This document shows, in pieces, positions 1 to 64,000 of a stretch of 64,000 nucleotides of DNA. Under the pieces are notes generated by a model. That model ran no database searches and was not told where the DNA came from. It worked only from the letters and a program-made list of their open reading frames with translations. The position numbers and the translations under genes are program-made. Within the stretch, counting starts at the first letter, position 1; each line of letters starts with the position of its first letter. This DNA is from Alphaproteobacteria bacterium (GTDB lineage: Bacteria; Pseudomonadota; Alphaproteobacteria; Reyranellales; Reyranellaceae), in the NCBI GenBank assembly GCA_017308235.1, contig JAFKFL010000008.1:62001-126000 (forward strand), read 5' to 3'.

Positions 1-242
1 AGTACCTGTGGCTCCTGGCCGAGTTGCGCACCGGGATACTGATCAATCAGCATCGTACCCTTGCTGAGCTCCTTGAGCTTGCTCTCGAACAAGTCGCCCA
101 CGATGCCGTACCCCGTGTTCTTCGGCTGGTCATAGGCGAATTTGTAGTGATGGGTTTGTGCGGTTGCGGCCGTGGCGGCGAAGATTAGGCTCACGCCGAA
201 GACGATCGCCGCCGAAACGCCGCCCAAGCGGACACTGGTCAT
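1..242 (-). CDS. TRAP transporter solute-binding protein (DctP type), 5' part only
   Basis: Reading leftwards from the ATG at 242, the protein begins with a signal peptide (MTSVRLGG..., hydrophobic core, cleavage near TAQT), followed by a TRAP DctP-like mature start containing FAYDQPKNTGYG and IDQYPGAQLGQEPQ. The last motif is typical of DctP proteins, periplasmic binders of organic acids that feed a DctQM permease. A strong ribosome site (GAGGGAGGG) lies about 8 bases before the ATG. About 80 codons are visible; the gene runs off the left edge. It lies downstream of the minus-strand catabolic cluster and may import the substrate of that pathway (inference). Confidence 0.82.
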   Translation of the reverse strand, partial: MTSVRLGGVSAAIVFGVSLIFAATAATAQTHHYKFAYDQPKNTGYGIVGDLFESKLKELSKGTMLIDQYPGAQLGQEPQV

Positions 243-337
243 GGTGTTTTCCCTCCCTCGTCGGCTGCCTGTGCCGGCAGCTCTGTTGAGGGAAGGTTGG
301 CACTTCGCGCAGTGGACGACAACTGAAAGGAACGCGC

Positions 338-1906
338 CTAGGCTTTCTCCACGTTCCAGAACACGGTCACGGGCGAGGGGAGGTTGCCGGTGATGCCCTT
401 GCGGCGAGCCATCGGCTGCACGTACTGGCCAAGCGGCACCGTGACGCCGAGATCCATGATGCGCTTTTGCACCTCTTCGGCGATGCGACGCTGCGTGGCC
501 GGGTCGTTCGTGTGGAGGAAGCCCATGCGCAGCTTCTCGATCTCTTCGTCGAGCGGCCAGCCGAACTGGGCGCGATCGCCGGTCGTCTCGGTGTAGTGGT
601 TGACGATCGGATCGGCCAGCAACACGGCCGAGGCCGCCGTCATGGCAATGTTCCAGCCGCCCTTGCTGGGCGGGTCCTTCTTGGCGCGCCGGCCGACCAG
701 CGTCTGCCAGTCCATCGACTGCATGTCGACCTTGAAGCCGCCACGCTCCAGCAGGCCCTTGGCGACAGGCGCAAGGTTGGTGAGCACGGCAAGGTCGGTG
801 GACTGCAGCAGGGTGATCGGCGTGCCGTCGTAGCCTGCTTCCTTCAGAAGCTTCTTCGAGGCCTCGAAGTTCGCCTCCAGGATGCCATCCATGCCGGCCG
901 AGTTCTCGAGCGGCGTGCCGCAGCCGAACATTGCCTTGCAGACCTTGTAGTAGCGCGGGTCGCCGATCGTGGCCTTCAGGAAGTCCTCCTGCCGGAAGGC
1001 AAGTTCGGCGGCGCGGCGGATGCGCAGGTCGTTGGTCGGCGGCTGTTTCCAGTTGAAGCGCAGGATATAGGTGTTGCCGAGCGTATCTGGCGTGACGATC
1101 TCGATATTGCGATCCTTCTCGATCACCGGCAGCAGGTCGTGGCTCGGCTGCTCGAGCATGTCGATCTCGCCCGAGAGCAGGGCATTGATCGCCGTCTGTG
1201 AGTCGGGGATCGAGACCCATTCGACGCGCTCGAGCTTGACCACCTTGCCGCCAGCGAGACCTGAGGGCGGCTCGGCGCGCGGCACGTAGTCGGGATTGCG
1301 CACGTAGACGACCTTCTCGCCTGGCTTCCATTCGTCCCGCTTGAAGATAAAGGGGCCGCAACCGGTCGTGTCGGAGATCTGCTGGCTGATCGGCGTTTCG
1401 GCCACGCGCTTGGGCATGACGAAGAGGGGCACCGAGGCGGGTTTGGAGAGCGCCTTCAAGATCGGACTGAACGGCTCCTTCAGCGCGATCCGGAAGGTCC
1501 GCTCGTCGGGTGCGGTCATCTCCTGCATGGCCTTGGCCAGCAGGCCACCCACGGCATCCTTGTCCATCCAGCGCTTGATCGAGGGCGTGACATCGGCCGA
1601 CGTGACAGGCGGTCCGTCATTCCACTTGAGCCCATTGCGCAGCTTGAAGGTCCAGACGAGCCCGTCGTCGCTCGTCGTCCAGCTCTCCACCATTTGCGGT
1701 CGCGGTTCGAGCTTATCGTCGGGCGCAAACAGCGTGTCGTAGATCATGTAGCCGTGGTTGCGGACGATGTAGGCGGTGGTCCAGATCGGATCGATGATCT
1801 TGAGGTCCGAATGCATCACCACGCGCAGCGTCTTCGCCGGCTGCTGCGCGAAGGCTTTGGTGGCCAGCAGCACGGCTGGTGTCGCGAGAAACGAACGACG
1901 CTGCAT
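338..1906 (-). CDS. ABC transporter substrate-binding protein, family 5 (oligopeptide/nickel type)
   Basis: A 522-residue periplasmic binding protein of the SBP_bac_5 family, the usual length for this family. The N-terminus MQRRSFLATPAVLLATKAFA resembles a twin-arginine or Sec signal with two arginines before the hydrophobic stretch. The mature part shows family landmarks such as VESWTTSDDGLVWTFKLRNG and the NDLRIRRAAELAFRQ region. No permease or ATPase gene is adjacent on this side, so it may work with a distant ABC transporter. It follows the alpha/beta hydrolase gene on the same strand after a gap of 37 bases. Substrate is unknown; many alphaproteobacterial members carry peptides or glutathione. 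Confidence 0.88.
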   Translation of the reverse strand: MQRRSFLATPAVLLATKAFAQQPAKTLRVVMHSDLKIIDPIWTTAYIVRNHGYMIYDTLFAPDDKLEPRPQMVESWTTSDDGLVWTFKLRNGLKWNDGPPVTSADVTPSIKRWMDKDAVGGLLAKAMQEMTAPDERTFRIALKEPFSPILKALSKPASVPLFVMPKRVAETPISQQISDTTGCGPFIFKRDEWKPGEKVVYVRNPDYVPRAEPPSGLAGGKVVKLERVEWVSIPDSQTAINALLSGEIDMLEQPSHDLLPVIEKDRNIEIVTPDTLGNTYILRFNWKQPPTNDLRIRRAAELAFRQEDFLKATIGDPRYYKVCKAMFGCGTPLENSAGMDGILEANFEASKKLLKEAGYDGTPITLLQSTDLAVLTNLAPVAKGLLERGGFKVDMQSMDWQTLVGRRAKKDPPSKGGWNIAMTAASAVLLADPIVNHYTETTGDRAQFGWPLDEEIEKLRMGFLHTNDPATQRRIAEEVQKRIMDLGVTVPLGQYVQPMARRKGITGNLPSPVTVFWNVEKA

Positions 1907-1943
1907 CTTTGTCCTCCCGAAATCTTATGTATGTGGGCACAGC

Positions 1944-2780
1944 TTAGCGGTGGCGCGCGAGGAACGTCTCCAGCAATCGGTTGAAGAATGCTGCTTGCTC
2001 GAAATAGGGCGAGTGGCCGCAGTCGGGAATGATATGGGCTTCCGCGTGCGACAGTCGGTCGGCAATGGGCCTGGCGAGGAAGGCCGGAAACACGACATCG
2101 TCTGCACCGCCGATCAGCAGCGTCGGCACCGGAAAGTCCTTGAGGTCAGCGAGCCGGCGAGTGGCGGTGCGCCCAAGCCCGGCACGTATCTTCTCCTTGT
2201 CGAGCGAGCCCGCCATCTCGTCGATGCTGCGGTAGAGGAGATGCAGCGCCGGCGAACGCTCGGCCGCGCCCGCGCCGACGGCCGGATGGATGCCGCGGGC
2301 AATCCCGTCGGCCACCGCGGCTCCAGCTTTCTTGGCCCAGGCATCGTATTCGGTGCCGCCGGATGGATCGCACTGGCGGCGGTCGAGCGTGCCCGCGGTC
2401 GAGCTCAGCACCAGCGCCTTGACCCGAGCGGCATGCGCAATCGCGTATTCGAGTACCGCCCAGCCGCCCATCGACTGGCCGACCAGGCGCACGTCGGCAA
2501 AACCGAGGTGATCGATCAGGGCGGCAAGATCGCCGGCATAGTCTGCCGGATCCGGACCGCCCGCGATCGCATCCGACGGCGCGAAGCCGCGATGGGCGAA
2601 GGCGACGCAAGTGTAATGCGGAGCAAAGTGGGCGACTTGCTGCCACCAGCTCAAATGATTGCCGCCCAGGCCATGGGCGAAGACCAGGGCCGGCCCGCTG
2701 CCGGTGACTTCGTAGTAGAGCGCGCCGAACGGCCGCTTCAATCGGCCTGCTGTGCGCGACGGTGCGTGATACGAACTCAT
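1944..2780 (-). CDS. alpha/beta hydrolase
   Basis: A 278-residue alpha/beta-hydrolase-fold enzyme. The oxyanion HGLGG motif is at about residues 36-40, the nucleophile elbow GQSMGG places the catalytic serine at about 103, an acid candidate lies in GGADDVVF and the histidine in DCGHSPYF near residue 257. It resembles the 3-oxoadipate enol-lactonase / C-C bond hydrolase group, but the substrate cannot be read from the sequence. Its start is 11 bases downstream of the unrecognised 183-residue gene, so it probably belongs to the same transcript as the PaaA-like oxygenase, SDR and reductase. A role in hydrolysing a ring-opened intermediate is inference. Confidence 0.88.
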   Translation of the reverse strand: MSSYHAPSRTAGRLKRPFGALYYEVTGSGPALVFAHGLGGNHLSWWQQVAHFAPHYTCVAFAHRGFAPSDAIAGGPDPADYAGDLAALIDHLGFADVRLVGQSMGGWAVLEYAIAHAARVKALVLSSTAGTLDRRQCDPSGGTEYDAWAKKAGAAVADGIARGIHPAVGAGAAERSPALHLLYRSIDEMAGSLDKEKIRAGLGRTATRRLADLKDFPVPTLLIGGADDVVFPAFLARPIADRLSHAEAHIIPDCGHSPYFEQAAFFNRLLETFLARHR

Positions 2781-2791
2781 GCCTGTCCTCT

Positions 2792-3343
2792 TCAGAAGAG
2801 GACCAGCCTAGAGCCCATGATGCCAAGCGGCCAGCGGCCGGCAGCGAACAGACGGAACTTGCTTTCGAAGGGCGAGTCCTCGCGCCCGCCAAGGCGCGCG
2901 ACGGCGAGCTGGTACACGGCCTGCGCCGCGGCCCCGGCGGCGACATGGATCGAGGCGGGCGCGGCATGACCCATCCGGGCCGCGGCGGTGGCCGCCTTGC
3001 CATGCACCAGTTCGCCCGCGTGCGTGGTGAGTTCGGTGAGCGCCGTCCACAGCACGCGCTCGGCGTAACGGCCTTCGGCCTCGGCGAGCAACCTGCGGCG
3101 CAGCGTGTCTTCACGGTCCCACCAGCCCGAGGAATCAGGCTGCTGGAGCAGCCGTTCCGCCTCAGGCCAATCGCGCGCCAAGTCGATCTCGATTGGGCCG
3201 ATGCCCAAGGCGGCGACATAGGCGCGGGCATCGGCCTGGTCGCCCTCGGTGAGCGGCTCGCCAAGGGCGGCGAACCACGACGCCGTCTTCACCTCGCCAC
3301 GCAGGGACTCAAGCACAGTGCGCGGAAGGGCGATGGCGCCCAT
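2792..3343 (-). CDS. Unrecognised protein, possible partner of the PaaA-like oxygenase
   Basis: I do not recognise this 183-residue protein. It has no signal peptide or membrane segment. It contains two histidines in the helical stretch LTELTTHAGELVHGKA and an alanine-rich helix ending PFESKFRLFAAGRWPLG. I chose the ATG at 3343 because it lies 5 bases beyond the stop of the PaaA-like gene; reading further upstream would overlap that gene. The tight spacing suggests the two proteins are made together. PaaA needs a structural partner (PaaC) in the phenylacetyl-CoA epoxidase, and this protein could play such a role, but I see no clear PaaC motif, so that is a guess. Confidence 0.7.
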   Translation of the reverse strand: MGAIALPRTVLESLRGEVKTASWFAALGEPLTEGDQADARAYVAALGIGPIEIDLARDWPEAERLLQQPDSSGWWDREDTLRRRLLAEAEGRYAERVLWTALTELTTHAGELVHGKAATAAARMGHAAPASIHVAAGAAAQAVYQLAVARLGGREDSPFESKFRLFAAGRWPLGIMGSRLVLF

Positions 3344-3348
3344 CGGTG

Positions 3349-4053
3349 TTACGCCGCTTCCCGGATCTCCGGCAGGGTGAGGCCGTACTTCGTCGCGACC
3401 TCGGTCGCGCGCTTCACATAGTCCTCGCGCATCTCGTCGTTGGTACGCTGCTTGATCTTCCATTTGCGGAAGATCTCGTTGTTCCTGGATTTCGAGCCAC
3501 CGAAGAATTTTGGCAGGTAAGGCCAGTATTCGTCGACTGCTGCCTGCAGTGTCGCCTTGCCCTCCGGCGTCTTGATGAGCTCGGAAGTAAAGTCTTCGCC
3601 GAACTGCGCATGGAAGCGCTCTTCCGGCATGGTGGCGCGAGCGAGGTTGCGCAGCGGGTGGAAGGTGCAATGCAGCAGGTCTTCGACCTGCAGGATCTCG
3701 GCGAGGTCGGCCAGAAGCTTGATCGCGACGAACTCCTCCCAGGTCTTGAGCGGGAACTCGAAGATCGAGAGCGGCTTCTTGCCGGCGCCCGGGACCATGC
3801 GGTCCTCAGGAATGCCGATCTGCAGGCCGAGCTGCTTGAAGCGTACATGATGGCCATATTCCTCCATCGCCACGCGGCAGGTGAGCCACTTGGCGTAGGG
3901 TGTCGGCGCGTAGGCGATGGCAGGCTCGTCGAACACCTGCGCGCCGTAGAGTTCGTTGACGGCGTGGCTGATCACGAGCTTGGCGACCGCCTCGCGATAT
4001 TCCTCGGGCGCATCCTTCAGCTCTTCGACGGTCTTCACGACAAGGTCGGTCAT
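3349..4053 (-). CDS. PaaA/PaaC-like ferritin-fold diiron oxygenase subunit
   Basis: A 234-residue helical protein of the phenylacetic acid catabolic family (PaaA/PaaC). It carries the diiron pattern of ferritin-like oxygenases: E34 in NELYG, E65-x-x-H68 in MEEYGHH, acidic residues at 119 and 124 (AEILQVED), and E145-x-x-H148 in PEERFH. PaaA of the phenylacetyl-CoA epoxidase is about 300 residues, so this is a short form. It is encoded between an SDR and an unknown protein and downstream of a 2Fe-2S/FAD reductase that could supply electrons. PaaB, PaaD and a PaaE of usual domain order are absent, so it is not a standard paa operon. The substrate is unknown. Confidence 0.82.
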   Translation of the reverse strand: MTDLVVKTVEELKDAPEEYREAVAKLVISHAVNELYGAQVFDEPAIAYAPTPYAKWLTCRVAMEEYGHHVRFKQLGLQIGIPEDRMVPGAGKKPLSIFEFPLKTWEEFVAIKLLADLAEILQVEDLLHCTFHPLRNLARATMPEERFHAQFGEDFTSELIKTPEGKATLQAAVDEYWPYLPKFFGGSKSRNNEIFRKWKIKQRTNDEMREDYVKRATEVATKYGLTLPEIREAA

Positions 4054-4064
4054 GGCGGGCTCCC

Positions 4065-4997
4065 TCAGACAAGAGGTTCGGTGTTGAAGGCTTCGAGATC
4101 GGTGGTGAGGTCGGTGAACTGGCCGGCAAGCTTGGCCACCAGGTCGTCGGCGAGCGCGGCAGGCTTCTCGACCTCGAGCCGGGCAATGGGGCGCGGCTGG
4201 CCAAACAAAAAGACCTCGCGGCCGCGCACGCCCAGAAGCTGGCCGGTGATGCCCTTGGCGGCCGGTGCGCAGAGCGCCGTCACCAGGTTTGCGACATGGT
4301 GGGCGCCGATCTTGAGGGCGCGTTCCTTGTAGGTCTTCTGTGCGTCGTTGGCTGGCTGGATGATGTCGGTGACGCGGGTGCGCGCAAAGGGCGCCACGGC
4401 GTTCACGGTGATCGCCGCGCGCTGCAGGTCCATCGCGGTGACTCGCGTGAGGCCAAACAGGCCTGCCTTGGCGCTGGCGTAGGCGGCCTGGCCGAGATTG
4501 CCGTAGAGGCCCGCCGAAGAGACGATGTTGATGATGCGGCCCCAGTCGTAGCCGCCTTTGCCGCCGCGGCCCGCCTTGCCCTGCTCGCGCATCACCGCCG
4601 AGGCGGCGTTGATCAGATAGAAGGGGGCAGAGAGGTTGTTGCGGATCACCGCGTCCCAGTCGCGCGGATCGGCGCGAAAGACGAAGGCGTCGCGCATGAT
4701 CGCGGCATTGTTTACCACGATGTCGATGCCGCCGAACTGCTTCACCGCAGTCTCGACGAGCAGCCTGGCGACTCCGGGCGAAGCCACGCTTTCGGTGAAG
4801 GCGATCGCCTTCTTGCCAAGGGCAGCGGCAACCTCTCGGGCGGGTGCGGGATCGGCGCTGTCGCCGGCGACGGACGCGCCGACATCGGCCACGATCACAT
4901 CAGCGCCTTGCGCGGCCAGTGCCTCGGCGATCGCCCGACCAATGCCGCGGCCAGCGCCGGTTACGATCGCCGAACGTCCATCCAGAAGTCCCGTCAT
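4065..4997 (-). CDS. SDR family NAD(P)-dependent dehydrogenase
   Basis: A 310-residue short-chain dehydrogenase. The cofactor motif TGAGRGIG is at residues 13-20, NNAA at 96-99, the catalytic serine at about 160-161 and YxxxK at Y173/K177. It is longer than a FabG (about 250 residues): the extra C-terminus resembles that of SDRs acting on larger or CoA-linked substrates. The ATG overlaps the stop of the reductase gene by 4 bases (ATGA), which implies translational coupling. The next gene, the diiron protein, starts 11 bases on. It probably oxidises a hydroxylated intermediate of the pathway (inference). Confidence 0.9.
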   Translation of the reverse strand: MTGLLDGRSAIVTGAGRGIGRAIAEALAAQGADVIVADVGASVAGDSADPAPAREVAAALGKKAIAFTESVASPGVARLLVETAVKQFGGIDIVVNNAAIMRDAFVFRADPRDWDAVIRNNLSAPFYLINAASAVMREQGKAGRGGKGGYDWGRIINIVSSAGLYGNLGQAAYASAKAGLFGLTRVTAMDLQRAAITVNAVAPFARTRVTDIIQPANDAQKTYKERALKIGAHHVANLVTALCAPAAKGITGQLLGVRGREVFLFGQPRPIARLEVEKPAALADDLVAKLAGQFTDLTTDLEAFNTEPLV

Positions 4998-6031
4998 AGT
5001 TCCGCTCCCGTCTTCTTGCCGGCACTCGCCATTTCGGCCGCGGTGTAGAACGCGTCGGCATGGACATCGATGCGCCGCATGCCGCGCTTCTCGAACAGTC
5101 TGGTCGCCGCCTCGACCATGACCGGCGGCCCGGCGAGGTAGGCCTTGCAGCCGTCGAACTCGTCGAAATCCTGGCCGACCGCCTCGTGCACGAAGCCCGT
5201 CCGCCACGTCCCGCCCATAGCTTCGCTCAGGACCGGCGTGAAGTGGAGGTTTTCGTGCTTTCGGGCCAGAGCCGCGAAGTGATCGTGCAGATAGAGGTCA
5301 CGTTCGGTGCGGACACCGAAATAGAAGTAGATGTGCTGCGGCAGCGCCTTGGCGAGGGCGCGCTCGACGATCGACTTCAGGGGCGCCATCCCCGAGCCGC
5401 CTGCCACGGCGATGATCGGCCCGCGATGGGTTTCGCGCAAATAAGAGGTGCCGAAGGGGCCTTCGACCCGGACACTGTTGCCGACCCTCAGCGTCTCCGC
5501 GACGTAGGCGCTGGTCGTGCCGCCCTCGGTGCGGCGTACGTGAAACTCCAGCATGGGATCGCCCGGAACATTGGCCATTGAGTAATCGCGCGGCTGGCAG
5601 CCATCGAAAGTGACGGACGCATACTGGCCGGCCGAGAAATCGAACGGCCCGCCTGCCACGATCTCGAGTCGGACGCGCCGGATATCGTGTGTGGCATCGT
5701 CGAGCCCTGCGACCTTGCAGGTAAGCACGCGGCGGGGGTGGATAATCAGATCGTCCTCCTCAAGCCACGCCACCTCCGAGTCCTCCCAGGGGACGGCGCG
5801 ACAGGCGAGGATCAGCCCGCGATCCTTCTCCTCGTCGGAGAGCGCAAACTCGGAATAGCCCTCCATCGAGACTTCGCCCTTCACCAGGTGTGATTTGCAG
5901 GCGCCGCAGTTGCCTGACTGGCAGCCATGCGGATAGGCGACGCCGGCCTCGAGGGCGGTCTCGAGGATCGTGGCGCCGGTCGGCACTTCGATGGTGCGGC
6001 TGGCCGGAACGATATGGACCTTGAAGCTCAT
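4994..6031 (-). CDS. Oxygenase reductase: N-terminal 2Fe-2S ferredoxin plus FAD/NAD(P)H domains
   Basis: A 345-residue electron-transfer flavoprotein. The plant-type 2Fe-2S domain comes first, with cysteines at 37, 42, 45 and 77 (HGCQSGNCGAC ... LILACRA). A ferredoxin reductase-like FAD domain follows with RDYSMANVPGD, then the NAD(P)H domain with GGSGMAPLKSI. This order is that of phenol hydroxylase component P5, MmoC and BenC, and is opposite to PaaE, where the iron-sulphur domain is C-terminal. I chose the ATG at 6031 because MSFKVHIVP starts the ferredoxin fold directly. It is the first gene of the minus-strand cluster and diverges from the marR-type gene. It probably passes electrons to the diiron protein two genes on. 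Confidence 0.9.
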   Translation of the reverse strand: MSFKVHIVPASRTIEVPTGATILETALEAGVAYPHGCQSGNCGACKSHLVKGEVSMEGYSEFALSDEEKDRGLILACRAVPWEDSEVAWLEEDDLIIHPRRVLTCKVAGLDDATHDIRRVRLEIVAGGPFDFSAGQYASVTFDGCQPRDYSMANVPGDPMLEFHVRRTEGGTTSAYVAETLRVGNSVRVEGPFGTSYLRETHRGPIIAVAGGSGMAPLKSIVERALAKALPQHIYFYFGVRTERDLYLHDHFAALARKHENLHFTPVLSEAMGGTWRTGFVHEAVGQDFDEFDGCKAYLAGPPVMVEAATRLFEKRGMRRIDVHADAFYTAAEMASAGKKTGAEL

Positions 6032-6076
6032 GCCGAAACAACGCCTGGGAGGGCCGGGGGAGGACGGGGAGCGAAT

Positions 6077-6095
6077 TTGTTTGCTCCCCAAACAA
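6077..6095. promoter_or_regulatory. Perfect inverted repeat, probable MarR operator between divergent genes
   Basis: The 7-base arms TTGTTTG and CAAACAA are separated by 5 bases (CTCCC) and lie in the 85-base space between the reductase start and the MarR-type regulator start. Location, symmetry and length fit a MarR dimer site controlling both directions. Binding by the neighbouring regulator is inferred. Confidence 0.6.
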
Positions 6096-6116
6096 TCTCC
6101 GTTTACCACTTGGGCC

Positions 6117-6605
6117 ATGGCCAGTCCACCTGATCCGCAGAACGGCAAGCCGCCAGCCAGACCGCTCGATCGCGGCATCCTGCCCCAGCTTCTGGGCTAC
6201 GGCCTGCGGCGCGCCCAGTCGGCGGTGTTCGCCGATTTCGCCGCCACTTTTGCCAAGGCCGGCGAAGCGCTGACGCCGGGCGAGTTCGGCCTGCTGGTGC
6301 TGGTCGAGCGCAATGCGGGGCTGAGCCAGATGGCGCTGGCCCGGGCGCTTTCCATCGATCGTTCGACACTTGTCCCCATCCTGAACCGCCTGCAGGCCCG
6401 TGGGTTGCTGCTGCGGCATGCGTCGCCAACGGACGGGCGGACCCACGCGCTGGCGCTCACGCCCGCGGGTGAAAGGGCGCTGGCGAAGTTCGCGCGGCTC
6501 GTGAAAGCGCATGAAAAGCGGATCGGCTCAAACCTTTCGGCGACCGAAATGCGCATGCTGATCGAGCTTCTGGAGAAAGTGCACGCTGCCGCCGGTTCGC
6601 TATAG
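6117..6605 (+). CDS. MarR family transcriptional regulator
   Basis: A 162-residue MarR-type winged-helix protein. The recognition helix region LSQMALARALSIDRSTLVPI and the wing ASPTDGRTHALALTPAG lie in the middle of the protein, as is usual. It is transcribed divergently from the oxygenase cluster, with a palindrome 20-40 bases before its ATG, so it is the likely regulator of that cluster and of itself. I chose the ATG at 6117 (MASPPDPQ); reading further upstream would cover the operator. There is no clear ribosome site, so a near-leaderless start is possible. The thioesterase gene follows after 11 bases. Confidence 0.85.
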   Translation: MASPPDPQNGKPPARPLDRGILPQLLGYGLRRAQSAVFADFAATFAKAGEALTPGEFGLLVLVERNAGLSQMALARALSIDRSTLVPILNRLQARGLLLRHASPTDGRTHALALTPAGERALAKFARLVKAHEKRIGSNLSATEMRMLIELLEKVHAAAGSL

Positions 6606-6616
6606 TCCGCGGCGCC

Positions 6617-7084
6617 ATGAATTCCGCCCATCCCGACTTCGCCCATGTCGACTCAGCATCCGCGACCGACGCGGATCTGCTCAAACTCCTGCAGGCGTCG
6701 CCCGGCAACCCGGTGAAGACGCTGAACGGCAAGCTGATCGACATCGATTCAGCGCGCGGCATTGCGCGCATGCAGTTCGAGATCGTGCCAGCCTTCTGCC
6801 ACACGCAGGGCAAGGTCTGTCAGGGCGGCTTCCTTACCGGGATGGTCGACACGGCCATGTCGATGGCGGGGTTCGCCAAGGGCAAGCTCCTGGTCGATGT
6901 GCCCACGCTCGAGATCAAGGTCAGTTTCCTCGAGGCCATGGGCCCGGGCGTTGTCTTCGCCGAAGGCCGCGTGACGCGCTGGGGCGGCTCGGTCGGCTTC
7001 CTCAATGGCGACTTAAAGGACGAGAAAGGCCGGCTGATCGTGCACGCGACCTCGACGATCAAGATCGTGCGGCTGAAGCGCTAG
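6617..7084 (+). CDS. PaaI-type hotdog thioesterase
   Basis: A 155-residue hotdog-fold protein. The PaaI-like signature GGFLTGMVDTAMSMAGF is central, with the acidic residue that positions the water in acyl-CoA thioesterases of this group. It lies directly after the MarR-type gene and probably shares its transcript. In the PAA pathway PaaI removes CoA from dead-end hydroxylated intermediates; a comparable clearing role beside the PaaA-like cluster is plausible but inferred. Its 3' end overlaps the convergent PNPOx-like gene by 4 bases. Confidence 0.85.
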   Translation: MNSAHPDFAHVDSASATDADLLKLLQASPGNPVKTLNGKLIDIDSARGIARMQFEIVPAFCHTQGKVCQGGFLTGMVDTAMSMAGFAKGKLLVDVPTLEIKVSFLEAMGPGVVFAEGRVTRWGGSVGFLNGDLKDEKGRLIVHATSTIKIVRLKR

Positions 7085-7686
7085 ACGTCGCTGCCGCCGC
7101 CGGCCTTCAGGCGCGCGACTTCTTCCTCCAGTTCTTTGACGCGGGCGATGAGCTTGTTCACGGCGGGCGCGATCTCGGCCTCGCTGTAGCGCGGCAGGAT
7201 GTGCTGGGGGCAATTCACGTCCCACGCCTCGACGGTGAACACGACGGCGCGCTGAGGCTTTGCCTTGTAGGTGGGATCGACCAGCCGCTCCATCAGCTCG
7301 AGATCGCCTTCGACGATGCGCGCGCGGCCCCAGAACTTCAGCCGCTGTCGCGTGGCGAAGTGGGGGATGAAGATATGGGCGCGGTCGTTTTCGCGCAGAT
7401 GGCCGAGCGTGATGTACTGCCGATTACCGGCAAAGTCGGCGAAGGCGAGGGTGTGCGTGCCGATCGGCTTTAGGAAGCCGGCCGGTCCGCCCTTGTGCTG
7501 GATGTAAGGCCGGCCGTCGGCGCTGGCGGTCGCAAAGAAGAAGGTATCGATCGCCTGCAGGAACTCTCGGAGATTGTCATTGATCTCCGTCTGCCAGTCG
7601 CGACCTTCGAAGCCGGCGCGCGATCCGAGACGCGCCTGCTCCGCCTTGACCGCCGGCGAGAACAGGACGTCTTCGGCATCGCTCAT
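7081..7686 (-). CDS. Pyridoxamine 5'-phosphate oxidase-like flavin protein
   Basis: A 201-residue protein of the PNPOx-like split-barrel family. Landmarks are FFFATASADGRPYIQHKGGP, which binds flavin in this family, and the strand LAFADFAGNRQYITLGHL. The C-terminus ends with a helix EEEVARLKAGGG. These proteins bind FMN or F420 and often act as general oxidoreductases; true PdxH residues for pyridoxamine phosphate are not evident. It stands 2 bases from the start-proximal DUF815 ATPase gene's stop on the same strand and is likely co-transcribed with it. Confidence 0.83.
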   Translation of the reverse strand: MSDAEDVLFSPAVKAEQARLGSRAGFEGRDWQTEINDNLREFLQAIDTFFFATASADGRPYIQHKGGPAGFLKPIGTHTLAFADFAGNRQYITLGHLRENDRAHIFIPHFATRQRLKFWGRARIVEGDLELMERLVDPTYKAKPQRAVVFTVEAWDVNCPQHILPRYSEAEIAPAVNKLIARVKELEEEVARLKAGGGSDV

Positions 7687-7688
7687 GG

Positions 7689-8552
7689 CTAACCCAATCT
7701 CTTACCCAGTTGTCCGGCCACTTCCTGGATGAACTGCCAGGCGACGCGGCCCGATCGTGAGCCGCGTGTCACCGACCATTCGATCGCCTGCTTGCGCAGC
7801 GCCTCGACCGGCACGTCGAGATCATAGTGGCGGGCATAGCCCTCGATCATCGCGAAAAACGTGTCCTGGTCGGCATTGTGGAAGCCGAGCCACAGGCCGA
7901 AGCGGTCGGAGAGCGAGACCTTCTCTTCGACAGCCTCCGACGGATTGATGGCTGTCGAGCGCTCGTTCTCGATCATGTCGCGCGGCATCAGATGGCGACG
8001 GTTGGAGGTGGCGTAGAACAGCACATTTTCAGGCCGCCCCTCGATGCCGCCGTCGAGCACTGCCTTCAGCGACTTGTAAGCGGCGTCCTGGCCGTCGAAC
8101 GAAAGATCGTCGCAGAACACCATGAAGCGGCGTTCGCTCTCGCGCACACGACCAAGGAGGATGGGGAGCGACGGGATGTCCTCGCGGTGGATCTCGATCA
8201 GCGCCAGCGGGCCGGGCGGGCCGCCCATCTCGCGGTTCACCTTGGCGTGGGTCGCCTTCACGATCGAGCTCTTGCCCGCGCCCCGCGCGCCCCAGAGCAG
8301 CGCATTGTTGGCCGGCAGGCCCTTGGCGAAGCGCCGAGTGTTTTCCAGCAAGGTGGCTTTCTGGCGATCGATGCCCTGGAGGAGGTCGAGATCGACCCGG
8401 TTGACCCGCTTAACCGCTTCGAGCCGATGACCCATGGCGTGCCATACATAGGCCTCAAACTCGGCCATGTCGGCGCTGGGTGGCTCCGCCGGCGCGAGGC
8501 GGTCGAGGGCCTCGGCGATACGTGAAAGCGTTGCTTTAAGGTCTTGATCCAT
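7689..8552 (-). CDS. DUF815 family AAA-type ATP-binding protein
   Basis: A 287-residue P-loop ATPase. Walker A GARGAGKS is at residues 88-95 and the Walker B-like stretch FMVFCDDLSF lies near residues 144-153. It belongs to the DUF815 family, which is widespread in alphaproteobacteria and often sits beside yajC, as here. No signal or membrane segment is present. The exact function of the family is not established. It is divergent from yajC with about 127 bases between the starts. Confidence 0.88.
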   Translation of the reverse strand: MDQDLKATLSRIAEALDRLAPAEPPSADMAEFEAYVWHAMGHRLEAVKRVNRVDLDLLQGIDRQKATLLENTRRFAKGLPANNALLWGARGAGKSSIVKATHAKVNREMGGPPGPLALIEIHREDIPSLPILLGRVRESERRFMVFCDDLSFDGQDAAYKSLKAVLDGGIEGRPENVLFYATSNRRHLMPRDMIENERSTAINPSEAVEEKVSLSDRFGLWLGFHNADQDTFFAMIEGYARHYDLDVPVEALRKQAIEWSVTRGSRSGRVAWQFIQEVAGQLGKRLG

Positions 8553-8679
8553 CGTTGCCTAAAGACGTCGGGAGCGTAAGAAAGGGGGCGACCATATCGC
8601 CCGGCGCTTGCGTTGCAAAGCGGCTGCGGACCGCTATAGTCCGCGCGCTTTTCGACGGCCGGAAGAATCGGAGCAGACG

Positions 8680-9108
8680 ATGTTCATTACAGAGGCTTGG
8701 GCACAGGGCGCGGGAGCGGGCGGCGGCTCTGATTTCATGCTGCAGCTCTTTCCGCTCGTCCTGATCTTCGTCGTCTTCTATTTCCTGCTGATCCGCCCGC
8801 AGCAATCGAAGATGAAGGCGCAGAAGGAAATGCTGGCCGGCGTCAAGCGCGGCGACCGCGTGGTCACCGGCGGCGGCATCATCGGCCTCGTCACCAAGGT
8901 GATCGGCGAGAACGAGCTTCAAGTGGAGCTCGCCGAGGGCGTGCGGGTGCGCATCATCAAGCAGACCATCACTGACATCCTGACGCGCGGCGAATCGGTG
9001 CGTGGCGCGAAGGACTCTGAGGAGGACGAGAAGCCGTTGCTGCCGCAGCCGGCACCGGGGACGCAGGAGAGGAAGAGCCTGCTGGGTAGTCTGTTCGGAA
9101 AGAAGTAG
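8680..9108 (+). CDS. yajC: Preprotein translocase subunit YajC
   Basis: A 142-residue single-pass membrane protein. After a short N-terminus (MFITEAWAQ) comes one transmembrane helix, LQLFPLVLIFVVFYFLLIRP, then the conserved RPQQSKMKAQKEML and a small beta domain (KRGDRVVTGGGIIGLV). I chose the ATG at 8680, which has GGAGCAG upstream and gives a normal YajC length; an earlier start adds an atypical basic extension. YajC associates with SecD and SecF, encoded next. Confidence 0.95.
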   Translation: MFITEAWAQGAGAGGGSDFMLQLFPLVLIFVVFYFLLIRPQQSKMKAQKEMLAGVKRGDRVVTGGGIIGLVTKVIGENELQVELAEGVRVRIIKQTITDILTRGESVRGAKDSEEDEKPLLPQPAPGTQERKSLLGSLFGKK

Positions 9109-9147
9109 GAGACGGAAAGCATCGGCGGCATCGCAAGGTAATCGGGA

Positions 9148-10824
9148 ATGCTCAACCTTCCGCGGTGGCAGACCATCGCCATCATCATCTTCACGGCCCT
9201 GGCCGGCTTCTTCGCGCTGCCCAACATCCTGCCCGAGTCCGTGGATGACCTGTTGCCGAAGTGGTACGCGCAGAACCGTATCAATCTCGGCCTCGACCTG
9301 CGCGGCGGCGCGCATTTCCTGCTCGAGGCCGATCTGCGCGGCGTGCTGAACGAGCGCATGACCAACATGGCCGATTCGGTGCGCAGTGAGCTGCGCAAGA
9401 AGCAGGTCGCCTTCAAGGAGGTCGTGGCCGAGCCCAACGGCCATGTGACGGTGGAACTGCGCGACGAGGCCCAGCGCGCCACCGCGATCGAAACGATCCG
9501 CACGGTCGATCCCAGCTTGGTGACGGCGGGAGCAGGGCCGACGATCGACGTCAGCTTTTCCCCGCAGGAGCTCACGCGCAAGCGCAAGGAAGTCATCGAC
9601 CAGTCGATCGAGATCCTGCGCCGGCGCGTCGACGAGACCGGTACCATCGAGCCCACGATCGTGCGCGAGGGCGACGACCGGATCCTGCTTCAGGTCCCGG
9701 GCATCAAGGACACGACCGATCTCAAGCGAAAGATCAACCAGACGGCCAAGCTCACCTTCCATCTCGTGAACGAGGACGTGGCGGCCGCGAGCGGTGGCGG
9801 CCTGCCGGCAGTGCTGCCACCCACGACCTTCCTGGTGCCGACGCGCGAAGGCATGCAGGCGCTCCGGGCCTCCAATCCCAAGGCGTTCGACGAGATCCAG
9901 AGCGCCAATCCGCGGCTGACGCCGGAGCAGATCTGCCGCCGCTACCATCCGCCCTGCCTGCCCGTCTTCAAGCGCGTGGTGGTGGGCGGCGAGGATCTCG
10001 ACGACGCCAAGGCGACCTTCGAGAACCAGTCGAACGGCGGCCGGCCGATCATCAGCTTCACCTTCAATGCCGCAGGTGGCCGCTCGTTCTGCGCCGCCAC
10101 GCGTCAGAACATCGGCAAGCGGCTCGCGATCCAGCTCGACAACGAGATCATCAGCGCGCCGGTGGTCCAGAGCGCGATCTGCGGCGGCAGCGGCATCATC
10201 ACCGGCGTCTTCACGCCGCAGCAGACGCAGGAGCAGGCGCTGCTGCTGCGCTCGGGCGCGCTGCCGGCGACGCTCACCATCATCCAGGAAAGCACGGTCG
10301 GCGCCGACCTTGGCGCCGATGCCATCCATGCCGGCACGGTCGCGGCCCTGGTGGGCACCGGGCTTGTCATGTTCTTCATGTTCGGAACCTACGGTCCGTT
10401 GTTCGGCGGCTTCGCCAACCTCGCCATGGGCGTCAACCTGCTGCTGGTGCTGGCCGGTATGTCGGTGCTCGGTGCCTCGCTGACACTACCTGGCATTGCT
10501 GGCCTCGTGCTCACGGTCGGCATGTCGGTCGATTCCAACGTGCTGATCTACGAGCGCGTGCGCGAGGAGCGGGCCAATGGCCGCTCGGCGCTGGGGGCGC
10601 TGACCGCCGGCTATGAACGCGCCCTGACGGCGGTCATCGATTCGAACTTCACGGCGTTGATCGCCGGTGTCCTGCTGTTCGGCTTCGGCTCCGGCCCGAT
10701 CCGCGGCTTCGCGACCTCGCTGTCGCTCGGCCTGCTCACCCATCTCTTCACCGCTACGGTCTTCACCCGCATGCTGCTCGCGACCTGGATGCGCTGGCGG
10801 CGGCCGACCGAACTCACGCTCTGA
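9148..10824 (+). CDS. secD: Protein translocase subunit SecD
   Basis: A 558-residue RND-type membrane protein that helps pull proteins through the SecYEG channel using the proton gradient. An N-terminal membrane helix (residues about 8-27) is followed by the large periplasmic P1 region containing INLGLDLRGGAHFLLE, a SecD hallmark, and five more helices from about residue 385 on. The charged cluster SVDSNVLIYERVREE in the fourth helix region is conserved. Its stop is 9 bases before secF, and yajC lies 39 bases upstream, so the three form one operon. Confidence 0.96.
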   Translation: MLNLPRWQTIAIIIFTALAGFFALPNILPESVDDLLPKWYAQNRINLGLDLRGGAHFLLEADLRGVLNERMTNMADSVRSELRKKQVAFKEVVAEPNGHVTVELRDEAQRATAIETIRTVDPSLVTAGAGPTIDVSFSPQELTRKRKEVIDQSIEILRRRVDETGTIEPTIVREGDDRILLQVPGIKDTTDLKRKINQTAKLTFHLVNEDVAAASGGGLPAVLPPTTFLVPTREGMQALRASNPKAFDEIQSANPRLTPEQICRRYHPPCLPVFKRVVVGGEDLDDAKATFENQSNGGRPIISFTFNAAGGRSFCAATRQNIGKRLAIQLDNEIISAPVVQSAICGGSGIITGVFTPQQTQEQALLLRSGALPATLTIIQESTVGADLGADAIHAGTVAALVGTGLVMFFMFGTYGPLFGGFANLAMGVNLLLVLAGMSVLGASLTLPGIAGLVLTVGMSVDSNVLIYERVREERANGRSALGALTAGYERALTAVIDSNFTALIAGVLLFGFGSGPIRGFATSLSLGLLTHLFTATVFTRMLLATWMRWRRPTELTL

Positions 10825-10833
10825 GGCCGCGTC

Positions 10834-12012
10834 ATGCTGTGGAAGCCTCATCATATCGTTCCTGCCCACACGAAGTTCGACTTCATGGGCAAGCGCGTCT
10901 GGGCGCTCGGGCTCTCGACGCTGATCAACATCCTGTCGCTCGTCGGCGTCTTCACGCTTGGCCTGAACTTCGGCATCGATTTCGAAGGCGGTATCGCCAT
11001 CCAGGTCCGCGCCAAGGAGGGAGCAATCCAGCTCGAGGAGTTGCGCACCACCACCGCGGCGCTTGGCCTCGGCGAGGTGTCGCTGCAGTCGTTCGGCGAC
11101 AAGAGCAGCGCGCTGATCCGCGTCCAGCGCCAGGAAGGCAACGCCGAGTGCGTGGCGCACGCCGACACAGTCATGAAGCGGCGCGTTGGCAACGGCTGGA
11201 GCGTCAAACCGGGTCCCGAGGGCAAGGGTGACGTCGTCTTCACGTCGCCGAGCCAGCTCGACTCGATCGGCTGGCGTGACGCGGTGAGCCGCGTCGGACT
11301 GACGGTGCTCGAGCGCGAGCTGCCGCGCGGCAACACGAACACCGCCAAGATCGACATGACGCCCGAGCAGCGCGCCGAATGGTGCCAGCAGGTGGCGATC
11401 AAGGTCGTCGACGATGCGATCAGCAACAAGTACGACATCCGCGGTACCGAATCGGTCGGCCCCAAGATCGGGGCGGAGCTGATGCACAGCGGCATCATCG
11501 CGGTGCTGGCGACGCTGGGGGCGATCGCCATCTACATGTGGTTCCGCTTCGAATGGCAGTTCGGTGTCGGCGCCCTGATTTCGATGCTGCACGACGTGAT
11601 CTCCACGATCGGCATCTTCGTGCTGTTCCGGCTCGATTTCAGCCTGACCGCCCTTGCTGCGGTGCTGACCATCGCCGGCTATTCGATCAACGACACCGTC
11701 GTGGTGTTCGACCGCGTGCGCGAGAACATGCGCCGCTACAAGAAGCTGGGGCTGGTCGACCTCCTGAACCTCAGCATCAACGAGACGCTGTCGCGTACAG
11801 TGATGACCTCGATCACGGTGTTCGTCGCGGTGGCGGCGCTGGTGATCTTCGGCGGACCGGTGCTCTACAGCTTCTCGATCGCCATGCTGTGGGGCGTCAT
11901 CGTCGGCACCTATTCCTCGATCTGGATCGCCTGCGCGGGTCTGGTCTATCTGAAGCTCAGGCCCGAGCAGCTCCGGCGAGACGAAGAGGGCGCCGCCAAG
12001 GCCAAGGCGTGA
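10834..12012 (+). CDS. secF: Protein translocase subunit SecF
   Basis: A 392-residue partner of SecD. It has an N-terminal helix, the FGIDFEGGIAIQV motif of the periplasmic entry, and five C-terminal helices including SINDTVVVFDRVRENMRRYK, the counterpart of the SecD charged helix. Bacterial SecF is about 320 residues; this one is somewhat longer because of a longer periplasmic segment with cysteines at C151-type positions. Its TGA overlaps the GTG start of the next gene (GTGA), so translation of the NDUFAF3-like protein is coupled. Confidence 0.95.
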   Translation: MLWKPHHIVPAHTKFDFMGKRVWALGLSTLINILSLVGVFTLGLNFGIDFEGGIAIQVRAKEGAIQLEELRTTTAALGLGEVSLQSFGDKSSALIRVQRQEGNAECVAHADTVMKRRVGNGWSVKPGPEGKGDVVFTSPSQLDSIGWRDAVSRVGLTVLERELPRGNTNTAKIDMTPEQRAEWCQQVAIKVVDDAISNKYDIRGTESVGPKIGAELMHSGIIAVLATLGAIAIYMWFRFEWQFGVGALISMLHDVISTIGIFVLFRLDFSLTALAAVLTIAGYSINDTVVVFDRVRENMRRYKKLGLVDLLNLSINETLSRTVMTSITVFVAVAALVIFGGPVLYSFSIAMLWGVIVGTYSSIWIACAGLVYLKLRPEQLRRDEEGAAKAKA

Positions 12013-12413
12013 GCCCGTCGAAGGGCGGCCCCGACGACAAGACCTTGCCCACGCCCGATCCGGCGCAGGTGCAGGTGATCCGGGCCTATGGCCCGGGCCG
12101 TTTCGTGATCGGCGAGCAGGAGTGGCGGGAGCCGGTGCTGGTGACGCCTGCGGCCACATCCGCCTGGACCGTGACGCGCGCGGAAGACCTCACGCCGTCC
12201 AGCCTGGCCACGTTGCGTGATGGACCGACGCCAGTCGAACTGCTGGTGCTCGGCTGCGGCAGTCGCGCGGTTTTCCTGCCGCCAGCTCTTCGCGCCGAAC
12301 TGAAGGCGGCCGGCCTGTCGGTCGAAGTCCTGGACACCGGGTCGGCCTGCCGTACCTATAACGTGCTGGCGGCCGAGGGCCGCCGCGTCGCTGCCGCGCT
12401 GATCCCGCTTTAA
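12009..12413 (+). CDS. Mth938-like domain protein (NDUFAF3 homologue)
   Basis: A 134-residue protein of the Mth938/NDUFAF3 family (DUF498). Characteristic parts are IRAYGPGRFVIGEQEW, the strand VELLVLGCG and LEVLDTGSACRTYNVL near the C-terminus. The human homologue NDUFAF3 takes part in assembly of respiratory complex I. It starts with GTG overlapping the secF stop. Its place directly after secF, with a squalene/phytoene-synthase-like (NDUFAF6-type) gene 800 bases further, matches gene order that I recall as typical for alphaproteobacteria. Confidence 0.88.
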   Translation: MSPSKGGPDDKTLPTPDPAQVQVIRAYGPGRFVIGEQEWREPVLVTPAATSAWTVTRAEDLTPSSLATLRDGPTPVELLVLGCGSRAVFLPPALRAELKAAGLSVEVLDTGSACRTYNVLAAEGRRVAAALIPL

Positions 12414-12418
12414 AGAAA

Positions 12419-12438
12419 ACGGGGCCCGTAGGCCCCGT
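12419..12438 (-). terminator. Intrinsic terminator, best on the minus strand
   Basis: The stem ACGGGGCC/GGCCCCGT with a 4-base loop sits between two convergent genes. Read on the minus strand it is followed by a T-rich run (TTTTCTTT), so it would stop the PuuD-like transcript; on the plus strand the hairpin ends the secDF operon without a T-tract. Confidence 0.75.
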
Positions 12439-12473
12439 TCCCGTTCGCCCTTGTGCTCCGGACGCTCTGGTGA

Positions 12474-13073
12474 TCAGACAAAGCCGCCGTGGCTTTGCGC
12501 GGCCATGCAATAGAGCATGCCGATCGAGAACATGGTGTTGAAGCGGCTGGCGTAGAGCGCGATCGGGCCGGCCTTGGCCTTCTCCTCGGCCGTGGCCTCG
12601 ACCAGCCCCAGGATCTTCTGCTGGTTCGGCCAGATGAGGAACCAGACGTTGAAGGCCATGATCAGCGCCATCCACATGCCGATGCCGATCGGGTAGAACG
12701 GCTTGCGCAGCAGGAGCGCGTCGACGATGTAGCCGTTCATCCAGGCGAGCAGCAGGCCGGTGATCACGGTTGCCAGCGCGCCGTAGCGGAACCAGAAGAG
12801 GGCGCTGGGGGCGATGAACTTGGTGACCGCGGTGCGGCTTTCGACCGGCTGGATCTTCGGCATGGTCGGTACCTGCACGAAGTTGAAGTACCAGAGCAGG
12901 CCGATCCACATCACGCCGCTGATGATATGGAGCCAGCGCATGCAGAACGTGGCCCAGGAATGGTTGAAGTGGATCGTGTCGCCCGATGTCGCTGCGACAA
13001 CGGCGATGATGATGATCAGGACGATGACGCCGGCTGCGACCGTACGTCCCAAGGAAGTGAACACTGCGCCCAT
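12474..13073 (-). CDS. PuuD-like membrane protein (urate hydroxylase membrane-domain family)
   Basis: A 199-residue integral membrane protein with about four to five helices: GVIVLIIIIAVVAA at the N-terminus, the conserved MRWLHIISGVMWIGLLWYFNF, then helices near residues 95-112, 128-147 and 173-188. This matches the membrane domain of PuuD (DUF989 family). Full-length PuuD urate oxidase carries a C-terminal cytochrome c domain that is missing here, and no purine genes are nearby, so urate oxidation is doubtful. Histidines in the first conserved helices could bind haem. Confidence 0.78.
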   Translation of the reverse strand: MGAVFTSLGRTVAAGVIVLIIIIAVVAATSGDTIHFNHSWATFCMRWLHIISGVMWIGLLWYFNFVQVPTMPKIQPVESRTAVTKFIAPSALFWFRYGALATVITGLLLAWMNGYIVDALLLRKPFYPIGIGMWMALIMAFNVWFLIWPNQQKILGLVEATAEEKAKAGPIALYASRFNTMFSIGMLYCMAAQSHGGFV

Positions 13074-13196
13074 ATTGAATTTCTCCCCTATCTCATTGAA
13101 GGGACTGGCGTTTCTTTCTCGGAACCATTCTAAGCGAGGGGGCTCCTGCGATCAACGGTCGCAGATGAACGTTTATCCCCCGCGAGCTGACCGCGC

Positions 13197-13841
13197 GTGA
13201 GCCAGCCCTACCGCGCTCCCGAAGCCTCGCATCGCTATGTGCTCAACACGGTGCGCGAGGCCGATCGCGACCGTTTCCTGGCGGCACTGTTCGCGCCGGA
13301 GCCCGCGCGTACGGGCCTGATGGCGCTGTTGGCATTCGATCACGAACTCGGCCGCGCTCATGCGGTGACGCGCGAGCCGCTGTTGGCTGAGATCCGCCTG
13401 CAATGGTGGCGCGAGGCGGCAACGGAGGCGGCAGGATCCGGCAAGCCGAGAGCGCAACCCGTAGTCGAATCGCTCAGCGAAACTGTGCGCCGGCACGGCC
13501 TGACGCCGGAGAGAATGATCGCGCTGATCGATGCCCGCGCGGAGGAAATCGAAGGTCCGCTCGACGTCGTGCGGACCGGCACGGCTTTCGCTGATCTCGC
13601 GCTCGCCGTATTGGGCGTCGACGATGCGATGACCCGCAAGGCTGCGCACGCCGTCGCCGCCGCCGGCCTGATGGGCGAGGGGGAGGAGCGCCGCGCGGTG
13701 CTCCTCGAGGCGCGCGCAGTAGGCAAGGTCGACCTTGCCGCGCTGCCCATCTTGCTTCCGGCTCGGCTGCTCGATCGACCGATGACGGCCTGGCGCAAGC
13801 CGCTCGCTCTATGGTGGGCGGCGCGTCGCGGCCGGTGGTAA
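13197..13841 (+). CDS. Squalene/phytoene synthase-like protein (NDUFAF6 type)
   Basis: A 214-residue protein of the squalene/phytoene synthase superfamily. The helical stretch MALLAFDHELGRAHAV and the conserved EIRLQWWREA are typical for the NDUFAF6-like branch. The two aspartate-rich DxxxD motifs needed for prenyl transfer are not visible, as in NDUFAF6, so it is probably a complex I assembly or lipid-binding factor rather than an enzyme. A GTG start at 13197 gives MSQPYRAPEASH. Its closeness to the NDUFAF3-like gene supports this reading. Confidence 0.82.
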   Translation: MSQPYRAPEASHRYVLNTVREADRDRFLAALFAPEPARTGLMALLAFDHELGRAHAVTREPLLAEIRLQWWREAATEAAGSGKPRAQPVVESLSETVRRHGLTPERMIALIDARAEEIEGPLDVVRTGTAFADLALAVLGVDDAMTRKAAHAVAAAGLMGEGEERRAVLLEARAVGKVDLAALPILLPARLLDRPMTAWRKPLALWWAARRGRW

Positions 13842-13875
13842 GAACGGCACTGAAGCAGCCAAACCAGGAGGCGAC

Positions 13876-14763
13876 GTGGCACGGGTCAAGGCGAACGGCA
13901 TCGAGATCGAGTACGAGGCGACCGGCAACAAGAGCGATCCGGCGTTGCTGCTGGTGATGGGCTTGGGCGCGCAGCTCACCATCTGGCCAGATTCCTTGTT
14001 CCAGGGGCTGGCGCAGCGCGGCTTCTACGTCATCCGTTACGACAACCGCGACACCGGCCTGTCGACCGACTTTGGCAAGTGGGGCGTGGCCGACGTTCCG
14101 GCGGCGATCCAGAAGGTGATGCGCGGCGAGAAGGCTGCCACTCCTTATTATCTCAACGATATGGCGGCCGACGCGGTCGGGCTCCTCGACGCTCTCGGGA
14201 TCGAACGCGCGCACATGGTGGGTGCGTCGATGGGCGGCATGATCGTGCAGATCGTGGCGGCGCTCTATCCGCAGCGCACGCGCTCGATGGTGTCGATCTA
14301 TTCTACCAGCGGCCGGCCCGGCCTGCCGCAGGGCAAGCCTGAGGCGCTGGCGATGTTGGGCTCCCAGCCCGACGGGACCAGCCGCGAGGCGCGCGTGCTG
14401 CACGGCATGAAGCTGCGCCACACGATCGGCAGCCCCGCCTATCCCATGCCGGAGGCCGAATTGCGCACCTTCGTCGAGAAGAACGTCGATCGCCGTTACT
14501 ATCCGGAAGGTGCGGGCCGGCAGTATCTCTCGATCGTCGCGTCAGGTGATCGTGTCGAGCTCCTGAAGACGGTCAAGGTGCCGACACTGGTGTTGCATGG
14601 CGAGGACGATCCGCTGCTGCCTGTAGAGGGCGGCCGCGACGTCGCGAAACTGGTGCCGGGTGCCGAGATCCAGACTTATCCCGGCTGGGGCCATGACTTC
14701 CCGAAGGAGCTGATCCCGACCCTGGTCGATCGCATCGCCGGGTTTTGCAAGGCGGCCAAATAG
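13876..14763 (+). CDS. alpha/beta hydrolase
   Basis: A 295-residue alpha/beta hydrolase starting at a GTG with AGGAGG about 8 bases before it. The nucleophile elbow is GASMGG, the strand before it LGIERAHMV, an acid candidate is in HGEDDPLLP and the histidine in YPGWGHDFP near residue 276. The group resembles aclacinomycin methylesterase/RdmC-type and lactonase-type hydrolases (LVMGLGAQLTIWPDSL is common there). The substrate is unknown. It is followed by a palindromic repeat and a flavin-dependent oxidoreductase gene. Confidence 0.88.
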   Translation: MARVKANGIEIEYEATGNKSDPALLLVMGLGAQLTIWPDSLFQGLAQRGFYVIRYDNRDTGLSTDFGKWGVADVPAAIQKVMRGEKAATPYYLNDMAADAVGLLDALGIERAHMVGASMGGMIVQIVAALYPQRTRSMVSIYSTSGRPGLPQGKPEALAMLGSQPDGTSREARVLHGMKLRHTIGSPAYPMPEAELRTFVEKNVDRRYYPEGAGRQYLSIVASGDRVELLKTVKVPTLVLHGEDDPLLPVEGGRDVAKLVPGAEIQTYPGWGHDFPKELIPTLVDRIAGFCKAAK

Positions 14764-14787
14764 CCGGACCCGGCGCAACATCCTCAT

Positions 14788-14859
14788 TGTCATCCCGAGC
14801 GCAGCGAGGGACCTTTCTGGATCAGTAAAGATCCCTCGGCCTTCGGCCTCGGGATGACA
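14788..14859. repeat. Interspersed palindromic repeat, family A, copy 1
   Basis: Outer arms TGTCATCCCGAG and CTCGGGATGACA form a long hairpin in the gap between two genes. The inner part is partly decayed. The same outer arms occur at 41358-41430 (perfect) and in diverged form at 31036-31144, so it is a dispersed REP-like family. Confidence 0.8.
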
Positions 14860-14885
14860 CGGGTTGGTTGTCCGGGAAAGCGATC

Positions 14886-16118
14886 ATGAAGTTCGGCATC
14901 TTCTACGAGCATCAGTTGCCGCGGCCGTGGGGCCCGCGGAGCGAGTACCAGCTCCTGCAGGATTCGCTGGCCCAGATCGAGCTCGCTGACCGGCTGGGCT
15001 ACGACTATGCGTGGGAGGTCGAGCACCACTTCCTCGAAGAATACTCACATTCGTCCGCGCCCGAGGTGTTCCTGGGCGCGGCGAGCCAGCGGACCAAGCG
15101 CATCCGGCTGGGCCATGGCGTGATCCAGCTCACCACCAACCAGCCGCATCGGGTCGCCGAGAAGGTCGCGACGCTCGATCTGCTCTCCGGCGGCCGCGTC
15201 GATCTCGGCATGGGCGAGGCGGCGGGTCCGGCCGAGCTTCATCCCTTCAATATCAAGGTGCGCGACAAGCGTGAACGCTGGGAAGAGGCGGTGAAGGCCA
15301 TCGTCCCGATGTTCACCAAGGAAAGCTGGGAGTTCCACGGCCAGTACTACGACTTCGAAGCGCGCAATGTGATTCCCAAGCCCTTCCAGAAGCCGCATCC
15401 GCCGCTCTGGGTCGCCTGCTCCAACATCCAGACCATCGGCAAGGCCGGTGAATGGGGCATGGGCGCACTGGGCTTCACCTTCGTCACGCCCGAGGCGGCG
15501 CGTGCCTGGGTGCACAAGTACTACAATAATCTTTTGAACAATTCGCGGAAGCTCACTGACTATCCCAGCAATCCCAATGTCGCGATGGTGTCGGGCTTCA
15601 TGTGTGCGCCCACCGACGAAGAAGCCGAGGCGAAGGCGGCCGGCTGGACGTTCTTCATCTTTGCGCTCTCGTACTATGGCCGCAAAGGCGTCGACGCGCC
15701 GGGCACATCCGATCTCTGGAAGGAATATCAGAGCTGGAAGGGCGGGCCCGAGGAGAAGAAGGCACTTGAATCGGGCCTGATCGGCTCGCCGGAAACGATC
15801 GCCAGGAAGCTGCGCCAGTTCCAGCAGAGCCGCGTCGACCAGGTGATCCTGCTGAACCAGGCCGGCAAGACCAGCCACAAGGATATCTGCGAATCGCTCG
15901 AGCTGTTCGCGAAGGAAGTGATGCCGGAGTTCCACGCCGCCGAAGCCGAGCACGCCGCGTGGAAGCAGAAGGTGCTCGACGGCGAGATCGTGCTCGAGGA
16001 TCTCGATGTCGGCAAATACGACATCTACAGCCATCAGAACGAGCACATCGTCCGCCTCACGCCCGAGCAGCTCAAGGCGAAGATGGCGGAGAAGGAAGCG
16101 CTCGCGAAGCGAGCCTGA
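14886..16118 (+). CDS. LLM class flavin-dependent oxidoreductase (luciferase-like monooxygenase)
   Basis: A 410-residue bacterial luciferase-like TIM-barrel protein. MKFGIFYEHQLPRPW, the DYAWEVEHHFLEEYSHSSAP stretch and RIRLGHGVIQLTT are typical of LLM monooxygenases using reduced FMN. I chose ATG 14886 with GGGAAAG upstream. It is followed after 2 bases by a TTG-started FAD monooxygenase, then a second FAD monooxygenase and a VOC protein, so the four genes form one operon, probably for degradation of an aromatic or related compound (inference). No dedicated flavin reductase gene is adjacent. Confidence 0.9.
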   Translation: MKFGIFYEHQLPRPWGPRSEYQLLQDSLAQIELADRLGYDYAWEVEHHFLEEYSHSSAPEVFLGAASQRTKRIRLGHGVIQLTTNQPHRVAEKVATLDLLSGGRVDLGMGEAAGPAELHPFNIKVRDKRERWEEAVKAIVPMFTKESWEFHGQYYDFEARNVIPKPFQKPHPPLWVACSNIQTIGKAGEWGMGALGFTFVTPEAARAWVHKYYNNLLNNSRKLTDYPSNPNVAMVSGFMCAPTDEEAEAKAAGWTFFIFALSYYGRKGVDAPGTSDLWKEYQSWKGGPEEKKALESGLIGSPETIARKLRQFQQSRVDQVILLNQAGKTSHKDICESLELFAKEVMPEFHAAEAEHAAWKQKVLDGEIVLEDLDVGKYDIYSHQNEHIVRLTPEQLKAKMAEKEALAKRA

Positions 16119-16120
16119 CA

Positions 16121-17677
16121 TTGAGGCACGTTCCGGTCTTGATCGCAGGAGGCGGCCCGGTCGGAATGACCCTCGCGCGCACGCTGGCGCTGTTCGGCGT
16201 GCGGTGCCTCCTGGTCGAGCGCAACCCGTCGACCACGCGGCATCCCAAGATGGACATCACCAACGGCCGCTCGATGGAGCTGTTCCGCCGCCTCGGCGTT
16301 GCCGACAAGCTGCGCGCGGTCGCGGTGCCAGAGGAGAACTGCTTCGACGTCTCGTGGGTCACATCGCTTGCCGTCGAGCACGGCGGCCGGGAGCTGCATC
16401 GCTTCCGCTATCCCTCGGCGGCCGAGAAGCGCATCGAAATCCGCAATCGCAACGACGGCACCCAGCCGCGCGAGCCCGCGATGCGCGTGAGCCAGGTGAT
16501 GATCGAGCCGGTGCTGCGCGAGGCGATCCTGCACCATCCGTTCGTCGAGGCGCGCTGGAGCGTGGGTTTCGAGGATTTCGTGCAGGACGGCGAGGGCGTC
16601 ACGGCGACCCTGCGCCATAGCAAGACGGGCGTGACTGAGCAGGTGCGCTGCGATTACCTCGCGGGCTGCGATGGCGGCTCCAGCCTCGTGCGTGACAAGC
16701 TGGGCATCGCGCTCGAAGGCAAGGCAGCGGTCTCGCACCGCTACATGATCCACTTCCAGTCCGATGCGCGCGAGCTTCTGCAGGCCTTCGGAGTCGCCTG
16801 GCATTACCAGACCGACAAGGGCACGCTGATCGCGCAGGACGACAAGGATACCTGGACCCTGCAGACGCGCCCGCCATCGGACGTCGTGCCCGATACGATC
16901 GACCCCAATCCGCTCCTCGATGCCTGGGCCGGCCGCGCGTTCCCGCGCAAGATCCTGGTCGCCAACCCCTGGTTCACGCATCTGCTGCTGGCCGAGCGGT
17001 ACGGGCAGGGCCGCGTGTTCCTCGCTGGCGATGCCGCGCATCAATACATTCCGACCGGTGGTTATGGCATGAACACCGGCATCGGCGATGCGATCGATCT
17101 CGGCTGGAAGCTCGCGTCGGCTGTCAAAGGGTTCGCGCTTCCGGGCCTGCTCGCCTCCTATGAACGAGAGCGCCAGCCGGTGGGCTTGCGCAATCGCGCG
17201 GCCTCGGGTCGGCACACCGATGTGCGGATCAAGATCGGCGAGCTCTATCAGAAGGAGCGCGACCCGGATGCGCTTGGGCGCGGCATCGCCGCACTGGGCA
17301 ATGCCGAGAACGAGAGCTGGGGCATCGAGTTCGGCTATCGCTACGACGGCGTCGAGGGCGATCCGCTGGTCTACGCACCCACGACCGCGCCCGGCGCGCG
17401 CTTGCCCAGCATCTTTCTGCGCGACGGCTCGGCGCTCTATGACAAGCTCGGCCCGTGGTTCACGCTGCTGCGCTTCGGCGATGCCGATCCGTCGCCCTTG
17501 ATCGATTCTGCGCCGGCGCCACTCGAAACGGTGATCGTCGACGACCCCGCGCTCGCGGCGACCTACGAAGCGAAGCTCGTGTTGGTGCGTCCCGACACCC
17601 ATGTCGCTTGGCGCGGCAATGCCTGTCCGGATGGCGCCGCGGTGTGGCGTCGCGTCCTGAACGGGGAGCTGACGTGA
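16121..17677 (+). CDS. FAD-dependent aromatic monooxygenase (PheA/TfdB/MhpA group)
   Basis: A 518-residue class A flavoprotein monooxygenase. The FAD motif GGGPVG is at residues 10-15, followed by a glutamate-rich VERNPSTTRHPKMD, and the second FAD motif GDAAHQYIPTGGYGMNTGI begins near residue 303. It has a C-terminal thioredoxin-like tail as in phenol hydroxylase-type enzymes. I chose the TTG at 16121, just after the previous stop; there is no ATG before the Rossmann strand. The stop overlaps the next gene's GTG (GTGA). It likely hydroxylates an aromatic ring with NAD(P)H and oxygen. Confidence 0.9.
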   Translation: MRHVPVLIAGGGPVGMTLARTLALFGVRCLLVERNPSTTRHPKMDITNGRSMELFRRLGVADKLRAVAVPEENCFDVSWVTSLAVEHGGRELHRFRYPSAAEKRIEIRNRNDGTQPREPAMRVSQVMIEPVLREAILHHPFVEARWSVGFEDFVQDGEGVTATLRHSKTGVTEQVRCDYLAGCDGGSSLVRDKLGIALEGKAAVSHRYMIHFQSDARELLQAFGVAWHYQTDKGTLIAQDDKDTWTLQTRPPSDVVPDTIDPNPLLDAWAGRAFPRKILVANPWFTHLLLAERYGQGRVFLAGDAAHQYIPTGGYGMNTGIGDAIDLGWKLASAVKGFALPGLLASYERERQPVGLRNRAASGRHTDVRIKIGELYQKERDPDALGRGIAALGNAENESWGIEFGYRYDGVEGDPLVYAPTTAPGARLPSIFLRDGSALYDKLGPWFTLLRFGDADPSPLIDSAPAPLETVIVDDPALAATYEAKLVLVRPDTHVAWRGNACPDGAAVWRRVLNGELT

Positions 17678-18849
17678 GCTTGCGCGTGGCGATCATCGGC
17701 GGCGGGATCGGAGGCCTTTCGGCCGCCCTGCATCTCCTGAAGGCCGGGCTCGACGTCCATGTCTACGAGCAAGCGGCACGCATCACGGAGATCGGAGCCG
17801 GCATCCAGATCAGCCCCAACGCCTCGCGGCTGCTGCAGCGGCTCGGGCTCAGGCCCGCGATGGACGCGATTGGTGTACGGCCCCTTGCGGTGCATCAGCG
17901 TCGCTGGGACGACGGCCGCACCCTGCAGCGCGCGACAGTTGGGCTTGAGGTCGAAACGACCTTCGGTGCGCCGTATTACCATTTCCATCGCGCCGATCTC
18001 GTGACCCTTTTGGCGGACGCGATGCCGCCAGAGCGGCTGCATGTCGGCCACAGGCTGATCGACCTCGCGCAGAAAGACAGGCGCGTGACGGCGCGGTTCG
18101 AGAACGGCGCCACGACCGAGGCCGATCTTCTGGTCGGTGCAGACGGCATCCATTCACGCGTGCGCACGCTGCTGTTCGGCCCCGAGAAGCCGCGCTTTAC
18201 CGGCTGCGTCGCCTGGCGTGGGCTGGTGCCGGCGGAGCGCATCAAACATCTCGACATCGAGATCGCCTCGCACAACTGGATGGGGCCGGACGGCCATGTC
18301 GTCCATTACTGGGTCGCGGGCGGGCAAATGATGAACGTGGTCTGTGTCGTCGAGCATGGCGACTGGACGCAGGAATCCTGGACCGATCGGGGCGAGGTGG
18401 CCGATGTGCTGGCGCGCTACGACGGCTGGCATCCGACCGTGCGCGGCCTGATCGGCGCCTTTCCCGAGACCTTCATCTGGGCGCTGCACGATCGTGCCGA
18501 GCTGCCGCGCTGGAGCGACGGCCGCGTCACGCTTCTGGGCGATGCCTGCCATCCCATGCTGCCCATGATGGCGCAAGGCGCCGCGCAATCGATCGAGGAT
18601 GGCGCGGCGCTCGCCTCGCTCCTCACGGCGACGCCCGACGACATTGCGCGCTCGCTCGCCTGCTACGAAGCCGTGCGCAAGCCACGCGCCACCAGGCTGC
18701 AGCAGGCGAGCGCCGCCAACCGTACGCGCTTCCATCTCCACGATGGCGAGGCGCAGCGCGCTCGCGACGAAGCGCTCGCCACTTCGGGTGACCGCTCGAT
18801 CGCCAACATTGGCTGGCTCTACGCCCATGACGCGGCCGACGTACAATAA
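17674..18849 (+). CDS. FAD-dependent monooxygenase, salicylate/3-hydroxybenzoate hydroxylase type
   Basis: A 391-residue class A flavin monooxygenase. GGGIGG at residues 9-14 binds ADP, followed by EIGAGIQISPNASRLLQRLG, which is characteristic of the salicylate 1-hydroxylase / 3-hydroxybenzoate 6-hydroxylase branch. The second FAD motif LLGDACHPMLPMMAQGAA lies near residue 288. It begins with GTG overlapping the preceding stop. Two consecutive ring hydroxylases plus an LLM monooxygenase suggest stepwise activation of an aromatic compound, but no ring-cleavage dioxygenase other than the small VOC protein is next to them. Confidence 0.9.
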   Translation: MSLRVAIIGGGIGGLSAALHLLKAGLDVHVYEQAARITEIGAGIQISPNASRLLQRLGLRPAMDAIGVRPLAVHQRRWDDGRTLQRATVGLEVETTFGAPYYHFHRADLVTLLADAMPPERLHVGHRLIDLAQKDRRVTARFENGATTEADLLVGADGIHSRVRTLLFGPEKPRFTGCVAWRGLVPAERIKHLDIEIASHNWMGPDGHVVHYWVAGGQMMNVVCVVEHGDWTQESWTDRGEVADVLARYDGWHPTVRGLIGAFPETFIWALHDRAELPRWSDGRVTLLGDACHPMLPMMAQGAAQSIEDGAALASLLTATPDDIARSLACYEAVRKPRATRLQQASAANRTRFHLHDGEAQRARDEALATSGDRSIANIGWLYAHDAADVQ

Positions 18850-18867
18850 CGAACGGGAGGAACCGAG

Positions 18868-19338
18868 ATGATCGAAGTGAACGGCATGGCGCACGTCATT
18901 CTCACGGTCAGCAACTGGGAGAAGGCGCGGGCCTTCTATGCCGAGCTGCTGCCCTTCCTCGGCCTCAAGAAGGTCTACGACGGCAACAACTTCCTCTATC
19001 ACGTGGGCGGCCGCACCGCGGTCGGCATCCAGCGCTGCGCCGACGAGCATGCGGACGCGCGCTTCGTGCAGAACCGCGTCGGCCTGCATCACTTCTGCAT
19101 GCGGGCGCGCACGCGCGAGGATATCGACAAGATCGCCGAGAAGTTGCGCGCCATGGGTGCCCACATTGATCGCGGTCCCATGGAGGGCACGTGGGCGCCC
19201 GGCTACTACTTCCTGGTCTTCGAGGATCCTGACGGTATTCGCCTCGAAGTGAACTTCATTCCCGGCAAGGGCCTGCTCGCGACCGACCCGCCGCTCAACC
19301 CCAGCTTCGATCCGAACTGGAACCAGAATTATCCGTAA
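18868..19338 (+). CDS. VOC (glyoxalase/dioxygenase fold) protein
   Basis: A 156-residue vicinal-oxygen-chelate protein. MAHVILTVSNWEKARAFYAE begins the first beta-alpha-beta unit; metal-ligand candidates are H13 near the start, H75 in GLHHFC and the glutamate of IRLEVNF near residue 128. A good ribosome site (GGGAGGAA) precedes the ATG. It is the last gene of the flavin monooxygenase operon and could act as an extradiol-type or isomerase step; this is inferred from position. The 3' end overlaps the convergent GST gene by 10 bases. Confidence 0.87.
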   Translation: MIEVNGMAHVILTVSNWEKARAFYAELLPFLGLKKVYDGNNFLYHVGGRTAVGIQRCADEHADARFVQNRVGLHHFCMRARTREDIDKIAEKLRAMGAHIDRGPMEGTWAPGYYFLVFEDPDGIRLEVNFIPGKGLLATDPPLNPSFDPNWNQNYP

Positions 19339-20297
19339 CGATAGTCGAGCACAGCCATCGCGGCCGGCAGTTCTGGAACGATCCCGCGACGCGTCGCGAT
19401 GGCCCAGTCGCCGTCGTAGTAGTGGGTGAGGATGTCGTCGTAGCGAAGCGTTTGGGCCACATCGGGCAGGGCATGGAAGCGCTTCGTCAGCGCCGACAGG
19501 TTCGGATAGTCCGCAAGCCGCTTGCGGCTGGCGCGGAACAGCGGATTGTAGACGGCATCGAAGCGTGCGAGCGGCGGGAAGGCCAGGACATCGGCGATCG
19601 TCGGCTGATCGCCAAGCAGGAACGGCCGGCCATCGCCCAGCCTGACCTCGAGGCCGTCGAGACAGTCGAACAGCTCGTCCATCGCCGTCGTGTATTCCGC
19701 CTGGTTCCGTGCGCCTGCGACAGTGTAGACGCCGACGGCGAGGCAACGGGAAATGCGCTGGTTCAATTCGTCTAGCTCGGAGCGAAGCGGCGCGGGAGCG
19801 AGATCGACGGAGACATCGCCGCCGACGCCGTCGAACGCCCTGTTCAGCATCATCGCGATGTCAAAGGACTCGTTGTTGACGATGCGTCGCGCCTGTTTGT
19901 CCCAGAGCACGGGAACGGTGACCTTGCCGGTATAGTCGGCCCGCGATACCTGGTAGGCCTCGTGCAGTGCGCGGAAACCGTTGCCGGCGCCGTCTACAGT
20001 CGACTGCGAGGTATCGGCGAACACCCAGCCGTCCGGCGTGTTCCAGATCGGATGGACGACAGACATGCCAACGACGCTCTCCAGACGCTTCAACGCGTGA
20101 ACGAGGATCACGCGGTGCGAGAATGGGCAGGCGTAGGAGACGTAGAGGTGATAGCGGCCGGCTTCCGCAGGATAGCCGGACGAGCCGTCCGACGTTACCT
20201 GGTCGCGGAAGCCGCCGGTGTGGATCATCCTCTGCGCTTCGAGCTCGGGCGTGGGCTGGGCATCGCCCCGCCAGACCCCGTTGATCATCAGTTTCAT
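19329..20297 (-). CDS. Glutathionyl-hydroquinone reductase (Xi-class GST)
   Basis: A 322-residue Xi-class glutathione transferase. The catalytic cysteine is C57 in YVSYACPFSHR; the family usually has CPWAHR. The conserved RFDAVYNPLFRASRKRLADYP in the C-terminal domain matches the YqjG/PcpF type. Such enzymes reductively remove glutathione from glutathionyl-hydroquinones formed during aromatic breakdown, which fits the neighbouring flavin hydroxylases. I chose ATG 20297 (MKLMINGVWRG). The amidase gene ends 10 bases upstream on the same strand. Confidence 0.9.
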   Translation of the reverse strand: MKLMINGVWRGDAQPTPELEAQRMIHTGGFRDQVTSDGSSGYPAEAGRYHLYVSYACPFSHRVILVHALKRLESVVGMSVVHPIWNTPDGWVFADTSQSTVDGAGNGFRALHEAYQVSRADYTGKVTVPVLWDKQARRIVNNESFDIAMMLNRAFDGVGGDVSVDLAPAPLRSELDELNQRISRCLAVGVYTVAGARNQAEYTTAMDELFDCLDGLEVRLGDGRPFLLGDQPTIADVLAFPPLARFDAVYNPLFRASRKRLADYPNLSALTKRFHALPDVAQTLRYDDILTHYYDGDWAIATRRGIVPELPAAMAVLDYRYG

Positions 20298-20307
20298 TGG
20301 CGGCTCG

Positions 20308-21714
20308 CTAGAGTTTGGGATGTCGGCGATGCCAATCCGTCGCCTGCTGATAGGCGTGACCGGCTTGCACCAGCAGCGCTTCGTCGAGATGGTGGCCCAC
20401 CAGTTGGAACGAGAGCGGAAGGCCCTTCTTGGTGAAACCGCCGGGCAGGGTGAGGGTCGGACTGCCCGACATGTCGAAGGGCGTGGCAAAACGCAGGAAG
20501 GCCGCGAGCTCGTCCGGCTGCGTGAAGAGCTCGGCTTCTTCCGCGAGCGTGAAGTCGACGAGCGGCTGGGTGGGGATGAGCAGCAAATCGATATCGGCGA
20601 ACAACGTCGCCAGCGCGCCACTGAAGGCAAGCCGGGCGTGATGATGGTTCATCAGATCGAGGGCCGTGACGGTGCGGCCATGGTCGATGATCCCGGCGAC
20701 CGTGCCGCTCGCAGATGGACCGTATTCCGAGGCACGCGCGGGATGGGTCGCCGCATGAACGATGGCGGCCTCCACGCCCGTATAGTCCCCCCAGGCGGCC
20801 GCGACGGCGTTATGGTCCGGCAGCTTCACTTTGCGGATCGTGGCGCCCTGGCCTTCGAGGAGGCGACGCACCCCGTCCAGCGCGTCGACGATTTCGGCGT
20901 CGACGCCGGTTTCGTTGTAGGCGGAGTCGATGCCGATCCTCAGGCCTCGGACTCCCTTGTCGAGCACGGCAAGATAGTCGGGCACCGGCGCCGCAAGCGT
21001 CGTGGGATCGTTGGGATCGAGGCCTGCGATAGCGCCCAGCATGGCGCCGGCATCCGCCGCGGACCGCGTCATCGGGCCGATGTGATCCAGGCTGGGCGCG
21101 AAGGCAAACACGCCGTATCGGCTGACGCGGCCCCAGGTCGGCTTCAGTCCGGTGATGCCATTCGCAGAGGCGGGATAGCGGATCGAACCGCCCGTGTCGC
21201 TGCCAAGCGCCCCAAACGTGAGACCGGCAGCCGTCGCAACGCCTGAACCGCTGGACGACGCGCCGGCGTAATAGTCCGGGTTCCATGGGTTCTGCGGCAC
21301 TGGCACGGTCGGATGGTGCTTGGCGAAAGCGCCCTCGGTGAGCTGCAACTTGCCCAGCAGCACCGCGCCGGCGTCGGCAAGCCGTTTCACGACGGTCGCA
21401 TCGAAATCAGGCACATGCTTGGCGTGCAGCGGCATGCCGGCGGCCGTCACGATGCCCGCCGTGTTGCAGAGATCCTTGACGGCGATCGGCACGCCGTGCA
21501 GCGGCCCGCGATGCTTCCCGGCCGCAATCTCTGATTCAGCCGTCTTGGCCTGCTGCATGGCGAGGTCGGCGGTCACTGCTGCGTAGGAATGCAGCGACGG
21601 ATCGAGCCGGGCGATACGGTCCAGCAGGGCGCGGGTGAGTTCGACGGGAGAGATCTTCCGCGATCGCAGCGCCGAAGCGGTTTCGATCAGGGTCGCGTAG
21701 TGCAAGTCGGTCAT
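20308..21714 (-). CDS. Amidase (amidase-signature family)
   Basis: A 468-residue amidase-signature hydrolase. The catalytic lysine is K80 in PIAVKDLCN, the cis-serine lies in YAGASSSGSGVA (153-155) and the nucleophile is S177 in GSDTGGSIRYPAS. It is not a GatA on context, since no gatB/gatC are near. The start at 21714 (MTDLHYATLIETA) is where homology to the family begins. It lies between an MFS pump gene and the Xi-class GST, all on the minus strand with short gaps. Confidence 0.9.
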   Translation of the reverse strand: MTDLHYATLIETASALRSRKISPVELTRALLDRIARLDPSLHSYAAVTADLAMQQAKTAESEIAAGKHRGPLHGVPIAVKDLCNTAGIVTAAGMPLHAKHVPDFDATVVKRLADAGAVLLGKLQLTEGAFAKHHPTVPVPQNPWNPDYYAGASSSGSGVATAAGLTFGALGSDTGGSIRYPASANGITGLKPTWGRVSRYGVFAFAPSLDHIGPMTRSAADAGAMLGAIAGLDPNDPTTLAAPVPDYLAVLDKGVRGLRIGIDSAYNETGVDAEIVDALDGVRRLLEGQGATIRKVKLPDHNAVAAAWGDYTGVEAAIVHAATHPARASEYGPSASGTVAGIIDHGRTVTALDLMNHHHARLAFSGALATLFADIDLLLIPTQPLVDFTLAEEAELFTQPDELAAFLRFATPFDMSGSPTLTLPGGFTKKGLPLSFQLVGHHLDEALLVQAGHAYQQATDWHRRHPKL

Positions 21715-21740
21715 GTGAACTCCACTGAGAGGGGATGAGG

Positions 21741-23210
21741 CTAGAGAGGCTTTGGAGTGGCTGCACCCCGCGTCGCGGCGGATTGATCGGCCGCGAGCCA
21801 GAGCGAGAGCAACGCGCCGAGCACGAGCAGGGCGACGTTGCAGCCCAGCGCGACTGTGAAAGCATGCGCGTAGGCGTCGGGCGTCCGTCCGGTTCCGAGG
21901 ACGGAATAGAAGACGCCGCCGATCACGGCGACGCCGAGCGCCGCGCCGATCTGGAAGGTCGAGATCACCACGCCCGACGCGAGCCCGGCGTGGCGCTGGT
22001 CGATGCTGCCCAGTACCGCCTTGATGACCGACGGCATCACGATCCCGAATCCGACGCCGGCGACGAACAGCGCGGGCTCGAGTCCGCCGGTCAGCACGCG
22101 GCTGACCGCCAGCATGACGGCGCCGAAGCCGAGGATCTGCAGAACAAACCCGAGCGTCAGGGCGCGAACGCCCAAGCGCTGCATGACCGGAGAGGAAGCA
22201 AGCGAGCTGATGAAATAGCCAACCGCGAACGGCAGCATGGCGATGCCCGCTTCTAGCGGCGAGCGCTGCAGCCCGCTCTGCAGGTAGACCGCGAAGGTGA
22301 GGTAGAACGACGAGAGCATGTAGAACGCGAGCGCCATCGCGAGGCCGACGGCGAACCCGCTGCTGCGGAACAGCGACAGCGTGACAAGAGGGTCTCCGCC
22401 GCGGTTGGAAAGCCGCGCCTCGAAGCGCACGAACGCCAGCAGGGCGATGGGGCAGGCGATCAGCATGACGATCATCCAGACCGGCCAGCCGGCTTCGCGT
22501 CCTTCGACGAGCGGGAAGACCAGCAGGGCCAGCGTCAGCGACAGGAGCACGACGCCGCCGAGATCGAGCCTCTGCGCCTGCTCCGACCGCGAATCCCGGA
22601 GCACGACCAGACTGCCGACCAGGGCGACCAGCCCGATCGGCAGGTTGATCAGGAAGATGGCCTGCCAGGCGAGGCCGAAGGGCTGCATCGAGACAAGCAC
22701 GCCGCCCAGCAACTGGCCGCAGATGTTGGCGAGGCCAAAGGTTGCGCTGTAGAAGGCGAGGGCGCGCGCCTGCTCGGCGGCGGGGAAGAGCACCCGGATC
22801 GACGCCAACACCTGTGGCGCCATCACCGTGGCGGTCAGTCCCTGCAGGATGCGGCCGGCGATCAGGACCGGCGGCGACCACGCGATCCCGCACAGCAGGG
22901 AGGCGAGGGTGAAGCCGACCACGCCCAGGATGAACATCCGCCGTCGCCCGAACAGATCGCCGAGGCGACCGCCGGTGATCAGGAACACCGCGTAGGTCGC
23001 GGCATAGGCCGAAATGACGAACTGGACCTCGCTCGAGGATGCGCCGAGGTCCTGGCGGATCGCCGGCAGCGCCAGGTTGACCACGTTGAAGTCGAGGATC
23101 GGCAGGAAGGCCCCGGTGAGCAGAACGGGAAGGGCGAGCCAGCGCCTCGGATCGCCTGTCGCCTGTCGGGTGTCAGCCGTCGCCGTTCGCTCCGTTGCCT
23201 CGACCTGCAT
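21741..23210 (-). CDS. MFS transporter, DHA2/QacA-EmrB drug efflux type
   Basis: A 489-residue transporter with 14 predicted helices. Motif A is seen in TGGRLGDLFGRRRMF and the first helix holds LDFNVVNLALPAI, which is typical of the DHA2 family with the conserved aspartate. Motif C-like glycine-rich segments (GLANICGQLLGG) are in the fifth helix. It is divergent from the LysR gene, with a LysR-type box between them, so its expression is probably controlled by that regulator. The exported compound is unknown. Confidence 0.9.
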   Translation of the reverse strand: MQVEATERTATADTRQATGDPRRWLALPVLLTGAFLPILDFNVVNLALPAIRQDLGASSSEVQFVISAYAATYAVFLITGGRLGDLFGRRRMFILGVVGFTLASLLCGIAWSPPVLIAGRILQGLTATVMAPQVLASIRVLFPAAEQARALAFYSATFGLANICGQLLGGVLVSMQPFGLAWQAIFLINLPIGLVALVGSLVVLRDSRSEQAQRLDLGGVVLLSLTLALLVFPLVEGREAGWPVWMIVMLIACPIALLAFVRFEARLSNRGGDPLVTLSLFRSSGFAVGLAMALAFYMLSSFYLTFAVYLQSGLQRSPLEAGIAMLPFAVGYFISSLASSPVMQRLGVRALTLGFVLQILGFGAVMLAVSRVLTGGLEPALFVAGVGFGIVMPSVIKAVLGSIDQRHAGLASGVVISTFQIGAALGVAVIGGVFYSVLGTGRTPDAYAHAFTVALGCNVALLVLGALLSLWLAADQSAATRGAATPKPL

Positions 23211-23266
23211 TGCCGCCCTCCGCCTGCTGTCAGCGGCGAATCTTGGGTGTGCATGGTCGAACAGCG

Positions 23267-23287
23267 ATTGTATAAATCGGCAATATC
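23267..23287. promoter_or_regulatory. LysR-type box in the MFS/lysR divergent promoter
   Basis: ATTG-N10-CAAT at 23267-23284 is an interrupted palindrome of the T-N11-A class used by LysR regulators, 25-43 bases before the lysR-type start. Within it, TATAAATCGGCAATATC (23271-23287) recurs with 14 of 17 matches at 24954-24970 before the GST gene. Confidence 0.6.
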
Positions 23288-23309
23288 CGTTTGCAGGAAT
23301 GGACAGGTC

Positions 23310-24239
23310 ATGGATTGGGACGATCTGCGTCTGGTGCTTGCCGTTGCCCAGGAAGGCACGCTCTCGGGTGCCGCGCGGCGCCTGCGGGTCACGCATTCGA
23401 CGGTGTTCCGTCGCCTCGGTGCGATCGAAAAGAGCCTCGGCGTCCGGCTGTTCGAGCGCTTCCGCGACGGCTATTCGGCGACGCCCGCGGGCGAGACGGC
23501 GGCCGCGCTCGCCGGCCGCTTCGCCGACGATTTCGTGACGCTGGAGCGGCGCCTGTCCGGCCAGGACCTGAGTCCCTCCGGTACGGTCCGCATCGCCACG
23601 ACCGATACGATCTGCGCGATGCTGATGCGGCATGCGCCGGCGCTGCGGACGGCGCATCCGGAGATCCGCCTCGAAATCACGATTTCGAACACGATGGCGA
23701 ACCTGACGCGCCGCGAAGCCGATGTCGCCATCCGGCCCGTGCCCGAACCGCCGGAGACTTTGGTCGGCCGGCGCATCGCCGACATCGCGCACGCCGTCTA
23801 CGGTGCGCCGTCACGCCTCGCGCGCGGGGGCAAGGATCTCTCCGACCATGAATGGGTCGGGCTGGAGGATACGCTCGCCACAACGGTGATCGGCCGATGG
23901 ATGCAGTCGAACGTTCCGGCGGATCGGATCGCCATCAGCGTCGATTCCCTTCTGGCGCTGAGGGACGCGGCCGGCGCCGGCATGGGGGTGGCGCTGCTGC
24001 CCTGCTATCTCGGCGACGGAGACAATCGGTTGCGGCGTATCCGGCCCGGATCGGTCAACGACGTCCGCTCCGCGCTCTGGCTGTTGACGCACGGCGATCT
24101 CCGGCGCACCGCGCGGATCCGGGCCGTCATGGATTTCCTCGCAACAGCGCTCGGTTCTGAGCGCGCATTTCTTGAGGGCCGACGTTACGGCAAGGCGGCT
24201 GCCTCGCGTCGTCCCGTGACGCGATCCAGGACGCGATGA
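23310..24239 (+). CDS. LysR family transcriptional regulator
   Basis: A 309-residue LysR-type regulator. The N-terminal helix-turn-helix spans about residues 3-60 (WDDLRLVLAVAQEGTLSGAA, THSTVFRRLGAIEKSLG). The remainder is the periplasmic-binding-like effector domain. I chose ATG 23310 because MDWDDLRLV is the usual start of this branch. It is divergent from the MFS pump and convergent with the GST gene, whose stop codon it abuts (24239/24240). It probably regulates both, since both promoters share a motif. Confidence 0.92.
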   Translation: MDWDDLRLVLAVAQEGTLSGAARRLRVTHSTVFRRLGAIEKSLGVRLFERFRDGYSATPAGETAAALAGRFADDFVTLERRLSGQDLSPSGTVRIATTDTICAMLMRHAPALRTAHPEIRLEITISNTMANLTRREADVAIRPVPEPPETLVGRRIADIAHAVYGAPSRLARGGKDLSDHEWVGLEDTLATTVIGRWMQSNVPADRIAISVDSLLALRDAAGAGMGVALLPCYLGDGDNRLRRIRPGSVNDVRSALWLLTHGDLRRTARIRAVMDFLATALGSERAFLEGRRYGKAAASRRPVTRSRTR

Positions 24240-24908
24240 TCAACCGAGATCGATGCCTTCCTGCTCCATGGCTCGCTGCACTGCCGGCCGTTCGGCAATG
24301 CGCAGACCGAGCTTTGTCCAGGCCGGGTAGGCGGACGCCATGTCGATCCCGATCCGCCGGCCCCAGCGGAAGAAGACAAAGAGATAGGGATCGACGATCG
24401 AGTAGCTCCCCGGTACCGCCCAGTCACGGCCGTCGGCCAGCAGCGTCTCGATGTAGTCGTACTGCTCGCGGACGTTCTGCTCACCCTTGGCTTTGACCGC
24501 GGGCGTATCCTTCTCGTCGCCGACGAAACGCAGCGGCCGCCAGATCTGGCCGTAGGCCATCGCATGGGTGTTGGCGGAGAGGTAATTCATCCATTCCAGG
24601 CAGCGCGCCTCTCCGGCGGGGTCGGCTGGCAGCAGACCGGCGGCGGGATGGCAGCGCGCAAGATAGAAGAGAATGGCCGACACCTCGGTCAAAAGATCGC
24701 TCTGCCCGCCGATGCGGCCGGGCACGCCGCTCAGTGCCGGAACGCGCCTCTTGGGATTGATCGCCCTCCACGCCGGCTTGGCGGTCATCTCGCCTTCGTG
24801 CACCCCCGACGCCGACACACGCTCGACCTCGTAGGGCAGCCCGATCTCCTCGAGCACGATATGCGGTGCCAGCGAGCAGGCGCCGGGCGAATAGAAAAGG
24901 CGATGCAT
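24240..24908 (-). CDS. Glutathione S-transferase family protein (beta-like)
   Basis: A 222-residue GST. The N-terminal thioredoxin fold begins MHRLFYSPGACSLAPHI, with C11 in the position of the beta-class cysteine. INPKRRVPAL carries the cis-proline before the glutathione site and the C-terminal helical domain follows. The gene is convergent with lysR without any gap, and its upstream region holds a copy of the LysR-box motif. The electrophilic substrate is unknown. Confidence 0.88.
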   Translation of the reverse strand: MHRLFYSPGACSLAPHIVLEEIGLPYEVERVSASGVHEGEMTAKPAWRAINPKRRVPALSGVPGRIGGQSDLLTEVSAILFYLARCHPAAGLLPADPAGEARCLEWMNYLSANTHAMAYGQIWRPLRFVGDEKDTPAVKAKGEQNVREQYDYIETLLADGRDWAVPGSYSIVDPYLFVFFRWGRRIGIDMASAYPAWTKLGLRIAERPAVQRAMEQEGIDLG

Positions 24909-24953
24909 CGGCTCGGTCTCCTTTTGCGAAGACCTGCTATTTGGGCACCGCCC

Positions 24954-24970
24954 TATCGACCGGCAATATC
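24954..24970. promoter_or_regulatory. Second copy of the LysR-region motif, upstream of the GST gene
   Basis: TATCGACCGGCAATATC lies 46-62 bases before the GST start codon and matches the 17-base sequence at 23271-23287 in 14 positions, including an uninterrupted CGGCAATATC. A left half-site ATTG is missing. This suggests common control by the LysR-type protein. Confidence 0.5.
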
Positions 24971-25151
24971 GACTTGAGACAACGGCTTTTGCGCAAATGC
25001 ACAGATGCGAGGCCGACGCCTGAACCTAGGTCGGCGATGCCCCTGCGGTCGGCATTCGGTCTGAACCGGAATCAGAAGTATCTTTGAGAGAGATGCGCAA
25101 ATATCAGAGGGCGCGGGTGCTTCTGAATTATGAGGAGCGTCTGATAGGTCG

Positions 25152-25787
25152 TTATCGAGTACTACGCTTACATCTTACGAACCACTGATCGAGCACCACT
25201 AGTTCCCTTAGCAAGTCCTTTATGCGGTTGTACTCCGTTTCAGGATCGAGGACCGATTGAACCGATCTCGCAGATCCATGCGCGTGCTTGCCGCGGATAG
25301 TTCCAAGGGTGTCAAGATCTGGAAGAAGAGTAGTGCCAAGCGCAGTTGCAGGAACACCAAGGGGGGCTAACAAGCTCAACACATTCTTTTCTTTGATGCC
25401 GTGGTTGTCCCTAATTTGCTTGTAGTACTTTTCAAAAAGACTAGTCGCAGCGTCTTCTAATCGCTGTGGACTGTCTTTCGAACTCCCTTGAAGAGTCTGA
25501 GGAATGCCAACTCGATCGGCCACAGTTGCCAGAAGAAAGGCTAAAGGCGTGGTAACTCGTTTAGACGTAGTCCACAATGTTTCGGCCGTTCTAGCGATGT
25601 CTTTGGCCCACTCCTCTAGATAAATCTCTATCTCGGCATGGCTTAGTACAAGGAAGGCTCGCGTTCGAGCTTGGACGCGAATGCTATTAGCGTAACTACC
25701 GAGGGGATCAAATGCCGCTGGCAGAAAATGCCGCCGCAACATTTCGACCTCACGCTTTAAGTGGCCCCATCGTCTTGAGTTTGGCAT
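25152..25787 (-). CDS. HEPN-like nuclease-type protein (RiboL-PSP-HEPN / MAE_28990-like)
   Basis: A 211-residue helical protein. Near the C-terminus TIRGKHAHG gives an R-x4-H motif (R165, H170) that resembles the RNxxAH catalytic motif of HEPN RNases, and an acidic helix SHAEIEIYLEEWAKDIA at 49-65 is typical of the RiboL-PSP-HEPN and MAE_28990 groups. It follows the DUF262 gene after 21 bases on the same strand. GC content is about 48%, far below the neighbours, which implies recent transfer. A two-gene defence module is the best reading; toxin activity has not been shown from sequence. Confidence 0.72.
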   Translation of the reverse strand: MPNSRRWGHLKREVEMLRRHFLPAAFDPLGSYANSIRVQARTRAFLVLSHAEIEIYLEEWAKDIARTAETLWTTSKRVTTPLAFLLATVADRVGIPQTLQGSSKDSPQRLEDAATSLFEKYYKQIRDNHGIKEKNVLSLLAPLGVPATALGTTLLPDLDTLGTIRGKHAHGSARSVQSVLDPETEYNRIKDLLRELVVLDQWFVRCKRSTR

Positions 25788-25808
25788 CTTGGGAAGTGTC
25801 GACCACTG

Positions 25809-27008
25809 CTAGGCCGCGTTTTTCTCTCGAGGTGCTGGTTTGTCCGGCACGGGAATTTTCGGCGTGGTGAAAGTTTGCTCAGCAATCGTTGAGAGACTCT
25901 TGGCCCAAATGCGAAGGCGAGCGGAAGTATTGGGCGCTCCGGCGGTGTCACTCTCAACTGCCTTTAAGAAGGGAGAAGGAGATATAAACAACTCCTGATA
26001 TGCCTTCTTCACGGCTGAGTTCTTCGACTTCAGGGCGGTCCGAACGCGAGGCTGAGATTGAAAGTATATTAGCGCGTCGAATATAGCGCGATTGAATTGG
26101 GGCGACGTAGGTTTCCTCGCAACACGATCGTCAAATACTTTCAGAAGGCTAGCCACACCGAGCTCGAACTCGGCAACTGCTTGTTCCACCTTCGGCTTAA
26201 ACGTAGACCAGTTATCGTTAAATTCTTCAAAAGTGTTATCCAGAAATTTCTTCATTCTTCCTGGATACTTATTGGCAAAGAATCTGAACGCGAGGAAACG
26301 CGCCAATATCTCTGTGTCTCGCATACGCGTGTCCGGCCCATTGATTCCGAGCAAGCGACGAAGCGCTTTGGAGGAGCCGGCACTATCATCGATGTAGTTC
26401 GAAAACTCACCGGGAAGGAGGGCTTGCCGAAGCTCCTGAGGCGAGAGCGTTACACTGCCCGTATTCAGACGGAGGAACACCGTGTGGAGAAAATCTGTGT
26501 CCTTCCAGTTCCGAATCACCACGGTTCGAATGGGCTGGTTGCACAACGCATTGAAGTCACTCTCGAATGTCGATTCTTTCGACAGAGTTTTGAAGGACTG
26601 CCCTATTAGATCATCTCGAAGCGTCAGTGATGACAAAGCGTACGCATTGTTGTCACCTTGTCCGTGACCCCAAAACTGCATTATCGTTAGCAATCGTTGC
26701 TTGCCATCCAAGACGATGAATTTGCCTCGTTCCCGTTTGGACTCGGCGAGGACGATTTGCGGGATCGGAAGGCCGACAATCAAGGATTCAATAAAGCGGC
26801 TTTTGCGATCTTTCTTCCAAGCGTCTCGTCGCTGAAAGCGAGGATCGAGTTGAATATTTCCTCTCTTTAGCTGGGAAACGATAGTCTCAGTCGTCCAGTC
26901 AGTGCCGGTAACAACGGCTGCCGTAGATCCTGGACGTAGGTGCTCGGCAACGTCCTGCTCGTCGGCTTCGTCATCAAATTCCAACTGTGGATGTGGTTCT
27001 TTCGCCAT
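25809..27008 (-). CDS. DUF262 domain protein (ParB/Srx-like NTPase-nuclease, GmrS-type N-domain)
   Basis: A 399-residue protein. The DUF262 core occupies about residues 38-200: LDPRFQRRDAWKKDRKSRFI (54-73), LPIPQIVLAE (80-89) and VLDGKQRLLTI (99-109), the last being the family's DGxQRxTT nucleotide site. In the GmrSD type IV restriction enzymes DUF262 forms the GmrS part; the DUF1524 HNH domain of GmrD is not visible in the C-terminus. Low GC matches the next gene. DUF262 proteins combined with HEPN partners are frequent in defence islands, so an anti-phage role is likely but inferred. Confidence 0.85.
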   Translation of the reverse strand: MAKEPHPQLEFDDEADEQDVAEHLRPGSTAAVVTGTDWTTETIVSQLKRGNIQLDPRFQRRDAWKKDRKSRFIESLIVGLPIPQIVLAESKRERGKFIVLDGKQRLLTIMQFWGHGQGDNNAYALSSLTLRDDLIGQSFKTLSKESTFESDFNALCNQPIRTVVIRNWKDTDFLHTVFLRLNTGSVTLSPQELRQALLPGEFSNYIDDSAGSSKALRRLLGINGPDTRMRDTEILARFLAFRFFANKYPGRMKKFLDNTFEEFNDNWSTFKPKVEQAVAEFELGVASLLKVFDDRVARKPTSPQFNRAIFDALIYFQSQPRVRTALKSKNSAVKKAYQELFISPSPFLKAVESDTAGAPNTSARLRIWAKSLSTIAEQTFTTPKIPVPDKPAPREKNAA

Positions 27009-27236
27009 ATTGCCGTTCCGGTTTTTCTTACGTGTACAGTCTTTATGAATTTCGCGCCACTTCTGGATAGTAAGATTGGTGTCACGAGACGTCTAAGACT
27101 TTGTTCGGTCTTTGTTCGAATGTCATTGCGTCAGGGATGTGTCGCAATCGGCACCCGATGTAGTTGACAGTGATGGCACTTGCCGAACTCGCTCCACGGC
27201 TTGTGCGACGCGCTTTCGCTGAAAAGGCGACCGCAA
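27009..27236. other. Non-coding stretch upstream of the DUF262 gene
   Basis: I see no gene here. The base composition changes from the AT-richer island (left) to the GC-rich chromosome (right) at about 27180. It should hold the promoter of the DUF262/HEPN pair, but no convincing -35/-10 pair stands out, and I found no direct repeat matching the left border near 25000-25150. Confidence 0.5.
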
Positions 27237-27322
27237 TCACCCCGCCTTGTTCGGATTGATCAGGAACTTCCCGCCGGTCGCGCTTGTTGTGTTCTTGAGA
27301 TCGAGCGCCCTCTTGGCAGGAT
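27237..27322 (-). pseudogene. Remnant of the 3' end of a zinc-type dehydrogenase gene
   Basis: This stretch repeats the last ~90 bases of the dehydrogenase gene at 28426-29568, including its stop codon (TCA at 27237-27239 against 28426-28428). Both copies read ACCCCGCCTTGTT, GGATTGATCAGGAACTTC and GTTCTTGAGATCGAG. The remnant lacks about 11 bases relative to the intact gene (2 and 9), so it is out of frame. It is separated from the intact copy by the AraC gene and adjoins the low-GC island, so it looks like what is left of a tandem duplication cut by the island or a deletion. Confidence 0.82.
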
Positions 27323-27332
27323 CAACGCACCA

Positions 27333-28376
27333 CTATGCGGCCAGGGCGTGAAATGGGGAGAGCTTCGAGATCTCAGCGGTCCGGGCTCCGTTGCGGCGCA
27401 ATGTGTCAGATGGGCGTTCGCCGAAGCGGACGCGATAGGCGTGGGCGAAGCGGCCCAGTTCCCAGAAGCCGAAGTCCGTGGCGACGCGAGTGACTTGCGT
27501 CGTGGCAGGATCGGATATCAGAAGTGTGTTCCGAACGTGCTCCAGACGCCGCGCCCGGGCGTATTGCGTGGCGCCCTGGCCGAGAAACTCCAGACAGGCC
27601 AGATTAAGGGTTCGCCGCGCCACGCCCACCTCGGCGCAGATATCGGCCATGCACAGCATGTCCGCAGGCCGCTCGCGCATCACCTGCTCCAGCTTCGCGA
27701 CGATCTGACGATGGCGGCGCAGGGCAGCCCGGTCCCGCTCGGCGCGGCCCTGGGTCAGGCAAGCGAGCAGGGCGTCCGTGATCGCGCCGGCCAGCGCCTT
27801 GGCGGGCTGTGGCGTGGCGGCGATCCAGGGTGTTTTCTCGGCGATGCGCGTCACGTCGTTCATCAGGGAAACAAGCCGGGCCATCGCAGCCGACGGGGCA
27901 AGGTACAATCGATCGTCGTTCAAGGGGGCTTGCGGATCGAGGCCTGTCACCCTCGGACCTTGCTCGTCCAGCAGGTCGAAGGGCGCGGTGATGATGGAAT
28001 AGGGCCATGGCGCGTTGGACGGGGACGTGGCAAAGGCCTGGTCGCCGGGTCGCGGGTGAAAAATATGGTGGCGGCCGACGGTCCAGCCGGAAATACGGCG
28101 CTCGGCGGCGGGTTCGGTGGCGAACATGAAGACATGCGCATTGGGGACGCCCGAGGTGACAGTAACGGACGCCGAGGCTTTGCCGACTCCGATACTGAGC
28201 CGATCGAGGCTCACGCGGGAGATTTTCGCGCGGAATGTTTTGCCGATCGCGCCGCTGAACCCGAGTGCCGCGGCACCGGTTGCGAGTTTGATGGCGTCGT
28301 AAGCGTAGGCTTCAGCGTCCGAGTAGGTGGCGACGTGAGCCTTCGCGGTCAGCGCGGCGGCGCCCCGATCGGTCAT
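27333..28376 (-). CDS. AraC family transcriptional regulator
   Basis: A 347-residue regulator with the AraC double helix-turn-helix at the C-terminus: MADICAEVGVARRTLNLACL and VTRVATDFGFWELGRFAHAY followed by FGERPSDTLRR. The N-terminal part, about 230 residues, resembles the sensor region of the AraC/OxyR-like or AraC-binding-like 'AraC_binding_2' proteins, but the ligand is unknown. It lies 49 bases downstream of the zinc-type dehydrogenase gene on the same strand and may control it. The decayed dehydrogenase 3' end follows directly. Confidence 0.88.
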   Translation of the reverse strand: MTDRGAAALTAKAHVATYSDAEAYAYDAIKLATGAAALGFSGAIGKTFRAKISRVSLDRLSIGVGKASASVTVTSGVPNAHVFMFATEPAAERRISGWTVGRHHIFHPRPGDQAFATSPSNAPWPYSIITAPFDLLDEQGPRVTGLDPQAPLNDDRLYLAPSAAMARLVSLMNDVTRIAEKTPWIAATPQPAKALAGAITDALLACLTQGRAERDRAALRRHRQIVAKLEQVMRERPADMLCMADICAEVGVARRTLNLACLEFLGQGATQYARARRLEHVRNTLLISDPATTQVTRVATDFGFWELGRFAHAYRVRFGERPSDTLRRNGARTAEISKLSPFHALAA

Positions 28377-28425
28377 CGGCAGCGGGTCCCTAGCGTCCTT
28401 GTGAAATCGGAGCCCGATCGCGGCC

Positions 28426-29568
28426 TCACCCCGCCTTGTTTGGATTGATCAGGAACTTCTCGCCGGTCGCGCGCTTGTTGTAGACGGCGATGTTCTTGAG
28501 ATCGAGTGCCTCCGGCAGCGAGATCGTCTTGGTGTAGTGGCTGGCGAAGGTCGTCTTCAGCGAACGCACGACGCGTTCGCGCAGGCGCTGCTGGTCGGCG
28601 CGGCCGATCTTCTGCAGGAAGGGCGTGAGCAGCCAGCCGCCGACGCCCCAGGCGAGGCCGTAGTTGCGCGTCAGTTCGATCGGGCCGGTGTCGAGGCTGC
28701 CGTAGACATAGACCTGCTTGTGCACGCTCGAACCGTAGCGGCTGTATTCCTTGGCCGACTTGTTGATCGCAATCTCCATGCAGGTGAGGATCTGGCTCGC
28801 GAGCTTGCCGCCGCCGATTGCATCGAAGGCGATGGTGGCGCCTGTTTCGACCAGCGCCTGCGTGAGATCGTTGGTGAAGCTGGCCGACGTCGAATCGCAC
28901 ACGTGCTTGGCGCCAGCATCGCGCAGGATCTTGGCCTGCGCCTGGTTGCGCACGATGCTCACCAGGCCGATGCCGTCCTCGAGGCAGATCTTGTTCAGCA
29001 TCTGGCCGAGGTTGGAGGCGGCGGCGGTATGCACCAGCGCCTTGTGGCCCTCGCGCTTCATGGTCTCGGTCATGCCGAGCGACGTCAGCGGGTTCACGAA
29101 CCACGAGGCACCTTCGGCCGCCGTCGTGCCCGACGGCAACGCCTGGCAGTCGCTTGCCTTGATCAGCCGGTATTGCGTGTACATGGCGCCGCCGATCATC
29201 GACACGGTCTTGCCCTTGAGCGCCTGTGCGGCCTCGGACTTGCCGGCCTTGACCACCGTGCCCGCGCCCTCGTTGCCAACCGGCATCGCCTGGTCGAGCC
29301 GTGCGGCGAGGAAGGGCAGGGAAGCTGCCGGCACCTTCGCCTTCACCACGATGCCGTCGCCGCTGCCGGAGGCTGACGCGGCCTTCATGTCGGCCGGTCC
29401 CACGAGCAGGCCGAGGTCGGAAGGATTGATGGGCGACGCCTCGACCTTCACCACCACCTGGTCGTCGTTGGGCTCGGGAACGGGAACCTTCTTCAGCGAC
29501 AGTTCGAGCTCGCCGCTCTTGCTGATCAGGGAGCGCAGCTCAAGTCCGGTGGTGTTCGCGTCGCTCAT
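28426..29568 (-). CDS. Zinc-type alcohol dehydrogenase/quinone oxidoreductase (MDR family)
   Basis: A 380-residue medium-chain dehydrogenase/reductase. VVVKVEASPINPSDLGLLVG and GNEGAGTVVKAG mark the GroES-like domain; the NAD(P) domain has VHTAAASNLGQML in the place of the usual GxGxxG, as in the quinone reductase-like branch. I chose ATG 29568, 6 bases after GGGAGA; a further ATG at 29574 touches the ribosome site. Structural zinc cysteines are not evident. Its 3' end is duplicated at 27237-27322. Confidence 0.88.
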   Translation of the reverse strand: MSDANTTGLELRSLISKSGELELSLKKVPVPEPNDDQVVVKVEASPINPSDLGLLVGPADMKAASASGSGDGIVVKAKVPAASLPFLAARLDQAMPVGNEGAGTVVKAGKSEAAQALKGKTVSMIGGAMYTQYRLIKASDCQALPSGTTAAEGASWFVNPLTSLGMTETMKREGHKALVHTAAASNLGQMLNKICLEDGIGLVSIVRNQAQAKILRDAGAKHVCDSTSASFTNDLTQALVETGATIAFDAIGGGKLASQILTCMEIAINKSAKEYSRYGSSVHKQVYVYGSLDTGPIELTRNYGLAWGVGGWLLTPFLQKIGRADQQRLRERVVRSLKTTFASHYTKTISLPEALDLKNIAVYNKRATGEKFLINPNKAG

Positions 29569-29592
29569 GATCATTCTCCCAGGAAAAACGGT

Positions 29593-30960
29593 TCATCCTC
29601 GCCAGGCCGGCCGCGTCGTCGAGAACGCCAGCACCAAGGCGAAGGATACGATGCCCAGTGCCACGAAGGCGAACAAGCCCTGGACGCCCCAGCCCATCAC
29701 ATCCAGCGCAAACAGGCTGCCGCAGACGGCAATGGCGATCCGGCCGAGATTGGCGACCACCGGCCAGATCATCTCGCCCGTGCCTTGCGAGGCGAAATAG
29801 AGCGCCATCGCGAGGCCGAAGAAACCATAGGCGGGACCGACGGTGCTAAGATAGAGCCGGCCCGACGCAAGGGCGCCCGGATCGCGGGTGAAGAGGGAAA
29901 GCCACAGGTCGGGCCAGATCGCGACCACAATGCCGATCGCCGCGGCCACGGCGCCGGCCATCAGGGCGCCGCTCCAGGCGGTGCGCTGGGCGCGCGCATG
30001 CTGGCCGGCGCCGATATTGGTGCCGACCAGCGCCGTGAGTGCGGCGCCGATGCCGAAGCTGATGGGCACCAGCATGTATTCCAGCCGGCTGCCGATGCCG
30101 TAGCCTGCGATCGCGGCATCGCCGGCGCGGCCGACCAGGCCGGTGACCAGCAGGACGGTGGCGTTGGTCAGGATCACCACGATGCAGGCGATCAGGCCGA
30201 CCCGCAGGATGTCCTTGAAGACGGCGCGCCGCAAACCTGTCGTCGGCCAGTGCAGGCGAAACGCTGCGCGCGGACTCAGCAGCCGGCTTGCCATCCAGAG
30301 CGCCGCCAGGGCGAAGCAGATCACCGCACTCGCCGCCGGACCGCGGATGCCGAGCGCTGGCACCCCGAACCAGCCCAGCGTAAGCATGCCGGTGAGGGGG
30401 ATCTGCATCACCGCGGTCGCGACCAGCGCATAGCCCGGCGTCTTCATGTCGCCGGTGCCGCGCAGCACGGAGGCCAGCGAATTGGCGATCCAATGCGCGA
30501 AGCAGCCCAGGAACAGGACGTTGGCGAAAGCGACGGCACTGTCGAGCGCATGCCCGCTGCCGCCCAGCGCGCCATAGATCGCGCGACCGAAGCCCACGAA
30601 CACGACGGCGAACAGAAGCGTCATGCCGAGCGCGATGACGAGGCCGTGCACGGCCGCCGCCTCGGCCGCGGCGCGGTTGCCCGAGCCCATGGCGCGCGCG
30701 ACCGACGAGGAGATGGCGCCTCCCATGGCGCCGGCGGACATCTGGCCCAGCGCCATCTGCGAGGGGAAGACAAGCGCGAGCGCCGCGAGTTCGGTGGTGC
30801 CGAGTTGGCCGACGAAGAAACCGTCGCCGATGCTGACGAGGCTCTGCATCGCCACGTTCAGCACGTTGGGCGCGGAGAGCCGCAGGATCGTCGGCACGAT
30901 GGGCCCGTGCAGCATCATCTGCCGGCGTTCGGCGGGACTCATGGCCGCCGTCTCTAGCAT
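29593..30960 (-). CDS. MATE family efflux transporter
   Basis: A 455-residue multidrug and toxin extrusion transporter with 12 predicted helices in two halves. The family motifs PTILRLSAPNVLNVAMQSL, SIGDGFFVGQLGTTELAALA and, in the second half, YGIGSRLEYMLVPISFGIG are clear. It exports cationic or drug-like compounds against H+ or Na+. The gene precedes the dehydrogenase by 24 bases on the same strand, so both may be co-transcribed. Confidence 0.93.
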   Translation of the reverse strand: MLETAAMSPAERRQMMLHGPIVPTILRLSAPNVLNVAMQSLVSIGDGFFVGQLGTTELAALALVFPSQMALGQMSAGAMGGAISSSVARAMGSGNRAAAEAAAVHGLVIALGMTLLFAVVFVGFGRAIYGALGGSGHALDSAVAFANVLFLGCFAHWIANSLASVLRGTGDMKTPGYALVATAVMQIPLTGMLTLGWFGVPALGIRGPAASAVICFALAALWMASRLLSPRAAFRLHWPTTGLRRAVFKDILRVGLIACIVVILTNATVLLVTGLVGRAGDAAIAGYGIGSRLEYMLVPISFGIGAALTALVGTNIGAGQHARAQRTAWSGALMAGAVAAAIGIVVAIWPDLWLSLFTRDPGALASGRLYLSTVGPAYGFFGLAMALYFASQGTGEMIWPVVANLGRIAIAVCGSLFALDVMGWGVQGLFAFVALGIVSFALVLAFSTTRPAWRG

Positions 30961-31035
30961 GCGCGGCGGCAGGTCCGCGCGAGCTTATCTCATGAGGGGC
31001 ATCAATCCGCCGCGAGCGGCGGGGATAGATCTTAT

Positions 31036-31144
31036 TGTCGTTCTGAGTCGCGCGCGGTAACCCGCGCGCTGCAGCGAAGGACCTCACGCAACGACCAGTG
31101 ATTCTGCTGCCAACGCTAGATCCTTCGCTGCGCTCAGGATGACA
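31036..31144. repeat. Interspersed palindromic repeat, family A, diverged copy
   Basis: Outer arms TGTCGTTCTGAG and CTCAGGATGACA pair in 10 of 12 positions. Inside, an extra GC-rich hairpin (CGCGCGG TAA CCCGCGCG) and a GCAGCGAAGGACC / GATCCTTCGCTGC inverted pair occur. It resembles the elements at 14788 and 41358 but is longer and more degenerate. It lies between the MATE and trmFO genes. Confidence 0.65.
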
Positions 31145-31176
31145 GAAGTTCTGCCCCCCTTAGAGGGGGCGAGTCG

Positions 31177-32535
31177 CTACTCCGCCGCAAGCGGCGTGGG
31201 GGCGAGCCACTGGTCGAAATCACGCAGGGCGCGCCGGGCGAGGAGCTGCTTGCGTTCCTTGCCGCGGGCGTTGCCCTCGATGGGCGGGAACAGGCCGAAA
31301 TTGACATTCATCGGCTGGAAGGTGCTGGCATCGGCGCCGCCGGTGATATGGCCCAGCAGCGCGCCCATCGCCGTCGTCGCGGGTGGCGCGAGGAGCACCT
31401 GGCCCAGCCGCTCGGCGGCGGCGAAGCGGCCGGTCATCAGGCCCACGGCCGCGCTTTCAACATAGCCCTCGCAGCCGGTGATCTGGCCGGCGAAGCGCAA
31501 TCGCGGCAGCGCCTTCAGTCTCAGCGTCGGGTCTAGGAGCCGCGGGCTGTTGAGAAAGGTGTTGCGATGGAGCCCACCCAGCCGCGCGAACTCGGCGCCC
31601 TGCAGTCCGGGAATGGTACGGAACAGGCGCGTCTGCTCGCCTTGCTTCAGCTTGGTCTGGAAGCCCACGATGTTCCACAGCGTGCCGAGCGCATTGTCCT
31701 GGCGCAGCTGCACCACCGCCCATGGCCGCCGACCGGTGCGCGGGTCGCGCAAGCCCACGGGCTTCATCGGCCCCCAGCGCAGTGTGTCCGGTCCGCGCGC
31801 CGCCATCACCTCGATCGGCAGGCAGCCGTCGAAATAGGGCGTGCTGGTCTCCCACTCCTTGAACTCGGTCTTCTCGCCCGCCAGAAGGCCTGCGACGAAG
31901 GCCTCATATTCTTCCTTGTTCAGCGGGCAGTTGAGGTAGTCGGCGCCGTCGCCGGCCGGCCCGCCCTTGTCGTAGCGCGACTGTTTCCAGGCAATCGACC
32001 GGTCGATGCTCTCGTGGTGCACGATCGGCGCGATGGCGTCGAAGAAGGCGAGCGCGCTTTCGCCGGTGAGCTTGCCAATCGCTTCGGCCAATGCGGGCGA
32101 AGTGAGGGGACCGGTCGCGACGATCACGCTGTCCCAGTCGTCCGGCGGCGGGCCCGCGACTTCCTCGCGCGCGAGCTCGACCAACGGATGGGCGAGCAGC
32201 GCCTCCTGCACGGCGGCCGAGAAGCCGTGACGATCGACCGCCAGTGCACCGCCTGCCGGCAGCTTGTGCGCATCGGCGGCGCGCATGATCAGCGAGCCCG
32301 CACGGCGCATTTCCTCGTGCAGCAGGCCGACCGCGTTGTTTTCGGCGTCGTCGGAGCGGAAGGAGTTGGAGCAGACCAGCTCAGCCAGCGAATCGGTCTG
32401 ATGCGCATCGGTTCCGCGTACCGGCCGCATCTCGTGCAGCACCACAGGCACGCCCGTAGACGCGAGCTGCCAGGCGGCCTCGCTGCCCGCCAGTCCGCCG
32501 CCCACGATGTGTACCGTCTTGATGCTTGACGTCAT
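31177..32535 (-). CDS. trmFO: Methylenetetrahydrofolate-tRNA-(uracil-5-)-methyltransferase TrmFO
   Basis: A 452-residue FAD- and folate-dependent enzyme that makes 5-methyluridine at position 54 of tRNA. The dinucleotide-binding motif [14 protein letters not shown] is at residues 8-20 and the conserved cysteine C54 lies in [16 protein letters not shown], matching the known reactive cysteine of the family. The length is normal. I chose the ATG at 32535 because the flavin fold begins at once. It diverges from the ridA-like gene; only 51 bases separate the starts. Confidence 0.95.
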
Positions 32536-32586
32536 GCTGCTCCAACGGGTTCCTTGTGGTCCTGCGTATAGATGGGAGAACCGGCC

Positions 32587-32976
32587 ATGGCCATCAAGTT
32601 CCACAATCCTGCAAGCGTTTCCTTTTCCGGCAAGTACAGCCTCGGCGGCGAAGTGCCGGCGGGGGCGCGGACGTTCTATGTCTCCGGCCAGGTCGGCGTC
32701 GATTCTAACGGCAAGCTGCAGCCCACCTTCGAGGGCCAGGCGGTGCAGGCCTGGAAGAATATCGGCGAGGTGCTGAAGAGCGCCGGCATGGCCTATGAGG
32801 ACATCGTGAAGGTCACGGTCTTCCTCACCGACAGCCGGTTCATCGCGCCGTATCGCGAGGCGCGCGATCAGTTCATCTCCAGGCCGCCCTATCCGGCTTC
32901 GACCCTGCTGATCGTGGCGGGTCTCGCCGATCCCGGGATGCTGGTCGAAGTCGAGGCGGTGGCCGTCAAGTCTTGA
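32587..32976 (+). CDS. RidA family enamine/imine deaminase
   Basis: A 129-residue RidA (YjgF/YER057c) protein. [24 protein letters not shown] and the C-terminal [27 protein letters not shown] are family marks; these proteins hydrolyse reactive 2-aminoacrylate-type imines. ATG 32587 has GGGAGA 7 bases upstream. The stop is 2 bases before nadE, so both are probably transcribed together. Confidence 0.92.
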
Positions 32977-32978
32977 CC

Positions 32979-34637
32979 ATGGCCGACAACCTCAAGATCG
33001 CCCTCGCCCAGCTCAATCCCAAGGTCGGTGACATTGCGGGCAATCTCGCCAAGGTGCGGGCCGCGCGCGCCAAGGCGAAGGAGCAGGGCGCCGACCTGAT
33101 GGTGACGTCGGAGCTGGTGATCGCGGGTTACTTTCCCGAGGACCTGGTGTTGAAGCCTGCCTTCCAGCGCCAGTGCCACGAGGCGGTCGAGGCACTGAGG
33201 GCTGACACGAAGGATGGCGGCCCTGCGCTGTTCGTCACCACGCCCTGGCACGAGGAGGGCAAGCTCTACAACGCCATCATCGCGCTCGACAAAGGCGAGA
33301 TCGTCGGCAAGCGCTTCAAGGTCGACCTGCCGAACTACGGCGTGTTCGACGACAAGCGCGTCTTCTCGCCCGGTCCGATGCCGGGACCGTTGGTGTTCAA
33401 CGGCGTGCGCATCGGCGTGCCGATCTGCGAAGACGTATGGACAGCCGACGTCGTCGAATGCATCGCCGAAACCGGCGGCGAGATCCTGCTGGTGCCGAAC
33501 GGCTCGCCCTATGAAGTAGGCAAAACAGACGTGCGCGTACAGCACGGCGTCAGGCGCGTGATCGAAAGCGGCCTGCCGTTCGCCTATATCAACCAGGTGG
33601 GCGGCCAGGACGAGGTCATCTACGACGGCGGCTCGTTCGTGATCGGCGCCGACCGCCAGCTCAAGGCCAAGCTCGCCTCGTTCAAGGAGGAGGTCGCAAC
33701 GGTCGAGTTCCGTCGCAACGCGAAAGGCTGGGAATGCCTGCCGGGCCCGATCGCGCCGGAACTCGAGGAGCGCGAGTCGATCTACCAGGCGATGACGCTG
33801 GGGCTGCGCGACTACGTTAACAAGACGGGCTTCCCGTCGGTAGTCATTGGCCTCTCGGGCGGCGTCGATTCCGCGCTGACGGCCGCCGTCGCGGCCGACG
33901 CGCTGGGTCCGGAGCGCGTGCATACGCTGATGATGCCCTCGCCCTATACCAGCCGAGACTCGCTGGAGGACGCCAAGGCCTGTGCCAAGGCGATCGGTGT
34001 GAAGTACGAGATCGTGAGCATCGAGCCTGCGATGGAAGCGTTCCGCAAGATGCTGCTGCCGTTGTTCGGCAATCGCGCGTCCGACGTGACCGAGGAGAAT
34101 ATCCAGAGCCGCGCGCGCGGCGTCACGCTGATGGCGGTGTCCAACAAGCTCGGCGGCATGGTGGTGACGACCGGCAACAAGTCGGAGATGGCCGTGGGCT
34201 ACGCCACGCTCTACGGCGACATGTGTGGCGGCTACAACGTCCTGAAGGATGTCTACAAGACCACGGTGTTCGAGCTCTGCGCCTGGCGCAACCAGCACCT
34301 CCCCGACGGTGCGCTTGGCCGCAAAGGCCGCGTGATTCCCGAACGCATCCTCACCAAGCCGCCCTCGGCCGAGCTGAAGCCCGACCAGAAGGACTCCGAT
34401 TCGCTGCCGCCCTATCCCATGCTCGACGCCATCCTGCGCGGCCTGATCGAGCGCGACCTGTCGGCCGAGGAGCTGGCGGGCGAGGGCTACGACCGCGCTG
34501 TCGTGGATCGGGTGTGGCGTCTGCTGGAGAATGCCGAATACAAGCGCCGGCAGGCGCCGCCGGGAGTGAAGATCACGTCGCGCCTGATCAGCAACAAGGA
34601 GCGGCGCTATCCGATCGTGAACGGATTTAGAGGGTAA
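32979..34637 (+). CDS. nadE: NAD+ synthase, glutamine-hydrolysing
   Basis: A 552-residue two-domain enzyme for the last step of NAD synthesis. The N-terminal nitrilase-type glutaminase carries [14 protein letters not shown] (glutamate), a lysine in [10 protein letters not shown] and the nucleophile C150 in VPICEDVW. The C-terminal synthetase has the ATP-PPase loop [10 protein letters not shown] (around residue 291) and the [11 protein letters not shown] motif. The length is typical of the glutamine-dependent form. A phosphodiesterase gene follows 5 bases later. Confidence 0.95.
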
Positions 34638-34642
34638 GGACG

Positions 34643-35443
34643 ATGTTGATCGCGCAGATCTCCGACATGCATGTGACTGCCGAAGGCACGCTGCTCTACA
34701 AGCGCCTCGACACCGCGGGCTACCTCGAGCGCGCGGTTGCGCACATCCTCGGCCTCGACGTACGGCCGGACATCGTGATCGCGACCGGCGATCTGGTCGA
34801 CGGCGGCAAGCCCGAGGAATATGCGCGCCTGCGTCGTCTGCTGGCACCGTTGCCGATGCCCGTCTACCTCATTCCCGGCAACCACGATGCGCGCGATCCC
34901 CTGCGCGCGGCCTTCCCCGATCATGCCTATCTGCCGAAGGAGGGCTTCCTCCAGTACGTGATCGAGGATCATCCGTTGCGGCTGATCGGGCTCGACACGC
35001 TGGTGCCGGGCAAGCCTTACGGCGAACTGTGCGAGGAGCGGCTGGGTTGGCTCGACGCGCGTCTCGGCGAGCGCGCCGATGTGCCGACGCTGCTCTTCCT
35101 GCATCATCCGCCCTTCGATTGCGGCATCGACGCCTTCGACCACGCCAAGCTCAACAAGGGCGAACCATCGTTCGCCGACCTCGTGCGCCGCCATGGCAAT
35201 GTCGAGCGCGTCCTTTGCGGACATGTCCATCGTCCGATCCAGCGGCGCTGGGCGGGCACGCTGGCCTCGATCGCATCAAGCACCGCGCACCAGGCAACGC
35301 TCGACCTGCAGGCGGGCGCACCGCTTTCCATGATGATGGAGCCGCCGGCGATGGCGCTGCACTATTGGAAGAGCGACGGCCTCGTCACCCACGTGAGCTA
35401 TATCGGTCCCTACGACGGCCCGACGCCTTTCCGCGCCGTATGA
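34643..35443 (+). CDS. Metallophosphoesterase, CpdA-like cyclic nucleotide phosphodiesterase
   Basis: A 266-residue calcineurin-like phosphoesterase. Metal ligands are D8 and H10 in ISDMHV, the GDLVDGG motif, GNHDAR, LHHPPFD and GHVHRPIQ, all in the order of class III cyclic nucleotide phosphodiesterases. The likely substrate is 3',5'-cAMP, but glycerophosphodiester activity occurs in the same family. A strong ribosome site (GGGTAAGGACG) precedes ATG 34643; nadE ends 5 bases earlier. Confidence 0.9.
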   Translation: MLIAQISDMHVTAEGTLLYKRLDTAGYLERAVAHILGLDVRPDIVIATGDLVDGGKPEEYARLRRLLAPLPMPVYLIPGNHDARDPLRAAFPDHAYLPKEGFLQYVIEDHPLRLIGLDTLVPGKPYGELCEERLGWLDARLGERADVPTLLFLHHPPFDCGIDAFDHAKLNKGEPSFADLVRRHGNVERVLCGHVHRPIQRRWAGTLASIASSTAHQATLDLQAGAPLSMMMEPPAMALHYWKSDGLVTHVSYIGPYDGPTPFRAV

Positions 35444-35474
35444 GGGAACCTCGATCGCAAGGCCCGCGTTCTCG

Positions 35475-36731
35475 TTGGCCGTGTTCCTGAAAAACCTTCT
35501 GCGGCGCCTCGGCCCAGGCGTCATCACCGGCGCCGCCGACGACGATCCGAGCGGCATTGCCACCTATTCGCAGGCCGGGGCGCAGCAGGGCATGGGGCTG
35601 CTGTGGACCGTCGTCCTGACGTGGCCGATGATGGTTGCAGTCCAGTCGGTGAGCGGGCGCATCGGCCGGGTCACGGGCCACGGGCTTGCCGCCAATATGC
35701 TGGCCGTCTTTCCGCGGCAGGTCGCGACCGGCCTCGTGGCGCTCCTGTTCCTTGCCAACACGATCAACATTGGCGCCGATCTGTCCGCCATGGGCGCGGC
35801 GGCCAACCTGATCGGCGGCGGGAACCGGCATCTCGAGACGGCGATCTTCGCGACGGTGATCGTGCTGGCGATCGTCTTCATCCCGTATCACCGCTATGTC
35901 GCCGTTTTGAGGTGGCTCACCTTCTCGCTGTTCGCCTATGTCGGTGTCATCTTCACCGTCCACATCGACTGGCGCGCGGCCGCCACGGGAGCGCTGCTGC
36001 CGCGTTTCGACCTGACCGGCGAGTCCTACATGCTGATCGTCGCTGTATTCGGCACCACGATCAGCCCCTACCTCTTTTTCTGGCAAAGCTCGCAGGAAGC
36101 GGAGGAGGTGGAGGACGATCCCCGCGCCGAGCCGCTGATCGACCGTCCCGAGCGGGCGCGCGGCGAACTCCGCCGTATCGGCTGGGAGACCATGGCTGGC
36201 ATGGCCATCTCCAATCTGGTCGCCTTCTTCGTCATCCTGACAACGGCCGCGACCCTGCATGCCAACGGCCAGACGGACGTCCAGACGTCAGAGCAGGCGG
36301 CCGCCGCGCTGCGGCCGATCGCGGGCGACGCCGCCTTCCTGCTGTTTGGCCTGGGCATCATCGGCACAGGGCTATTGGCCGTGCCCGTGCTTGCCGGTTC
36401 CACGGCCTATGCGATGGGCGAGGTGCGCGGCTGGCCGATCGGGCTGGAACACAAGCTTGGCGAGGCGCGGGCCTTCTACGCCGTGATTGCCGTATCTATC
36501 CTGCTCGGCATTGCCGTCGAGGTCTCACCCCTCGATCCGATCAAGGCACTGGTGTGGAGCGCCGTCGTGAATGGCGTGATCACCGTGCCGATCCTGGTCG
36601 CGATGATGATCGTGGCCTCGAACACCAAACGGATGGGGCAATTCACCGCCACGCGCCTGCAGCAGGCCCTGGGCTGGCTTACCACGGCAATGATGGCAGT
36701 TGCGGCGGTGGTGATGTTCGCGACGATGTAG
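35475..36731 (+). CDS. Nramp-superfamily divalent metal transporter, non-canonical metal-site motifs
   Basis: A 418-residue membrane protein with about 11 helices and clear Nramp layout (LRRLGPGVITGAADDDPSG at the start). The canonical DPGN of helix 1 is replaced by D24-P-S-G, and the MPH motif of helix 6 by T195-I-S-P-Y (193-203: GTTISPYLFFW). Loss of the methionine and asparagine ligands points to a different ion preference from Mn/Fe Nramps, perhaps Mg2+ as in Nramp-related magnesium transporters. A TTG at 35475 is taken as start because no ATG precedes the first helix; GTG at 35481 is an alternative. Confidence 0.85.
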   Translation: MAVFLKNLLRRLGPGVITGAADDDPSGIATYSQAGAQQGMGLLWTVVLTWPMMVAVQSVSGRIGRVTGHGLAANMLAVFPRQVATGLVALLFLANTINIGADLSAMGAAANLIGGGNRHLETAIFATVIVLAIVFIPYHRYVAVLRWLTFSLFAYVGVIFTVHIDWRAAATGALLPRFDLTGESYMLIVAVFGTTISPYLFFWQSSQEAEEVEDDPRAEPLIDRPERARGELRRIGWETMAGMAISNLVAFFVILTTAATLHANGQTDVQTSEQAAAALRPIAGDAAFLLFGLGIIGTGLLAVPVLAGSTAYAMGEVRGWPIGLEHKLGEARAFYAVIAVSILLGIAVEVSPLDPIKALVWSAVVNGVITVPILVAMMIVASNTKRMGQFTATRLQQALGWLTTAMMAVAAVVMFATM

Positions 36732-36734
36732 TCG

Positions 36735-37874
36735 TCAATCTTTCACCGCCGGCAACACCACGCGATTGAGGATCGCGGAGGCGATGGTATAGCCCAACGA
36801 ATCGTCGTAGTGCCCGGTGGTGATCGCGAACACGAGGTCGAGCGCGGGAACGACATAGACTCGCTGCGCACCGACACCAAAGGCGGCGACCCAATCGAGC
36901 TCGCGGCCATTGATGAAGCTGCGGCCAAGCCACCACTGATAGCCATAGAAGAACAAGCCATCGCCGTTGATGCGCAGCTTGGCCGATTCCGCCGCCCAAC
37001 CCGTCGGCAACACCCGTCGGCCGTTCCACTGGCCGTCGGTCAGCATCAGTTGGCCAAGCTTGGCCATATCGCGGGGCCGGAGCCGCAGGCTGCCATAGGC
37101 GCCGAGCTTGCGGCTTACGCCGACGTCGGGCCAGTCGAAGTCCGTGATGTCGAGCGGGGTGAAGAGCTTTTCCCGCGCATAGTCCTGCAGGCTGCGACCG
37201 GTCGAGCGGACGAGCGCCTCGCCCAACAGCGACGTGACGCCGTTGCTGTAGTGATAGATGGTGCCCGCGGGATGGATGACCGGCTTTGAGAGCACGAAGC
37301 GGAAGGGGTCGGAGGCCTCCAACATCCTACGCTCGTCGTTCAATGGATCGGAGTAGGGACGATCTTCATCCCATGCCAGGCCAGCCGACATGGTGAGCAA
37401 ATGCCGAAAGGTAATGCGCTCCTTTTCGGGGGTGCGCAGATCGGCGTCCTCGGGAAATGCGTCAAGCACGCGCGAATCGAGAGCCGGGAACTTGCCTTCG
37501 CCCAGGGCGATGCCGATCAGCAGCGAGGTGGCACTTTTGGAGACGGACTTTACATCCTGCTTCACCTGAGGCGCGAACTTCACGACGCCGAGTGGTCGGC
37601 CCCAGCTTGCATCGGCGCCGTCGAAGTAGCGTTCCATGACGAGCTTGCCATGGCGGGCAACGATAACGGCATGGATGTTCCTGTTCGGCCACTGGGCGAG
37701 GAGCTTATCGAGCCTGCATAGCCGGTCAGCGTCGAGGCCCACGCTATCGGGCGCCGCAATGCCCCAGCCATCGTCGAGCGGCTTGGGCGCCCCACAGGAA
37801 GCGGCATCTTGCGCTGCCGCGGACGTCACCAGCGCCATGAATGCCAGGACAAAGGTGACCATTCTTGCCATCAA
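36735..37874 (-). CDS. Secreted serine hydrolase, beta-lactamase/PBP-like (class C fold)
   Basis: A 379-residue beta-lactamase-related hydrolase. A signal peptide (MMARMVTFVLAFMALVTSAAA) directs it to the periplasm. The SxxK motif is S110-V-S-K113 and the second motif Y209-S-N is in IYHYSNGV; the third motif is less obvious. This family includes esterases, 6-aminohexanoate-dimer hydrolases and DD-peptidases; the QSL-type residues do not settle which. It is convergent with the Nramp-like gene (3 bases apart) and divergent from the GST gene. Confidence 0.88.
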   Translation of the reverse strand: MMARMVTFVLAFMALVTSAAAQDAASCGAPKPLDDGWGIAAPDSVGLDADRLCRLDKLLAQWPNRNIHAVIVARHGKLVMERYFDGADASWGRPLGVVKFAPQVKQDVKSVSKSATSLLIGIALGEGKFPALDSRVLDAFPEDADLRTPEKERITFRHLLTMSAGLAWDEDRPYSDPLNDERRMLEASDPFRFVLSKPVIHPAGTIYHYSNGVTSLLGEALVRSTGRSLQDYAREKLFTPLDITDFDWPDVGVSRKLGAYGSLRLRPRDMAKLGQLMLTDGQWNGRRVLPTGWAAESAKLRINGDGLFFYGYQWWLGRSFINGRELDWVAAFGVGAQRVYVVPALDLVFAITTGHYDDSLGYTIASAILNRVVLPAVKD

Positions 37875-37927
37875 TATTCCCTCCGTGGGCCGCTCGATTA
37901 CCGTGACGACATGTTAGCGTTGCCGGC

Positions 37928-38596
37928 ATGAAACTCTATTCCGGTCCGCTCAGCATGTTCGGCGCCAAGGCCGAGATTGCAGCCCATGAGAAGAGCGTCG
38001 ATTTCGAGCTCGTCATGGTGCCGTTCGAGATGAAGACGCTCTATCAGCCCAAGCATCCCGAGGTCTTGCGCATCAATCCCAAGCGCCAGGTGCCGGTGCT
38101 TGTCGACGGCGATCTCGAGATCTTCGATTCGACCCAGATCTTCGAGTATCTCGAGACGGTGAAACCCGAGCCCGCCTTGTGGCCGGCCGATGCTAGGGCG
38201 AAGGCACGGGCGCGACTCCTGGAGCACAAGTCGGACGAGGTCTATTTCCCGCACGTCATCCGGCTGATGGGCCTGCAGGCAACGCCCGACGATCCGGCTG
38301 CGGTCGAGGCGCGTGCGGGGGCGACGGCCTACTACGACGCCATGGAGCAAGTGATCGGCGAGCGCGACTGGCTTGCCGACACCTATTCCTATGCCGACAT
38401 TGCCTTCTACATGGCGCAGCTCTTTGGCGCGCGCATGACCGCGCCCATGACCGATGCGCATCCCCGGCTGCAGCAATGGCGCGACCGCATGAGCGCGCGG
38501 CCGGCGGTCGCCAAGGTCGCGGGCGCGATGGGCCGGTATCTCCGGTCGCAAGGTCGTCCGCTGCCGCCGTTCCTGGAGGTCCTCGCAAACCGATAA
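37928..38596 (+). CDS. Glutathione S-transferase family protein
   Basis: A 222-residue GST with an N-terminal thioredoxin fold (MKLYSGPLSMFGAKAEIAA) and the INPKRQVPVLVDGDLEIFDS segment, which holds the cis-proline and the glutathione-contacting acidic and serine residues. The C-terminal helices include YSYADIAFYMAQLFGARM. A catalytic Ser, Tyr or Cys is not unambiguous: S9 is the best candidate. It is a third GST in the window, beside a serine hydrolase gene. Confidence 0.88.
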   Translation: MKLYSGPLSMFGAKAEIAAHEKSVDFELVMVPFEMKTLYQPKHPEVLRINPKRQVPVLVDGDLEIFDSTQIFEYLETVKPEPALWPADARAKARARLLEHKSDEVYFPHVIRLMGLQATPDDPAAVEARAGATAYYDAMEQVIGERDWLADTYSYADIAFYMAQLFGARMTAPMTDAHPRLQQWRDRMSARPAVAKVAGAMGRYLRSQGRPLPPFLEVLANR

Positions 38597-38625
38597 GGTC
38601 GTACGGGCTGATACCTTGTCGGGAA

Positions 38626-39519
38626 TCAGGCCCGGGATTTGATCGCGTGGCCGAGCGCCGTTTCGTAGACCCTGAGGATCGACGAACTGTCCTTGGAGCC
38701 GAGCCCCATGCCGCGCGCCATGCGTTGCAGGTTGTGGGTCGAAGCGCCCTGCTGCAAGGGCACGCCCAGCTCATCGCCGAGCTCCAGCGCGAGATGCAGG
38801 TCCTTGTAGGCGAGGTCGAGAGCAAACGAGGCCGTGAACTCGCCACTCAGCGCGCGTTCCGACACGTTCTTGAAGGCGTTGGAATTGCCGCTCGAACTCG
38901 ACACGACCTGGATCAGCTTCTTCGGATCGAGGCCCGCCGTGACGCCCAGCATCAACCCCTCGGTCGCCGCGGCGGCGTTGCAGAAGGCCAGCATGTTGTT
39001 CACCAGCTTGGCCACCGTGCCGGTGCCGAGCTCGCCCATATGGATCACGTTGGCGCTGAACGATTGCAGCACGGGCAGCGCGTCGTCGAACACCTTCTTG
39101 TCGCCACCCACCATGATCGCGATGGTGGCCGCTTCCGCGCCCGACGTGCCGCCGCTCACCGGGGCGTCGAGCATGGCGATGCCCTTGGCCGCCATGGCCG
39201 CGCCGATCTTCTTGACCATCGAGGGCGCGTTGGTGCTGAGGTCGATATAGGTCTGGCTCTTGGCGATATTGGCAAGGATGCCGCCATCGCCCAGCGTCAC
39301 CGCCTCCACGTCCCGGGGCATGGGCAGCGACGTCATCACGATGTCGGCGCCTTTGGTGACTTCGGCCACCGACTTGCCCGCCGTCGCGCCGAGATCGGTG
39401 CAGGTCTTGACCGCGGCGGCATTGAGGTCGAACACCGTGACCTGGTGGTTGCTGCGCTTGATGATGTTCCGACACATCGGCCCACCCATGTTGCCGACGC
39501 CAATGAACCCGACTTTCAC
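38626..39519 (-). CDS. 3-hydroxyisobutyrate dehydrogenase-like NAD(P) oxidoreductase
   Basis: A 297-residue beta-hydroxyacid dehydrogenase. GFIGVGNMGGPM starts the Rossmann fold, DAPVSGGTSGAEAAT is the substrate-binding signature and the catalytic lysine lies in GTVAKLVNNML. A GTG start at 39519 with GGGAGGA 6 bases upstream is convincing; reading on would extend into the DUF445 promoter. Hydroxyisobutyrate, tartronate semialdehyde and related acids are all possible substrates. It is divergent from the DUF445 gene. Confidence 0.92.
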   Translation of the reverse strand: MKVGFIGVGNMGGPMCRNIIKRSNHQVTVFDLNAAAVKTCTDLGATAGKSVAEVTKGADIVMTSLPMPRDVEAVTLGDGGILANIAKSQTYIDLSTNAPSMVKKIGAAMAAKGIAMLDAPVSGGTSGAEAATIAIMVGGDKKVFDDALPVLQSFSANVIHMGELGTGTVAKLVNNMLAFCNAAAATEGLMLGVTAGLDPKKLIQVVSSSSGNSNAFKNVSERALSGEFTASFALDLAYKDLHLALELGDELGVPLQQGASTHNLQRMARGMGLGSKDSSSILRVYETALGHAIKSRA

Positions 39520-39567
39520 GATATCCTCCCGCGCAAGTGTCGTCGGACTCACTATATACGAGACGAA

Positions 39568-40848
39568 ATGAATCGCGCCCCCTCCCAGCCGCCAAGCGAT
39601 AGCGAACGGGCCCGCGCGCTCGCCCGCGTCAAGCTCGTGGCGACGCTCGTCCTGGCGGCGACGACCGCGCTCTTTCTTGTCGCGCGCCACTTCGAGGAGG
39701 CGCACTGGATCTGGGGCTACGTCGCGGCCTTTGCCGCTGCGGCGACCGTGGGCGGGCTGGCCGATTGGTATGCCGTCGTGGCGCTGTTCCGCCGGCCGCT
39801 GGGGCTCCCGATCCCTCACACCGCGATCATCCCGCGCAACCATCAGCGCATCGCCGACAATCTCGGGAGCTTTATCGAGAACAATTTCCTGGCGCGCGAG
39901 GCCGTGGAGAAGAAGCTGGGCGAGGTCGATTTCGCGGCCCAGGTGGCCACATGGCTTGCCGATCGCGACCGCAGCGCGGCTCTGGCGACCTTCGTCCTGC
40001 GGCTTCTGCCGCAGGCGCTGACGGCGATCGACCAGTCGGGGTTGCGCCGGTTCTTCGGCGAGCGCGTGCGCACCGAGCTCGAGCGCATCGAAGTGGTGCC
40101 GCTGGCCGCGGGACTGCTAGGTGCGGTGATCGACCAGGGCCGTCACCAGCGGTTGCTGGACGAGCTCTTGGGTGCGCTCGACAAGCTCCTGACCAATACA
40201 GAGACGCTCGACGCCCTTCGAGAGAAGATCCGCCACGAGCTGCCGGCGTTGTTCAATCTCTATCGCGCCGACGCCTATCTCCTGCGCAAGATCGTGGCCT
40301 CGACCACGGCCTTCGTCGAGGAAGCGCGGGCCGATCCCGACCATCCGCTGCGCGTCGAGTTCGACCGGTTCGTGCGCGGCTTTGTCGAGCGGCTGCGGAC
40401 CTCCGCCGACTTTGCGAGCCGCACCGAGAGCTTCAAGCGCGATCTCCTGGCACGGCCGGAGGTGAGGGCTTTGGCCGAGGGCGCCTGGGACAGTCTGCGG
40501 GCCTTTCTCGAACGCGATGCGACGGCGCCCGATTCGCAGGTCCGCCGTCAGCTCGAGGCCATGCTGGTCGATGCCGGCGGGCAGCTTGGCCGCGACCCAG
40601 CCATCCGGGCCGAGATCAATCGCGGCATCGTTCAGGTTCTTGGCGAATTTGTGCAAAGCCAGAAAAGCGGTGTCGGGCGTTTCATCGCCGATCAGGTCAA
40701 GGACTGGGACATCGACGTGCTGATCGGCCGCATCGAGCTCACCGTCGGACGCGACCTGCAATATATCCGTTTCAATGGTGCAATGATCGGCGGCCTCGCC
40801 GGTTTGGCCTTGCATGTGCTGGAGCAGGGGATGAAGCTTCACTCCTGA
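39568..40848 (+). CDS. DUF445 family membrane-anchored protein
   Basis: A 426-residue DUF445 protein. Two hydrophobic helices at about residues 24-65 (VKLVATLVLAATTALFLVAR; YVAAFAAAATVGGLADWYAV) are followed by RPLGLPIPHTAIIPRNHQRIA, the strongest family motif, and a long helical region. A final hydrophobic helix (GAMIGGLAGLALHVLEQ) lies near the C-terminus. The function of the family is not known; it is membrane-associated. ATG 39568 is used; a phasin gene follows after 32 bases. Confidence 0.9.
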   Translation: MNRAPSQPPSDSERARALARVKLVATLVLAATTALFLVARHFEEAHWIWGYVAAFAAAATVGGLADWYAVVALFRRPLGLPIPHTAIIPRNHQRIADNLGSFIENNFLAREAVEKKLGEVDFAAQVATWLADRDRSAALATFVLRLLPQALTAIDQSGLRRFFGERVRTELERIEVVPLAAGLLGAVIDQGRHQRLLDELLGALDKLLTNTETLDALREKIRHELPALFNLYRADAYLLRKIVASTTAFVEEARADPDHPLRVEFDRFVRGFVERLRTSADFASRTESFKRDLLARPEVRALAEGAWDSLRAFLERDATAPDSQVRRQLEAMLVDAGGQLGRDPAIRAEINRGIVQVLGEFVQSQKSGVGRFIADQVKDWDIDVLIGRIELTVGRDLQYIRFNGAMIGGLAGLALHVLEQGMKLHS

Positions 40849-40880
40849 TCGACAGGCCTGATCGACATAGGGAGGTAGCC

Positions 40881-41303
40881 ATGACGGACGCATCCCAGAA
40901 TTTCATGGACATGTTCAAGAAGCTCGGCGAGCAGCTCCATGTGCCGTCCTTCGACATGACGAAGATCATGGAGCATCACCAGAAGAACCTCGATGCCATG
41001 ACGCGGTCGTGGCAAGCGGCCGCGAGCGGCGCCACGGCTGTCGCGAACAAGCAACGCGAGATCTTCGAGGCGTCGATGAAGGACGTGGCGGAGATGGCTT
41101 CCAACTATACGCCCACCGGCTCGCCGCAGGAGATCCTCAACAAGCAGACCGAATTCGCCAAAAGGTCGTTCGAGGCGGCGATCAAGAACACGCGCGACCT
41201 CGCCGATCTGGCGCAGAAGTCCGGCGCCGATGCGCTCAAGATCATCCAGGAGCGCATGCAGGAATCCTACGACGAGATCCGTCGCAGCCTGGAGAAAAGG
41301 TAG
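40881..41303 (+). CDS. Phasin family protein
   Basis: A 140-residue amphipathic helical protein of the phasin family, which coats polyhydroxyalkanoate granules. The helices contain NLDAMTRSWQAAASGATAVA and KQREIFEASMKDVAEMA, the usual phasin pattern, and a C-terminal ALKIIQERMQESYDEI. A strong ribosome site (GGGAGGTAGCC) precedes ATG 40881. No pha synthase is adjacent; however, crotonyl-CoA carboxylase/reductase is encoded 10 kb away, consistent with PHB metabolism. A family A palindromic repeat lies 55 bases downstream. Confidence 0.88.
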   Translation: MTDASQNFMDMFKKLGEQLHVPSFDMTKIMEHHQKNLDAMTRSWQAAASGATAVANKQREIFEASMKDVAEMASNYTPTGSPQEILNKQTEFAKRSFEAAIKNTRDLADLAQKSGADALKIIQERMQESYDEIRRSLEKR

Positions 41304-41357
41304 ACGTCGCACTCGTTGAGCCACGCGCTAGCGCGCTCATGGAGAGCATTCAACGGC

Positions 41358-41430
41358 TGTGTCATCCCGAGCGCAGCGAGGGATCCTTCGCTGCGCTCCA
41401 AAGATCCCTCGCTGCGCTCGGGATGACACA
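41358..41430. repeat. Interspersed palindromic repeat, family A, perfect copy
   Basis: Two perfectly complementary 28-base arms (41358-41385 and 41403-41430) flank a 17-base spacer. The arms begin TGTGTCATCCCGAG and end GGGATC. The spacer holds a further CGCTGCGCTCC, a part-copy of the arm. It lies downstream of the phasin gene and can act as a strong hairpin. Related copies are at 14788 and 31036. Confidence 0.9.
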
Positions 41431-41459
41431 TTGTCTTCTGTCACTATAAAGCCGGTTAC

Positions 41460-41900
41460 TTACCTCAACGCATCCGCCATTGTGATCGCCTGGTCGGCGC
41501 GGACGACGTTGAAGGCGGCTTCCCAGATGGCGATCCGGCCGTCTCTCATCACCCAGACCTCGACACCGAAGCCCTTCATCGTCGCACCGGATTCCGCATC
41601 TTCCCACGTGCCGTTCCAGATGTTGGTGATGGCGTCGTCCATCAGGCTGCGGAACTCCTTCACCAGGCGGTAGTTCCTCTGCTTGGCGCTGCGGGCGGCG
41701 AAGAAGGCACGCACGGCGGCGCGGCCGCGGAACTCCGGCACGTTGCCGAAGCGGATGATGCAGTCCTCGGTGAAGCCGTCGGCGAGTGCGTCGAGGTTCC
41801 AGGGCATGAAAAGCGATTCGACATGACGGACGAAGGCCCGAGCCTCCTCGATCGTGCGTGGATTGGCGTTTTCGTCCTTGCGCAGGGGTTGAACGGCCAT
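41460..41900 (-). CDS. NTF2-like (SnoaL-type) small protein
   Basis: A 146-residue cone-fold NTF2-like protein. ALADGFTEDCIIRFGNVPEF and REFRGRAAVRAFFAAR show the SnoaL-like pattern, and GTWEDAESGATMKGFGVEVW the strand that closes the pocket. Such proteins act as isomerases, dehydratases or ligand binders; the function is unknown. A near-perfect Shine-Dalgarno sequence (AAAGGAGG) lies 6 bases before ATG 41900. It diverges from the acyl-CoA ligase gene. Confidence 0.85.
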   Translation of the reverse strand: MAVQPLRKDENANPRTIEEARAFVRHVESLFMPWNLDALADGFTEDCIIRFGNVPEFRGRAAVRAFFAARSAKQRNYRLVKEFRSLMDDAITNIWNGTWEDAESGATMKGFGVEVWVMRDGRIAIWEAAFNVVRADQAITMADALR

Positions 41901-41994
41901 GCTTCCTCCTTTGAACGCCCAGCTTCGTAAGGCGCGGGGGCGTTCTGCTCGAAGCGTACTATATTGGGAGCAGCGAGGAGAGGCAGGGAGAGGA

Positions 41995-43689
41995 ATGAAT
42001 CGATTCTGGCTCAAGCAGTATCCGCCAGGTGTACCGGCGGAGATCGATCCGTCGATCTACCCCAGCCTCGTCGCGCTGATCGAGGAAAGCTTCGCCAAGT
42101 ATCGCGACGCCAGGGCCTATGTCTGCATGGGCAGCGCGCTCACCTTCGGCGAGATCGATGAACTCTCCAAGGCGCTGGCGGCGTGGCTGCAGGGTAGCGG
42201 CCTCAAGAAGGGCGCACGCGTGGCGGTCATGATGCCGAACGTGCTGCAGTATCCGGTGGCCGTCATCGCGGTCCTGCGCGCGGGCTTCATCGCTGTGAAC
42301 GTCAATCCGCTCTACACTGCGCGCGAGCTCGAGCACCAGCTCAAGGACTCGGGCGCCGAAGCGGTGATCGTGCTGGAGAATTTCGCGGCAACGCTGCAGG
42401 CCGCGCTCGCTGCCGGTGATACCGCCGTGAAGCACGTGATCGTGGGCGCGATGGGCGACCTGCTGGGGTTCCCCAAAGGTCTGATCGCGAATTTCGTCGT
42501 CCGCTCGATCCGCAAGCTGGTGCCGGCCTACGTGCTGCCTGGCCATGTGTCGTTCAAGCGAGTGATCGCGGCCGGCAAGGCGATGCTCTTCGTGCGGCCC
42601 GACCTGGGGCCGGACGATGTGGCTGTGCTGCAATACACCGGCGGCACGACCGGCATCGCCAAGGGCGCCACGCTGCTCCATCGCACGATCGTTGCCAATC
42701 TGCTGGCGTCGGAAGCCTGGATGCAGCCCGGCCTCAGGCGCAAGGATCTCGGCGGCCAATTCACCATCGTCTGCGCGCTGCCGCTCTATCACGTGTTCGC
42801 CTTCATCGCCTGCGGGCTTCTGGGCATGCGTACCGGCGCGCTCAATATCCTCATTCCCGATCCGCGCGACATCGCGGGCACCGTGAAGACATTGGCGAAA
42901 TACCACATCAACATCTTCCCGGGGGTGAACACGCTCTTCAATGCGCTCGCCAACCGTGACGACTTCGCACGGCTCGACTTCTCGGGACTCGCCATCACGA
43001 ACGGCGGCGGCATGGCGGTGCAGGAAGCGGTGGCGAAGAAATGGCTCGCCGTCACCGGCTGCCCGATCGTCGAGGGCTATGGCCTCAGCGAGACCTCGGC
43101 GGGCGTCACCTGCAATCCCACCGACTCGGAGGCCTATACAGGGACGATCGGTCTGCCGATGCCGAGCGTCGAGATCAGCATCCTCGACGACCAGGAGAAG
43201 CCGTTGCCGCTCGGCGAGGCGGGCGAGATCGCGATCCGCGGACCACAGGTGATGCAGGGCTACTGGCAGCGGCCCGACGAGACGGCCAAGGTCATGACGG
43301 CCGACGGCTTCTTCAAGTCGGGCGACATCGGTGTGATGGACGAGCGCGGCTACGTCAGGATCGTCGATCGCAAGAAGGACATGATCGTGGTTTCGGGCTT
43401 CAAGGTATTTCCCAACGAGATCGAGGCCGTCGTTTCAGGCCATCCCGGCGTCGCCGAATGCGCCGCCATTGGCGTGCCTGATGCACGGTCGGGCGAGGCG
43501 GTGATGCTGTTTGTCGTGAAACGCGATCCCGCACTCACACGCGAAGCGCTGGAAACCTTCTGCGCCCGGGAATTCACGGGCTACAAGCGGCCGAAATTCA
43601 TCGAATTCCGCACCGAGCTGCCCAAGAGCAATATCGGCAAGATCCTGCGCCGCGAGCTGCGCGACCAGGTGGTGAAGAAGGCGGCTTGA
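41995..43689 (+). CDS. fadD: Long-chain fatty acid-CoA ligase (AMP-forming)
   Basis: A 564-residue ANL-family ligase that activates fatty acids to acyl-CoA through an acyl-adenylate. Motifs are the P-loop YTGGTTGIAKGATLLH (about residues 217-232), EGYGLSETSAGVTCNP (AMP binding), GYWQRPDETA, SGDIGVMD and the C-terminal KKDMIVVSGFKVFPNEIE with the last-domain lysine in NIGKILRRELR. The MNRFWLKQYPPGVPAEID start is typical of alphaproteobacterial FadD. The ATG at 41995 has AGGGAGAGGA upstream. Substrate range is an inference from similarity. Confidence 0.92.
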   Translation: MNRFWLKQYPPGVPAEIDPSIYPSLVALIEESFAKYRDARAYVCMGSALTFGEIDELSKALAAWLQGSGLKKGARVAVMMPNVLQYPVAVIAVLRAGFIAVNVNPLYTARELEHQLKDSGAEAVIVLENFAATLQAALAAGDTAVKHVIVGAMGDLLGFPKGLIANFVVRSIRKLVPAYVLPGHVSFKRVIAAGKAMLFVRPDLGPDDVAVLQYTGGTTGIAKGATLLHRTIVANLLASEAWMQPGLRRKDLGGQFTIVCALPLYHVFAFIACGLLGMRTGALNILIPDPRDIAGTVKTLAKYHINIFPGVNTLFNALANRDDFARLDFSGLAITNGGGMAVQEAVAKKWLAVTGCPIVEGYGLSETSAGVTCNPTDSEAYTGTIGLPMPSVEISILDDQEKPLPLGEAGEIAIRGPQVMQGYWQRPDETAKVMTADGFFKSGDIGVMDERGYVRIVDRKKDMIVVSGFKVFPNEIEAVVSGHPGVAECAAIGVPDARSGEAVMLFVVKRDPALTREALETFCAREFTGYKRPKFIEFRTELPKSNIGKILRRELRDQVVKKAA

Positions 43690-43723
43690 CGTTAAGATGC
43701 CACTATCGATCGCGGGGGACAGG

Positions 43724-44164
43724 ATGACGGCAGTGCGTTTGGTGATCTTGGGGGCGGCAGGGCTTGCACTGGCAGCCTGCGATACGCCCAAGCCGATGTA
43801 TGTCCTGCAGCAGACACCGCCGCCGTATCGTAAGGCTCCCGATGGCGCGATCATCGACAATGCCGGCGTGACGCTGGATGCCCAAGGCTATCGCCTCGAC
43901 AAGAACGGCCAGCGCATCCAGGAGGTGGATATTCCGGCCAAAACGGCGGCCTACCAGAGCTCGAGCCCGGTGGCTGGCTATTACATCAGCAGCCTTGGCA
44001 AGGACGCTTCGGGCAACGTCATGACGCCGAGCGAAGGGGCAAGCCAAGGCTACGGAAGCGGTCCGGGCGCAGCCACCATGGCACCCGGTGGCGGTGCGCC
44101 GCCGCTACCGGCGCCGCTTGTGCCGACCCCCGGCGAAGCAGCGCCCACACCGCTGCAACGGTGA
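43724..44164 (+). CDS. Lipoprotein of unknown function
   Basis: A 146-residue lipoprotein. The signal MTAVRLVILGAAGLALAAC ends in a lipobox LAAC with cysteine near residue 19. The mature part is proline-rich (QQTPPPYRKAPDGAIIDN) and its C-terminus low in complexity, rich in glycine, alanine and proline (GAATMAPGGGAPPLPAPLVP). I chose ATG 43724 because GGGGGACAGG precedes it; ATG 43697 would add nine residues. It probably faces the periplasm. I do not recognise a family. A hairpin terminator follows at its stop codon. Confidence 0.72.
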   Translation: MTAVRLVILGAAGLALAACDTPKPMYVLQQTPPPYRKAPDGAIIDNAGVTLDAQGYRLDKNGQRIQEVDIPAKTAAYQSSSPVAGYYISSLGKDASGNVMTPSEGASQGYGSGPGAATMAPGGGAPPLPAPLVPTPGEAAPTPLQR

Positions 44165-44210
44165 ATCGATTTCACCTCTCCTTGGCAGGGCTAAGGAGAG
44201 GAAATCGATT
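44164..44210. terminator. Strong hairpin between convergent genes
   Basis: Arms AATCGATTT..CCTCTCCTT and AAGGAGAGG-AAATCGATT pair over 18 base pairs with a two-base bulge and a 9-base loop. The left arm begins with the last base of the lipoprotein stop codon, the right arm ends 3 bases before the Bug gene's stop at 44214. There is no T-tract in either direction, so it is a factor-dependent or structural terminator. Confidence 0.65.
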
Positions 44211-44213
44211 GCC

Positions 44214-45188
44214 TTACTCGATCTTCACGCCCGCGGCCTTGATCACCGGCGCCCATTTGGCGAGCTCGTCCTTGATGAACTTGGCCGTCCGCTCCGGCGA
44301 CGTGTCGCTCGCTGGCACGGCGGCGATGTCGTCCAGGAACTTTATGGCACTGGGATCGGCGATCAGCTTGCGCGAGGCCTGGTCGATCGTGTCAACGACG
44401 TTCTTGGGCGTACCGGCCGGGCCCAGGATCAGGTTGAAGGTATAGGCCTCGTAGCCCTTCACGCCGGCCTCGTTCATGGTCGGGATCTCGGGCGCAATCG
44501 CGGCCCGCTTGGAATGGGCAAAGGCTAGGATGCGCAGCTTGCCGGCGCGGTGCTGCTGCAGGGTCGTGCTGAAGGTCTCGAACATCCAGGCGATGTTGCC
44601 CGCGAGCAGGTCCTGGATCGCCGGGCCCGAGCCCTTGTAGGGGACGTGCACCACGTCAATCCCGCCCGTCTCGCGTTTGAAGTATTCGCTGGCGAGATGA
44701 AGGATGCTGCCGATGCCCGATGTCCCGTAGGAATACTTGCCGGGGTTCTTTCTCATCAGTTCGACCAGCCCGTCGACCGAGGGCGGCATCGAGGGATGCG
44801 TGACCAGCACCAGCGGGTTGAGGCAGATCGACGAGATCGGGGTGAAGTCCTTGATGGGGTCGTAGGGCGGCTTGACGAACGCCGTCGGATTGATCGCGTG
44901 AGTGGAGGAGGTTGCGAACAGGAAGGTGTAGCCGTCGGGCTTGGCGTGCACGACTTCCATAGCCCCGATCGAGCCGGCCGCACCCGCCTTGTTGTCGACG
45001 ATCACGGTCTGGCCGAGGAGCGGCGTCAGTTTTTCGCCGACCATGCGCCCGATGATGTCGGTGGGGCCGGCTGGGGCGAAGGGAATCACGAGGCGGACCG
45101 TCCGCTCGGGATATTTGGCATCGGCGCGCACAACGGCGGGTGCGGCGAGGGTGCCGAGGCTCGCGACCAGAAGATGACGACGTTTCAT
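44214..45188 (-). CDS. Bug family tripartite tricarboxylate transporter substrate-binding protein
   Basis: A 324-residue periplasmic binding protein of the Bug/TctC family. The signal MKRRHLLVASLGTLAAPAVVRA precedes the mature YPERTVRLVIPFAPAGPTDI and IIGRMVGEKLTPLLGQTVIVDNKAGA, both typical. TctAB membrane genes are not near, which is normal for Bug proteins. It ends in the hairpin at 44164-44210. The ligand (often a carboxylate or nicotinate) is unknown. Confidence 0.92.
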   Translation of the reverse strand: MKRRHLLVASLGTLAAPAVVRADAKYPERTVRLVIPFAPAGPTDIIGRMVGEKLTPLLGQTVIVDNKAGAAGSIGAMEVVHAKPDGYTFLFATSSTHAINPTAFVKPPYDPIKDFTPISSICLNPLVLVTHPSMPPSVDGLVELMRKNPGKYSYGTSGIGSILHLASEYFKRETGGIDVVHVPYKGSGPAIQDLLAGNIAWMFETFSTTLQQHRAGKLRILAFAHSKRAAIAPEIPTMNEAGVKGYEAYTFNLILGPAGTPKNVVDTIDQASRKLIADPSAIKFLDDIAAVPASDTSPERTAKFIKDELAKWAPVIKAAGVKIE

Positions 45189-45191
45189 TGA

Positions 45192-45631
<440 letters not shown>

Positions 45632-45809
45632 CGCCGAGGGAAGAAGATTTCTTCCTTCGCTCCCGTTTGCGCAGTTCGAACACATCGTATAGATAGGCGC
45701 CATGTCGTCGTTTCTTCTCCCGGCCGTGTTTGGCGCGCGATGTATCGAGGTCTGAGGCCCGGTTGCGGGCTGTCGGAACTCGTCTGCATGTGATTTGGGA
45801 GGAAGGGCG

Positions 45810-47276
45810 ATGTCCCTTGTCATCTACAACACGCTATCGCGTGAAAAAGAGCCGTTCGTGCCCCTCGATCCGGCGCATGTGCGGCTCTATGTCTGCGGCC
45901 CGACGGTCTATGACTACGTGCACATCGGCAATGCGCGGCCGGTCGTCGCTTTCGATGTTCTTTATCGGCTGCTGAAGCGGCGCTATCCGCGCGTCACTTA
46001 CGTGCGCAACATCACCGATATCGACGACAAGATCATGGCGCGCGCCACCGAATGCGGCGAGTCGATCGACGCGCTGACCAAGCGCACCGGTGACGCCTAC
46101 CAGAGCGATATGCGGCGGCTCGGCGCGCTCGCGCCCGACCACGAACCGCGCGCGACCGAGTATGTCGGCCAGATGATCGAGCTGATCCAGCAGCTGATCG
46201 CGAAGGGCCATGCCTATGCCGCCGACGGCCATGTGCTGTTCAGCGTACCGAGCATGCCGGACTACGGGCGGCTGTCGCGCAAGCCGCGCGACGAGCTGAT
46301 CGCCGGCGCTCGTGTCGAGGTGGCGCCCTACAAGAAGGACCCGGCCGACTTTGTGCTGTGGAAGCCGTCGGCCGCCACCCAGGCGGGCTGGCCGAGCCCG
46401 TGGGGCCGCGGCCGGCCGGGCTGGCACATCGAATGCTCGGCGATGAGTGGCGCGCTGCTGGGCGAGACCTTCGACATCCATGGCGGCGGCCTCGACCTCA
46501 TCTTCCCGCATCACGAGAACGAGATTGCGCAGAGCCGCAGCGCCTTCGGTCACGCCACCATGGCGAAGTACTGGATGCACAACGGCTTCCTCAACATCTC
46601 GGGCGAGAAGATGAGCAAATCGCTCGGCAACTTCCTCACCGTGCACGAGCTGCTCGATCAGTATCCGGCGGAAGCGATCCGCCTCTTGCTGCTGTCGGCA
46701 CACTATCGCCAGCCGCTCGACTTCACCCATGAAGGCCTTCAGCAGGCGAGGGCAACACTCGATAGATTGTATAGGGCGGTCGCTTCTCTAAAGGATGTTG
46801 CAGCGGAGCCGGTTGAACAACTGCGTATCGAACAAGGTACTGTTGAAACTGATCTTGAGGATGACTTGAATACACCTCTAGCCATCGCTCGTCTTCATGC
46901 CTTGGCAGACTATGTACTCAATCCGACAAAGCTGGTTGGCTACGATGACCGCAAGCCAGTTGAAATCAGACCGGGGCAACTAAAATCTCGACTGCTTGCC
47001 TCAGGCTATACACTTGGCGTCCTGCAGCAGGATCCGGACGTATGGTTCAAAGATCCTCGACGCGCAGTCAGCGTTTCCATTCACGAGCGTCTAAATGCGA
47101 CTGACACCTTGGACGCTCAAGTTTCGGATCTTGAGATCGAAGCAGAGATCGCCAAACGTAATGAAGCTCGCGAAGCAAAGAATTTTGCGGAAGCCGACCG
47201 CATCCGCGATGAGCTCAAGGCGCAGGGCGTGATCCTCGAGGACGGCCCCAAGGGCACGACCTGGAAGCGCGGCTAG
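45810..47276 (+). CDS. cysS: Cysteinyl-tRNA synthetase
   Basis: A 488-residue class I aminoacyl-tRNA synthetase. C29 in YVCGPTVYDYVHIGN is a zinc ligand and HIGN (38-41) the HIGH motif; further zinc ligands are in GWHIECSAMS and FPHHENE; KMSKS is at 267-271. The length is normal. ATG 45810 has GGGAGGAAGG before it. The stretch 46740-47195, encoding the linker and most of the anticodon-binding domain, has about 51% GC and rare codons (CTA, TTG, AGA), while both flanks are near 65%. The reading frame is intact, so the protein is probably active but mosaic. Confidence 0.95.
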   Translation: MSLVIYNTLSREKEPFVPLDPAHVRLYVCGPTVYDYVHIGNARPVVAFDVLYRLLKRRYPRVTYVRNITDIDDKIMARATECGESIDALTKRTGDAYQSDMRRLGALAPDHEPRATEYVGQMIELIQQLIAKGHAYAADGHVLFSVPSMPDYGRLSRKPRDELIAGARVEVAPYKKDPADFVLWKPSAATQAGWPSPWGRGRPGWHIECSAMSGALLGETFDIHGGGLDLIFPHHENEIAQSRSAFGHATMAKYWMHNGFLNISGEKMSKSLGNFLTVHELLDQYPAEAIRLLLLSAHYRQPLDFTHEGLQQARATLDRLYRAVASLKDVAAEPVEQLRIEQGTVETDLEDDLNTPLAIARLHALADYVLNPTKLVGYDDRKPVEIRPGQLKSRLLASGYTLGVLQQDPDVWFKDPRRAVSVSIHERLNATDTLDAQVSDLEIEAEIAKRNEAREAKNFAEADRIRDELKAQGVILEDGPKGTTWKRG

Positions 47277-47339
47277 CGCTTCCAGGTTCTTTCTCTCGGT
47301 CTTGTGAACGGCAATTGCGGTTGACGATCGGCCGAGTCG

Positions 47340-47361
47340 TATTTAACTTGTTTGTTAAATA
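47340..47361. promoter_or_regulatory. Palindromic operator overlapping the arsR-type start codon
   Basis: The perfect 8-base arms TATTTAAC and GTTAAATA are separated by 6 bases (TTGTTT). The last base is the A of the ATG at 47361. Length and symmetry fit an ArsR dimer site, so autorepression is likely. Confidence 0.7.
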
Positions 47362-47735
47362 TGGATCAGCTCTCGCAAACCTTCTCCGCCCTGGCCGACC
47401 CGACCCGTCGGGCGATCTTGGCGCGGCTTGCCACCGGGGCTGCCACGGTGGGTGAGCTCGCCGAGCCGTTCGACATGTCGCTGCCCGCGGTGTCGCGCCA
47501 TCTGCGCGTGCTGACCGATGCCGGCCTGATCGAGCGCCATACGGAGGCGCAATGGCGGCGCTGCACCTTGCGCGGCGAGGGGCTGCGCGCCGCCGCCGAC
47601 TGGATGGAGTTCTATCGCCGGTTCTGGGAGAGCCAGCTCGATCGTCTCGACGCGTTTCTCAAGCGTACAGTCCCCCGACCTAATAATGGGCCGGACAAGG
47701 GAGCGACGAAGGACAAACCAGGGAGGAAGACATGA
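47361..47735 (+). CDS. ArsR family transcriptional regulator
   Basis: A 124-residue ArsR/SmtB-type winged helix protein: MDQLSQTFSALADPTRRAIL at the start, then GELAEPFDMSLPAVSRHLRVLTDAGLI as helix-turn-helix. No CxC metal motif is present in the recognition helix, so it is of the metal-independent type linked with AHSA1/SRPBCC proteins. The C-terminal tail is charged (NNGPDKGATKDKPGRK). Its stop overlaps the DUF899 start by 4 bases (ATGA). ATG 47361 is chosen because the operator ends there. Confidence 0.92.
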   Translation: MDQLSQTFSALADPTRRAILARLATGAATVGELAEPFDMSLPAVSRHLRVLTDAGLIERHTEAQWRRCTLRGEGLRAAADWMEFYRRFWESQLDRLDAFLKRTVPRPNNGPDKGATKDKPGRKT

Positions 47736-48421
47736 CTCCTCGCATCGTTTCGCACGAAGAGTGGTTGAAGGCACATCGGGCCCATCTCGCAAAAGAAAAG
47801 GCATTCACCCGGCAGCGCGACGAACTTGCGCGCGAGCGGCGGGCGCTGCCGTGGGAGCGCGTCGAGAAGGACTATGTCTTCGAGGCGCCGGAGGGCCGCG
47901 TGACGCTCGCCGACCTGTTCGCCGGCCGCGGCCAGCTCCTCGTTCAGCATTTCATGTTCGGGCCCGACTGGAACGAGGGCTGTCCCAGTTGCTCGTTCTG
48001 GAGCGACAATTTCAACGGCATCGACGCGCATCTCGCCCATCGCGACACGTCGTTCGTCGTAGTCTCTCGTGCGCCGATCGCCAAGCTCGAGGCCTACCGC
48101 AAGCGGATGGGCTGGACGCTGCGCTGGGTGTCCTCGCTCGGCAACGACTTCAACTTCGACTACGGCGTGTCGTTCAAGCCGAACGAAACGGCGTTGAAAT
48201 ACAATCACGAGACGATGGCGCCCTACGGCGAGGAGACGCCGGGCCTCAGCGCCTTCCGTCGCGGCGAAGATGGCGCGATCTATCGTACCTATTCGACCTA
48301 CGCGCGCGGCCTCGACGTGTTGAACGGCACCTACCATCTGCTCGACGCCACCTCCAAGGGACGGGACGAGGAGGGCCTCAGCTTCTCGATGGCGTGGGTT
48401 CGCCGGCACGACCAGTACTGA
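47732..48421 (+). CDS. DUF899 family thioredoxin-like protein
   Basis: A 229-residue protein of the DUF899 family. It begins with RIVSHEEWLKAHRAHLAKEK, then RRALPWERVEKDYVF, and has a CxxC in NEGCPSCSFW (C84, C87), placed in a thioredoxin-like fold followed by LSSLGNDFNFDYGVSF. The family is often encoded with ArsR regulators and AHSA1 proteins, exactly as here; the biochemical activity is unknown. It is translationally coupled to the regulator upstream, and the AHSA1-like gene follows after 28 bases. Confidence 0.93.
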   Translation: MTPRIVSHEEWLKAHRAHLAKEKAFTRQRDELARERRALPWERVEKDYVFEAPEGRVTLADLFAGRGQLLVQHFMFGPDWNEGCPSCSFWSDNFNGIDAHLAHRDTSFVVVSRAPIAKLEAYRKRMGWTLRWVSSLGNDFNFDYGVSFKPNETALKYNHETMAPYGEETPGLSAFRRGEDGAIYRTYSTYARGLDVLNGTYHLLDATSKGRDEEGLSFSMAWVRRHDQY

Positions 48422-48449
48422 CCGCTCACCGGACGCAGGAGGAGACACC

Positions 48450-48914
48450 ATGGATACGGGCCTCGATGCCACGACGTTGCGTCTCGTGCGCATTTTCGAC
48501 GCGCCGCGCGAGCGCGTGTTCGCAGCGTGGGCGGAGCAGGCGCAGTTCACTCAATGGATGTGCCCGCCTGGTGTCACCATCGACGAATGTGTGATCGATG
48601 TCCGGCCGGGCGGGGCCTGGCGCATCAAGGGGCGGCAGGAAGCTGGTCGCGTCTTTGCCTCTTCGGGCAAGTATCTCGAGGTCGAGAAGCCGGTGCGGCT
48701 GGTCTTCACCTGGGCGCATCACACCGATGGCGATCACACCTCGCCGCGCGGCCATGAAACGACCGTGCGGATCGAGTTGCGTCCCGTCGGCGACAAGACC
48801 GAACTGACCCTGATCCACGGCCCGTTTGCCGACGCGCCGAGCTGCGACCAGCATCGCAAGGGCTGGACCGGCTCGTTCGACAAGCTCGACGTTTTCCTCG
48901 GGAAGGCGGCATGA
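48450..48914 (+). CDS. AHSA1/SRPBCC-type protein
   Basis: A 154-residue START-like (AHSA1) protein. LRLVRIFDAPRERVFAAWAE and QFTQWMCPPG open the fold; VRLVFTWAHHTDGDH and KGWTGSFDKLDVFL close it. Such proteins often bind hydrophobic ligands and occur in ArsR-regulated modules. The stop overlaps the start of the next, truncated gene by 4 bases. A good ribosome site (GGAGGAGACACC) precedes ATG 48450. Confidence 0.92.
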   Translation: MDTGLDATTLRLVRIFDAPRERVFAAWAEQAQFTQWMCPPGVTIDECVIDVRPGGAWRIKGRQEAGRVFASSGKYLEVEKPVRLVFTWAHHTDGDHTSPRGHETTVRIELRPVGDKTELTLIHGPFADAPSCDQHRKGWTGSFDKLDVFLGKAA

Positions 48915-49105
48915 CGGCTCAACGCATCGTTTTGCACAAGGAGTGGCTGGAGGCGGATCGCGCGCTTTTGGCCGAAGAGAAGGCGTTCGCTCGCCTGCGC
49001 GACAAGCTTTTACGCCGGCGACGCGAGCTCTGGCCCGCCGGGCCTAAGATAGCCGTGGTCCCGCACTGGGCAATGGGAACGCGGCCGCCGGTTTCCGGCA
49101 GGTGA
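48911..49105 (+). pseudogene. Truncated second DUF899 gene
   Basis: The first ~42 codons (MTAQRIVLHKEWLEADRALLAEEKAF and RLRDKLLRRRRELWP, read in two parts) closely follow the start of the full DUF899 gene at 47732: RIV-H-EWL-A-RA-LA-EKAF-R-RD. After about base 49036 the similarity ends and the frame runs into an unrelated tail ending at 49105. The CxxC and fold core are lost. The ATGA overlap with the preceding AHSA1-like gene mimics the ArsR-DUF899 overlap. It may be a decayed duplicate. Confidence 0.8.
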
Positions 49106-49234
49106 CTTGCTGTTTTTGAAATCGGGGAGTTGAAAGCACGGGCCGACGCGTCACCTAATAGCAGGCATTGGGCGCGCAGGATGGGCGTCCAACTGAGTAA
49201 GGTGACCGATCCCCAATTTCTGAGGACTGAACCG

Positions 49235-49519
49235 ATGACCACCGCGACCTGGCACGGCAAGGAGATCGCCAAGAGCGATCGCACTCTGGAAGTCGACGGC
49301 TATATCTATTTCCCGCGTGACTCGGTGCGCATGGATCTTCTGGAGATCACTGCCAAGACCGAGAACGACCTCAAATGTCCGCACGGCGTGCAATTCTACG
49401 ACGTCGTGGACGGCGCCAAGGCGAGCAAGCGCGCCGCCTGGTCCTACGAGGCACCGCAGACCCGCATGAAGCCGGTCGACCACTGGATCGGCTTCTGGGA
49501 AGACATCGTCATCCGGTAG
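49235..49519 (+). CDS. DUF427 family protein
   Basis: A 94-residue protein of the DUF427 family (beta-tent fold). TATWHGKEIAKSDRTLEVDG and the later HWIGFWEDI are typical; the CPHGVQFYDVV stretch holds the family's conserved Cys-Pro region in the shape of KCPHGVQF. ATG 49235 has GAGGA about 8 bases upstream. The function is unknown. It lies between the truncated DUF899 copy and a second AHSA1-like gene of opposite orientation. Confidence 0.88.
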   Translation: MTTATWHGKEIAKSDRTLEVDGYIYFPRDSVRMDLLEITAKTENDLKCPHGVQFYDVVDGAKASKRAAWSYEAPQTRMKPVDHWIGFWEDIVIR

Positions 49520-49525
49520 TCCGCG

Positions 49526-49999
49526 TCAGGCCGATGCCGCCTCGGCGAACGCCCTGAGCAGACCCGGCCAGCCGTCCGGCGAGTCGACCGCGGCGCGGAT
49601 CTTCTCGCCTTCCTCGCCGTGGCGATCGAACAGGCGATGCTCCAACGAGACGTGAGTTTTGCTGGCGCCAACCGCTGTGAAGGTCACCTCGATCTCAGTG
49701 ACGACCTTCGGATTGATCTGGAACGTGCCGTCCAGCATCCAGGTCAAAACTATGCGCTTGGGTGGATCCCAGGCCAGCACCTTGCCCCAGTCGCATTCCG
49801 AGCCGTCCTCGCCACGCTCGAACCAGCGCCCGCCGACCTTCGGCTCAATCGTGACGGCGACCTGAGGCGACTTCGATTCGAGGATCGAGTGCGATTTGGG
49901 CCACCAGCGACATCCGGCGAAGACCTCGAAGGCCCTTGCCGGCGGCGCGTTGACGTCGATGTCCTTGAGAACGGGCGAGATGGAAATCGTGCGATTCAT
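49526..49999 (-). CDS. AHSA1/SRPBCC-type protein
   Basis: A 157-residue START-like protein: VLKDIDVNAPPARAFEVFAG and KRIVLTWMLDGTFQINP in the sheet, then THVSLEHRLFDRHGEEGEKI and a C-terminal helix GWPGLLRAFAEAA. It starts within the stop of the ArsR gene upstream (ATGA, 49996-49999), so the two are coupled. This is a second regulator-AHSA1 pair, in opposite orientation to the first at 47361-48914. The ligand is unknown. Confidence 0.92.
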   Translation of the reverse strand: MNRTISISPVLKDIDVNAPPARAFEVFAGCRWWPKSHSILESKSPQVAVTIEPKVGGRWFERGEDGSECDWGKVLAWDPPKRIVLTWMLDGTFQINPKVVTEIEVTFTAVGASKTHVSLEHRLFDRHGEEGEKIRAAVDSPDGWPGLLRAFAEAASA

Positions 50000-50325
50000 G
50001 ATCTGCGTCTCCTCCTGGGCGATGGGGTGGGACGTTCGACTTCGGCCTTGAAGGCATCGAGGGCCTGGTCCCAGAACTGGTCCAGCCAGCGGCGCAACGG
50101 CCCAAGGCCACGCGGGTCGATGGAATAAACGCGGCGCGCGCCGTCCTGTTCGTCGCGCACCAGGCCGGCTTCCTTGAGCACACGCAAATGCTGCGACACG
50201 GCCGGTCGGCTGACCGGCATGTCGCGCGCGATCCCTCCAACGGACTTGGGGCCGGTGCGCAACTGCTCGAACACGCGTCGCCGGGTCGGATCGGCCAACG
50301 CGGCAAGGGCACTATCGTAAGTCAT
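49996..50325 (-). CDS. ArsR family transcriptional regulator
   Basis: A 109-residue ArsR-type winged helix protein: ALAALADPTRRRVFEQLRTG then SVGGIARDMPVSRPAVSQHLRVLKEAG as helix-turn-helix, and the wing EQDGARRVYSIDPRGL. No metal-binding cysteines. The start codon lies inside a perfect 18-base palindrome (50316-50333), indicating autorepression. It is coupled to the AHSA1-like gene. The TfoX-like gene ends 50 bases upstream on the same strand. Confidence 0.93.
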   Translation of the reverse strand: MTYDSALAALADPTRRRVFEQLRTGPKSVGGIARDMPVSRPAVSQHLRVLKEAGLVRDEQDGARRVYSIDPRGLGPLRRWLDQFWDQALDAFKAEVERPTPSPRRRRRS

Positions 50326-50349
50326 GACTTACGGTAAGTTTCCACTTAC
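50316..50349. promoter_or_regulatory. Two adjacent palindromic operator sites at the arsR-type start
   Basis: CGTAAGTCATGACTTACG (50316-50333) is a perfect 18-base palindrome covering the start codon. Directly next to it, GTAAGT-TTCC-ACTTAC (50334-50349) is a second inverted repeat with the same GTAAGT half-sites. Two ArsR dimers could bind side by side on the gene's own promoter. Confidence 0.75.
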
Positions 50350-50375
50350 AGAATGTCAACGACCCCGAAGGCACC

Positions 50376-50762
50376 TCATCGTCGTGGTCTTGGCTTCGAT
50401 TTTTGCTGTTGCGTCGGACGGCCTCTCTGCGCCGCCACCCGTCGCGCGGCGGCCAGCGCTGCCTGAGCCCAGGCGACCAGCTCATCAGGCTCGTCGAACA
50501 GTCGCTCCGGCGCGCGCCAGAAGGAGAGGTCGATGGTGTTGCCGCCCTTCGCATAGTTGAGGGGCGGGTAGGCCGCGGCTTCCCTGAAGGTCTCGCGATT
50601 GTGGTCGTCGACCCTGAGGTAGAGCATGTTGTCGGTCACCATCCCGAGCATCATGCCGTCGCAGAACACGCCTGTTTTGCCGAACATGCGTCGCAGCGTG
50701 ATTCGGCCAAGCGGAGCGAGTTGCTCGCGCAGGAACTCGGCAAAGCTGTCGCTGGCAACCAT
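50376..50762 (-). CDS. TfoX N-terminal domain protein
   Basis: A 128-residue TfoX/Sxy-like protein. SFAEFLREQLAPLG, then RRMFGKTGVFCDGMMLGMV are characteristic. In gammaproteobacteria TfoX activates competence genes; alphaproteobacterial small versions like this have no known role. The C-terminus is a basic, low-complexity tail (RGRPTQQQKSKPRPRR), which could contact nucleic acid. The family's second (C-terminal) domain is absent. Confidence 0.87.
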   Translation of the reverse strand: MVASDSFAEFLREQLAPLGRITLRRMFGKTGVFCDGMMLGMVTDNMLYLRVDDHNRETFREAAAYPPLNYAKGGNTIDLSFWRAPERLFDEPDELVAWAQAALAAARRVAAQRGRPTQQQKSKPRPRR

Positions 50763-50824
50763 CCTCGATCCCCAGCGGGCGCGCCGCGCTCCCTGTCTGG
50801 AGGCGGCGCCCGGATTTGATGGCG

Positions 50825-51427
50825 CTATTTCGCCGGCTGGATCGCTGTCACCGAGAGTGGCGTCCGCAAGCCGATGATTGTGTCGCCGACCTTGAGCTTC
50901 TTCAGCATTTCCTGGGTCGAGACCTCCGTAGCGGCATAGGTGCGCACCTCGCCGCCGGCGCTGTCGACCAGCGTGACCTTGTTCGCCGCGAGGTCGACAC
51001 CGACCACAGTTTTGGTGAAACGTCCGGCAGCCGCATCAGCAGCAGCGTCTTTCATGGCGTCCCGGCGTGCCATCTGCGAACCCGGGCCCTTCTGGCGCAG
51101 GTTGAGAACGTTCACGATCTCATTGTAGGTGACGTCGACGACCGAGCCGACGGCGAAGCGGTCGAGCTTGCCCGCCGAATCGGCCGCCGCCGCATCGATC
51201 GACGCGCCATTGGGCGTCGTGAAAGTTATGGAGCGCGTGACCGGGTTGATCGCCGTGATCGTGCCCCGCGTGGTCACTGTATTCGCGAACGACACGCCGG
51301 CGCGCGGCACGGCCTCCACCTTGCTCTGCGCTGCGGCGGGCAGGGGGCCAGCCAAAATACTGGCGAATGCCAGCGCGGTGCCGACCAGAGTTGCGCCCAA
51401 AGCCGTCTTGATTGGACGGATCGTCAT
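50825..51427 (-). CDS. Secreted protein of unknown function
   Basis: A 200-residue protein with a signal peptide (MTIRPIKTALGATLVGTALA... cleavage near PAAAQS) and no membrane segment afterwards. The mature part is made of beta-strand repeats such as GTITAINPVTRSITFTTPNG and KTVVGVDLAANKVTLVDSAG, two related units that look like a duplicated small barrel. I do not recognise a family for certain. I chose ATG 51427, which has GGGGGTGC upstream; a TTG at 51442 would add 5 residues. Confidence 0.72.
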   Translation of the reverse strand: MTIRPIKTALGATLVGTALAFASILAGPLPAAAQSKVEAVPRAGVSFANTVTTRGTITAINPVTRSITFTTPNGASIDAAAADSAGKLDRFAVGSVVDVTYNEIVNVLNLRQKGPGSQMARRDAMKDAAADAAAGRFTKTVVGVDLAANKVTLVDSAGGEVRTYAATEVSTQEMLKKLKVGDTIIGLRTPLSVTAIQPAK

Positions 51428-51633
51428 CACGTGCACCCCCAAAAAACTGTGACGCCGCGGACAATAACGAACCGTTTTGACAGTGCAATCCTTGAACGCA
51501 GGGTAACTGCTTGTCCTCGTTTGGGTAATTTTATTGTTTTTGCCACAGGTTAATCATTTTGATTCGTATTTTGTGCATTGCAATCTCGCATCCGCAGCAA
51601 TAGCTTTGCTCGCCGAGAAGGAGGCCTTTGCCC
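51428..51633. other. AT-rich intergenic region with the probable ccrA promoter
   Basis: This 206-base space before ccrA is much richer in A and T than the surroundings. A TTGACA hexamer at 51476-51481 could be a -35 element, although the base pairs 17-18 bases on (AGGGTA) are a poor -10. A small palindrome AATCA-TTT-TGATT (51552-51564) and a TGCATTGCA at about 51574-51582 might bind regulators of PHB or acetyl-CoA metabolism. These are suggestions only. Confidence 0.4.
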
Positions 51634-52923
51634 ATGACCGTTGTTGCTTTCGCCCCGCGGCCGCATCCGACGGCCAATCAGCCCAAGAAGGACCTGTACG
51701 AGATCGGCGAGATCCCGCCGCTCGGTCACGTGCCGAAGAACATGTACGCTTGGGTGATCCGGCGCGAACGCCATGGACCGCCCGAGCAGTCGATGCAGCT
51801 CGAGGTCGTGCCGACTCATACGATCGGCGAGGACGAGGTGCTCGTGCTCGTGATGGCGGCAGGCGTGAATTACAACGGCGTGTGGGCGGGCCTCGGCCTC
51901 CCGATCTCGCCGTTCGATGTGCACAAGCAGGCTTTCCATATCGCCGGCTCCGACGCCTCGGGCATCGTCTGGGCGGTCGGTGCCAAGGTGAAGCGCTGGA
52001 AGGTGGGCGACGAGGTCGTGATCCACTGCAACCAGGACGATGGCGACGACGAGGAGTGCAACGGCGGCGATCCGATGTTCTCCACCAGCCAGCGCATCTG
52101 GGGCTACGAAACGCCGGACGGATCGTTCGCGCAGTTCTGCAAGGTGCAGGCGCGCCAGCTCATGAAGCGGCCGCAGCATCTCACCTGGGAAGAGAGCGCC
52201 TGCTACACGCTCACCCTCGCCACGGCCTATCGCATGCTGTTCGGCCATCGCCCGCACATCCTGCGGCCGGGCCACAACGTGCTCGTGTGGGGCGCCGCGG
52301 GGGGCATCGGCTCGATGGCGGTGCAGCTCATCGCGACCGCGGGCGCCAACGCGATCGGCGTGATCTCCGATACTTCGAAGACGGATTTCGTGATGTCGCT
52401 CGGCGCCAAGGGCGTCATCAACCGCAACGACTTCGACTGCTGGGGCCAGCTTCCCGATGTCGACGACCAGAAGGGCTATGCCGAGTACATGAAGAAGTGC
52501 CGCAAGTTCGGCGCGGCGATCTGGGAACATACCGGCAAGGGCAACGACGTCGACTTCGTATTCGAGCATCCGGGCGAGCAGACCTTCCCGGTGTCGTGCT
52601 TCATCGTGAAGCGCGGCGGCATGGTGGTGTTCTGCGCCGGCACCACCGGCTACAACCTCACCATGGACGCGCGTTTTGTGTGGATGCGCCAGAAGCGCAT
52701 CCAGGGCAGTCACTTCGCCAACCTCCTGCAGGCCAGCCAGGCCAACCAGCTCGTGATCGAGCGCCGCATCGATCCCTGCATGAGCGAGGTATTCGACTGG
52801 GCCGACATCCCCAAGGCGCACACCAAGATGTGGAAGAACCAGCACAAGCCCGGCAACATGGCCGTGCTGGTCTCGGCCAAGCGCCCCGGCTTGCGCACGC
52901 TCGAGGACGCGCTGGAGGAGTAA
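51634..52923 (+). CDS. ccrA: Crotonyl-CoA carboxylase/reductase
   Basis: A 429-residue MDR enzyme that reductively carboxylates crotonyl-CoA to ethylmalonyl-CoA, the key step of the ethylmalonyl-CoA pathway for acetate and C1 assimilation. KDLYEIGEIPPLGHVPKNMYAW at the N-terminus is kept almost unchanged in Ccr proteins, as are FHIAGSDASGIVW and the NADPH motif VWGAAGGIGSMAVQL. EHTGKGNDVDFVFEHPGEQT and the GSHFANLLQASQANQL tail complete it. ATG 51634 follows GGAGGCC. The gene is monocistronic; it ends in a family B palindrome. Confidence 0.96.
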   Translation: MTVVAFAPRPHPTANQPKKDLYEIGEIPPLGHVPKNMYAWVIRRERHGPPEQSMQLEVVPTHTIGEDEVLVLVMAAGVNYNGVWAGLGLPISPFDVHKQAFHIAGSDASGIVWAVGAKVKRWKVGDEVVIHCNQDDGDDEECNGGDPMFSTSQRIWGYETPDGSFAQFCKVQARQLMKRPQHLTWEESACYTLTLATAYRMLFGHRPHILRPGHNVLVWGAAGGIGSMAVQLIATAGANAIGVISDTSKTDFVMSLGAKGVINRNDFDCWGQLPDVDDQKGYAEYMKKCRKFGAAIWEHTGKGNDVDFVFEHPGEQTFPVSCFIVKRGGMVVFCAGTTGYNLTMDARFVWMRQKRIQGSHFANLLQASQANQLVIERRIDPCMSEVFDWADIPKAHTKMWKNQHKPGNMAVLVSAKRPGLRTLEDALEE

Positions 52924-52931
52924 TCAAGGGA

Positions 52932-53020
52932 GCGCGCCACTCCAGTGGCGCACCTTTTCGTCTCCACACCGTATGAGCGCCACTGCGCGCCGCAGTGACC
53001 TGCGCGCTGGAGTGGCGCGC
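52932..53020. repeat. Interspersed palindromic repeat, family B, copy 1
   Basis: Perfect 14-base arms GCGCGCCACTCCAG (52932-52945) and CTGGAGTGGCGCGC (53007-53020) enclose smaller hairpins such as GCGCCACTGCGCGCCGCAGTG. The internal sequence contains CCGTATGAGC and the right flank CAATGAG; the same words occur at the same places in the element at 60994-61083. It lies just behind the ccrA stop codon and may also work as a transcription stop. Confidence 0.82.
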
Positions 53021-53176
53021 CCCAATGAGCTAAAACAGGTCCGTCGAAAAAGACGGATCGGTATGGTTAGCCCGGTCGCCGTATCGCAAGATGCGGTTCT
53101 GTCTGGCCTTTTGGCCAAGTCCCGCGACTCCTGCGCTGGCGCATTCTGCGTCGGCGAACAATGAGGAGTGCGGAAC

Positions 53177-53599
53177 ATGCAGCAACAGATATCGGTCATC
53201 ACGCTCGGCATTGCCGACCTCGCGCGTTCGCGCCGTTTCTATGCCGAGGGCTTCGGCTGGAAGCCGGTGTTCGAGAATCCCGAGATCATCTTCTACCAGA
53301 TGAATGGCCTGATGCTGGGCACCTGGCTCGCGTCGGCGCTGGAAGCTGACTCGCGGCGACGTCACGCGGCCGGCCCCGGCGCCTTCTCGTTGGCGCACAA
53401 CGTCACATCGCGCGAGGCCGTGCAGCCAACGCTCGACCGGCTCGTTTCCTTCGGTGGGACCGAGCTGCTCGCCGCCGATGCGCCGCCGCACGGCGGCTTT
53501 CGCGGCTATGTCGCCGATCCGGACGGCCATGCCTGGGAGATCGCGTGGAACCCGGCGTGGCCGATCAGCCCGGAAGGCTACGTGACGTTTGGCACCTGA
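53177..53599 (+). CDS. VOC (glyoxalase-fold) protein
   Basis: A 140-residue VOC protein: ISVITLGIADLARSRRFYAE opens the first unit, DPDGHAWEIAWNPAWPISPEG the last. It lacks the first metal histidine of glyoxalase I (V or L stands there), so it may be a binding or resistance protein. ATG 53177 has GAGGAGTGCG upstream. The next gene, a dehalogenase-like hydrolase, begins 8 bases after the stop and is probably in the same transcript. Confidence 0.87.
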   Translation: MQQQISVITLGIADLARSRRFYAEGFGWKPVFENPEIIFYQMNGLMLGTWLASALEADSRRRHAAGPGAFSLAHNVTSREAVQPTLDRLVSFGGTELLAADAPPHGGFRGYVADPDGHAWEIAWNPAWPISPEGYVTFGT

Positions 53600-53607
53600 G
53601 AGGTGAC

Positions 53608-54495
53608 ATGTTCGACGGTTTCGCGACGTCCATGATCGATGTCGGCGAGACGTCGATCTTCGTCAGGCGCAAGGGGAGCGGGCGGCCGCTCCTCTTGCTG
53701 CACGGCTTTCCGCAGACCCATGCGATGTGGCATCGCGTGGCGCCGCGACTGGCCGAGCGCTTCACCATCGTTTGCGCCGACCTGCGCGGTTACGGCGCGA
53801 GCGGGAAACCGCGATCGGTAGTTGGCCATGCGCCCTATGCCAAGCGCGCGATGGCGCGTGACATGGTTCGGATGATGGAAGCGCTCGGCTTCCCGAGCTT
53901 CGGTTTGGTCGGACACGATCGCGGCGGCCGGGTGGCCTATCGCCTGGCGCTCGACTGGCCGAAACGCGTGGAGCGGCTCGCGGTGCTGGACATCATCCCG
54001 ACCAGCGAGGCGTTTGCGCGTGCCGACAGCCGCTTCGCCTTGGCCTTCTGGCCCTGGGCGCTGCTCGCCCAGCCCGAGCCGTTGCCCGAGCGGCTGATCG
54101 CCGCCGCGCCGGAGGCGATCGTCGACGATGCGCTCAGCCAATGGGGCAGCGACGAAGCCAGCTTTCCCGCCGAGGTGCGGACGGCCTATATCGACGCGCT
54201 GCGCGACCGTGAGTCGGTTCATGCGATTTGCGAGGAATACCGCGCAGCGGCCACGCTCGATGTCGAACACGATCTTGCCGACCGCAAGACGGGCCGGCGC
54301 ATCGCCTGCCCGACACTCGCGCTTTGGAGCAGCGGCAGCGCTCTCGATACGTGGTACGCCGCGGAGGGCGGGCCGCTGGCGATCTGGCGTGCGTGGTCAG
54401 AAGAGGTGAGGGGCCGCGCCATCGCGGGCGGCCACTTCTTCCCCGAGGTCAATCCGGACGAGACGACGACCGAGCTGGCGGCCTTCTTCGGTTAA
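53608..54495 (+). CDS. Fluoroacetate dehalogenase-like alpha/beta hydrolase
   Basis: A 295-residue alpha/beta hydrolase of the haloacetate/fluoroacetate dehalogenase group. The nucleophile is D104 in GHDRGGR with the carboxylate-binding arginines R105 and R108, LDIIPT holds D128, Y211 in CEEYRA and H276 in GGHFFPE. Compared with the known fluoroacetate dehalogenase, the halide-pocket pair His-Trp is P149-W150 here (FWPWALLAQPEP). The loss of this histidine argues against strong defluorination; chloroacetate or epoxide-type substrates are possible. It is probably co-transcribed with the VOC gene upstream. Confidence 0.88.
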   Translation: MFDGFATSMIDVGETSIFVRRKGSGRPLLLLHGFPQTHAMWHRVAPRLAERFTIVCADLRGYGASGKPRSVVGHAPYAKRAMARDMVRMMEALGFPSFGLVGHDRGGRVAYRLALDWPKRVERLAVLDIIPTSEAFARADSRFALAFWPWALLAQPEPLPERLIAAAPEAIVDDALSQWGSDEASFPAEVRTAYIDALRDRESVHAICEEYRAAATLDVEHDLADRKTGRRIACPTLALWSSGSALDTWYAAEGGPLAIWRAWSEEVRGRAIAGGHFFPEVNPDETTTELAAFFG

Positions 54496-54786
54496 ACGAG
54501 GCCAAAACTCATAAAGCCTGCCCCATCGCGTCGCTTTCGGGCCAACTCTCCAGACAGTCAGAAGGCCGAGTGGTATGTCAGACAGTGGCCAAGTGGGGGC
54601 ATCGGCTTACTTGGGCACTCGCACTATGTCCGGGCAGGCCGCCAACAGCTTGTTGCAGCGTAGTGCGGATGCAGCTGTCATCCAAAACGGGTGGAGCACG
54701 CCGCGTCGGTCGGCTACTCGTCTGCCCTACGCCAGCGTTGACCAGACGATTGGATCGGGTTGACGGCCTCGCGCATTGAGTCGTCG

Positions 54787-55209
54787 CTACGGCTTGGAAA
54801 ACGTGAACTTGCAGGCCCGGCTGCCAAGCCTGTTGCCGCTACCCTTGTTGCCTTCGAACTTTGCCGAGACTTGAAACGAGATCGGCGTCTGGGCCGGCGC
54901 GAATTTGATGTTGTGCTCGGCGTCGCCCGAGATCCCCGAGGCTCTCAGAGTGGCCGTCCCGTCCGCCCGAATCTGGCCCTCGAGCGTCATCGACGGGACT
55001 TGACCCTTGTTGCGGTACTGCCCGACGAAATGCCCGCCCTTCACGTCGGCGTCGTAGCGCCAAGTGTAACCGCGCGCGCCCTCGCTCGTCGTCTCACAAA
55101 CCTGCAGCACGGACCAGGTCCCTTCGAACGAGGCGGCGTGCGTGCTCTGGATGGTCGCCAGCACGAGCAGTGCGCCGGCCCATGCAGGCTGCGTGGCTCG
55201 GCGTTTCAT
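54787..55209 (-). CDS. Small secreted protein related to the kinase's sensor domain
   Basis: A 140-residue protein with a signal peptide (MKRRATQPAWAGALLVLATI..., cleavage near THAASFE). The mature part resembles the C-terminal extracytoplasmic domain of the protein kinase encoded next: FEGTW, GHFVGQY, LEGQIRADGTATLRASG match CDGTF, GAISGQW, FNGRIAPDGTVSITYNLIG in order. It could be a secreted partner or decoy for the same ligand. ATG 55209 overlaps the kinase stop (ATGA), so the pair is coupled. The family has no name I can give. Confidence 0.75.
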   Translation of the reverse strand: MKRRATQPAWAGALLVLATIQSTHAASFEGTWSVLQVCETTSEGARGYTWRYDADVKGGHFVGQYRNKGQVPSMTLEGQIRADGTATLRASGISGDAEHNIKFAPAQTPISFQVSAKFEGNKGSGNRLGSRACKFTFSKP

Positions 55210-57110
55210 CGGCATTGAACCCTCACCGAGAAATCGCGGCCGCTCGCGCCGGCCCGTCCTTTGGCAGCCAGCACGCCACCTGCTAGCGAGCCGGTCAAAA
55301 TCGCGGTGAAGTGCTGTCCGACGTACATCTGGGTCCCGATCAAATTGTAGGTGATGCTGACCGTGCCGTCCGGCGCAATTCGGCCGTTGAATGTCTGCGG
55401 CTCGGTCGCGCCCTGCGTCGTCCATTGGCCGGAAATGGCACCGTTGCGAATGGTCATGGGCGCATGCCAGCAGCTCTCCGGGAAGCCCTGATAAGCGCCG
55501 CGACACCACTGCGATCGAAACGTCCCGTCGCACTGACTCGGTCCGGGGCCGACCGAGTTTGCCGCTACCTGAGCAGGCGGCGGCGGGGCTGCCTTCTTCT
55601 GCGCCTCGGCCTTCTGCGCCTCGGCCTTCTGAGCTTCGGCCCTCTGAGCTTCGGCCCGAACGCGGTCTGCTTCGGCCTTGGCCGCTTCAGCCTTTGCCGC
55701 CTCCGCCTCGGCTGCAGCGCGACGCTTATCCTCCTCCGCCTTCTGGCGGGCCGCCTGCTCGGCTTCGGCCTTCTGGCGAACTTCGTCTTCGATCTTGCGC
55801 CGGAGGGCCGCTTCCTCGTCTGCCTTGCGACGCGCGTCGGCCTCGGCACGCAAGCGGCCGGCTTCTTCGGCCGATGCTTGTTGCGCCCGCCGCGCTTCTT
55901 CCAGTTCCTGCTGGACCTTGTCCGGCGGCCGGGCAACCGTGGCGTTGTCTGCTGTCGCGGGCGCCGACGGCGTTATACGCGGCCCGACGAGGAACCACAC
56001 CGCCGCCACGGCCGCGACGGACAACGCGATACCAGCGAAGATCGCCGGACGACGCAGTTTTGAAGGTTTTGATGCGATCGGTTGAGGCGCATTCGGTTGG
56101 CGCATCACGACCGTCGCCGGCTCGGCGCGTGGCTGGACGGCCGCGGCGGGCTTGGCAGACGAACCGGCAAACATCGGCCGCCAGCCAGCGATCGATTGCG
56201 GCCGCTCTGCGGCCCGTACGGCCAGTCCAGCGTCAATGGCTGCGCGTGCGTCCTGCGCGGTCGGTGACGTGACCTGTGACAGCGGGGCGTAGCTGTCGTC
56301 CAGCACGCGATCCACCGCATTGGGCGGTGCACTGCCGGTCAAGGCGAAATGAAGCGTCGCCGCCAGACCGTAGATGTCTGTCCATGGTCCCTGCGTAGCC
56401 GCGGTGAACTGCTCGACAGCGGCGTAGCCCGGCGTGAATACGGCGGTCATCGCCTGTGTCCGCCCGGCGACGGCAGCACGCGACGCACCGAAGTCGATCA
56501 GGGTGGGCTGCCCTTGCTGGTCGAGCAGGATGTTAGCCGGCTTGATGTCGCGATGGAGGAATCCAGCGGAATGAACCTGTTCGAGCCCGTCGAGCAGGGG
56601 CGACAACAGCCGGTCGAAGGCGGCCGCGTCGAGGGGGCCGTTACGAGCGACACGCTCCTGCAGGGTCTGGCCGCCCAGCAGCTCCATGACGAGGTAAGCC
56701 GTGCCATTGGCCTCGAGGAAGTCGTGCACCAGGACAATACCGGGCACGCGATGCAGGGCCGCCAGCGTCCGTCCTTCGGCGACGAAGCGGTCTCGCCCCC
56801 AGGCATAATCCTGCGCGGCGCTGGTCGATATCGGCACGACCGTCGTGCCGTCCTGCCGCACGGCCAACGCCGCCGGCAGATACTCCTTGATTGCGACCTC
56901 GCGGCCGAGCTCGGCATCCAGTGCGCGATAGGTGATCCCGAACCCGCCACGTCCGAGGACAGCGGCAATGCGATACCGGCCAACCGTCTGGCCAACCCGG
57001 AGCGCCACGAAATCGCGATCCGGATTGCCATGATCGGTCTGCGTACCTATCCCTCTACCGGAATCGCCCTTGGAATCGCGCAATGGCTGAGTTTCCCCCA
57101 AGGCCCCCAA
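55206..57110 (-). CDS. Ser/Thr protein kinase (eukaryotic-type), single-pass receptor form
   Basis: A 634-residue transmembrane kinase. The kinase domain (about 45-315) has the glycine loop GRGGFG (53-58), ATP lysine K75 in VAIKEY, HRDIKPANI (186-194) with catalytic D188, and DFG at 206-208. A transmembrane helix follows at about 355-375, then a long alanine- and lysine-rich coiled coil (about 397-507) with AEAQK repeats, and an extracytoplasmic domain (about 527-634) starting CDGTF. It resembles PknB-like sensors, though no PASTA repeats are present. The start at 57110 gives a natural kinase N-terminus; GTG or later ATG starts are possible. Confidence 0.92.
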   Translation of the reverse strand: MGALGETQPLRDSKGDSGRGIGTQTDHGNPDRDFVALRVGQTVGRYRIAAVLGRGGFGITYRALDAELGREVAIKEYLPAALAVRQDGTTVVPISTSAAQDYAWGRDRFVAEGRTLAALHRVPGIVLVHDFLEANGTAYLVMELLGGQTLQERVARNGPLDAAAFDRLLSPLLDGLEQVHSAGFLHRDIKPANILLDQQGQPTLIDFGASRAAVAGRTQAMTAVFTPGYAAVEQFTAATQGPWTDIYGLAATLHFALTGSAPPNAVDRVLDDSYAPLSQVTSPTAQDARAAIDAGLAVRAAERPQSIAGWRPMFAGSSAKPAAAVQPRAEPATVVMRQPNAPQPIASKPSKLRRPAIFAGIALSVAAVAAVWFLVGPRITPSAPATADNATVARPPDKVQQELEEARRAQQASAEEAGRLRAEADARRKADEEAALRRKIEDEVRQKAEAEQAARQKAEEDKRRAAAEAEAAKAEAAKAEADRVRAEAQRAEAQKAEAQKAEAQKKAAPPPPAQVAANSVGPGPSQCDGTFRSQWCRGAYQGFPESCWHAPMTIRNGAISGQWTTQGATEPQTFNGRIAPDGTVSITYNLIGTQMYVGQHFTAILTGSLAGGVLAAKGRAGASGRDFSVRVQCR

Positions 57111-57361
57111 CTCACAATGCTAGGAGCACTCGGACGTCGCGGCAATAGCGTGTCACAGGAGCTTGCGCTCATTCGCGAGATTCGTGCTCCTCGCGAGGTT
57201 TGTAGTGGGAGGAGATCCAGAACAAGTTCAGATGCTCCCAGGGAGCGACGTTCTCACTCAGTGGTGGCGGCCGCCTTTCTTCGGCATTCGATTACGTGGG
57301 CGATCGAGCCGGACGACTCGGGCTCCGGTCGAGACAACGGAGGGCCTGCAATCATCATGTG

Positions 57362-57595
57362 CTAGGCGCTCTCGTGCGCCTCCGAGAACCTCGACACGAT
57401 GCCCAGGCGCCGGAGCAGCTCGGCATCGTGGTCACGCTGCGGGTTCTTGGTGGTAAGAAGCGTGTCGCCGATGAAGATCGAGCCGCGCCGGCGAGGAAAC
57501 AGAGGGCCTGCGTCTCGTCGGTCATGTACTGACGGCCGGCCGAGAGGCGCACCACGCTTTTCGGCATCATGATGCGGGCGGTGGCTGCAGGGGAG
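57362..57595 (-). pseudogene. bioB: Biotin synthase (bioB) C-terminal remnant with a frameshift
   Basis: Read on the minus strand from about 57595, [18 protein letters not shown] and [14 protein letters not shown] are the C-terminal part of a biotin synthase; the frame then shifts and [21 protein letters not shown] continues the same family to a stop at 57362. Only the last ~75 codons are left; the radical-SAM part with CxxxCxxC is missing, and the acid phosphatase gene begins at 57601 on the other strand. No bio genes are next to it. It is a dead fragment. Confidence 0.85.
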
Positions 57596-57600
57596 ACCGG

Positions 57601-58299
57601 ATGAAGCGATCGGGATTCTGGGCCATAGGCCTTCTTCTTGTTCTCGCGGCTTGCGCCAATGCGCCGTCGTCCGGCGCGCTGCGTCAACCCGCCAATGTGG
57701 GCGACGCGAAGATCGCGGCACTGAACTACAAGACGTCAGGGCAGTACGATCGCGATCTCGCCGCCGTTGCGTCGGATGCGCAGGGCTGGCTCGCCAAGCG
57801 CGCGCCTGCGGTTGCACGGCCAGCGTTGGTCTTTGATATCGACGAGACGGTGCTCAGCAACTGGCCGGTCATCCTGCGCGACGACTTCGGTCGTCCGATC
57901 GCGGGTCCCTGCGATCTCGCAGCCGATGCTCCCTGCGGTTGGGCGGCGTGGGACCAGTTGGGCATGGATGAGGCGATTGCGCCCACGCTGGCGCTTTACC
58001 GGTCAGCGGTTGCGGCGAAGGTCACGGTCTTCTTCATCACCGGCCGGCCCGAGAACCAGCGGACGGCAACGGAGCGGAACCTCGCCGGTGTCGGCTTCAC
58101 CAGCTACTCGCGGCTCTACATGGTGCCGAACGGAGCGCATTTCCCTTCGGCCGCTGACTTCAAGGCGCCGATCCGCGCCCAGATCGAGCAGCAGGGCTAT
58201 ACGATCGTCGCCAACGTCGGCGATCAACCGTCGGACCTCGCAGGAGGCCACGCCGAGAAGACCTTCCAACTGCCCAACCCGTTCTACCGGGTACCGTAG
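57601..58299 (+). CDS. Lipoprotein acid phosphatase (HAD class, e(P4)-like)
   Basis: A 232-residue lipoprotein of the class B/C acid phosphatase group. The lipobox LAAC puts the lipidated cysteine at C18. [11 protein letters not shown] (76-86) is the DxDxT nucleophile motif with D79 and D81, [17 protein letters not shown] the second and [12 protein letters not shown] the fourth HAD motif. It probably dephosphorylates nucleotides or other phosphomonoesters on the outside of the inner or outer membrane. ATG 57601 directly follows the bioB remnant. Confidence 0.9.
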
Positions 58300-58301
58300 A
58301 G

Positions 58302-59036
58302 CTAGGTGTTGGCGGCATCGGAGGCAATGGCGGCGGCTGTCGCGTTGAGCGCGGCGCTGTAGCGGTTGCCGGCTTCGGCCTCGCTCAAGGCCGATCTCAG
58401 GAAACGCATTGAGAGGCAGCCCAGCACACGCCGGTCCTGGCGGATGGCGACGGCGATGCCCTGCAGGCGGCTCTGGCGCGGCACGATCGTGAAGGCATGG
58501 CCGTCGCGCCTGACGCGTGCGAAGGCGGCGGCGAGCTTGGCATCGTAGGTGACGCCAAGATCGCGCAGCACGGTGCGCCGTTCTTCGCTGGAGCAGAAAG
58601 CAAGCCAGGCGCGGCCGAGCGCGCTCGAGAGGGTGGGGCTACGCCGCTGCAACGCCGAGCGCTCGAACGACATCGGGCTTTCCGGCGCGGTCGAATAGCG
58701 GATGGTCATGGCGCGATGGCTGAGCGTGCCGAGGTAGAGCGGCCAGCCGTGCTCCTGCGTGAAGCGGCGCATGTGGGGTGCGGCGACATCGACGAAGTGA
58801 TCGACGAAGCGGATGCCCTGGGCGAGCCCCAGCACGCGATCGGTGAGGCGATAGCCGAGCGCGCGCGAGACCTGCGTGACGTAGCCTACGGCCACCAGGG
58901 TCTGCAGCAGGCGCACCACGGTAGGCCGCGGCAGGCCGGTTTCGACGGCCAGTGCCGAAATCGTGGCATGCGGACCGCGGCTCAGCGCCTCCAGGATCGC
59001 GAAGCTGCGGCGCACCGGTTCGACGACGGCGGTCAT
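58302..59036 (-). CDS. IclR family transcriptional regulator
   Basis: A 244-residue IclR-type regulator. The winged helix is EALSRGPHATISALAVETGL with PRPTVVRLLQTLVAVGYV; the effector domain contains LSSALGRAWLAFCSSEERRT and GIAVAIRQDRRVLGCLSM, the usual pocket and dimer parts. It is divergent from the Bug and TauD genes with a palindrome between them, so it likely controls their transcription. ATG 59036 (MTAVVEPVRRSF) is chosen as the family's normal start. It is convergent with the phosphatase gene. Confidence 0.92.
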   Translation of the reverse strand: MTAVVEPVRRSFAILEALSRGPHATISALAVETGLPRPTVVRLLQTLVAVGYVTQVSRALGYRLTDRVLGLAQGIRFVDHFVDVAAPHMRRFTQEHGWPLYLGTLSHRAMTIRYSTAPESPMSFERSALQRRSPTLSSALGRAWLAFCSSEERRTVLRDLGVTYDAKLAAAFARVRRDGHAFTIVPRQSRLQGIAVAIRQDRRVLGCLSMRFLRSALSEAEAGNRYSAALNATAAAIASDAANT

Positions 59037-59050
59037 GGTCAGAAGATTAT

Positions 59051-59063
59051 TCCGTAATACGGA
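59051..59063. promoter_or_regulatory. Palindromic box in the IclR/Bug divergent promoter
   Basis: TCCGT-AAT-ACGGA is a perfect 5-base inverted repeat with 3-base spacer, 15 bases before the IclR start and 67 before the Bug-protein start. IclR regulators bind short palindromes of this kind. Binding by the neighbour is inferred. Confidence 0.55.
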
Positions 59064-59129
59064 CTCTGTCGACGCGCCAGCAGCCGTGCGGGACGAGACA
59101 GCGTAGTCTTGCCTCAGAAACGGAGGAAC

Positions 59130-60092
59130 ATGTTCGGCAGACGGCAATTCCTGGCAGGCGGCGTCGTGCTCGCGGCGCCAGCGATCGTACGAGCGGAGGC
59201 ATTCCCGCCCGGGCGCGTGACGGTGGTGGTGCCATTCCCGGCCGGGGCGGCGACGGACATCAGCGCTCGCGTCTATTCGGAGCAACTGTCGGCGCTGTGG
59301 AGCCAGCCGGTGGTGGTCGACAACCGCGGCGGCGGCAACGGCATTCCCGCGGCTGAATCGGTGGCGCGCGCCAAGCCGGACGGTCTTACGATCTTTGCCA
59401 CCTCGGCGATGACGCAGGCCGTGAACCCAGCCCTGTACGAGAAGCTGCCCTACGATCCGATCGCCGACTTCGAGCCTATCACGCGCATGGGCACCTCGCC
59501 GTTCGTGCTGTTGGTCGATGCCAAGAGCCCGATCAAGACAGCGGCCGAGCTGACCGCCGCCCTCAAGGCGCATCCGACAAAGAACAATTTCGGCGCGGGC
59601 GCATTGCCGGCGCGAGTCGCTTCCGAGCTCTACAAGCTCGAGGCGGGTGTCGATGCGGTCTATGTCGGCTACAAGAGCAACCCGCAGGCGATTCCGGATG
59701 TCCAGAGCGGGCTTCTGAACTTCATGATGATCGACACCGTCAATGCCAAGATCGCGATCGAGCGCGGGGCGTTGAAGGGCCTGTTCGTCACCGACACCGA
59801 GCGCTATTCGCTGCTGCCCGACCTGCCGACCGCGGCCGAGGCGGGCTATCCCAACGTGCTGCTGACGACCTGGACCGGCTATTACGTGCCGAAAGGCACG
59901 CCGCGCCCCATCGTCGACAAGATCAATGCCGATATCCATCGGGTGGCCGCGATGCCCGAGGTGCTGGCGCGGCTCGAATCGATGGGCGGCACGCCCAAGC
60001 TGATGAGCCCCGATGCGTTCGCAGCTTTCGCGCTGTCGGAGAAGGAGCGCTGGGGCAACATCATCCATCGTGCCAATATCAAGCTTGAGTAG
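59130..60092 (+). CDS. Bug family TTT substrate-binding protein
   Basis: A 320-residue periplasmic binding protein of the Bug/TctC family. A signal with paired arginines (MFGRRQFLAGGVVLAAPAIV) precedes VVVPFPAGAATDISARVY and VVVDNRGGGNGIPAAESV. ATG 59130 has CGGAGGAAC upstream. A TauD-like dioxygenase gene follows 9 bases later, so the protein may bring in that enzyme's substrate. Transporter subunits are not nearby. Confidence 0.92.
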   Translation: MFGRRQFLAGGVVLAAPAIVRAEAFPPGRVTVVVPFPAGAATDISARVYSEQLSALWSQPVVVDNRGGGNGIPAAESVARAKPDGLTIFATSAMTQAVNPALYEKLPYDPIADFEPITRMGTSPFVLLVDAKSPIKTAAELTAALKAHPTKNNFGAGALPARVASELYKLEAGVDAVYVGYKSNPQAIPDVQSGLLNFMMIDTVNAKIAIERGALKGLFVTDTERYSLLPDLPTAAEAGYPNVLLTTWTGYYVPKGTPRPIVDKINADIHRVAAMPEVLARLESMGGTPKLMSPDAFAAFALSEKERWGNIIHRANIKLE

Positions 60093-60101
60093 GAGGACGT
60101 C

Positions 60102-60986
60102 ATGCAAGGATCGCTACGCGGCAATGCAGGTCCCCGGATCCGCCACCTGGCGGACGAGGGTGCGCCCTACGAGACCCTCTCGATCGACAAGCTGACGCCG
60201 ATCATCGGCGCAGAGGTCGGCGGCATCGACCTCAGTCAGCCGCTCAGCAACCGCCAGCAGGACGAGGTGCATCGCGCGCTGGCCGAGAACTCGGTGATCT
60301 TCTTCCGCGACCAGCACATCACGCCCGACCAGCATGTTGCCTTCGGCCGGATGTTCGGCGACCTGCATGTCCATCCCGCGGCACCGCACGAGGATGGCCG
60401 GCCGGAGCTGATGGTCATCCATGCCGACAAGGACAGCCCGCGCGCCAACGGCGAGGGCTGGCACACCGACGTGAGCTGCGACGTCGAACCGCCGATGGGC
60501 AGCATCCTCTACATCAAGACGTGCCCGCCGCGCGGCGGCGACACGCTGTTCGCCTCGATGTATGCCGCCTACGAGGCATTGTCGGACCGCATGAAGGCCT
60601 ACCTCGAGGGCATGACCGCGGTGCACGACGGGGAGCAGGTCTATCGCGGCCTCTATGCCAACTACGGCGTTGCCGACAAGCCCAAGTATCCGCGCGCGGA
60701 ACATCCAGTGATCCGCACCCATCCGGTGACGGGCAGGAAAGCGCTCTACGTCAATCGCGGCTTCACGCGCTTTCTGGTGGGCGTGCCGCGCGACGAGAGC
60801 GAGGGCATCCTGCGCTATCTCTACGAGCACATGGAGAACCCGCTGTTCCAGTGCCGCTTCCGCTGGCGCGCGAATTCCATCGCTTTCTGGGACAACCGTT
60901 GCGTCCAGCACCGCGCCATGTGGGACTACTGGCCCCATACCCGCAGCGGCAACCGGGTGACGGTCGCAGGCGACAAGCCTTACTGA
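60102..60986 (+). CDS. TauD/TfdA family 2-oxoglutarate dioxygenase
   Basis: A 294-residue non-haem Fe(II)/2-oxoglutarate dioxygenase. Iron ligands are H121-x-D123 in GEGWHTDVSC and H270 in CVQHRAMWDYW; the oxoglutarate arginine is probably R281 or R285 (HTRSGNRV). TauD-like PIIGAEVGGIDLSQPL is near residue 33. It could oxidise taurine, alkyl sulphates, 2,4-D-like acids or others; the accompanying Bug protein suggests a carboxylate or sulphonate substrate. IclR control is likely. A family B repeat lies behind the stop. Confidence 0.92.
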   Translation: MQGSLRGNAGPRIRHLADEGAPYETLSIDKLTPIIGAEVGGIDLSQPLSNRQQDEVHRALAENSVIFFRDQHITPDQHVAFGRMFGDLHVHPAAPHEDGRPELMVIHADKDSPRANGEGWHTDVSCDVEPPMGSILYIKTCPPRGGDTLFASMYAAYEALSDRMKAYLEGMTAVHDGEQVYRGLYANYGVADKPKYPRAEHPVIRTHPVTGRKALYVNRGFTRFLVGVPRDESEGILRYLYEHMENPLFQCRFRWRANSIAFWDNRCVQHRAMWDYWPHTRSGNRVTVAGDKPY

Positions 60987-60993
60987 ATTCGGA

Positions 60994-61083
60994 GGAGCGC
61001 GCCTCTTCCGGACCACGGGCTTCCAGCCCGCTCATGAGCGAGCCGGAGGCTCGCGGTCCGTATGAGCATGAGTCGCGCGCTCC
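60994..61083. repeat. Interspersed palindromic repeat, family B, copy 2
   Basis: A branched palindrome: outer arms GGAGCGCGC (60994-61002) and GCGCGCTCC (61075-61083); within them CGGACC (61009-61014) pairs with GGTCCG (61055-61060); inside lie two hairpins, CGGGCT-TCC-AGCCCG (61016-61030) and CGAGCC-GGA-GGCTCG (61039-61053), with CTCATGAG between. CCGTATGAGC and CGATGAG occur at the same places as in copy 1 (52932-53020). It lies just behind the TauD-like gene. Confidence 0.85.
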
Positions 61084-61121
61084 GATGAGGCTCCCCGTTC
61101 CCCGAGTGGACCGTTCCGTGT

Positions 61122-61802
61122 ATGGACGGTGCTTCGATTCGGGACGAAGGTAATTTGCTGGTAATCTTCGATTGCGACGGCGTGCTGGTCGACAGCGAGC
61201 CGCTCGCCAACGCGAGCTTTTCCCGGGCGCTCAAGGCGCAGGGCGTCGATTGGGACATCGAGGAGACGATGCGTCGGCTGATGGGCCTGTCGCTGAAGTC
61301 CTGCATCGAGGTCGTCGAGGCCGAGATCGGCCGCCAGTTGCCCGCCGACTTCGTCGAGAAGATGCAGGTCGTCACCTACCAGAGCTTTCGCGACGCGCCA
61401 TTGCAGCCGGTGGCGGGCGTGAAGGACGCGATCGTCGCGCTGCAGACGGCGGGATTCGCGACCTGCGTCGCAAGCTCGGGCTCGGTCGACAAGATGCGCT
61501 TCACGCTCGGCCTCACCGGGCTGTGGGATTTGTTCGATGGCCGCGTCTTCAGCTCCGGCCAGGTGCCGCGTGGAAAACCCTTTCCTGATCTTTTCCTGCA
61601 TGCCGCACGATCGATGAAGACGGCGCCGGCGGAGTGCTTTGTCGTCGAGGATTCGGTGCCGGGGATACGGGCGGCGCGCGACGCCGGCATACGCGTGCTC
61701 GCCTATGCCGGCGCGCCTTATGCCGACCGCGAGAAGCTCGCCGCGGCGGGTGGCTCGGTCTTCACCGATATGGCGCAACTGCCGGAGCTCGTCGGCGCAT
61801 GA
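61122..61802 (+). CDS. HAD-superfamily hydrolase (phosphoglycolate phosphatase/beta-phosphoglucomutase-like)
   Basis: A 226-residue HAD hydrolase. FDCDGVLVDSEP (16-27) is the nucleophile motif with D17 and D19; a cap domain with MRRLMGLSLKSCIEVVEAEI follows; CVASSGSVDKMRFTLGLTGL holds motif II and GKPFPDLFLHAARSM motif III, VVEDSVPGIRAARDAG motif IV. The VDSEPL form of motif I is the pattern of sugar-phosphate or nucleotide phosphatases of subfamily IA. Its TGA overlaps the ATG of the amine oxidase gene (ATGA). Confidence 0.9.
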   Translation: MDGASIRDEGNLLVIFDCDGVLVDSEPLANASFSRALKAQGVDWDIEETMRRLMGLSLKSCIEVVEAEIGRQLPADFVEKMQVVTYQSFRDAPLQPVAGVKDAIVALQTAGFATCVASSGSVDKMRFTLGLTGLWDLFDGRVFSSGQVPRGKPFPDLFLHAARSMKTAPAECFVVEDSVPGIRAARDAGIRVLAYAGAPYADREKLAAAGGSVFTDMAQLPELVGA

Positions 61803-63235
61803 CCGGCCCTTGGTCTATGGGGACGGGGTCCATGGGTGCAGCGGCGCGACCCGAACGTGTGGTTGTCGTCGGCGCGGGCATGGCGGGCCTGGTGGCGGCG
61901 CGGCTGCTGCATGACAGCGGCTTTAGCGTGACGGTGCTAGAGGCGCGGCCGCGGCTCGGCGGGCGCGTCTGGACCGATAGCTCGCTCGGCGCGCCGCTCG
62001 ATCTCGGCGGATCGTGGGTGCATGGCCTCGAGGGCAATCCGCTCACGCTCTGGTGCGAGGCGCTGGGCGTCAGGCTGATCGAATCGCACGGCGATCGCCT
62101 GTTGATCGACGAACGTGCGACTGCGCCCACGCGGGACGGTCAGCGTCAGCGCGCGCGTCTCGGCCGTGCGGCCTTCAGGACCGCGATGGAATGGGCGAGC
62201 TGGAAGAGCAAGGCGATGGCGCAGGCGAGGGGCCCGCGTTCGGTCTCGGTGAAGGAGGCCGTCGATCCGTTGCTGCGGGCATCGTGGCTGCCGGAAATCG
62301 ACAAGCTCACGATTGCGACCTTCATCGAGGGTAGCGAGGGCGTGCAGGGCGCGCCCTACGAGGCGGTCGCCGCCGAGGAGTGGTGGCCGAGCGAGGGGCT
62401 CGATCGCAACGCGCAACCCAAGGGCGGCTTTATCGCCCTGGTCGAGGATGCCGCGCAGGGACTCGACGTGCGCCTGGACGCGCCTGTCGAGCGCATCGTG
62501 TGGAGCGACGCGGGCGTCGTCGCGCATCTGCAAGGTGGCGAGAAGATCGCGGCGGACCGCGCCGTGGTCACGGTGCCCCTCGGCCTGATGCGCGCCGGCC
62601 TGCCCGCGCTCGATCCGCTGCCGCCGGAAGACCAGCTGAAGGCGATCGGCCGTATCGGCTATGGCGCGGGCGTTTTGGGCAAGATCTACCTGCGCTTCCC
62701 GCGCCGCTTCTGGCCGGACGAGCCGACCTGGTTCGGGCGACTGCCGGATGCACCCGACCGGCGCGGCACCTTCAACACCTGGGTAAGCCATCACCACGAG
62801 ACGGGCCTGCCGATCGTCTTGAGCTTTGCCAACGGCGCGGTGGCGGCCCGGCTCGATCGATCGGCGAGCGACGCCGAGGCGGTCGGCGTGGCGATGGGGT
62901 CGCTGCACAAGATGTTCGGGCAGGACATTCCTGAACCGGAGGCGGTCGCCTATCCGCGCTGGCTGAGCGATCCCTGGTCGCGTGGCGGCTATTCCTATCC
63001 CGGGGTGGGCAGCGCGGCGGAAGACCGCACGATCCATGCGCGGCCACTTGCCGATCGGGTGTTCTTCGCCGGCGAGGCGACGGAACTGGTCGAGTACGGT
63101 ACCGTGCACGCCGCCTTGTGGTCGGCCGAACAGACCGCGGAAGCGTTATTCCAGAAAGCGACCGGTCAACGCGCCTCCCGCGACTTGCGTCCGTGGGCCA
63201 AGGCGCGCACTGGTGCCGGCCGCCACAATGGGTGA
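61799..63235 (+). CDS. Flavin-containing amine oxidase
   Basis: A 478-residue FAD amine oxidase. VVVVGAGMAGLVAARLLHDS (21-40) binds ADP, followed by VLEARPRLGGRVW and DLGGSWVHGLEGNPL, which are standard for the MAO/polyamine oxidase group. Near the C-terminus RVFFAGEATELVEYGTVHAA carries the flavin-binding end. Covalent flavin cysteine of MAO is not obvious, so binding is likely non-covalent. Substrate (polyamine, amine or amino acid) is unknown. It is coupled with the HAD gene upstream. Confidence 0.92.
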   Translation: MTGPWSMGTGSMGAAARPERVVVVGAGMAGLVAARLLHDSGFSVTVLEARPRLGGRVWTDSSLGAPLDLGGSWVHGLEGNPLTLWCEALGVRLIESHGDRLLIDERATAPTRDGQRQRARLGRAAFRTAMEWASWKSKAMAQARGPRSVSVKEAVDPLLRASWLPEIDKLTIATFIEGSEGVQGAPYEAVAAEEWWPSEGLDRNAQPKGGFIALVEDAAQGLDVRLDAPVERIVWSDAGVVAHLQGGEKIAADRAVVTVPLGLMRAGLPALDPLPPEDQLKAIGRIGYGAGVLGKIYLRFPRRFWPDEPTWFGRLPDAPDRRGTFNTWVSHHHETGLPIVLSFANGAVAARLDRSASDAEAVGVAMGSLHKMFGQDIPEPEAVAYPRWLSDPWSRGGYSYPGVGSAAEDRTIHARPLADRVFFAGEATELVEYGTVHAALWSAEQTAEALFQKATGQRASRDLRPWAKARTGAGRHNG

Positions 63236-63259
63236 TAGAGCGGTGGGAAGGAGCAACCC

Positions 63260-63472
63260 ATGAAGCTCGCCAACGAGATCTTTTTCGTCCTGGTCATCAT
63301 TTCGGGCCTATCGACGCTCGGCGTGCTGTTCGCGGGCCTGGTCGGCATGGCACGCGGGCCGGCCGACAGCCTCGAACGCGCCCGCGGCAGCAACAAGCTG
63401 ATGTGGTGGCGCGTGCGCCTGCAGTTCCTGACGATTATCCTGATCCTGTGCTGGTGGATGACCAAGAGCTGA
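63260..63472 (+). CDS. Small twin-transmembrane protein
   Basis: A 70-residue protein with two membrane helices: EIFFVLVIISGLSTLGVLFA and RLQFLTIILILCWWMTK, joined by a short charged loop (RGPADSLERARGSNKLMWWR). A ribosome site (GGAAGGAGC) precedes ATG 63260. It is 4 bases before the cobalamin adenosyltransferase gene, and I recall such a twin-helix gene in that position in other alphaproteobacteria. Function unknown; a complex or assembly role is a guess. Confidence 0.8.
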   Translation: MKLANEIFFVLVIISGLSTLGVLFAGLVGMARGPADSLERARGSNKLMWWRVRLQFLTIILILCWWMTKS

Positions 63473-63476
63473 AGCG

Positions 63477-64000
63477 ATGGTCAAGCTCACGCGCATCTAC
63501 ACCAAGGGCGGTGACAAGGGCGAGACGTCGCTTGGCCGCGGCGAACGCGTGGCCAAGCACGATCCGCGCGTCGAGGCCTACGGCACCGTCGACGAGGCGA
63601 ACTCGGTGATCGGCCTCGCCCGCGCCGCTGTCGAACGGACGCTCAAGAACGATGCCCATCGCACGCATGTCGATGAGATGCTGAAGCGCATCCAGAACGA
63701 CCTGTTCGATCTCGGCGCCGACCTCTGCACCATCGAGGCGAAGCAGGGCAGCGAAGCGCTGCGCATCGCGCCGTCCCAGACCGAGCGGCTGGAACACGAG
63801 ATCGATGCGATGAACGCCGAGCTCTCACCGCTCACCTCGTTCGTCCTGCCGGGCGGCAGCGAGGCCTCCGCCTGGCTCCATCTCGCCCGCACTGTTGCGC
63901 GGCGCGCCGAGCGGCGAATGACGACGCTCGCTGCCGAGCAGCCGGTCAGCCCCGAGGCGATCCGCTACATCAACCGGTTGTCCGACCATTTGTTCGTGCT
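63477..64000 (+). CDS. Cob(I)alamin adenosyltransferase (PduO/MMAB type), 3' part cut off
   Basis: ATG 63477 starts MVKLTRIYTKGGDKGETSLG, the ATP-binding N-terminus of PduO-type ATP:cob(I)alamin adenosyltransferases. YGTVDEANSVIGLARAA, LFDLGADLCT and SFVLPGGSEASAWLHLARTV, followed by ARRAERRM, are all conserved, and include the cobalamin and ATP contact residues. It makes adenosylcobalamin, the cofactor of methylmalonyl- and ethylmalonyl-CoA mutases, which act in the same pathway as the Ccr encoded at 51634. About 174 codons are in the window and the 3' end is missing. Confidence 0.94.
   Translation, partial: MVKLTRIYTKGGDKGETSLGRGERVAKHDPRVEAYGTVDEANSVIGLARAAVERTLKNDAHRTHVDEMLKRIQNDLFDLGADLCTIEAKQGSEALRIAPSQTERLEHEIDAMNAELSPLTSFVLPGGSEASAWLHLARTVARRAERRMTTLAAEQPVSPEAIRYINRLSDHLFV

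Follow-up and report, generated by a model that had tools for sequence, protein, structure and literature searches.

Few aromatic acids derived from lignin and plant matter are as common as 4-hydroxybenzoate. The textbook first step on it is taken by PobA (4-hydroxybenzoate 3-hydroxylase), a single flavoprotein that yields protocatechuate. The PhgB protein of the PhgABC system is likewise a flavoprotein. As described in PMC7862547, phgABC convert 4-hydroxybenzoate to gentisate via a CoA ester, by hydroxylation with a 1,2-shift followed by hydrolysis of the thioester. Among diiron oxygenases, PaaA of the PaaABCE complex is described in PMC4498308 as binding iron through Glu42, Glu72, His75, Asp126, Glu155 and His158, with a lysine bridge formed by Lys68 and Glu49. 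BoxB, a diiron oxygenase for aryl-CoA of about 470 residues, is a single ferritin-like protein served by a reductase.

We analyzed a window of 64,000 nucleotides from an alphaproteobacterial genome of the Reyranellaceae. It contains a closely packed operon encoding a reductase, an SDR, a PaaA-like diiron protein, a 183-residue protein and a hydrolase, next to divergent MarR and thioesterase genes (Table 1). A first, sequence-only reading had listed these genes together with two uptake proteins. All of the former were confirmed, as was one of the two uptake genes, which encodes an SBP_bac_5 protein of a kind that many Reyranellaceae loci have close to the cluster. Neither PaaB nor PaaD, both noted then as absent, was seen in the operon. 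The reductase was confirmed by Pfam to carry its 2Fe-2S domain first, followed by the FAD and NAD domains, an order typical of bacterial multicomponent monooxygenase reductases; its score against the BenC model was 186 bits, under the cut-off of 430. The hydrolase reached 108.9 bits against TIGR02427, far under the cut-off of 255.85. The SDR start is best set at 4997, where its ATG overlaps the reductase stop in an ATGA, and the MarR gene probably starts at 6117 rather than at a GTG at 5970, from which the reading frame is open.

Table 1 Features of the diiron oxygenase locus, in window coordinates
Feature	Coordinates	Strand	Basis
Reductase, NADH:acceptor, order Fer2-FAD-NAD (BenC/MmoC type)	4994..6031	-	Pfam PF00111, PF00970, PF00175
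SDR dehydrogenase, 310 aa	4065..4997	-	PF00106 134.6 bits
Diiron protein, PaaA-like, 234 aa, predicted aryl-CoA hydroxylase subunit	3349..4053	-	PF05138 105.7 bits
183-aa helical protein, unnamed family	2792..3343	-	ORF; Pfam and NCBIfam empty
Alpha/beta hydrolase, PcaD-like	1944..2780	-	PF00561 97.6 bits
MarR-type regulator, divergent	6117..6605	+	PF12802 47.3 bits
Hotdog thioesterase (4HBT/PaaI-like)	6617..7084	+	PF03061 38.6 bits
SBP_bac_5 solute-binding protein, probable uptake partner	338..1906	-	PF00496 236.9 bits

The predicted model of the diiron protein (pLDDT 94.8) had PaaA as its best structural match (Z 27.7, rmsd 1.7, 231 residues aligned). It shares with PaaA the fold, Phe108 and all six iron ligands, here E34, E65, H68, D116, E145 and H148, which were kept in all 21 rows of its clade in the alignment. 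The lysine bridge, however, is replaced: V61 and F41 stand in place of K68 and E49 in 21/21 clade rows, whereas the seven PaaA rows all have K and E. The 2Fe-2S-first reductase and the SDR partner also set the system apart from that of PaaA. In a tree of PaaA- and PaaC-type proteins, the 21 rows formed one clade (support 99/97) outside the seven PaaA rows and PaaC. This bears out the earlier view that the protein falls outside the usual PaaA and PaaC types. The views that the reductase order is unlike that of PaaE and that the locus represents a separate pathway were likewise upheld. In the same tree, Thermus PaaA formed a long branch grouped with PaaC.

Of the NCBIfam models, only those for PaaA and PaaC matched the diiron protein, and the BoxB model TIGR03225 did not. 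The folds of BoxB and the diiron protein are related (Z about 21), and both would pair a single ferritin-like diiron protein for aryl-CoA with a reductase, but BoxB is much longer and no BoxA-type reductase is present here. SSO1313 of Sulfolobus (PDB 4mud) is another short PaaA/PaaC-like protein (Z 25.5; 51 bits by sequence), although identity is only about 22% and the entry title gives it no function. The diiron protein represents a new clade of PaaA-like oxygenase subunits, with a predicted aryl-CoA hydroxylase function; the CoA-ester substrate, known for PaaA, would then be a further point of likeness.

To follow the cluster in other genomes, we used the best 80 of 158 loci from a contig scan for relatives. 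One of them, L063, is from the culturable Reyranella massiliensis 521. The SDR gene immediately preceded the diiron gene in 74/77 loci, and the order reductase-SDR-diiron was kept in 72 of the 75 relatives with enough sequence. The 183-residue protein was encoded close downstream of the diiron gene in 62/66 loci. The association of these genes is more than chance. The hydrolase accompanied the cluster in only 3 of 51 loci outside Reyranella and is mostly a member of the Reyranellaceae operon. The 51-locus tally comprises the loci from the best 80 of 158 plus 11 further regions, minus 40 Reyranella-like loci. It takes in fragments, counts L098 despite its broken diiron gene, includes two loci with a gentisate 1,2-dioxygenase (GDO) gene and no diiron gene (L136 and L143), and apparently counts two genomes twice (L107/L139 and L088/L135). 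A MarR gene was found within the stretch in 32 of these loci.

Outside the Reyranellaceae, the next gene after the diiron gene usually encodes GDO (540.8 bits against TIGR02272, cut-off 442.1), which was present in 43 of the 51 loci. ADP-forming CoA-ligase genes were found in 30 of these loci, AMP-forming ligases in 9, FAH-type hydrolases in 22 and, near the cluster, a 4HBT thioesterase of a subtype different from that in the window in 14; isomerase-type genes also lie near the cluster in these relatives. Genome G392, outside the Alphaproteobacteria, has in one row the genes for the reductase, SDR, diiron protein, GDO, 183-residue protein, FAH hydrolase, thioesterase, isomerase and a CoA ligase with ATP-grasp. 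Among 289 alphaproteobacterial genomes, GDO scored over the cut-off in all 19 with the diiron gene against 24 of the 270 others, and in 15 of the 19 it was encoded on the same contig within 3 kb of the cluster. These neighbors, taken with the co-occurrence of GDO, point to a CoA-dependent route to gentisate, to which the operon very probably belongs. Against this, GDO adjoined the cluster in none of 42 Reyranellaceae loci, and that of the host genome is unlinked to the cluster (at C27). The ADP-forming ligases of the two alphaproteobacterial clusters examined are of the alpha type and lack ATP-grasp, which was seen only in G392. Such a ligase may need help rather than act alone. An alpha-type gene of the host lies just outside the window (C17:56282-57760), and the window thioesterase is a candidate gentisyl-CoA thioesterase of this genome.

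The substrate, which the sequence-only reading had left blank, is narrowed from the product side by these neighbors and from the substrate side by the distribution of PobA. PobA was found in 0/19 diiron-gene genomes versus 18/24 GDO-positive genomes without the diiron gene; the other 6 of these 24 have neither. We then compared 31 Reyranellaceae genomes, chosen from 75 for completeness, where PobA was present in 14/15 genomes without the cluster and in 2/16 with it (Fisher p 7e-6, with related genomes treated as independent). The swap is visible in five families (f1, f93, f128, f75 and f36). There are exceptions: PobA and the cluster occur together in G056 and G074, and G041 has neither. Among the genomes listed for f57, f65, f67 and f125, a diiron-free genome also lacks PobA, as does G357 in f75. 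When the comparison group is widened to all 270 diiron-free genomes, of which 47 have PobA, only a weak contrast is left (p 0.05, again treating related genomes as independent). Absence of PobA does not amount to a lack of aromatic catabolism, since BoxB was found in 18/19 diiron-gene genomes and the protocatechuate 3,4-dioxygenase beta subunit scored over the cut-off in 11/19. The cluster therefore appears to stand in for PobA, and 4-hydroxybenzoate is the likeliest substrate, an assignment that we regard as reasonably probable. The two systems would share this substrate and replace one another among genomes, but the cluster would proceed through a CoA ester and a diiron center to gentisate.

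We propose that a CoA ligase, of the ADP-forming type or AMP-forming, encoded near the cluster, would first produce 4-hydroxybenzoyl-CoA. Electrons would pass from NADH through the reductase to the diiron protein, which may add one oxygen atom at ring C1/C2, as PaaA does on its own CoA ester; the shared fold and ligands are consistent with such a reaction. With a 4-hydroxyl group present, opening of the product should yield a 1-hydroxy-4-oxo-cyclohexadienyl ester; by analogy with PhgABC, an NIH shift would then carry the acyl-CoA group to C2 and give gentisyl-CoA. A thioesterase would then release gentisate, whose ring GDO, assigned by family, would open, and an isomerase and a hydrolase, placed at the family level, would lead to fumarate and pyruvate. 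Genes for gentisate use stand where the PaaA system has paaFGHJZ. The proposed sequence of a CoA ligase, a hydroxylation that shifts the acyl group, a thioesterase and then GDO follows the logic of PhgABC (PMC7862547), from which the cluster differs in a hydroxylase made up of diiron protein, reductase and SDR. We place this chain from 4-hydroxybenzoate to gentisate, with the diiron step in the operon, just on the favorable side of even. Our search of open-license PubMed Central papers returned no description of the cluster.

A CoA route to gentisate could also start from 3-hydroxybenzoate, by C6 hydroxylation of 3-hydroxybenzoyl-CoA with no acyl shift. The AMP-forming ligases of two clusters scored best against the model for HbdA (3-hydroxybenzoate--CoA ligase), with 367.5 bits for L125 and 279.9 for L140, but both values are far under the cut-off of 1000 bits, and this substrate would leave the PobA pattern without a reason; we consider it unlikely. 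Salicylate, through C5 hydroxylation of salicyloyl-CoA to gentisyl-CoA, would fit the product as well as the CoA ligase and thioesterase genes, and routes from salicylyl-CoA to gentisate are known in other bacteria. It again does not explain the PobA pattern, however, and on chemical grounds an arene oxide of salicyloyl-CoA is expected to yield another isomer, which makes this starting point quite improbable.

The SDR bears on a further alternative. By its sequence, it is a conserved and catalytically intact member of the cluster, with the catalytic Ser, Tyr and Lys present in 75/75 relatives, and the PhgABC scheme offers no place for it, which counts against our proposal. An SDR as conserved as the oxygenase, with a start that overlaps the reductase stop, would suit a reduced or non-aromatic ring acid that the diiron enzyme and SDR oxidize up to gentisyl-CoA. 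No further dehydrogenase common to the clusters was seen, though, and the distribution of PobA suggests an aromatic acid that PobA would otherwise use, so that such a substrate has little probability. Returning to 4-hydroxybenzoate, the SDR might be dedicated to the rearrangement. In its fullest form, which we offer tentatively and rate just short of even, the proposal is of a new diiron acyl-CoA oxygenase subfamily that would hydroxylate the ring carbon of 4-hydroxybenzoyl-CoA to which the CoA-carboxyl group is attached, drive the 1,2-shift to gentisyl-CoA and take the place of PobA in many Alphaproteobacteria of soil and marine habitats. If true, a diiron, CoA-dependent replacement of PobA would alter what genomes are taken to say about aromatic catabolism in numerous lineages of these habitats. 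The PaaA/BoxB oxygenases would gain a subfamily, and the mechanistic question would arise of an acyl shift after diiron oxygenation and of the role of the SDR.

The 183-residue protein, unrecognised at first reading, has no Pfam or NCBIfam family, and other sequence searches were empty too. Its helical model (pLDDT 95.4) had no Foldseek match in the PDB at E 0.001 or better; among the fold matches, the Rhs immunity protein RhsI2 alone stood out (Z 11.5 and 9.9; next 3.8), and no ferritin-like protein did. The sequence-only reading had suggested a two-subunit oxygenase, in which this protein would take the place of PaaC or PaaB. Its gene lies 5 bp from the diiron gene and is kept near it in most relatives, including within the G392 operon. 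However, its profile matched 61/289 genomes, of which 43 lack the diiron gene, so it is not an obligate oxygenase subunit, and an alignment with no invariant polar residue indicates that it is not a catalytic one. It was also not found at L083, L120 and L123, nor in G081. In 19 loci from genomes without the diiron gene, its neighbors were lolA, ftsK, a puuD-like gene and xthA, most being at a lolA-xthA locus, and 17 of the 19 rows from these loci fell together in a 56-row tree. We thus abandoned the PaaC- or PaaB-like role, and the two-subunit arrangement has a correspondingly slim chance. Since the diiron-free loci carry puuD and xthA as well, we take their presence next to some clusters to reflect the locus and not the pathway. 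A gamma-glutamyl intermediate, considered for the PuuD-like gene near the host GDO and four clusters, was rejected because puuD is a locus gene of the 183-residue protein.

Finally, a conventional epoxidase of phenylacetyl-CoA or benzoyl-CoA that works with unusual partners, which the PaaA fold and complete ligand set would allow, is highly improbable given the separate clade without the lysine bridge, a score of 92.9 bits against the PaaA model TIGR02156 (cut-off 280), and a host genome that has no PaaA or PaaC elsewhere in a whole-genome PF05138 search and a separate BoxB, over the cut-off, at C26. That search gave two places only, the diiron protein and one weak match, which is BoxB. We also considered whether PF05138 proteins of archaea and Thermus belong to a known NIH-shift system, but the four regions examined were ordinary paa clusters. 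Alteromonas and Variovorax relatives are different again.

The cluster is a real, conserved and unannotated variant of a PaaA/BoxB-type system. The gene set proposed in the sequence-only reading was recovered on the minus strand, with corrections confined to the starts of the SDR and MarR genes. The stop codon of the reductase is overlapped by the start codon of the SDR, and 5 bp separate the diiron gene from the 183-aa gene.

Genes of the cluster and its flanks in the window
Feature	Position	Strand	Place in gene order
Reductase, Fer2-FAD-NAD domain order	4994-6031	-	First
SDR	4065-4997	-	Second, after reductase
PaaA/PaaC-family diiron protein, 234 aa	3349-4053	-	Third, after SDR
183-aa protein	2792-3343	-	Fourth, after diiron gene
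Alpha/beta hydrolase	1944-2780	-	Fifth, after 183-aa gene
SBP_bac_5 protein	338-1906	-	Behind hydrolase
MarR-thioesterase pair			Divergent, in front of reductase

The diiron protein clearly belongs to PF05138, yet the PaaA model gives it 92.9 bits against a cut-off of 280, and the PaaC model 35.5 bits. It had been described as a non-standard PaaA-like protein, and a 42-row tree upholds this: the 21 cluster members form a single clade (99/97 support, 100% of 200 bootstrap trees) outside both the PaaA rows (seven) and the PaaC rows (four). The long branch of Thermus PaaA joins PaaC, and several further deep joins of the tree may be long-branch artefacts. All six iron ligands of PaaA are present in every clade row (21/21), while its lysine bridge (K68 with E49) is replaced by V and F, again in 21/21. 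The predicted structure (pLDDT 94.8) matched PaaA best (Z 27.7, rmsd 1.7, 231 aligned residues), followed by Sulfolobus SSO1313 (Z 25.5), PaaC (about 23) and BoxB (about 21). The PaaA-like fold and ligands, taken together with the separate clade, thus suggest that the protein works as a PaaA-type diiron oxygenase, yet lies outside PaaA proper. A second, weak PF05138 place in G000, the genome holding the window, is BoxB (842.7 bits), adjoined by BoxC and a benzoate--CoA ligase (named by eye). We also observed a second short PaaA-like diiron subfamily (L035:1438-2193, L036:1435-2211, L037:1444-2205; 29-37% identity to the window protein), which has T and F at the lysine-bridge positions and a neighbouring reductase of the same type as in the window; no SDR was found there.

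Among named genomes, genes close to the diiron gene (88-95% identity) came mostly from Reyranella and related MAGs, which suggests that the window stems from a Reyranella relative. A match was found in 46 of 75 Reyranellaceae genomes. The subfamily occurred in 19/289 genomes of the class sample (E about 1e-100 or better; next matches at most 37% identical) and, in the phylum sample (n=398), only in G000, G051 and G392, the last from outside the class. Where enough sequence was available among the best 80 of 158 named loci, the diiron gene was directly preceded by the SDR gene in 74 of 77 cases, and 72 of 75 had the reductase gene upstream. The exceptions were L098, L118 and L125. The diiron gene of L098 (7980-8696) is broken, with an in-frame stop and Arg replacing the first ligand His; its reductase, SDR and gentisate 1,2-dioxygenase (GDO) were also not found.

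There is good support for placing the cluster in a CoA-dependent pathway that leads to gentisate. In non-Reyranella loci, the diiron gene is usually followed by a bicupin dioxygenase, two tested members of which passed the GDO cut-off of 442.1 (540.8 and 507.8 bits); GDO lay within 4.5 kb in 26 of the 31 named non-Reyranella loci among the best 80 of 158. Other neighbours there include FAH-type hydrolases, a maleylacetoacetate/maleylpyruvate isomerase-type protein, CoA-ester genes (ADP-forming acyl-CoA ligase, benzoate-CoA-ligase-family, 4HBT thioesterases) and TRAP transporters. G392 holds in a single row the reductase, SDR, diiron, GDO, 183-aa, FAH, thioesterase, isomerase and ADP-forming ligase genes, the ligase being full-length with ATP-grasp. 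Within the class sample (n=289), GDO exceeded the cut-off in 19/19 diiron genomes versus 24/270 others (Fisher p 3e-18, kinship ignored), and in 15/19 both genes shared a contig, at most 3 kb apart. No GDO was found within the cluster stretches of 42 Reyranellaceae loci (0/42); that of G000 is at C27:378010-379053, unlinked to the cluster. The alpha-type ADP-forming ligase encoded close to the cluster (L132:11283-12761; G000:C17:56282-57760) has CoA-binding and ligase domains and no ATP-grasp domain. In the marine relatives L103, L107 and L110-L112, the cluster is preceded (at about 1400-5300) by a CoA transferase gene of the CaiB type and by a pair of CoA-transferase-like genes, a possible alternative source of the CoA ester. 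BoxB and GDO were themselves strongly associated in the class sample (BoxB in 34/43 GDO-positive versus 20/246 other genomes, n=289).

PobA (TIGR02360), which yields protocatechuate from 4-hydroxybenzoate, was present in 47/289 class-sample genomes: in 0/19 with the diiron gene versus 18/24 GDO-positive genomes without it (p 2e-7, kinship ignored). Against all 270 non-diiron genomes the contrast is weak (p 0.05, kinship ignored), which makes the GDO-positive genomes the important comparison group. In a further set of 31 Reyranellaceae genomes, PobA occurred in 14/15 without and 2/16 with the cluster (p 7e-6, kinship ignored), and in the genus alone in 11/12 versus 1/14. Cluster-bearing genomes are not poor in aromatic catabolism: of the 19 diiron genomes, 18 have BoxB and 11 have a protocatechuate 3,4-dioxygenase beta that scores above its cut-off. 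Read most simply, these gene distributions suggest that the cluster takes the place of PobA in the use of 4-hydroxybenzoate, the likely substrate.

A passage in PMC7862547 describes phgABC converting 4-hydroxybenzoate to gentisate by forming the CoA ester, hydroxylating it with a shift of the acyl group and hydrolysing the thioester; gentisate from 4-hydroxybenzoate is also reported for Bacillus species and Haloarcula in a passage of PMC10815724. PaaA-type C1-C2 oxygenation of 4-hydroxybenzoyl-CoA would, we reason, reach the same cyclohexadienone through ordinary chemical steps. The weakest point of this scheme is the SDR. Its catalytic residues are intact in 75/75 relatives, and we infer that it must be essential to the pathway in some way; it could imply a different substrate or intermediate.

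The proposal that the 183-aa protein is a second oxygenase subunit is not supported: its profile was found in 61/289 genomes, comprising 18/19 diiron genomes and 43 without the diiron gene. In many of the latter its gene is flanked by lolA and xthA (lolA and ftsK assigned by eye). Partial clusters occur at such loci (reductase-GDO-183aa in L155, reductase-183aa in L162, GDO-183aa in L153 and L154), and most 183-aa rows from loci in genomes without the diiron gene (17 of 19) fall into one group in a separate 56-row tree. The protein thus accompanies the cluster, even into G392, but also exists independently of it. Its model is helical and confident (pLDDT 95.4); no Pfam family was found for it, and no invariant polar residues within its family. 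The predicted fold of this unnamed alphaproteobacterial family (also L153-L171) resembles that of RhsI2, an Rhs immunity protein (Z 11.5).

Elsewhere in the window, a lower-GC stretch (0.56-0.58; 25152-27008) encodes a GmrSD_N (DUF262-type) protein (25809-27008) and a HEPN-like protein (25152-25787) just below the Pfam cut-off; the pair looks like a small defence island.
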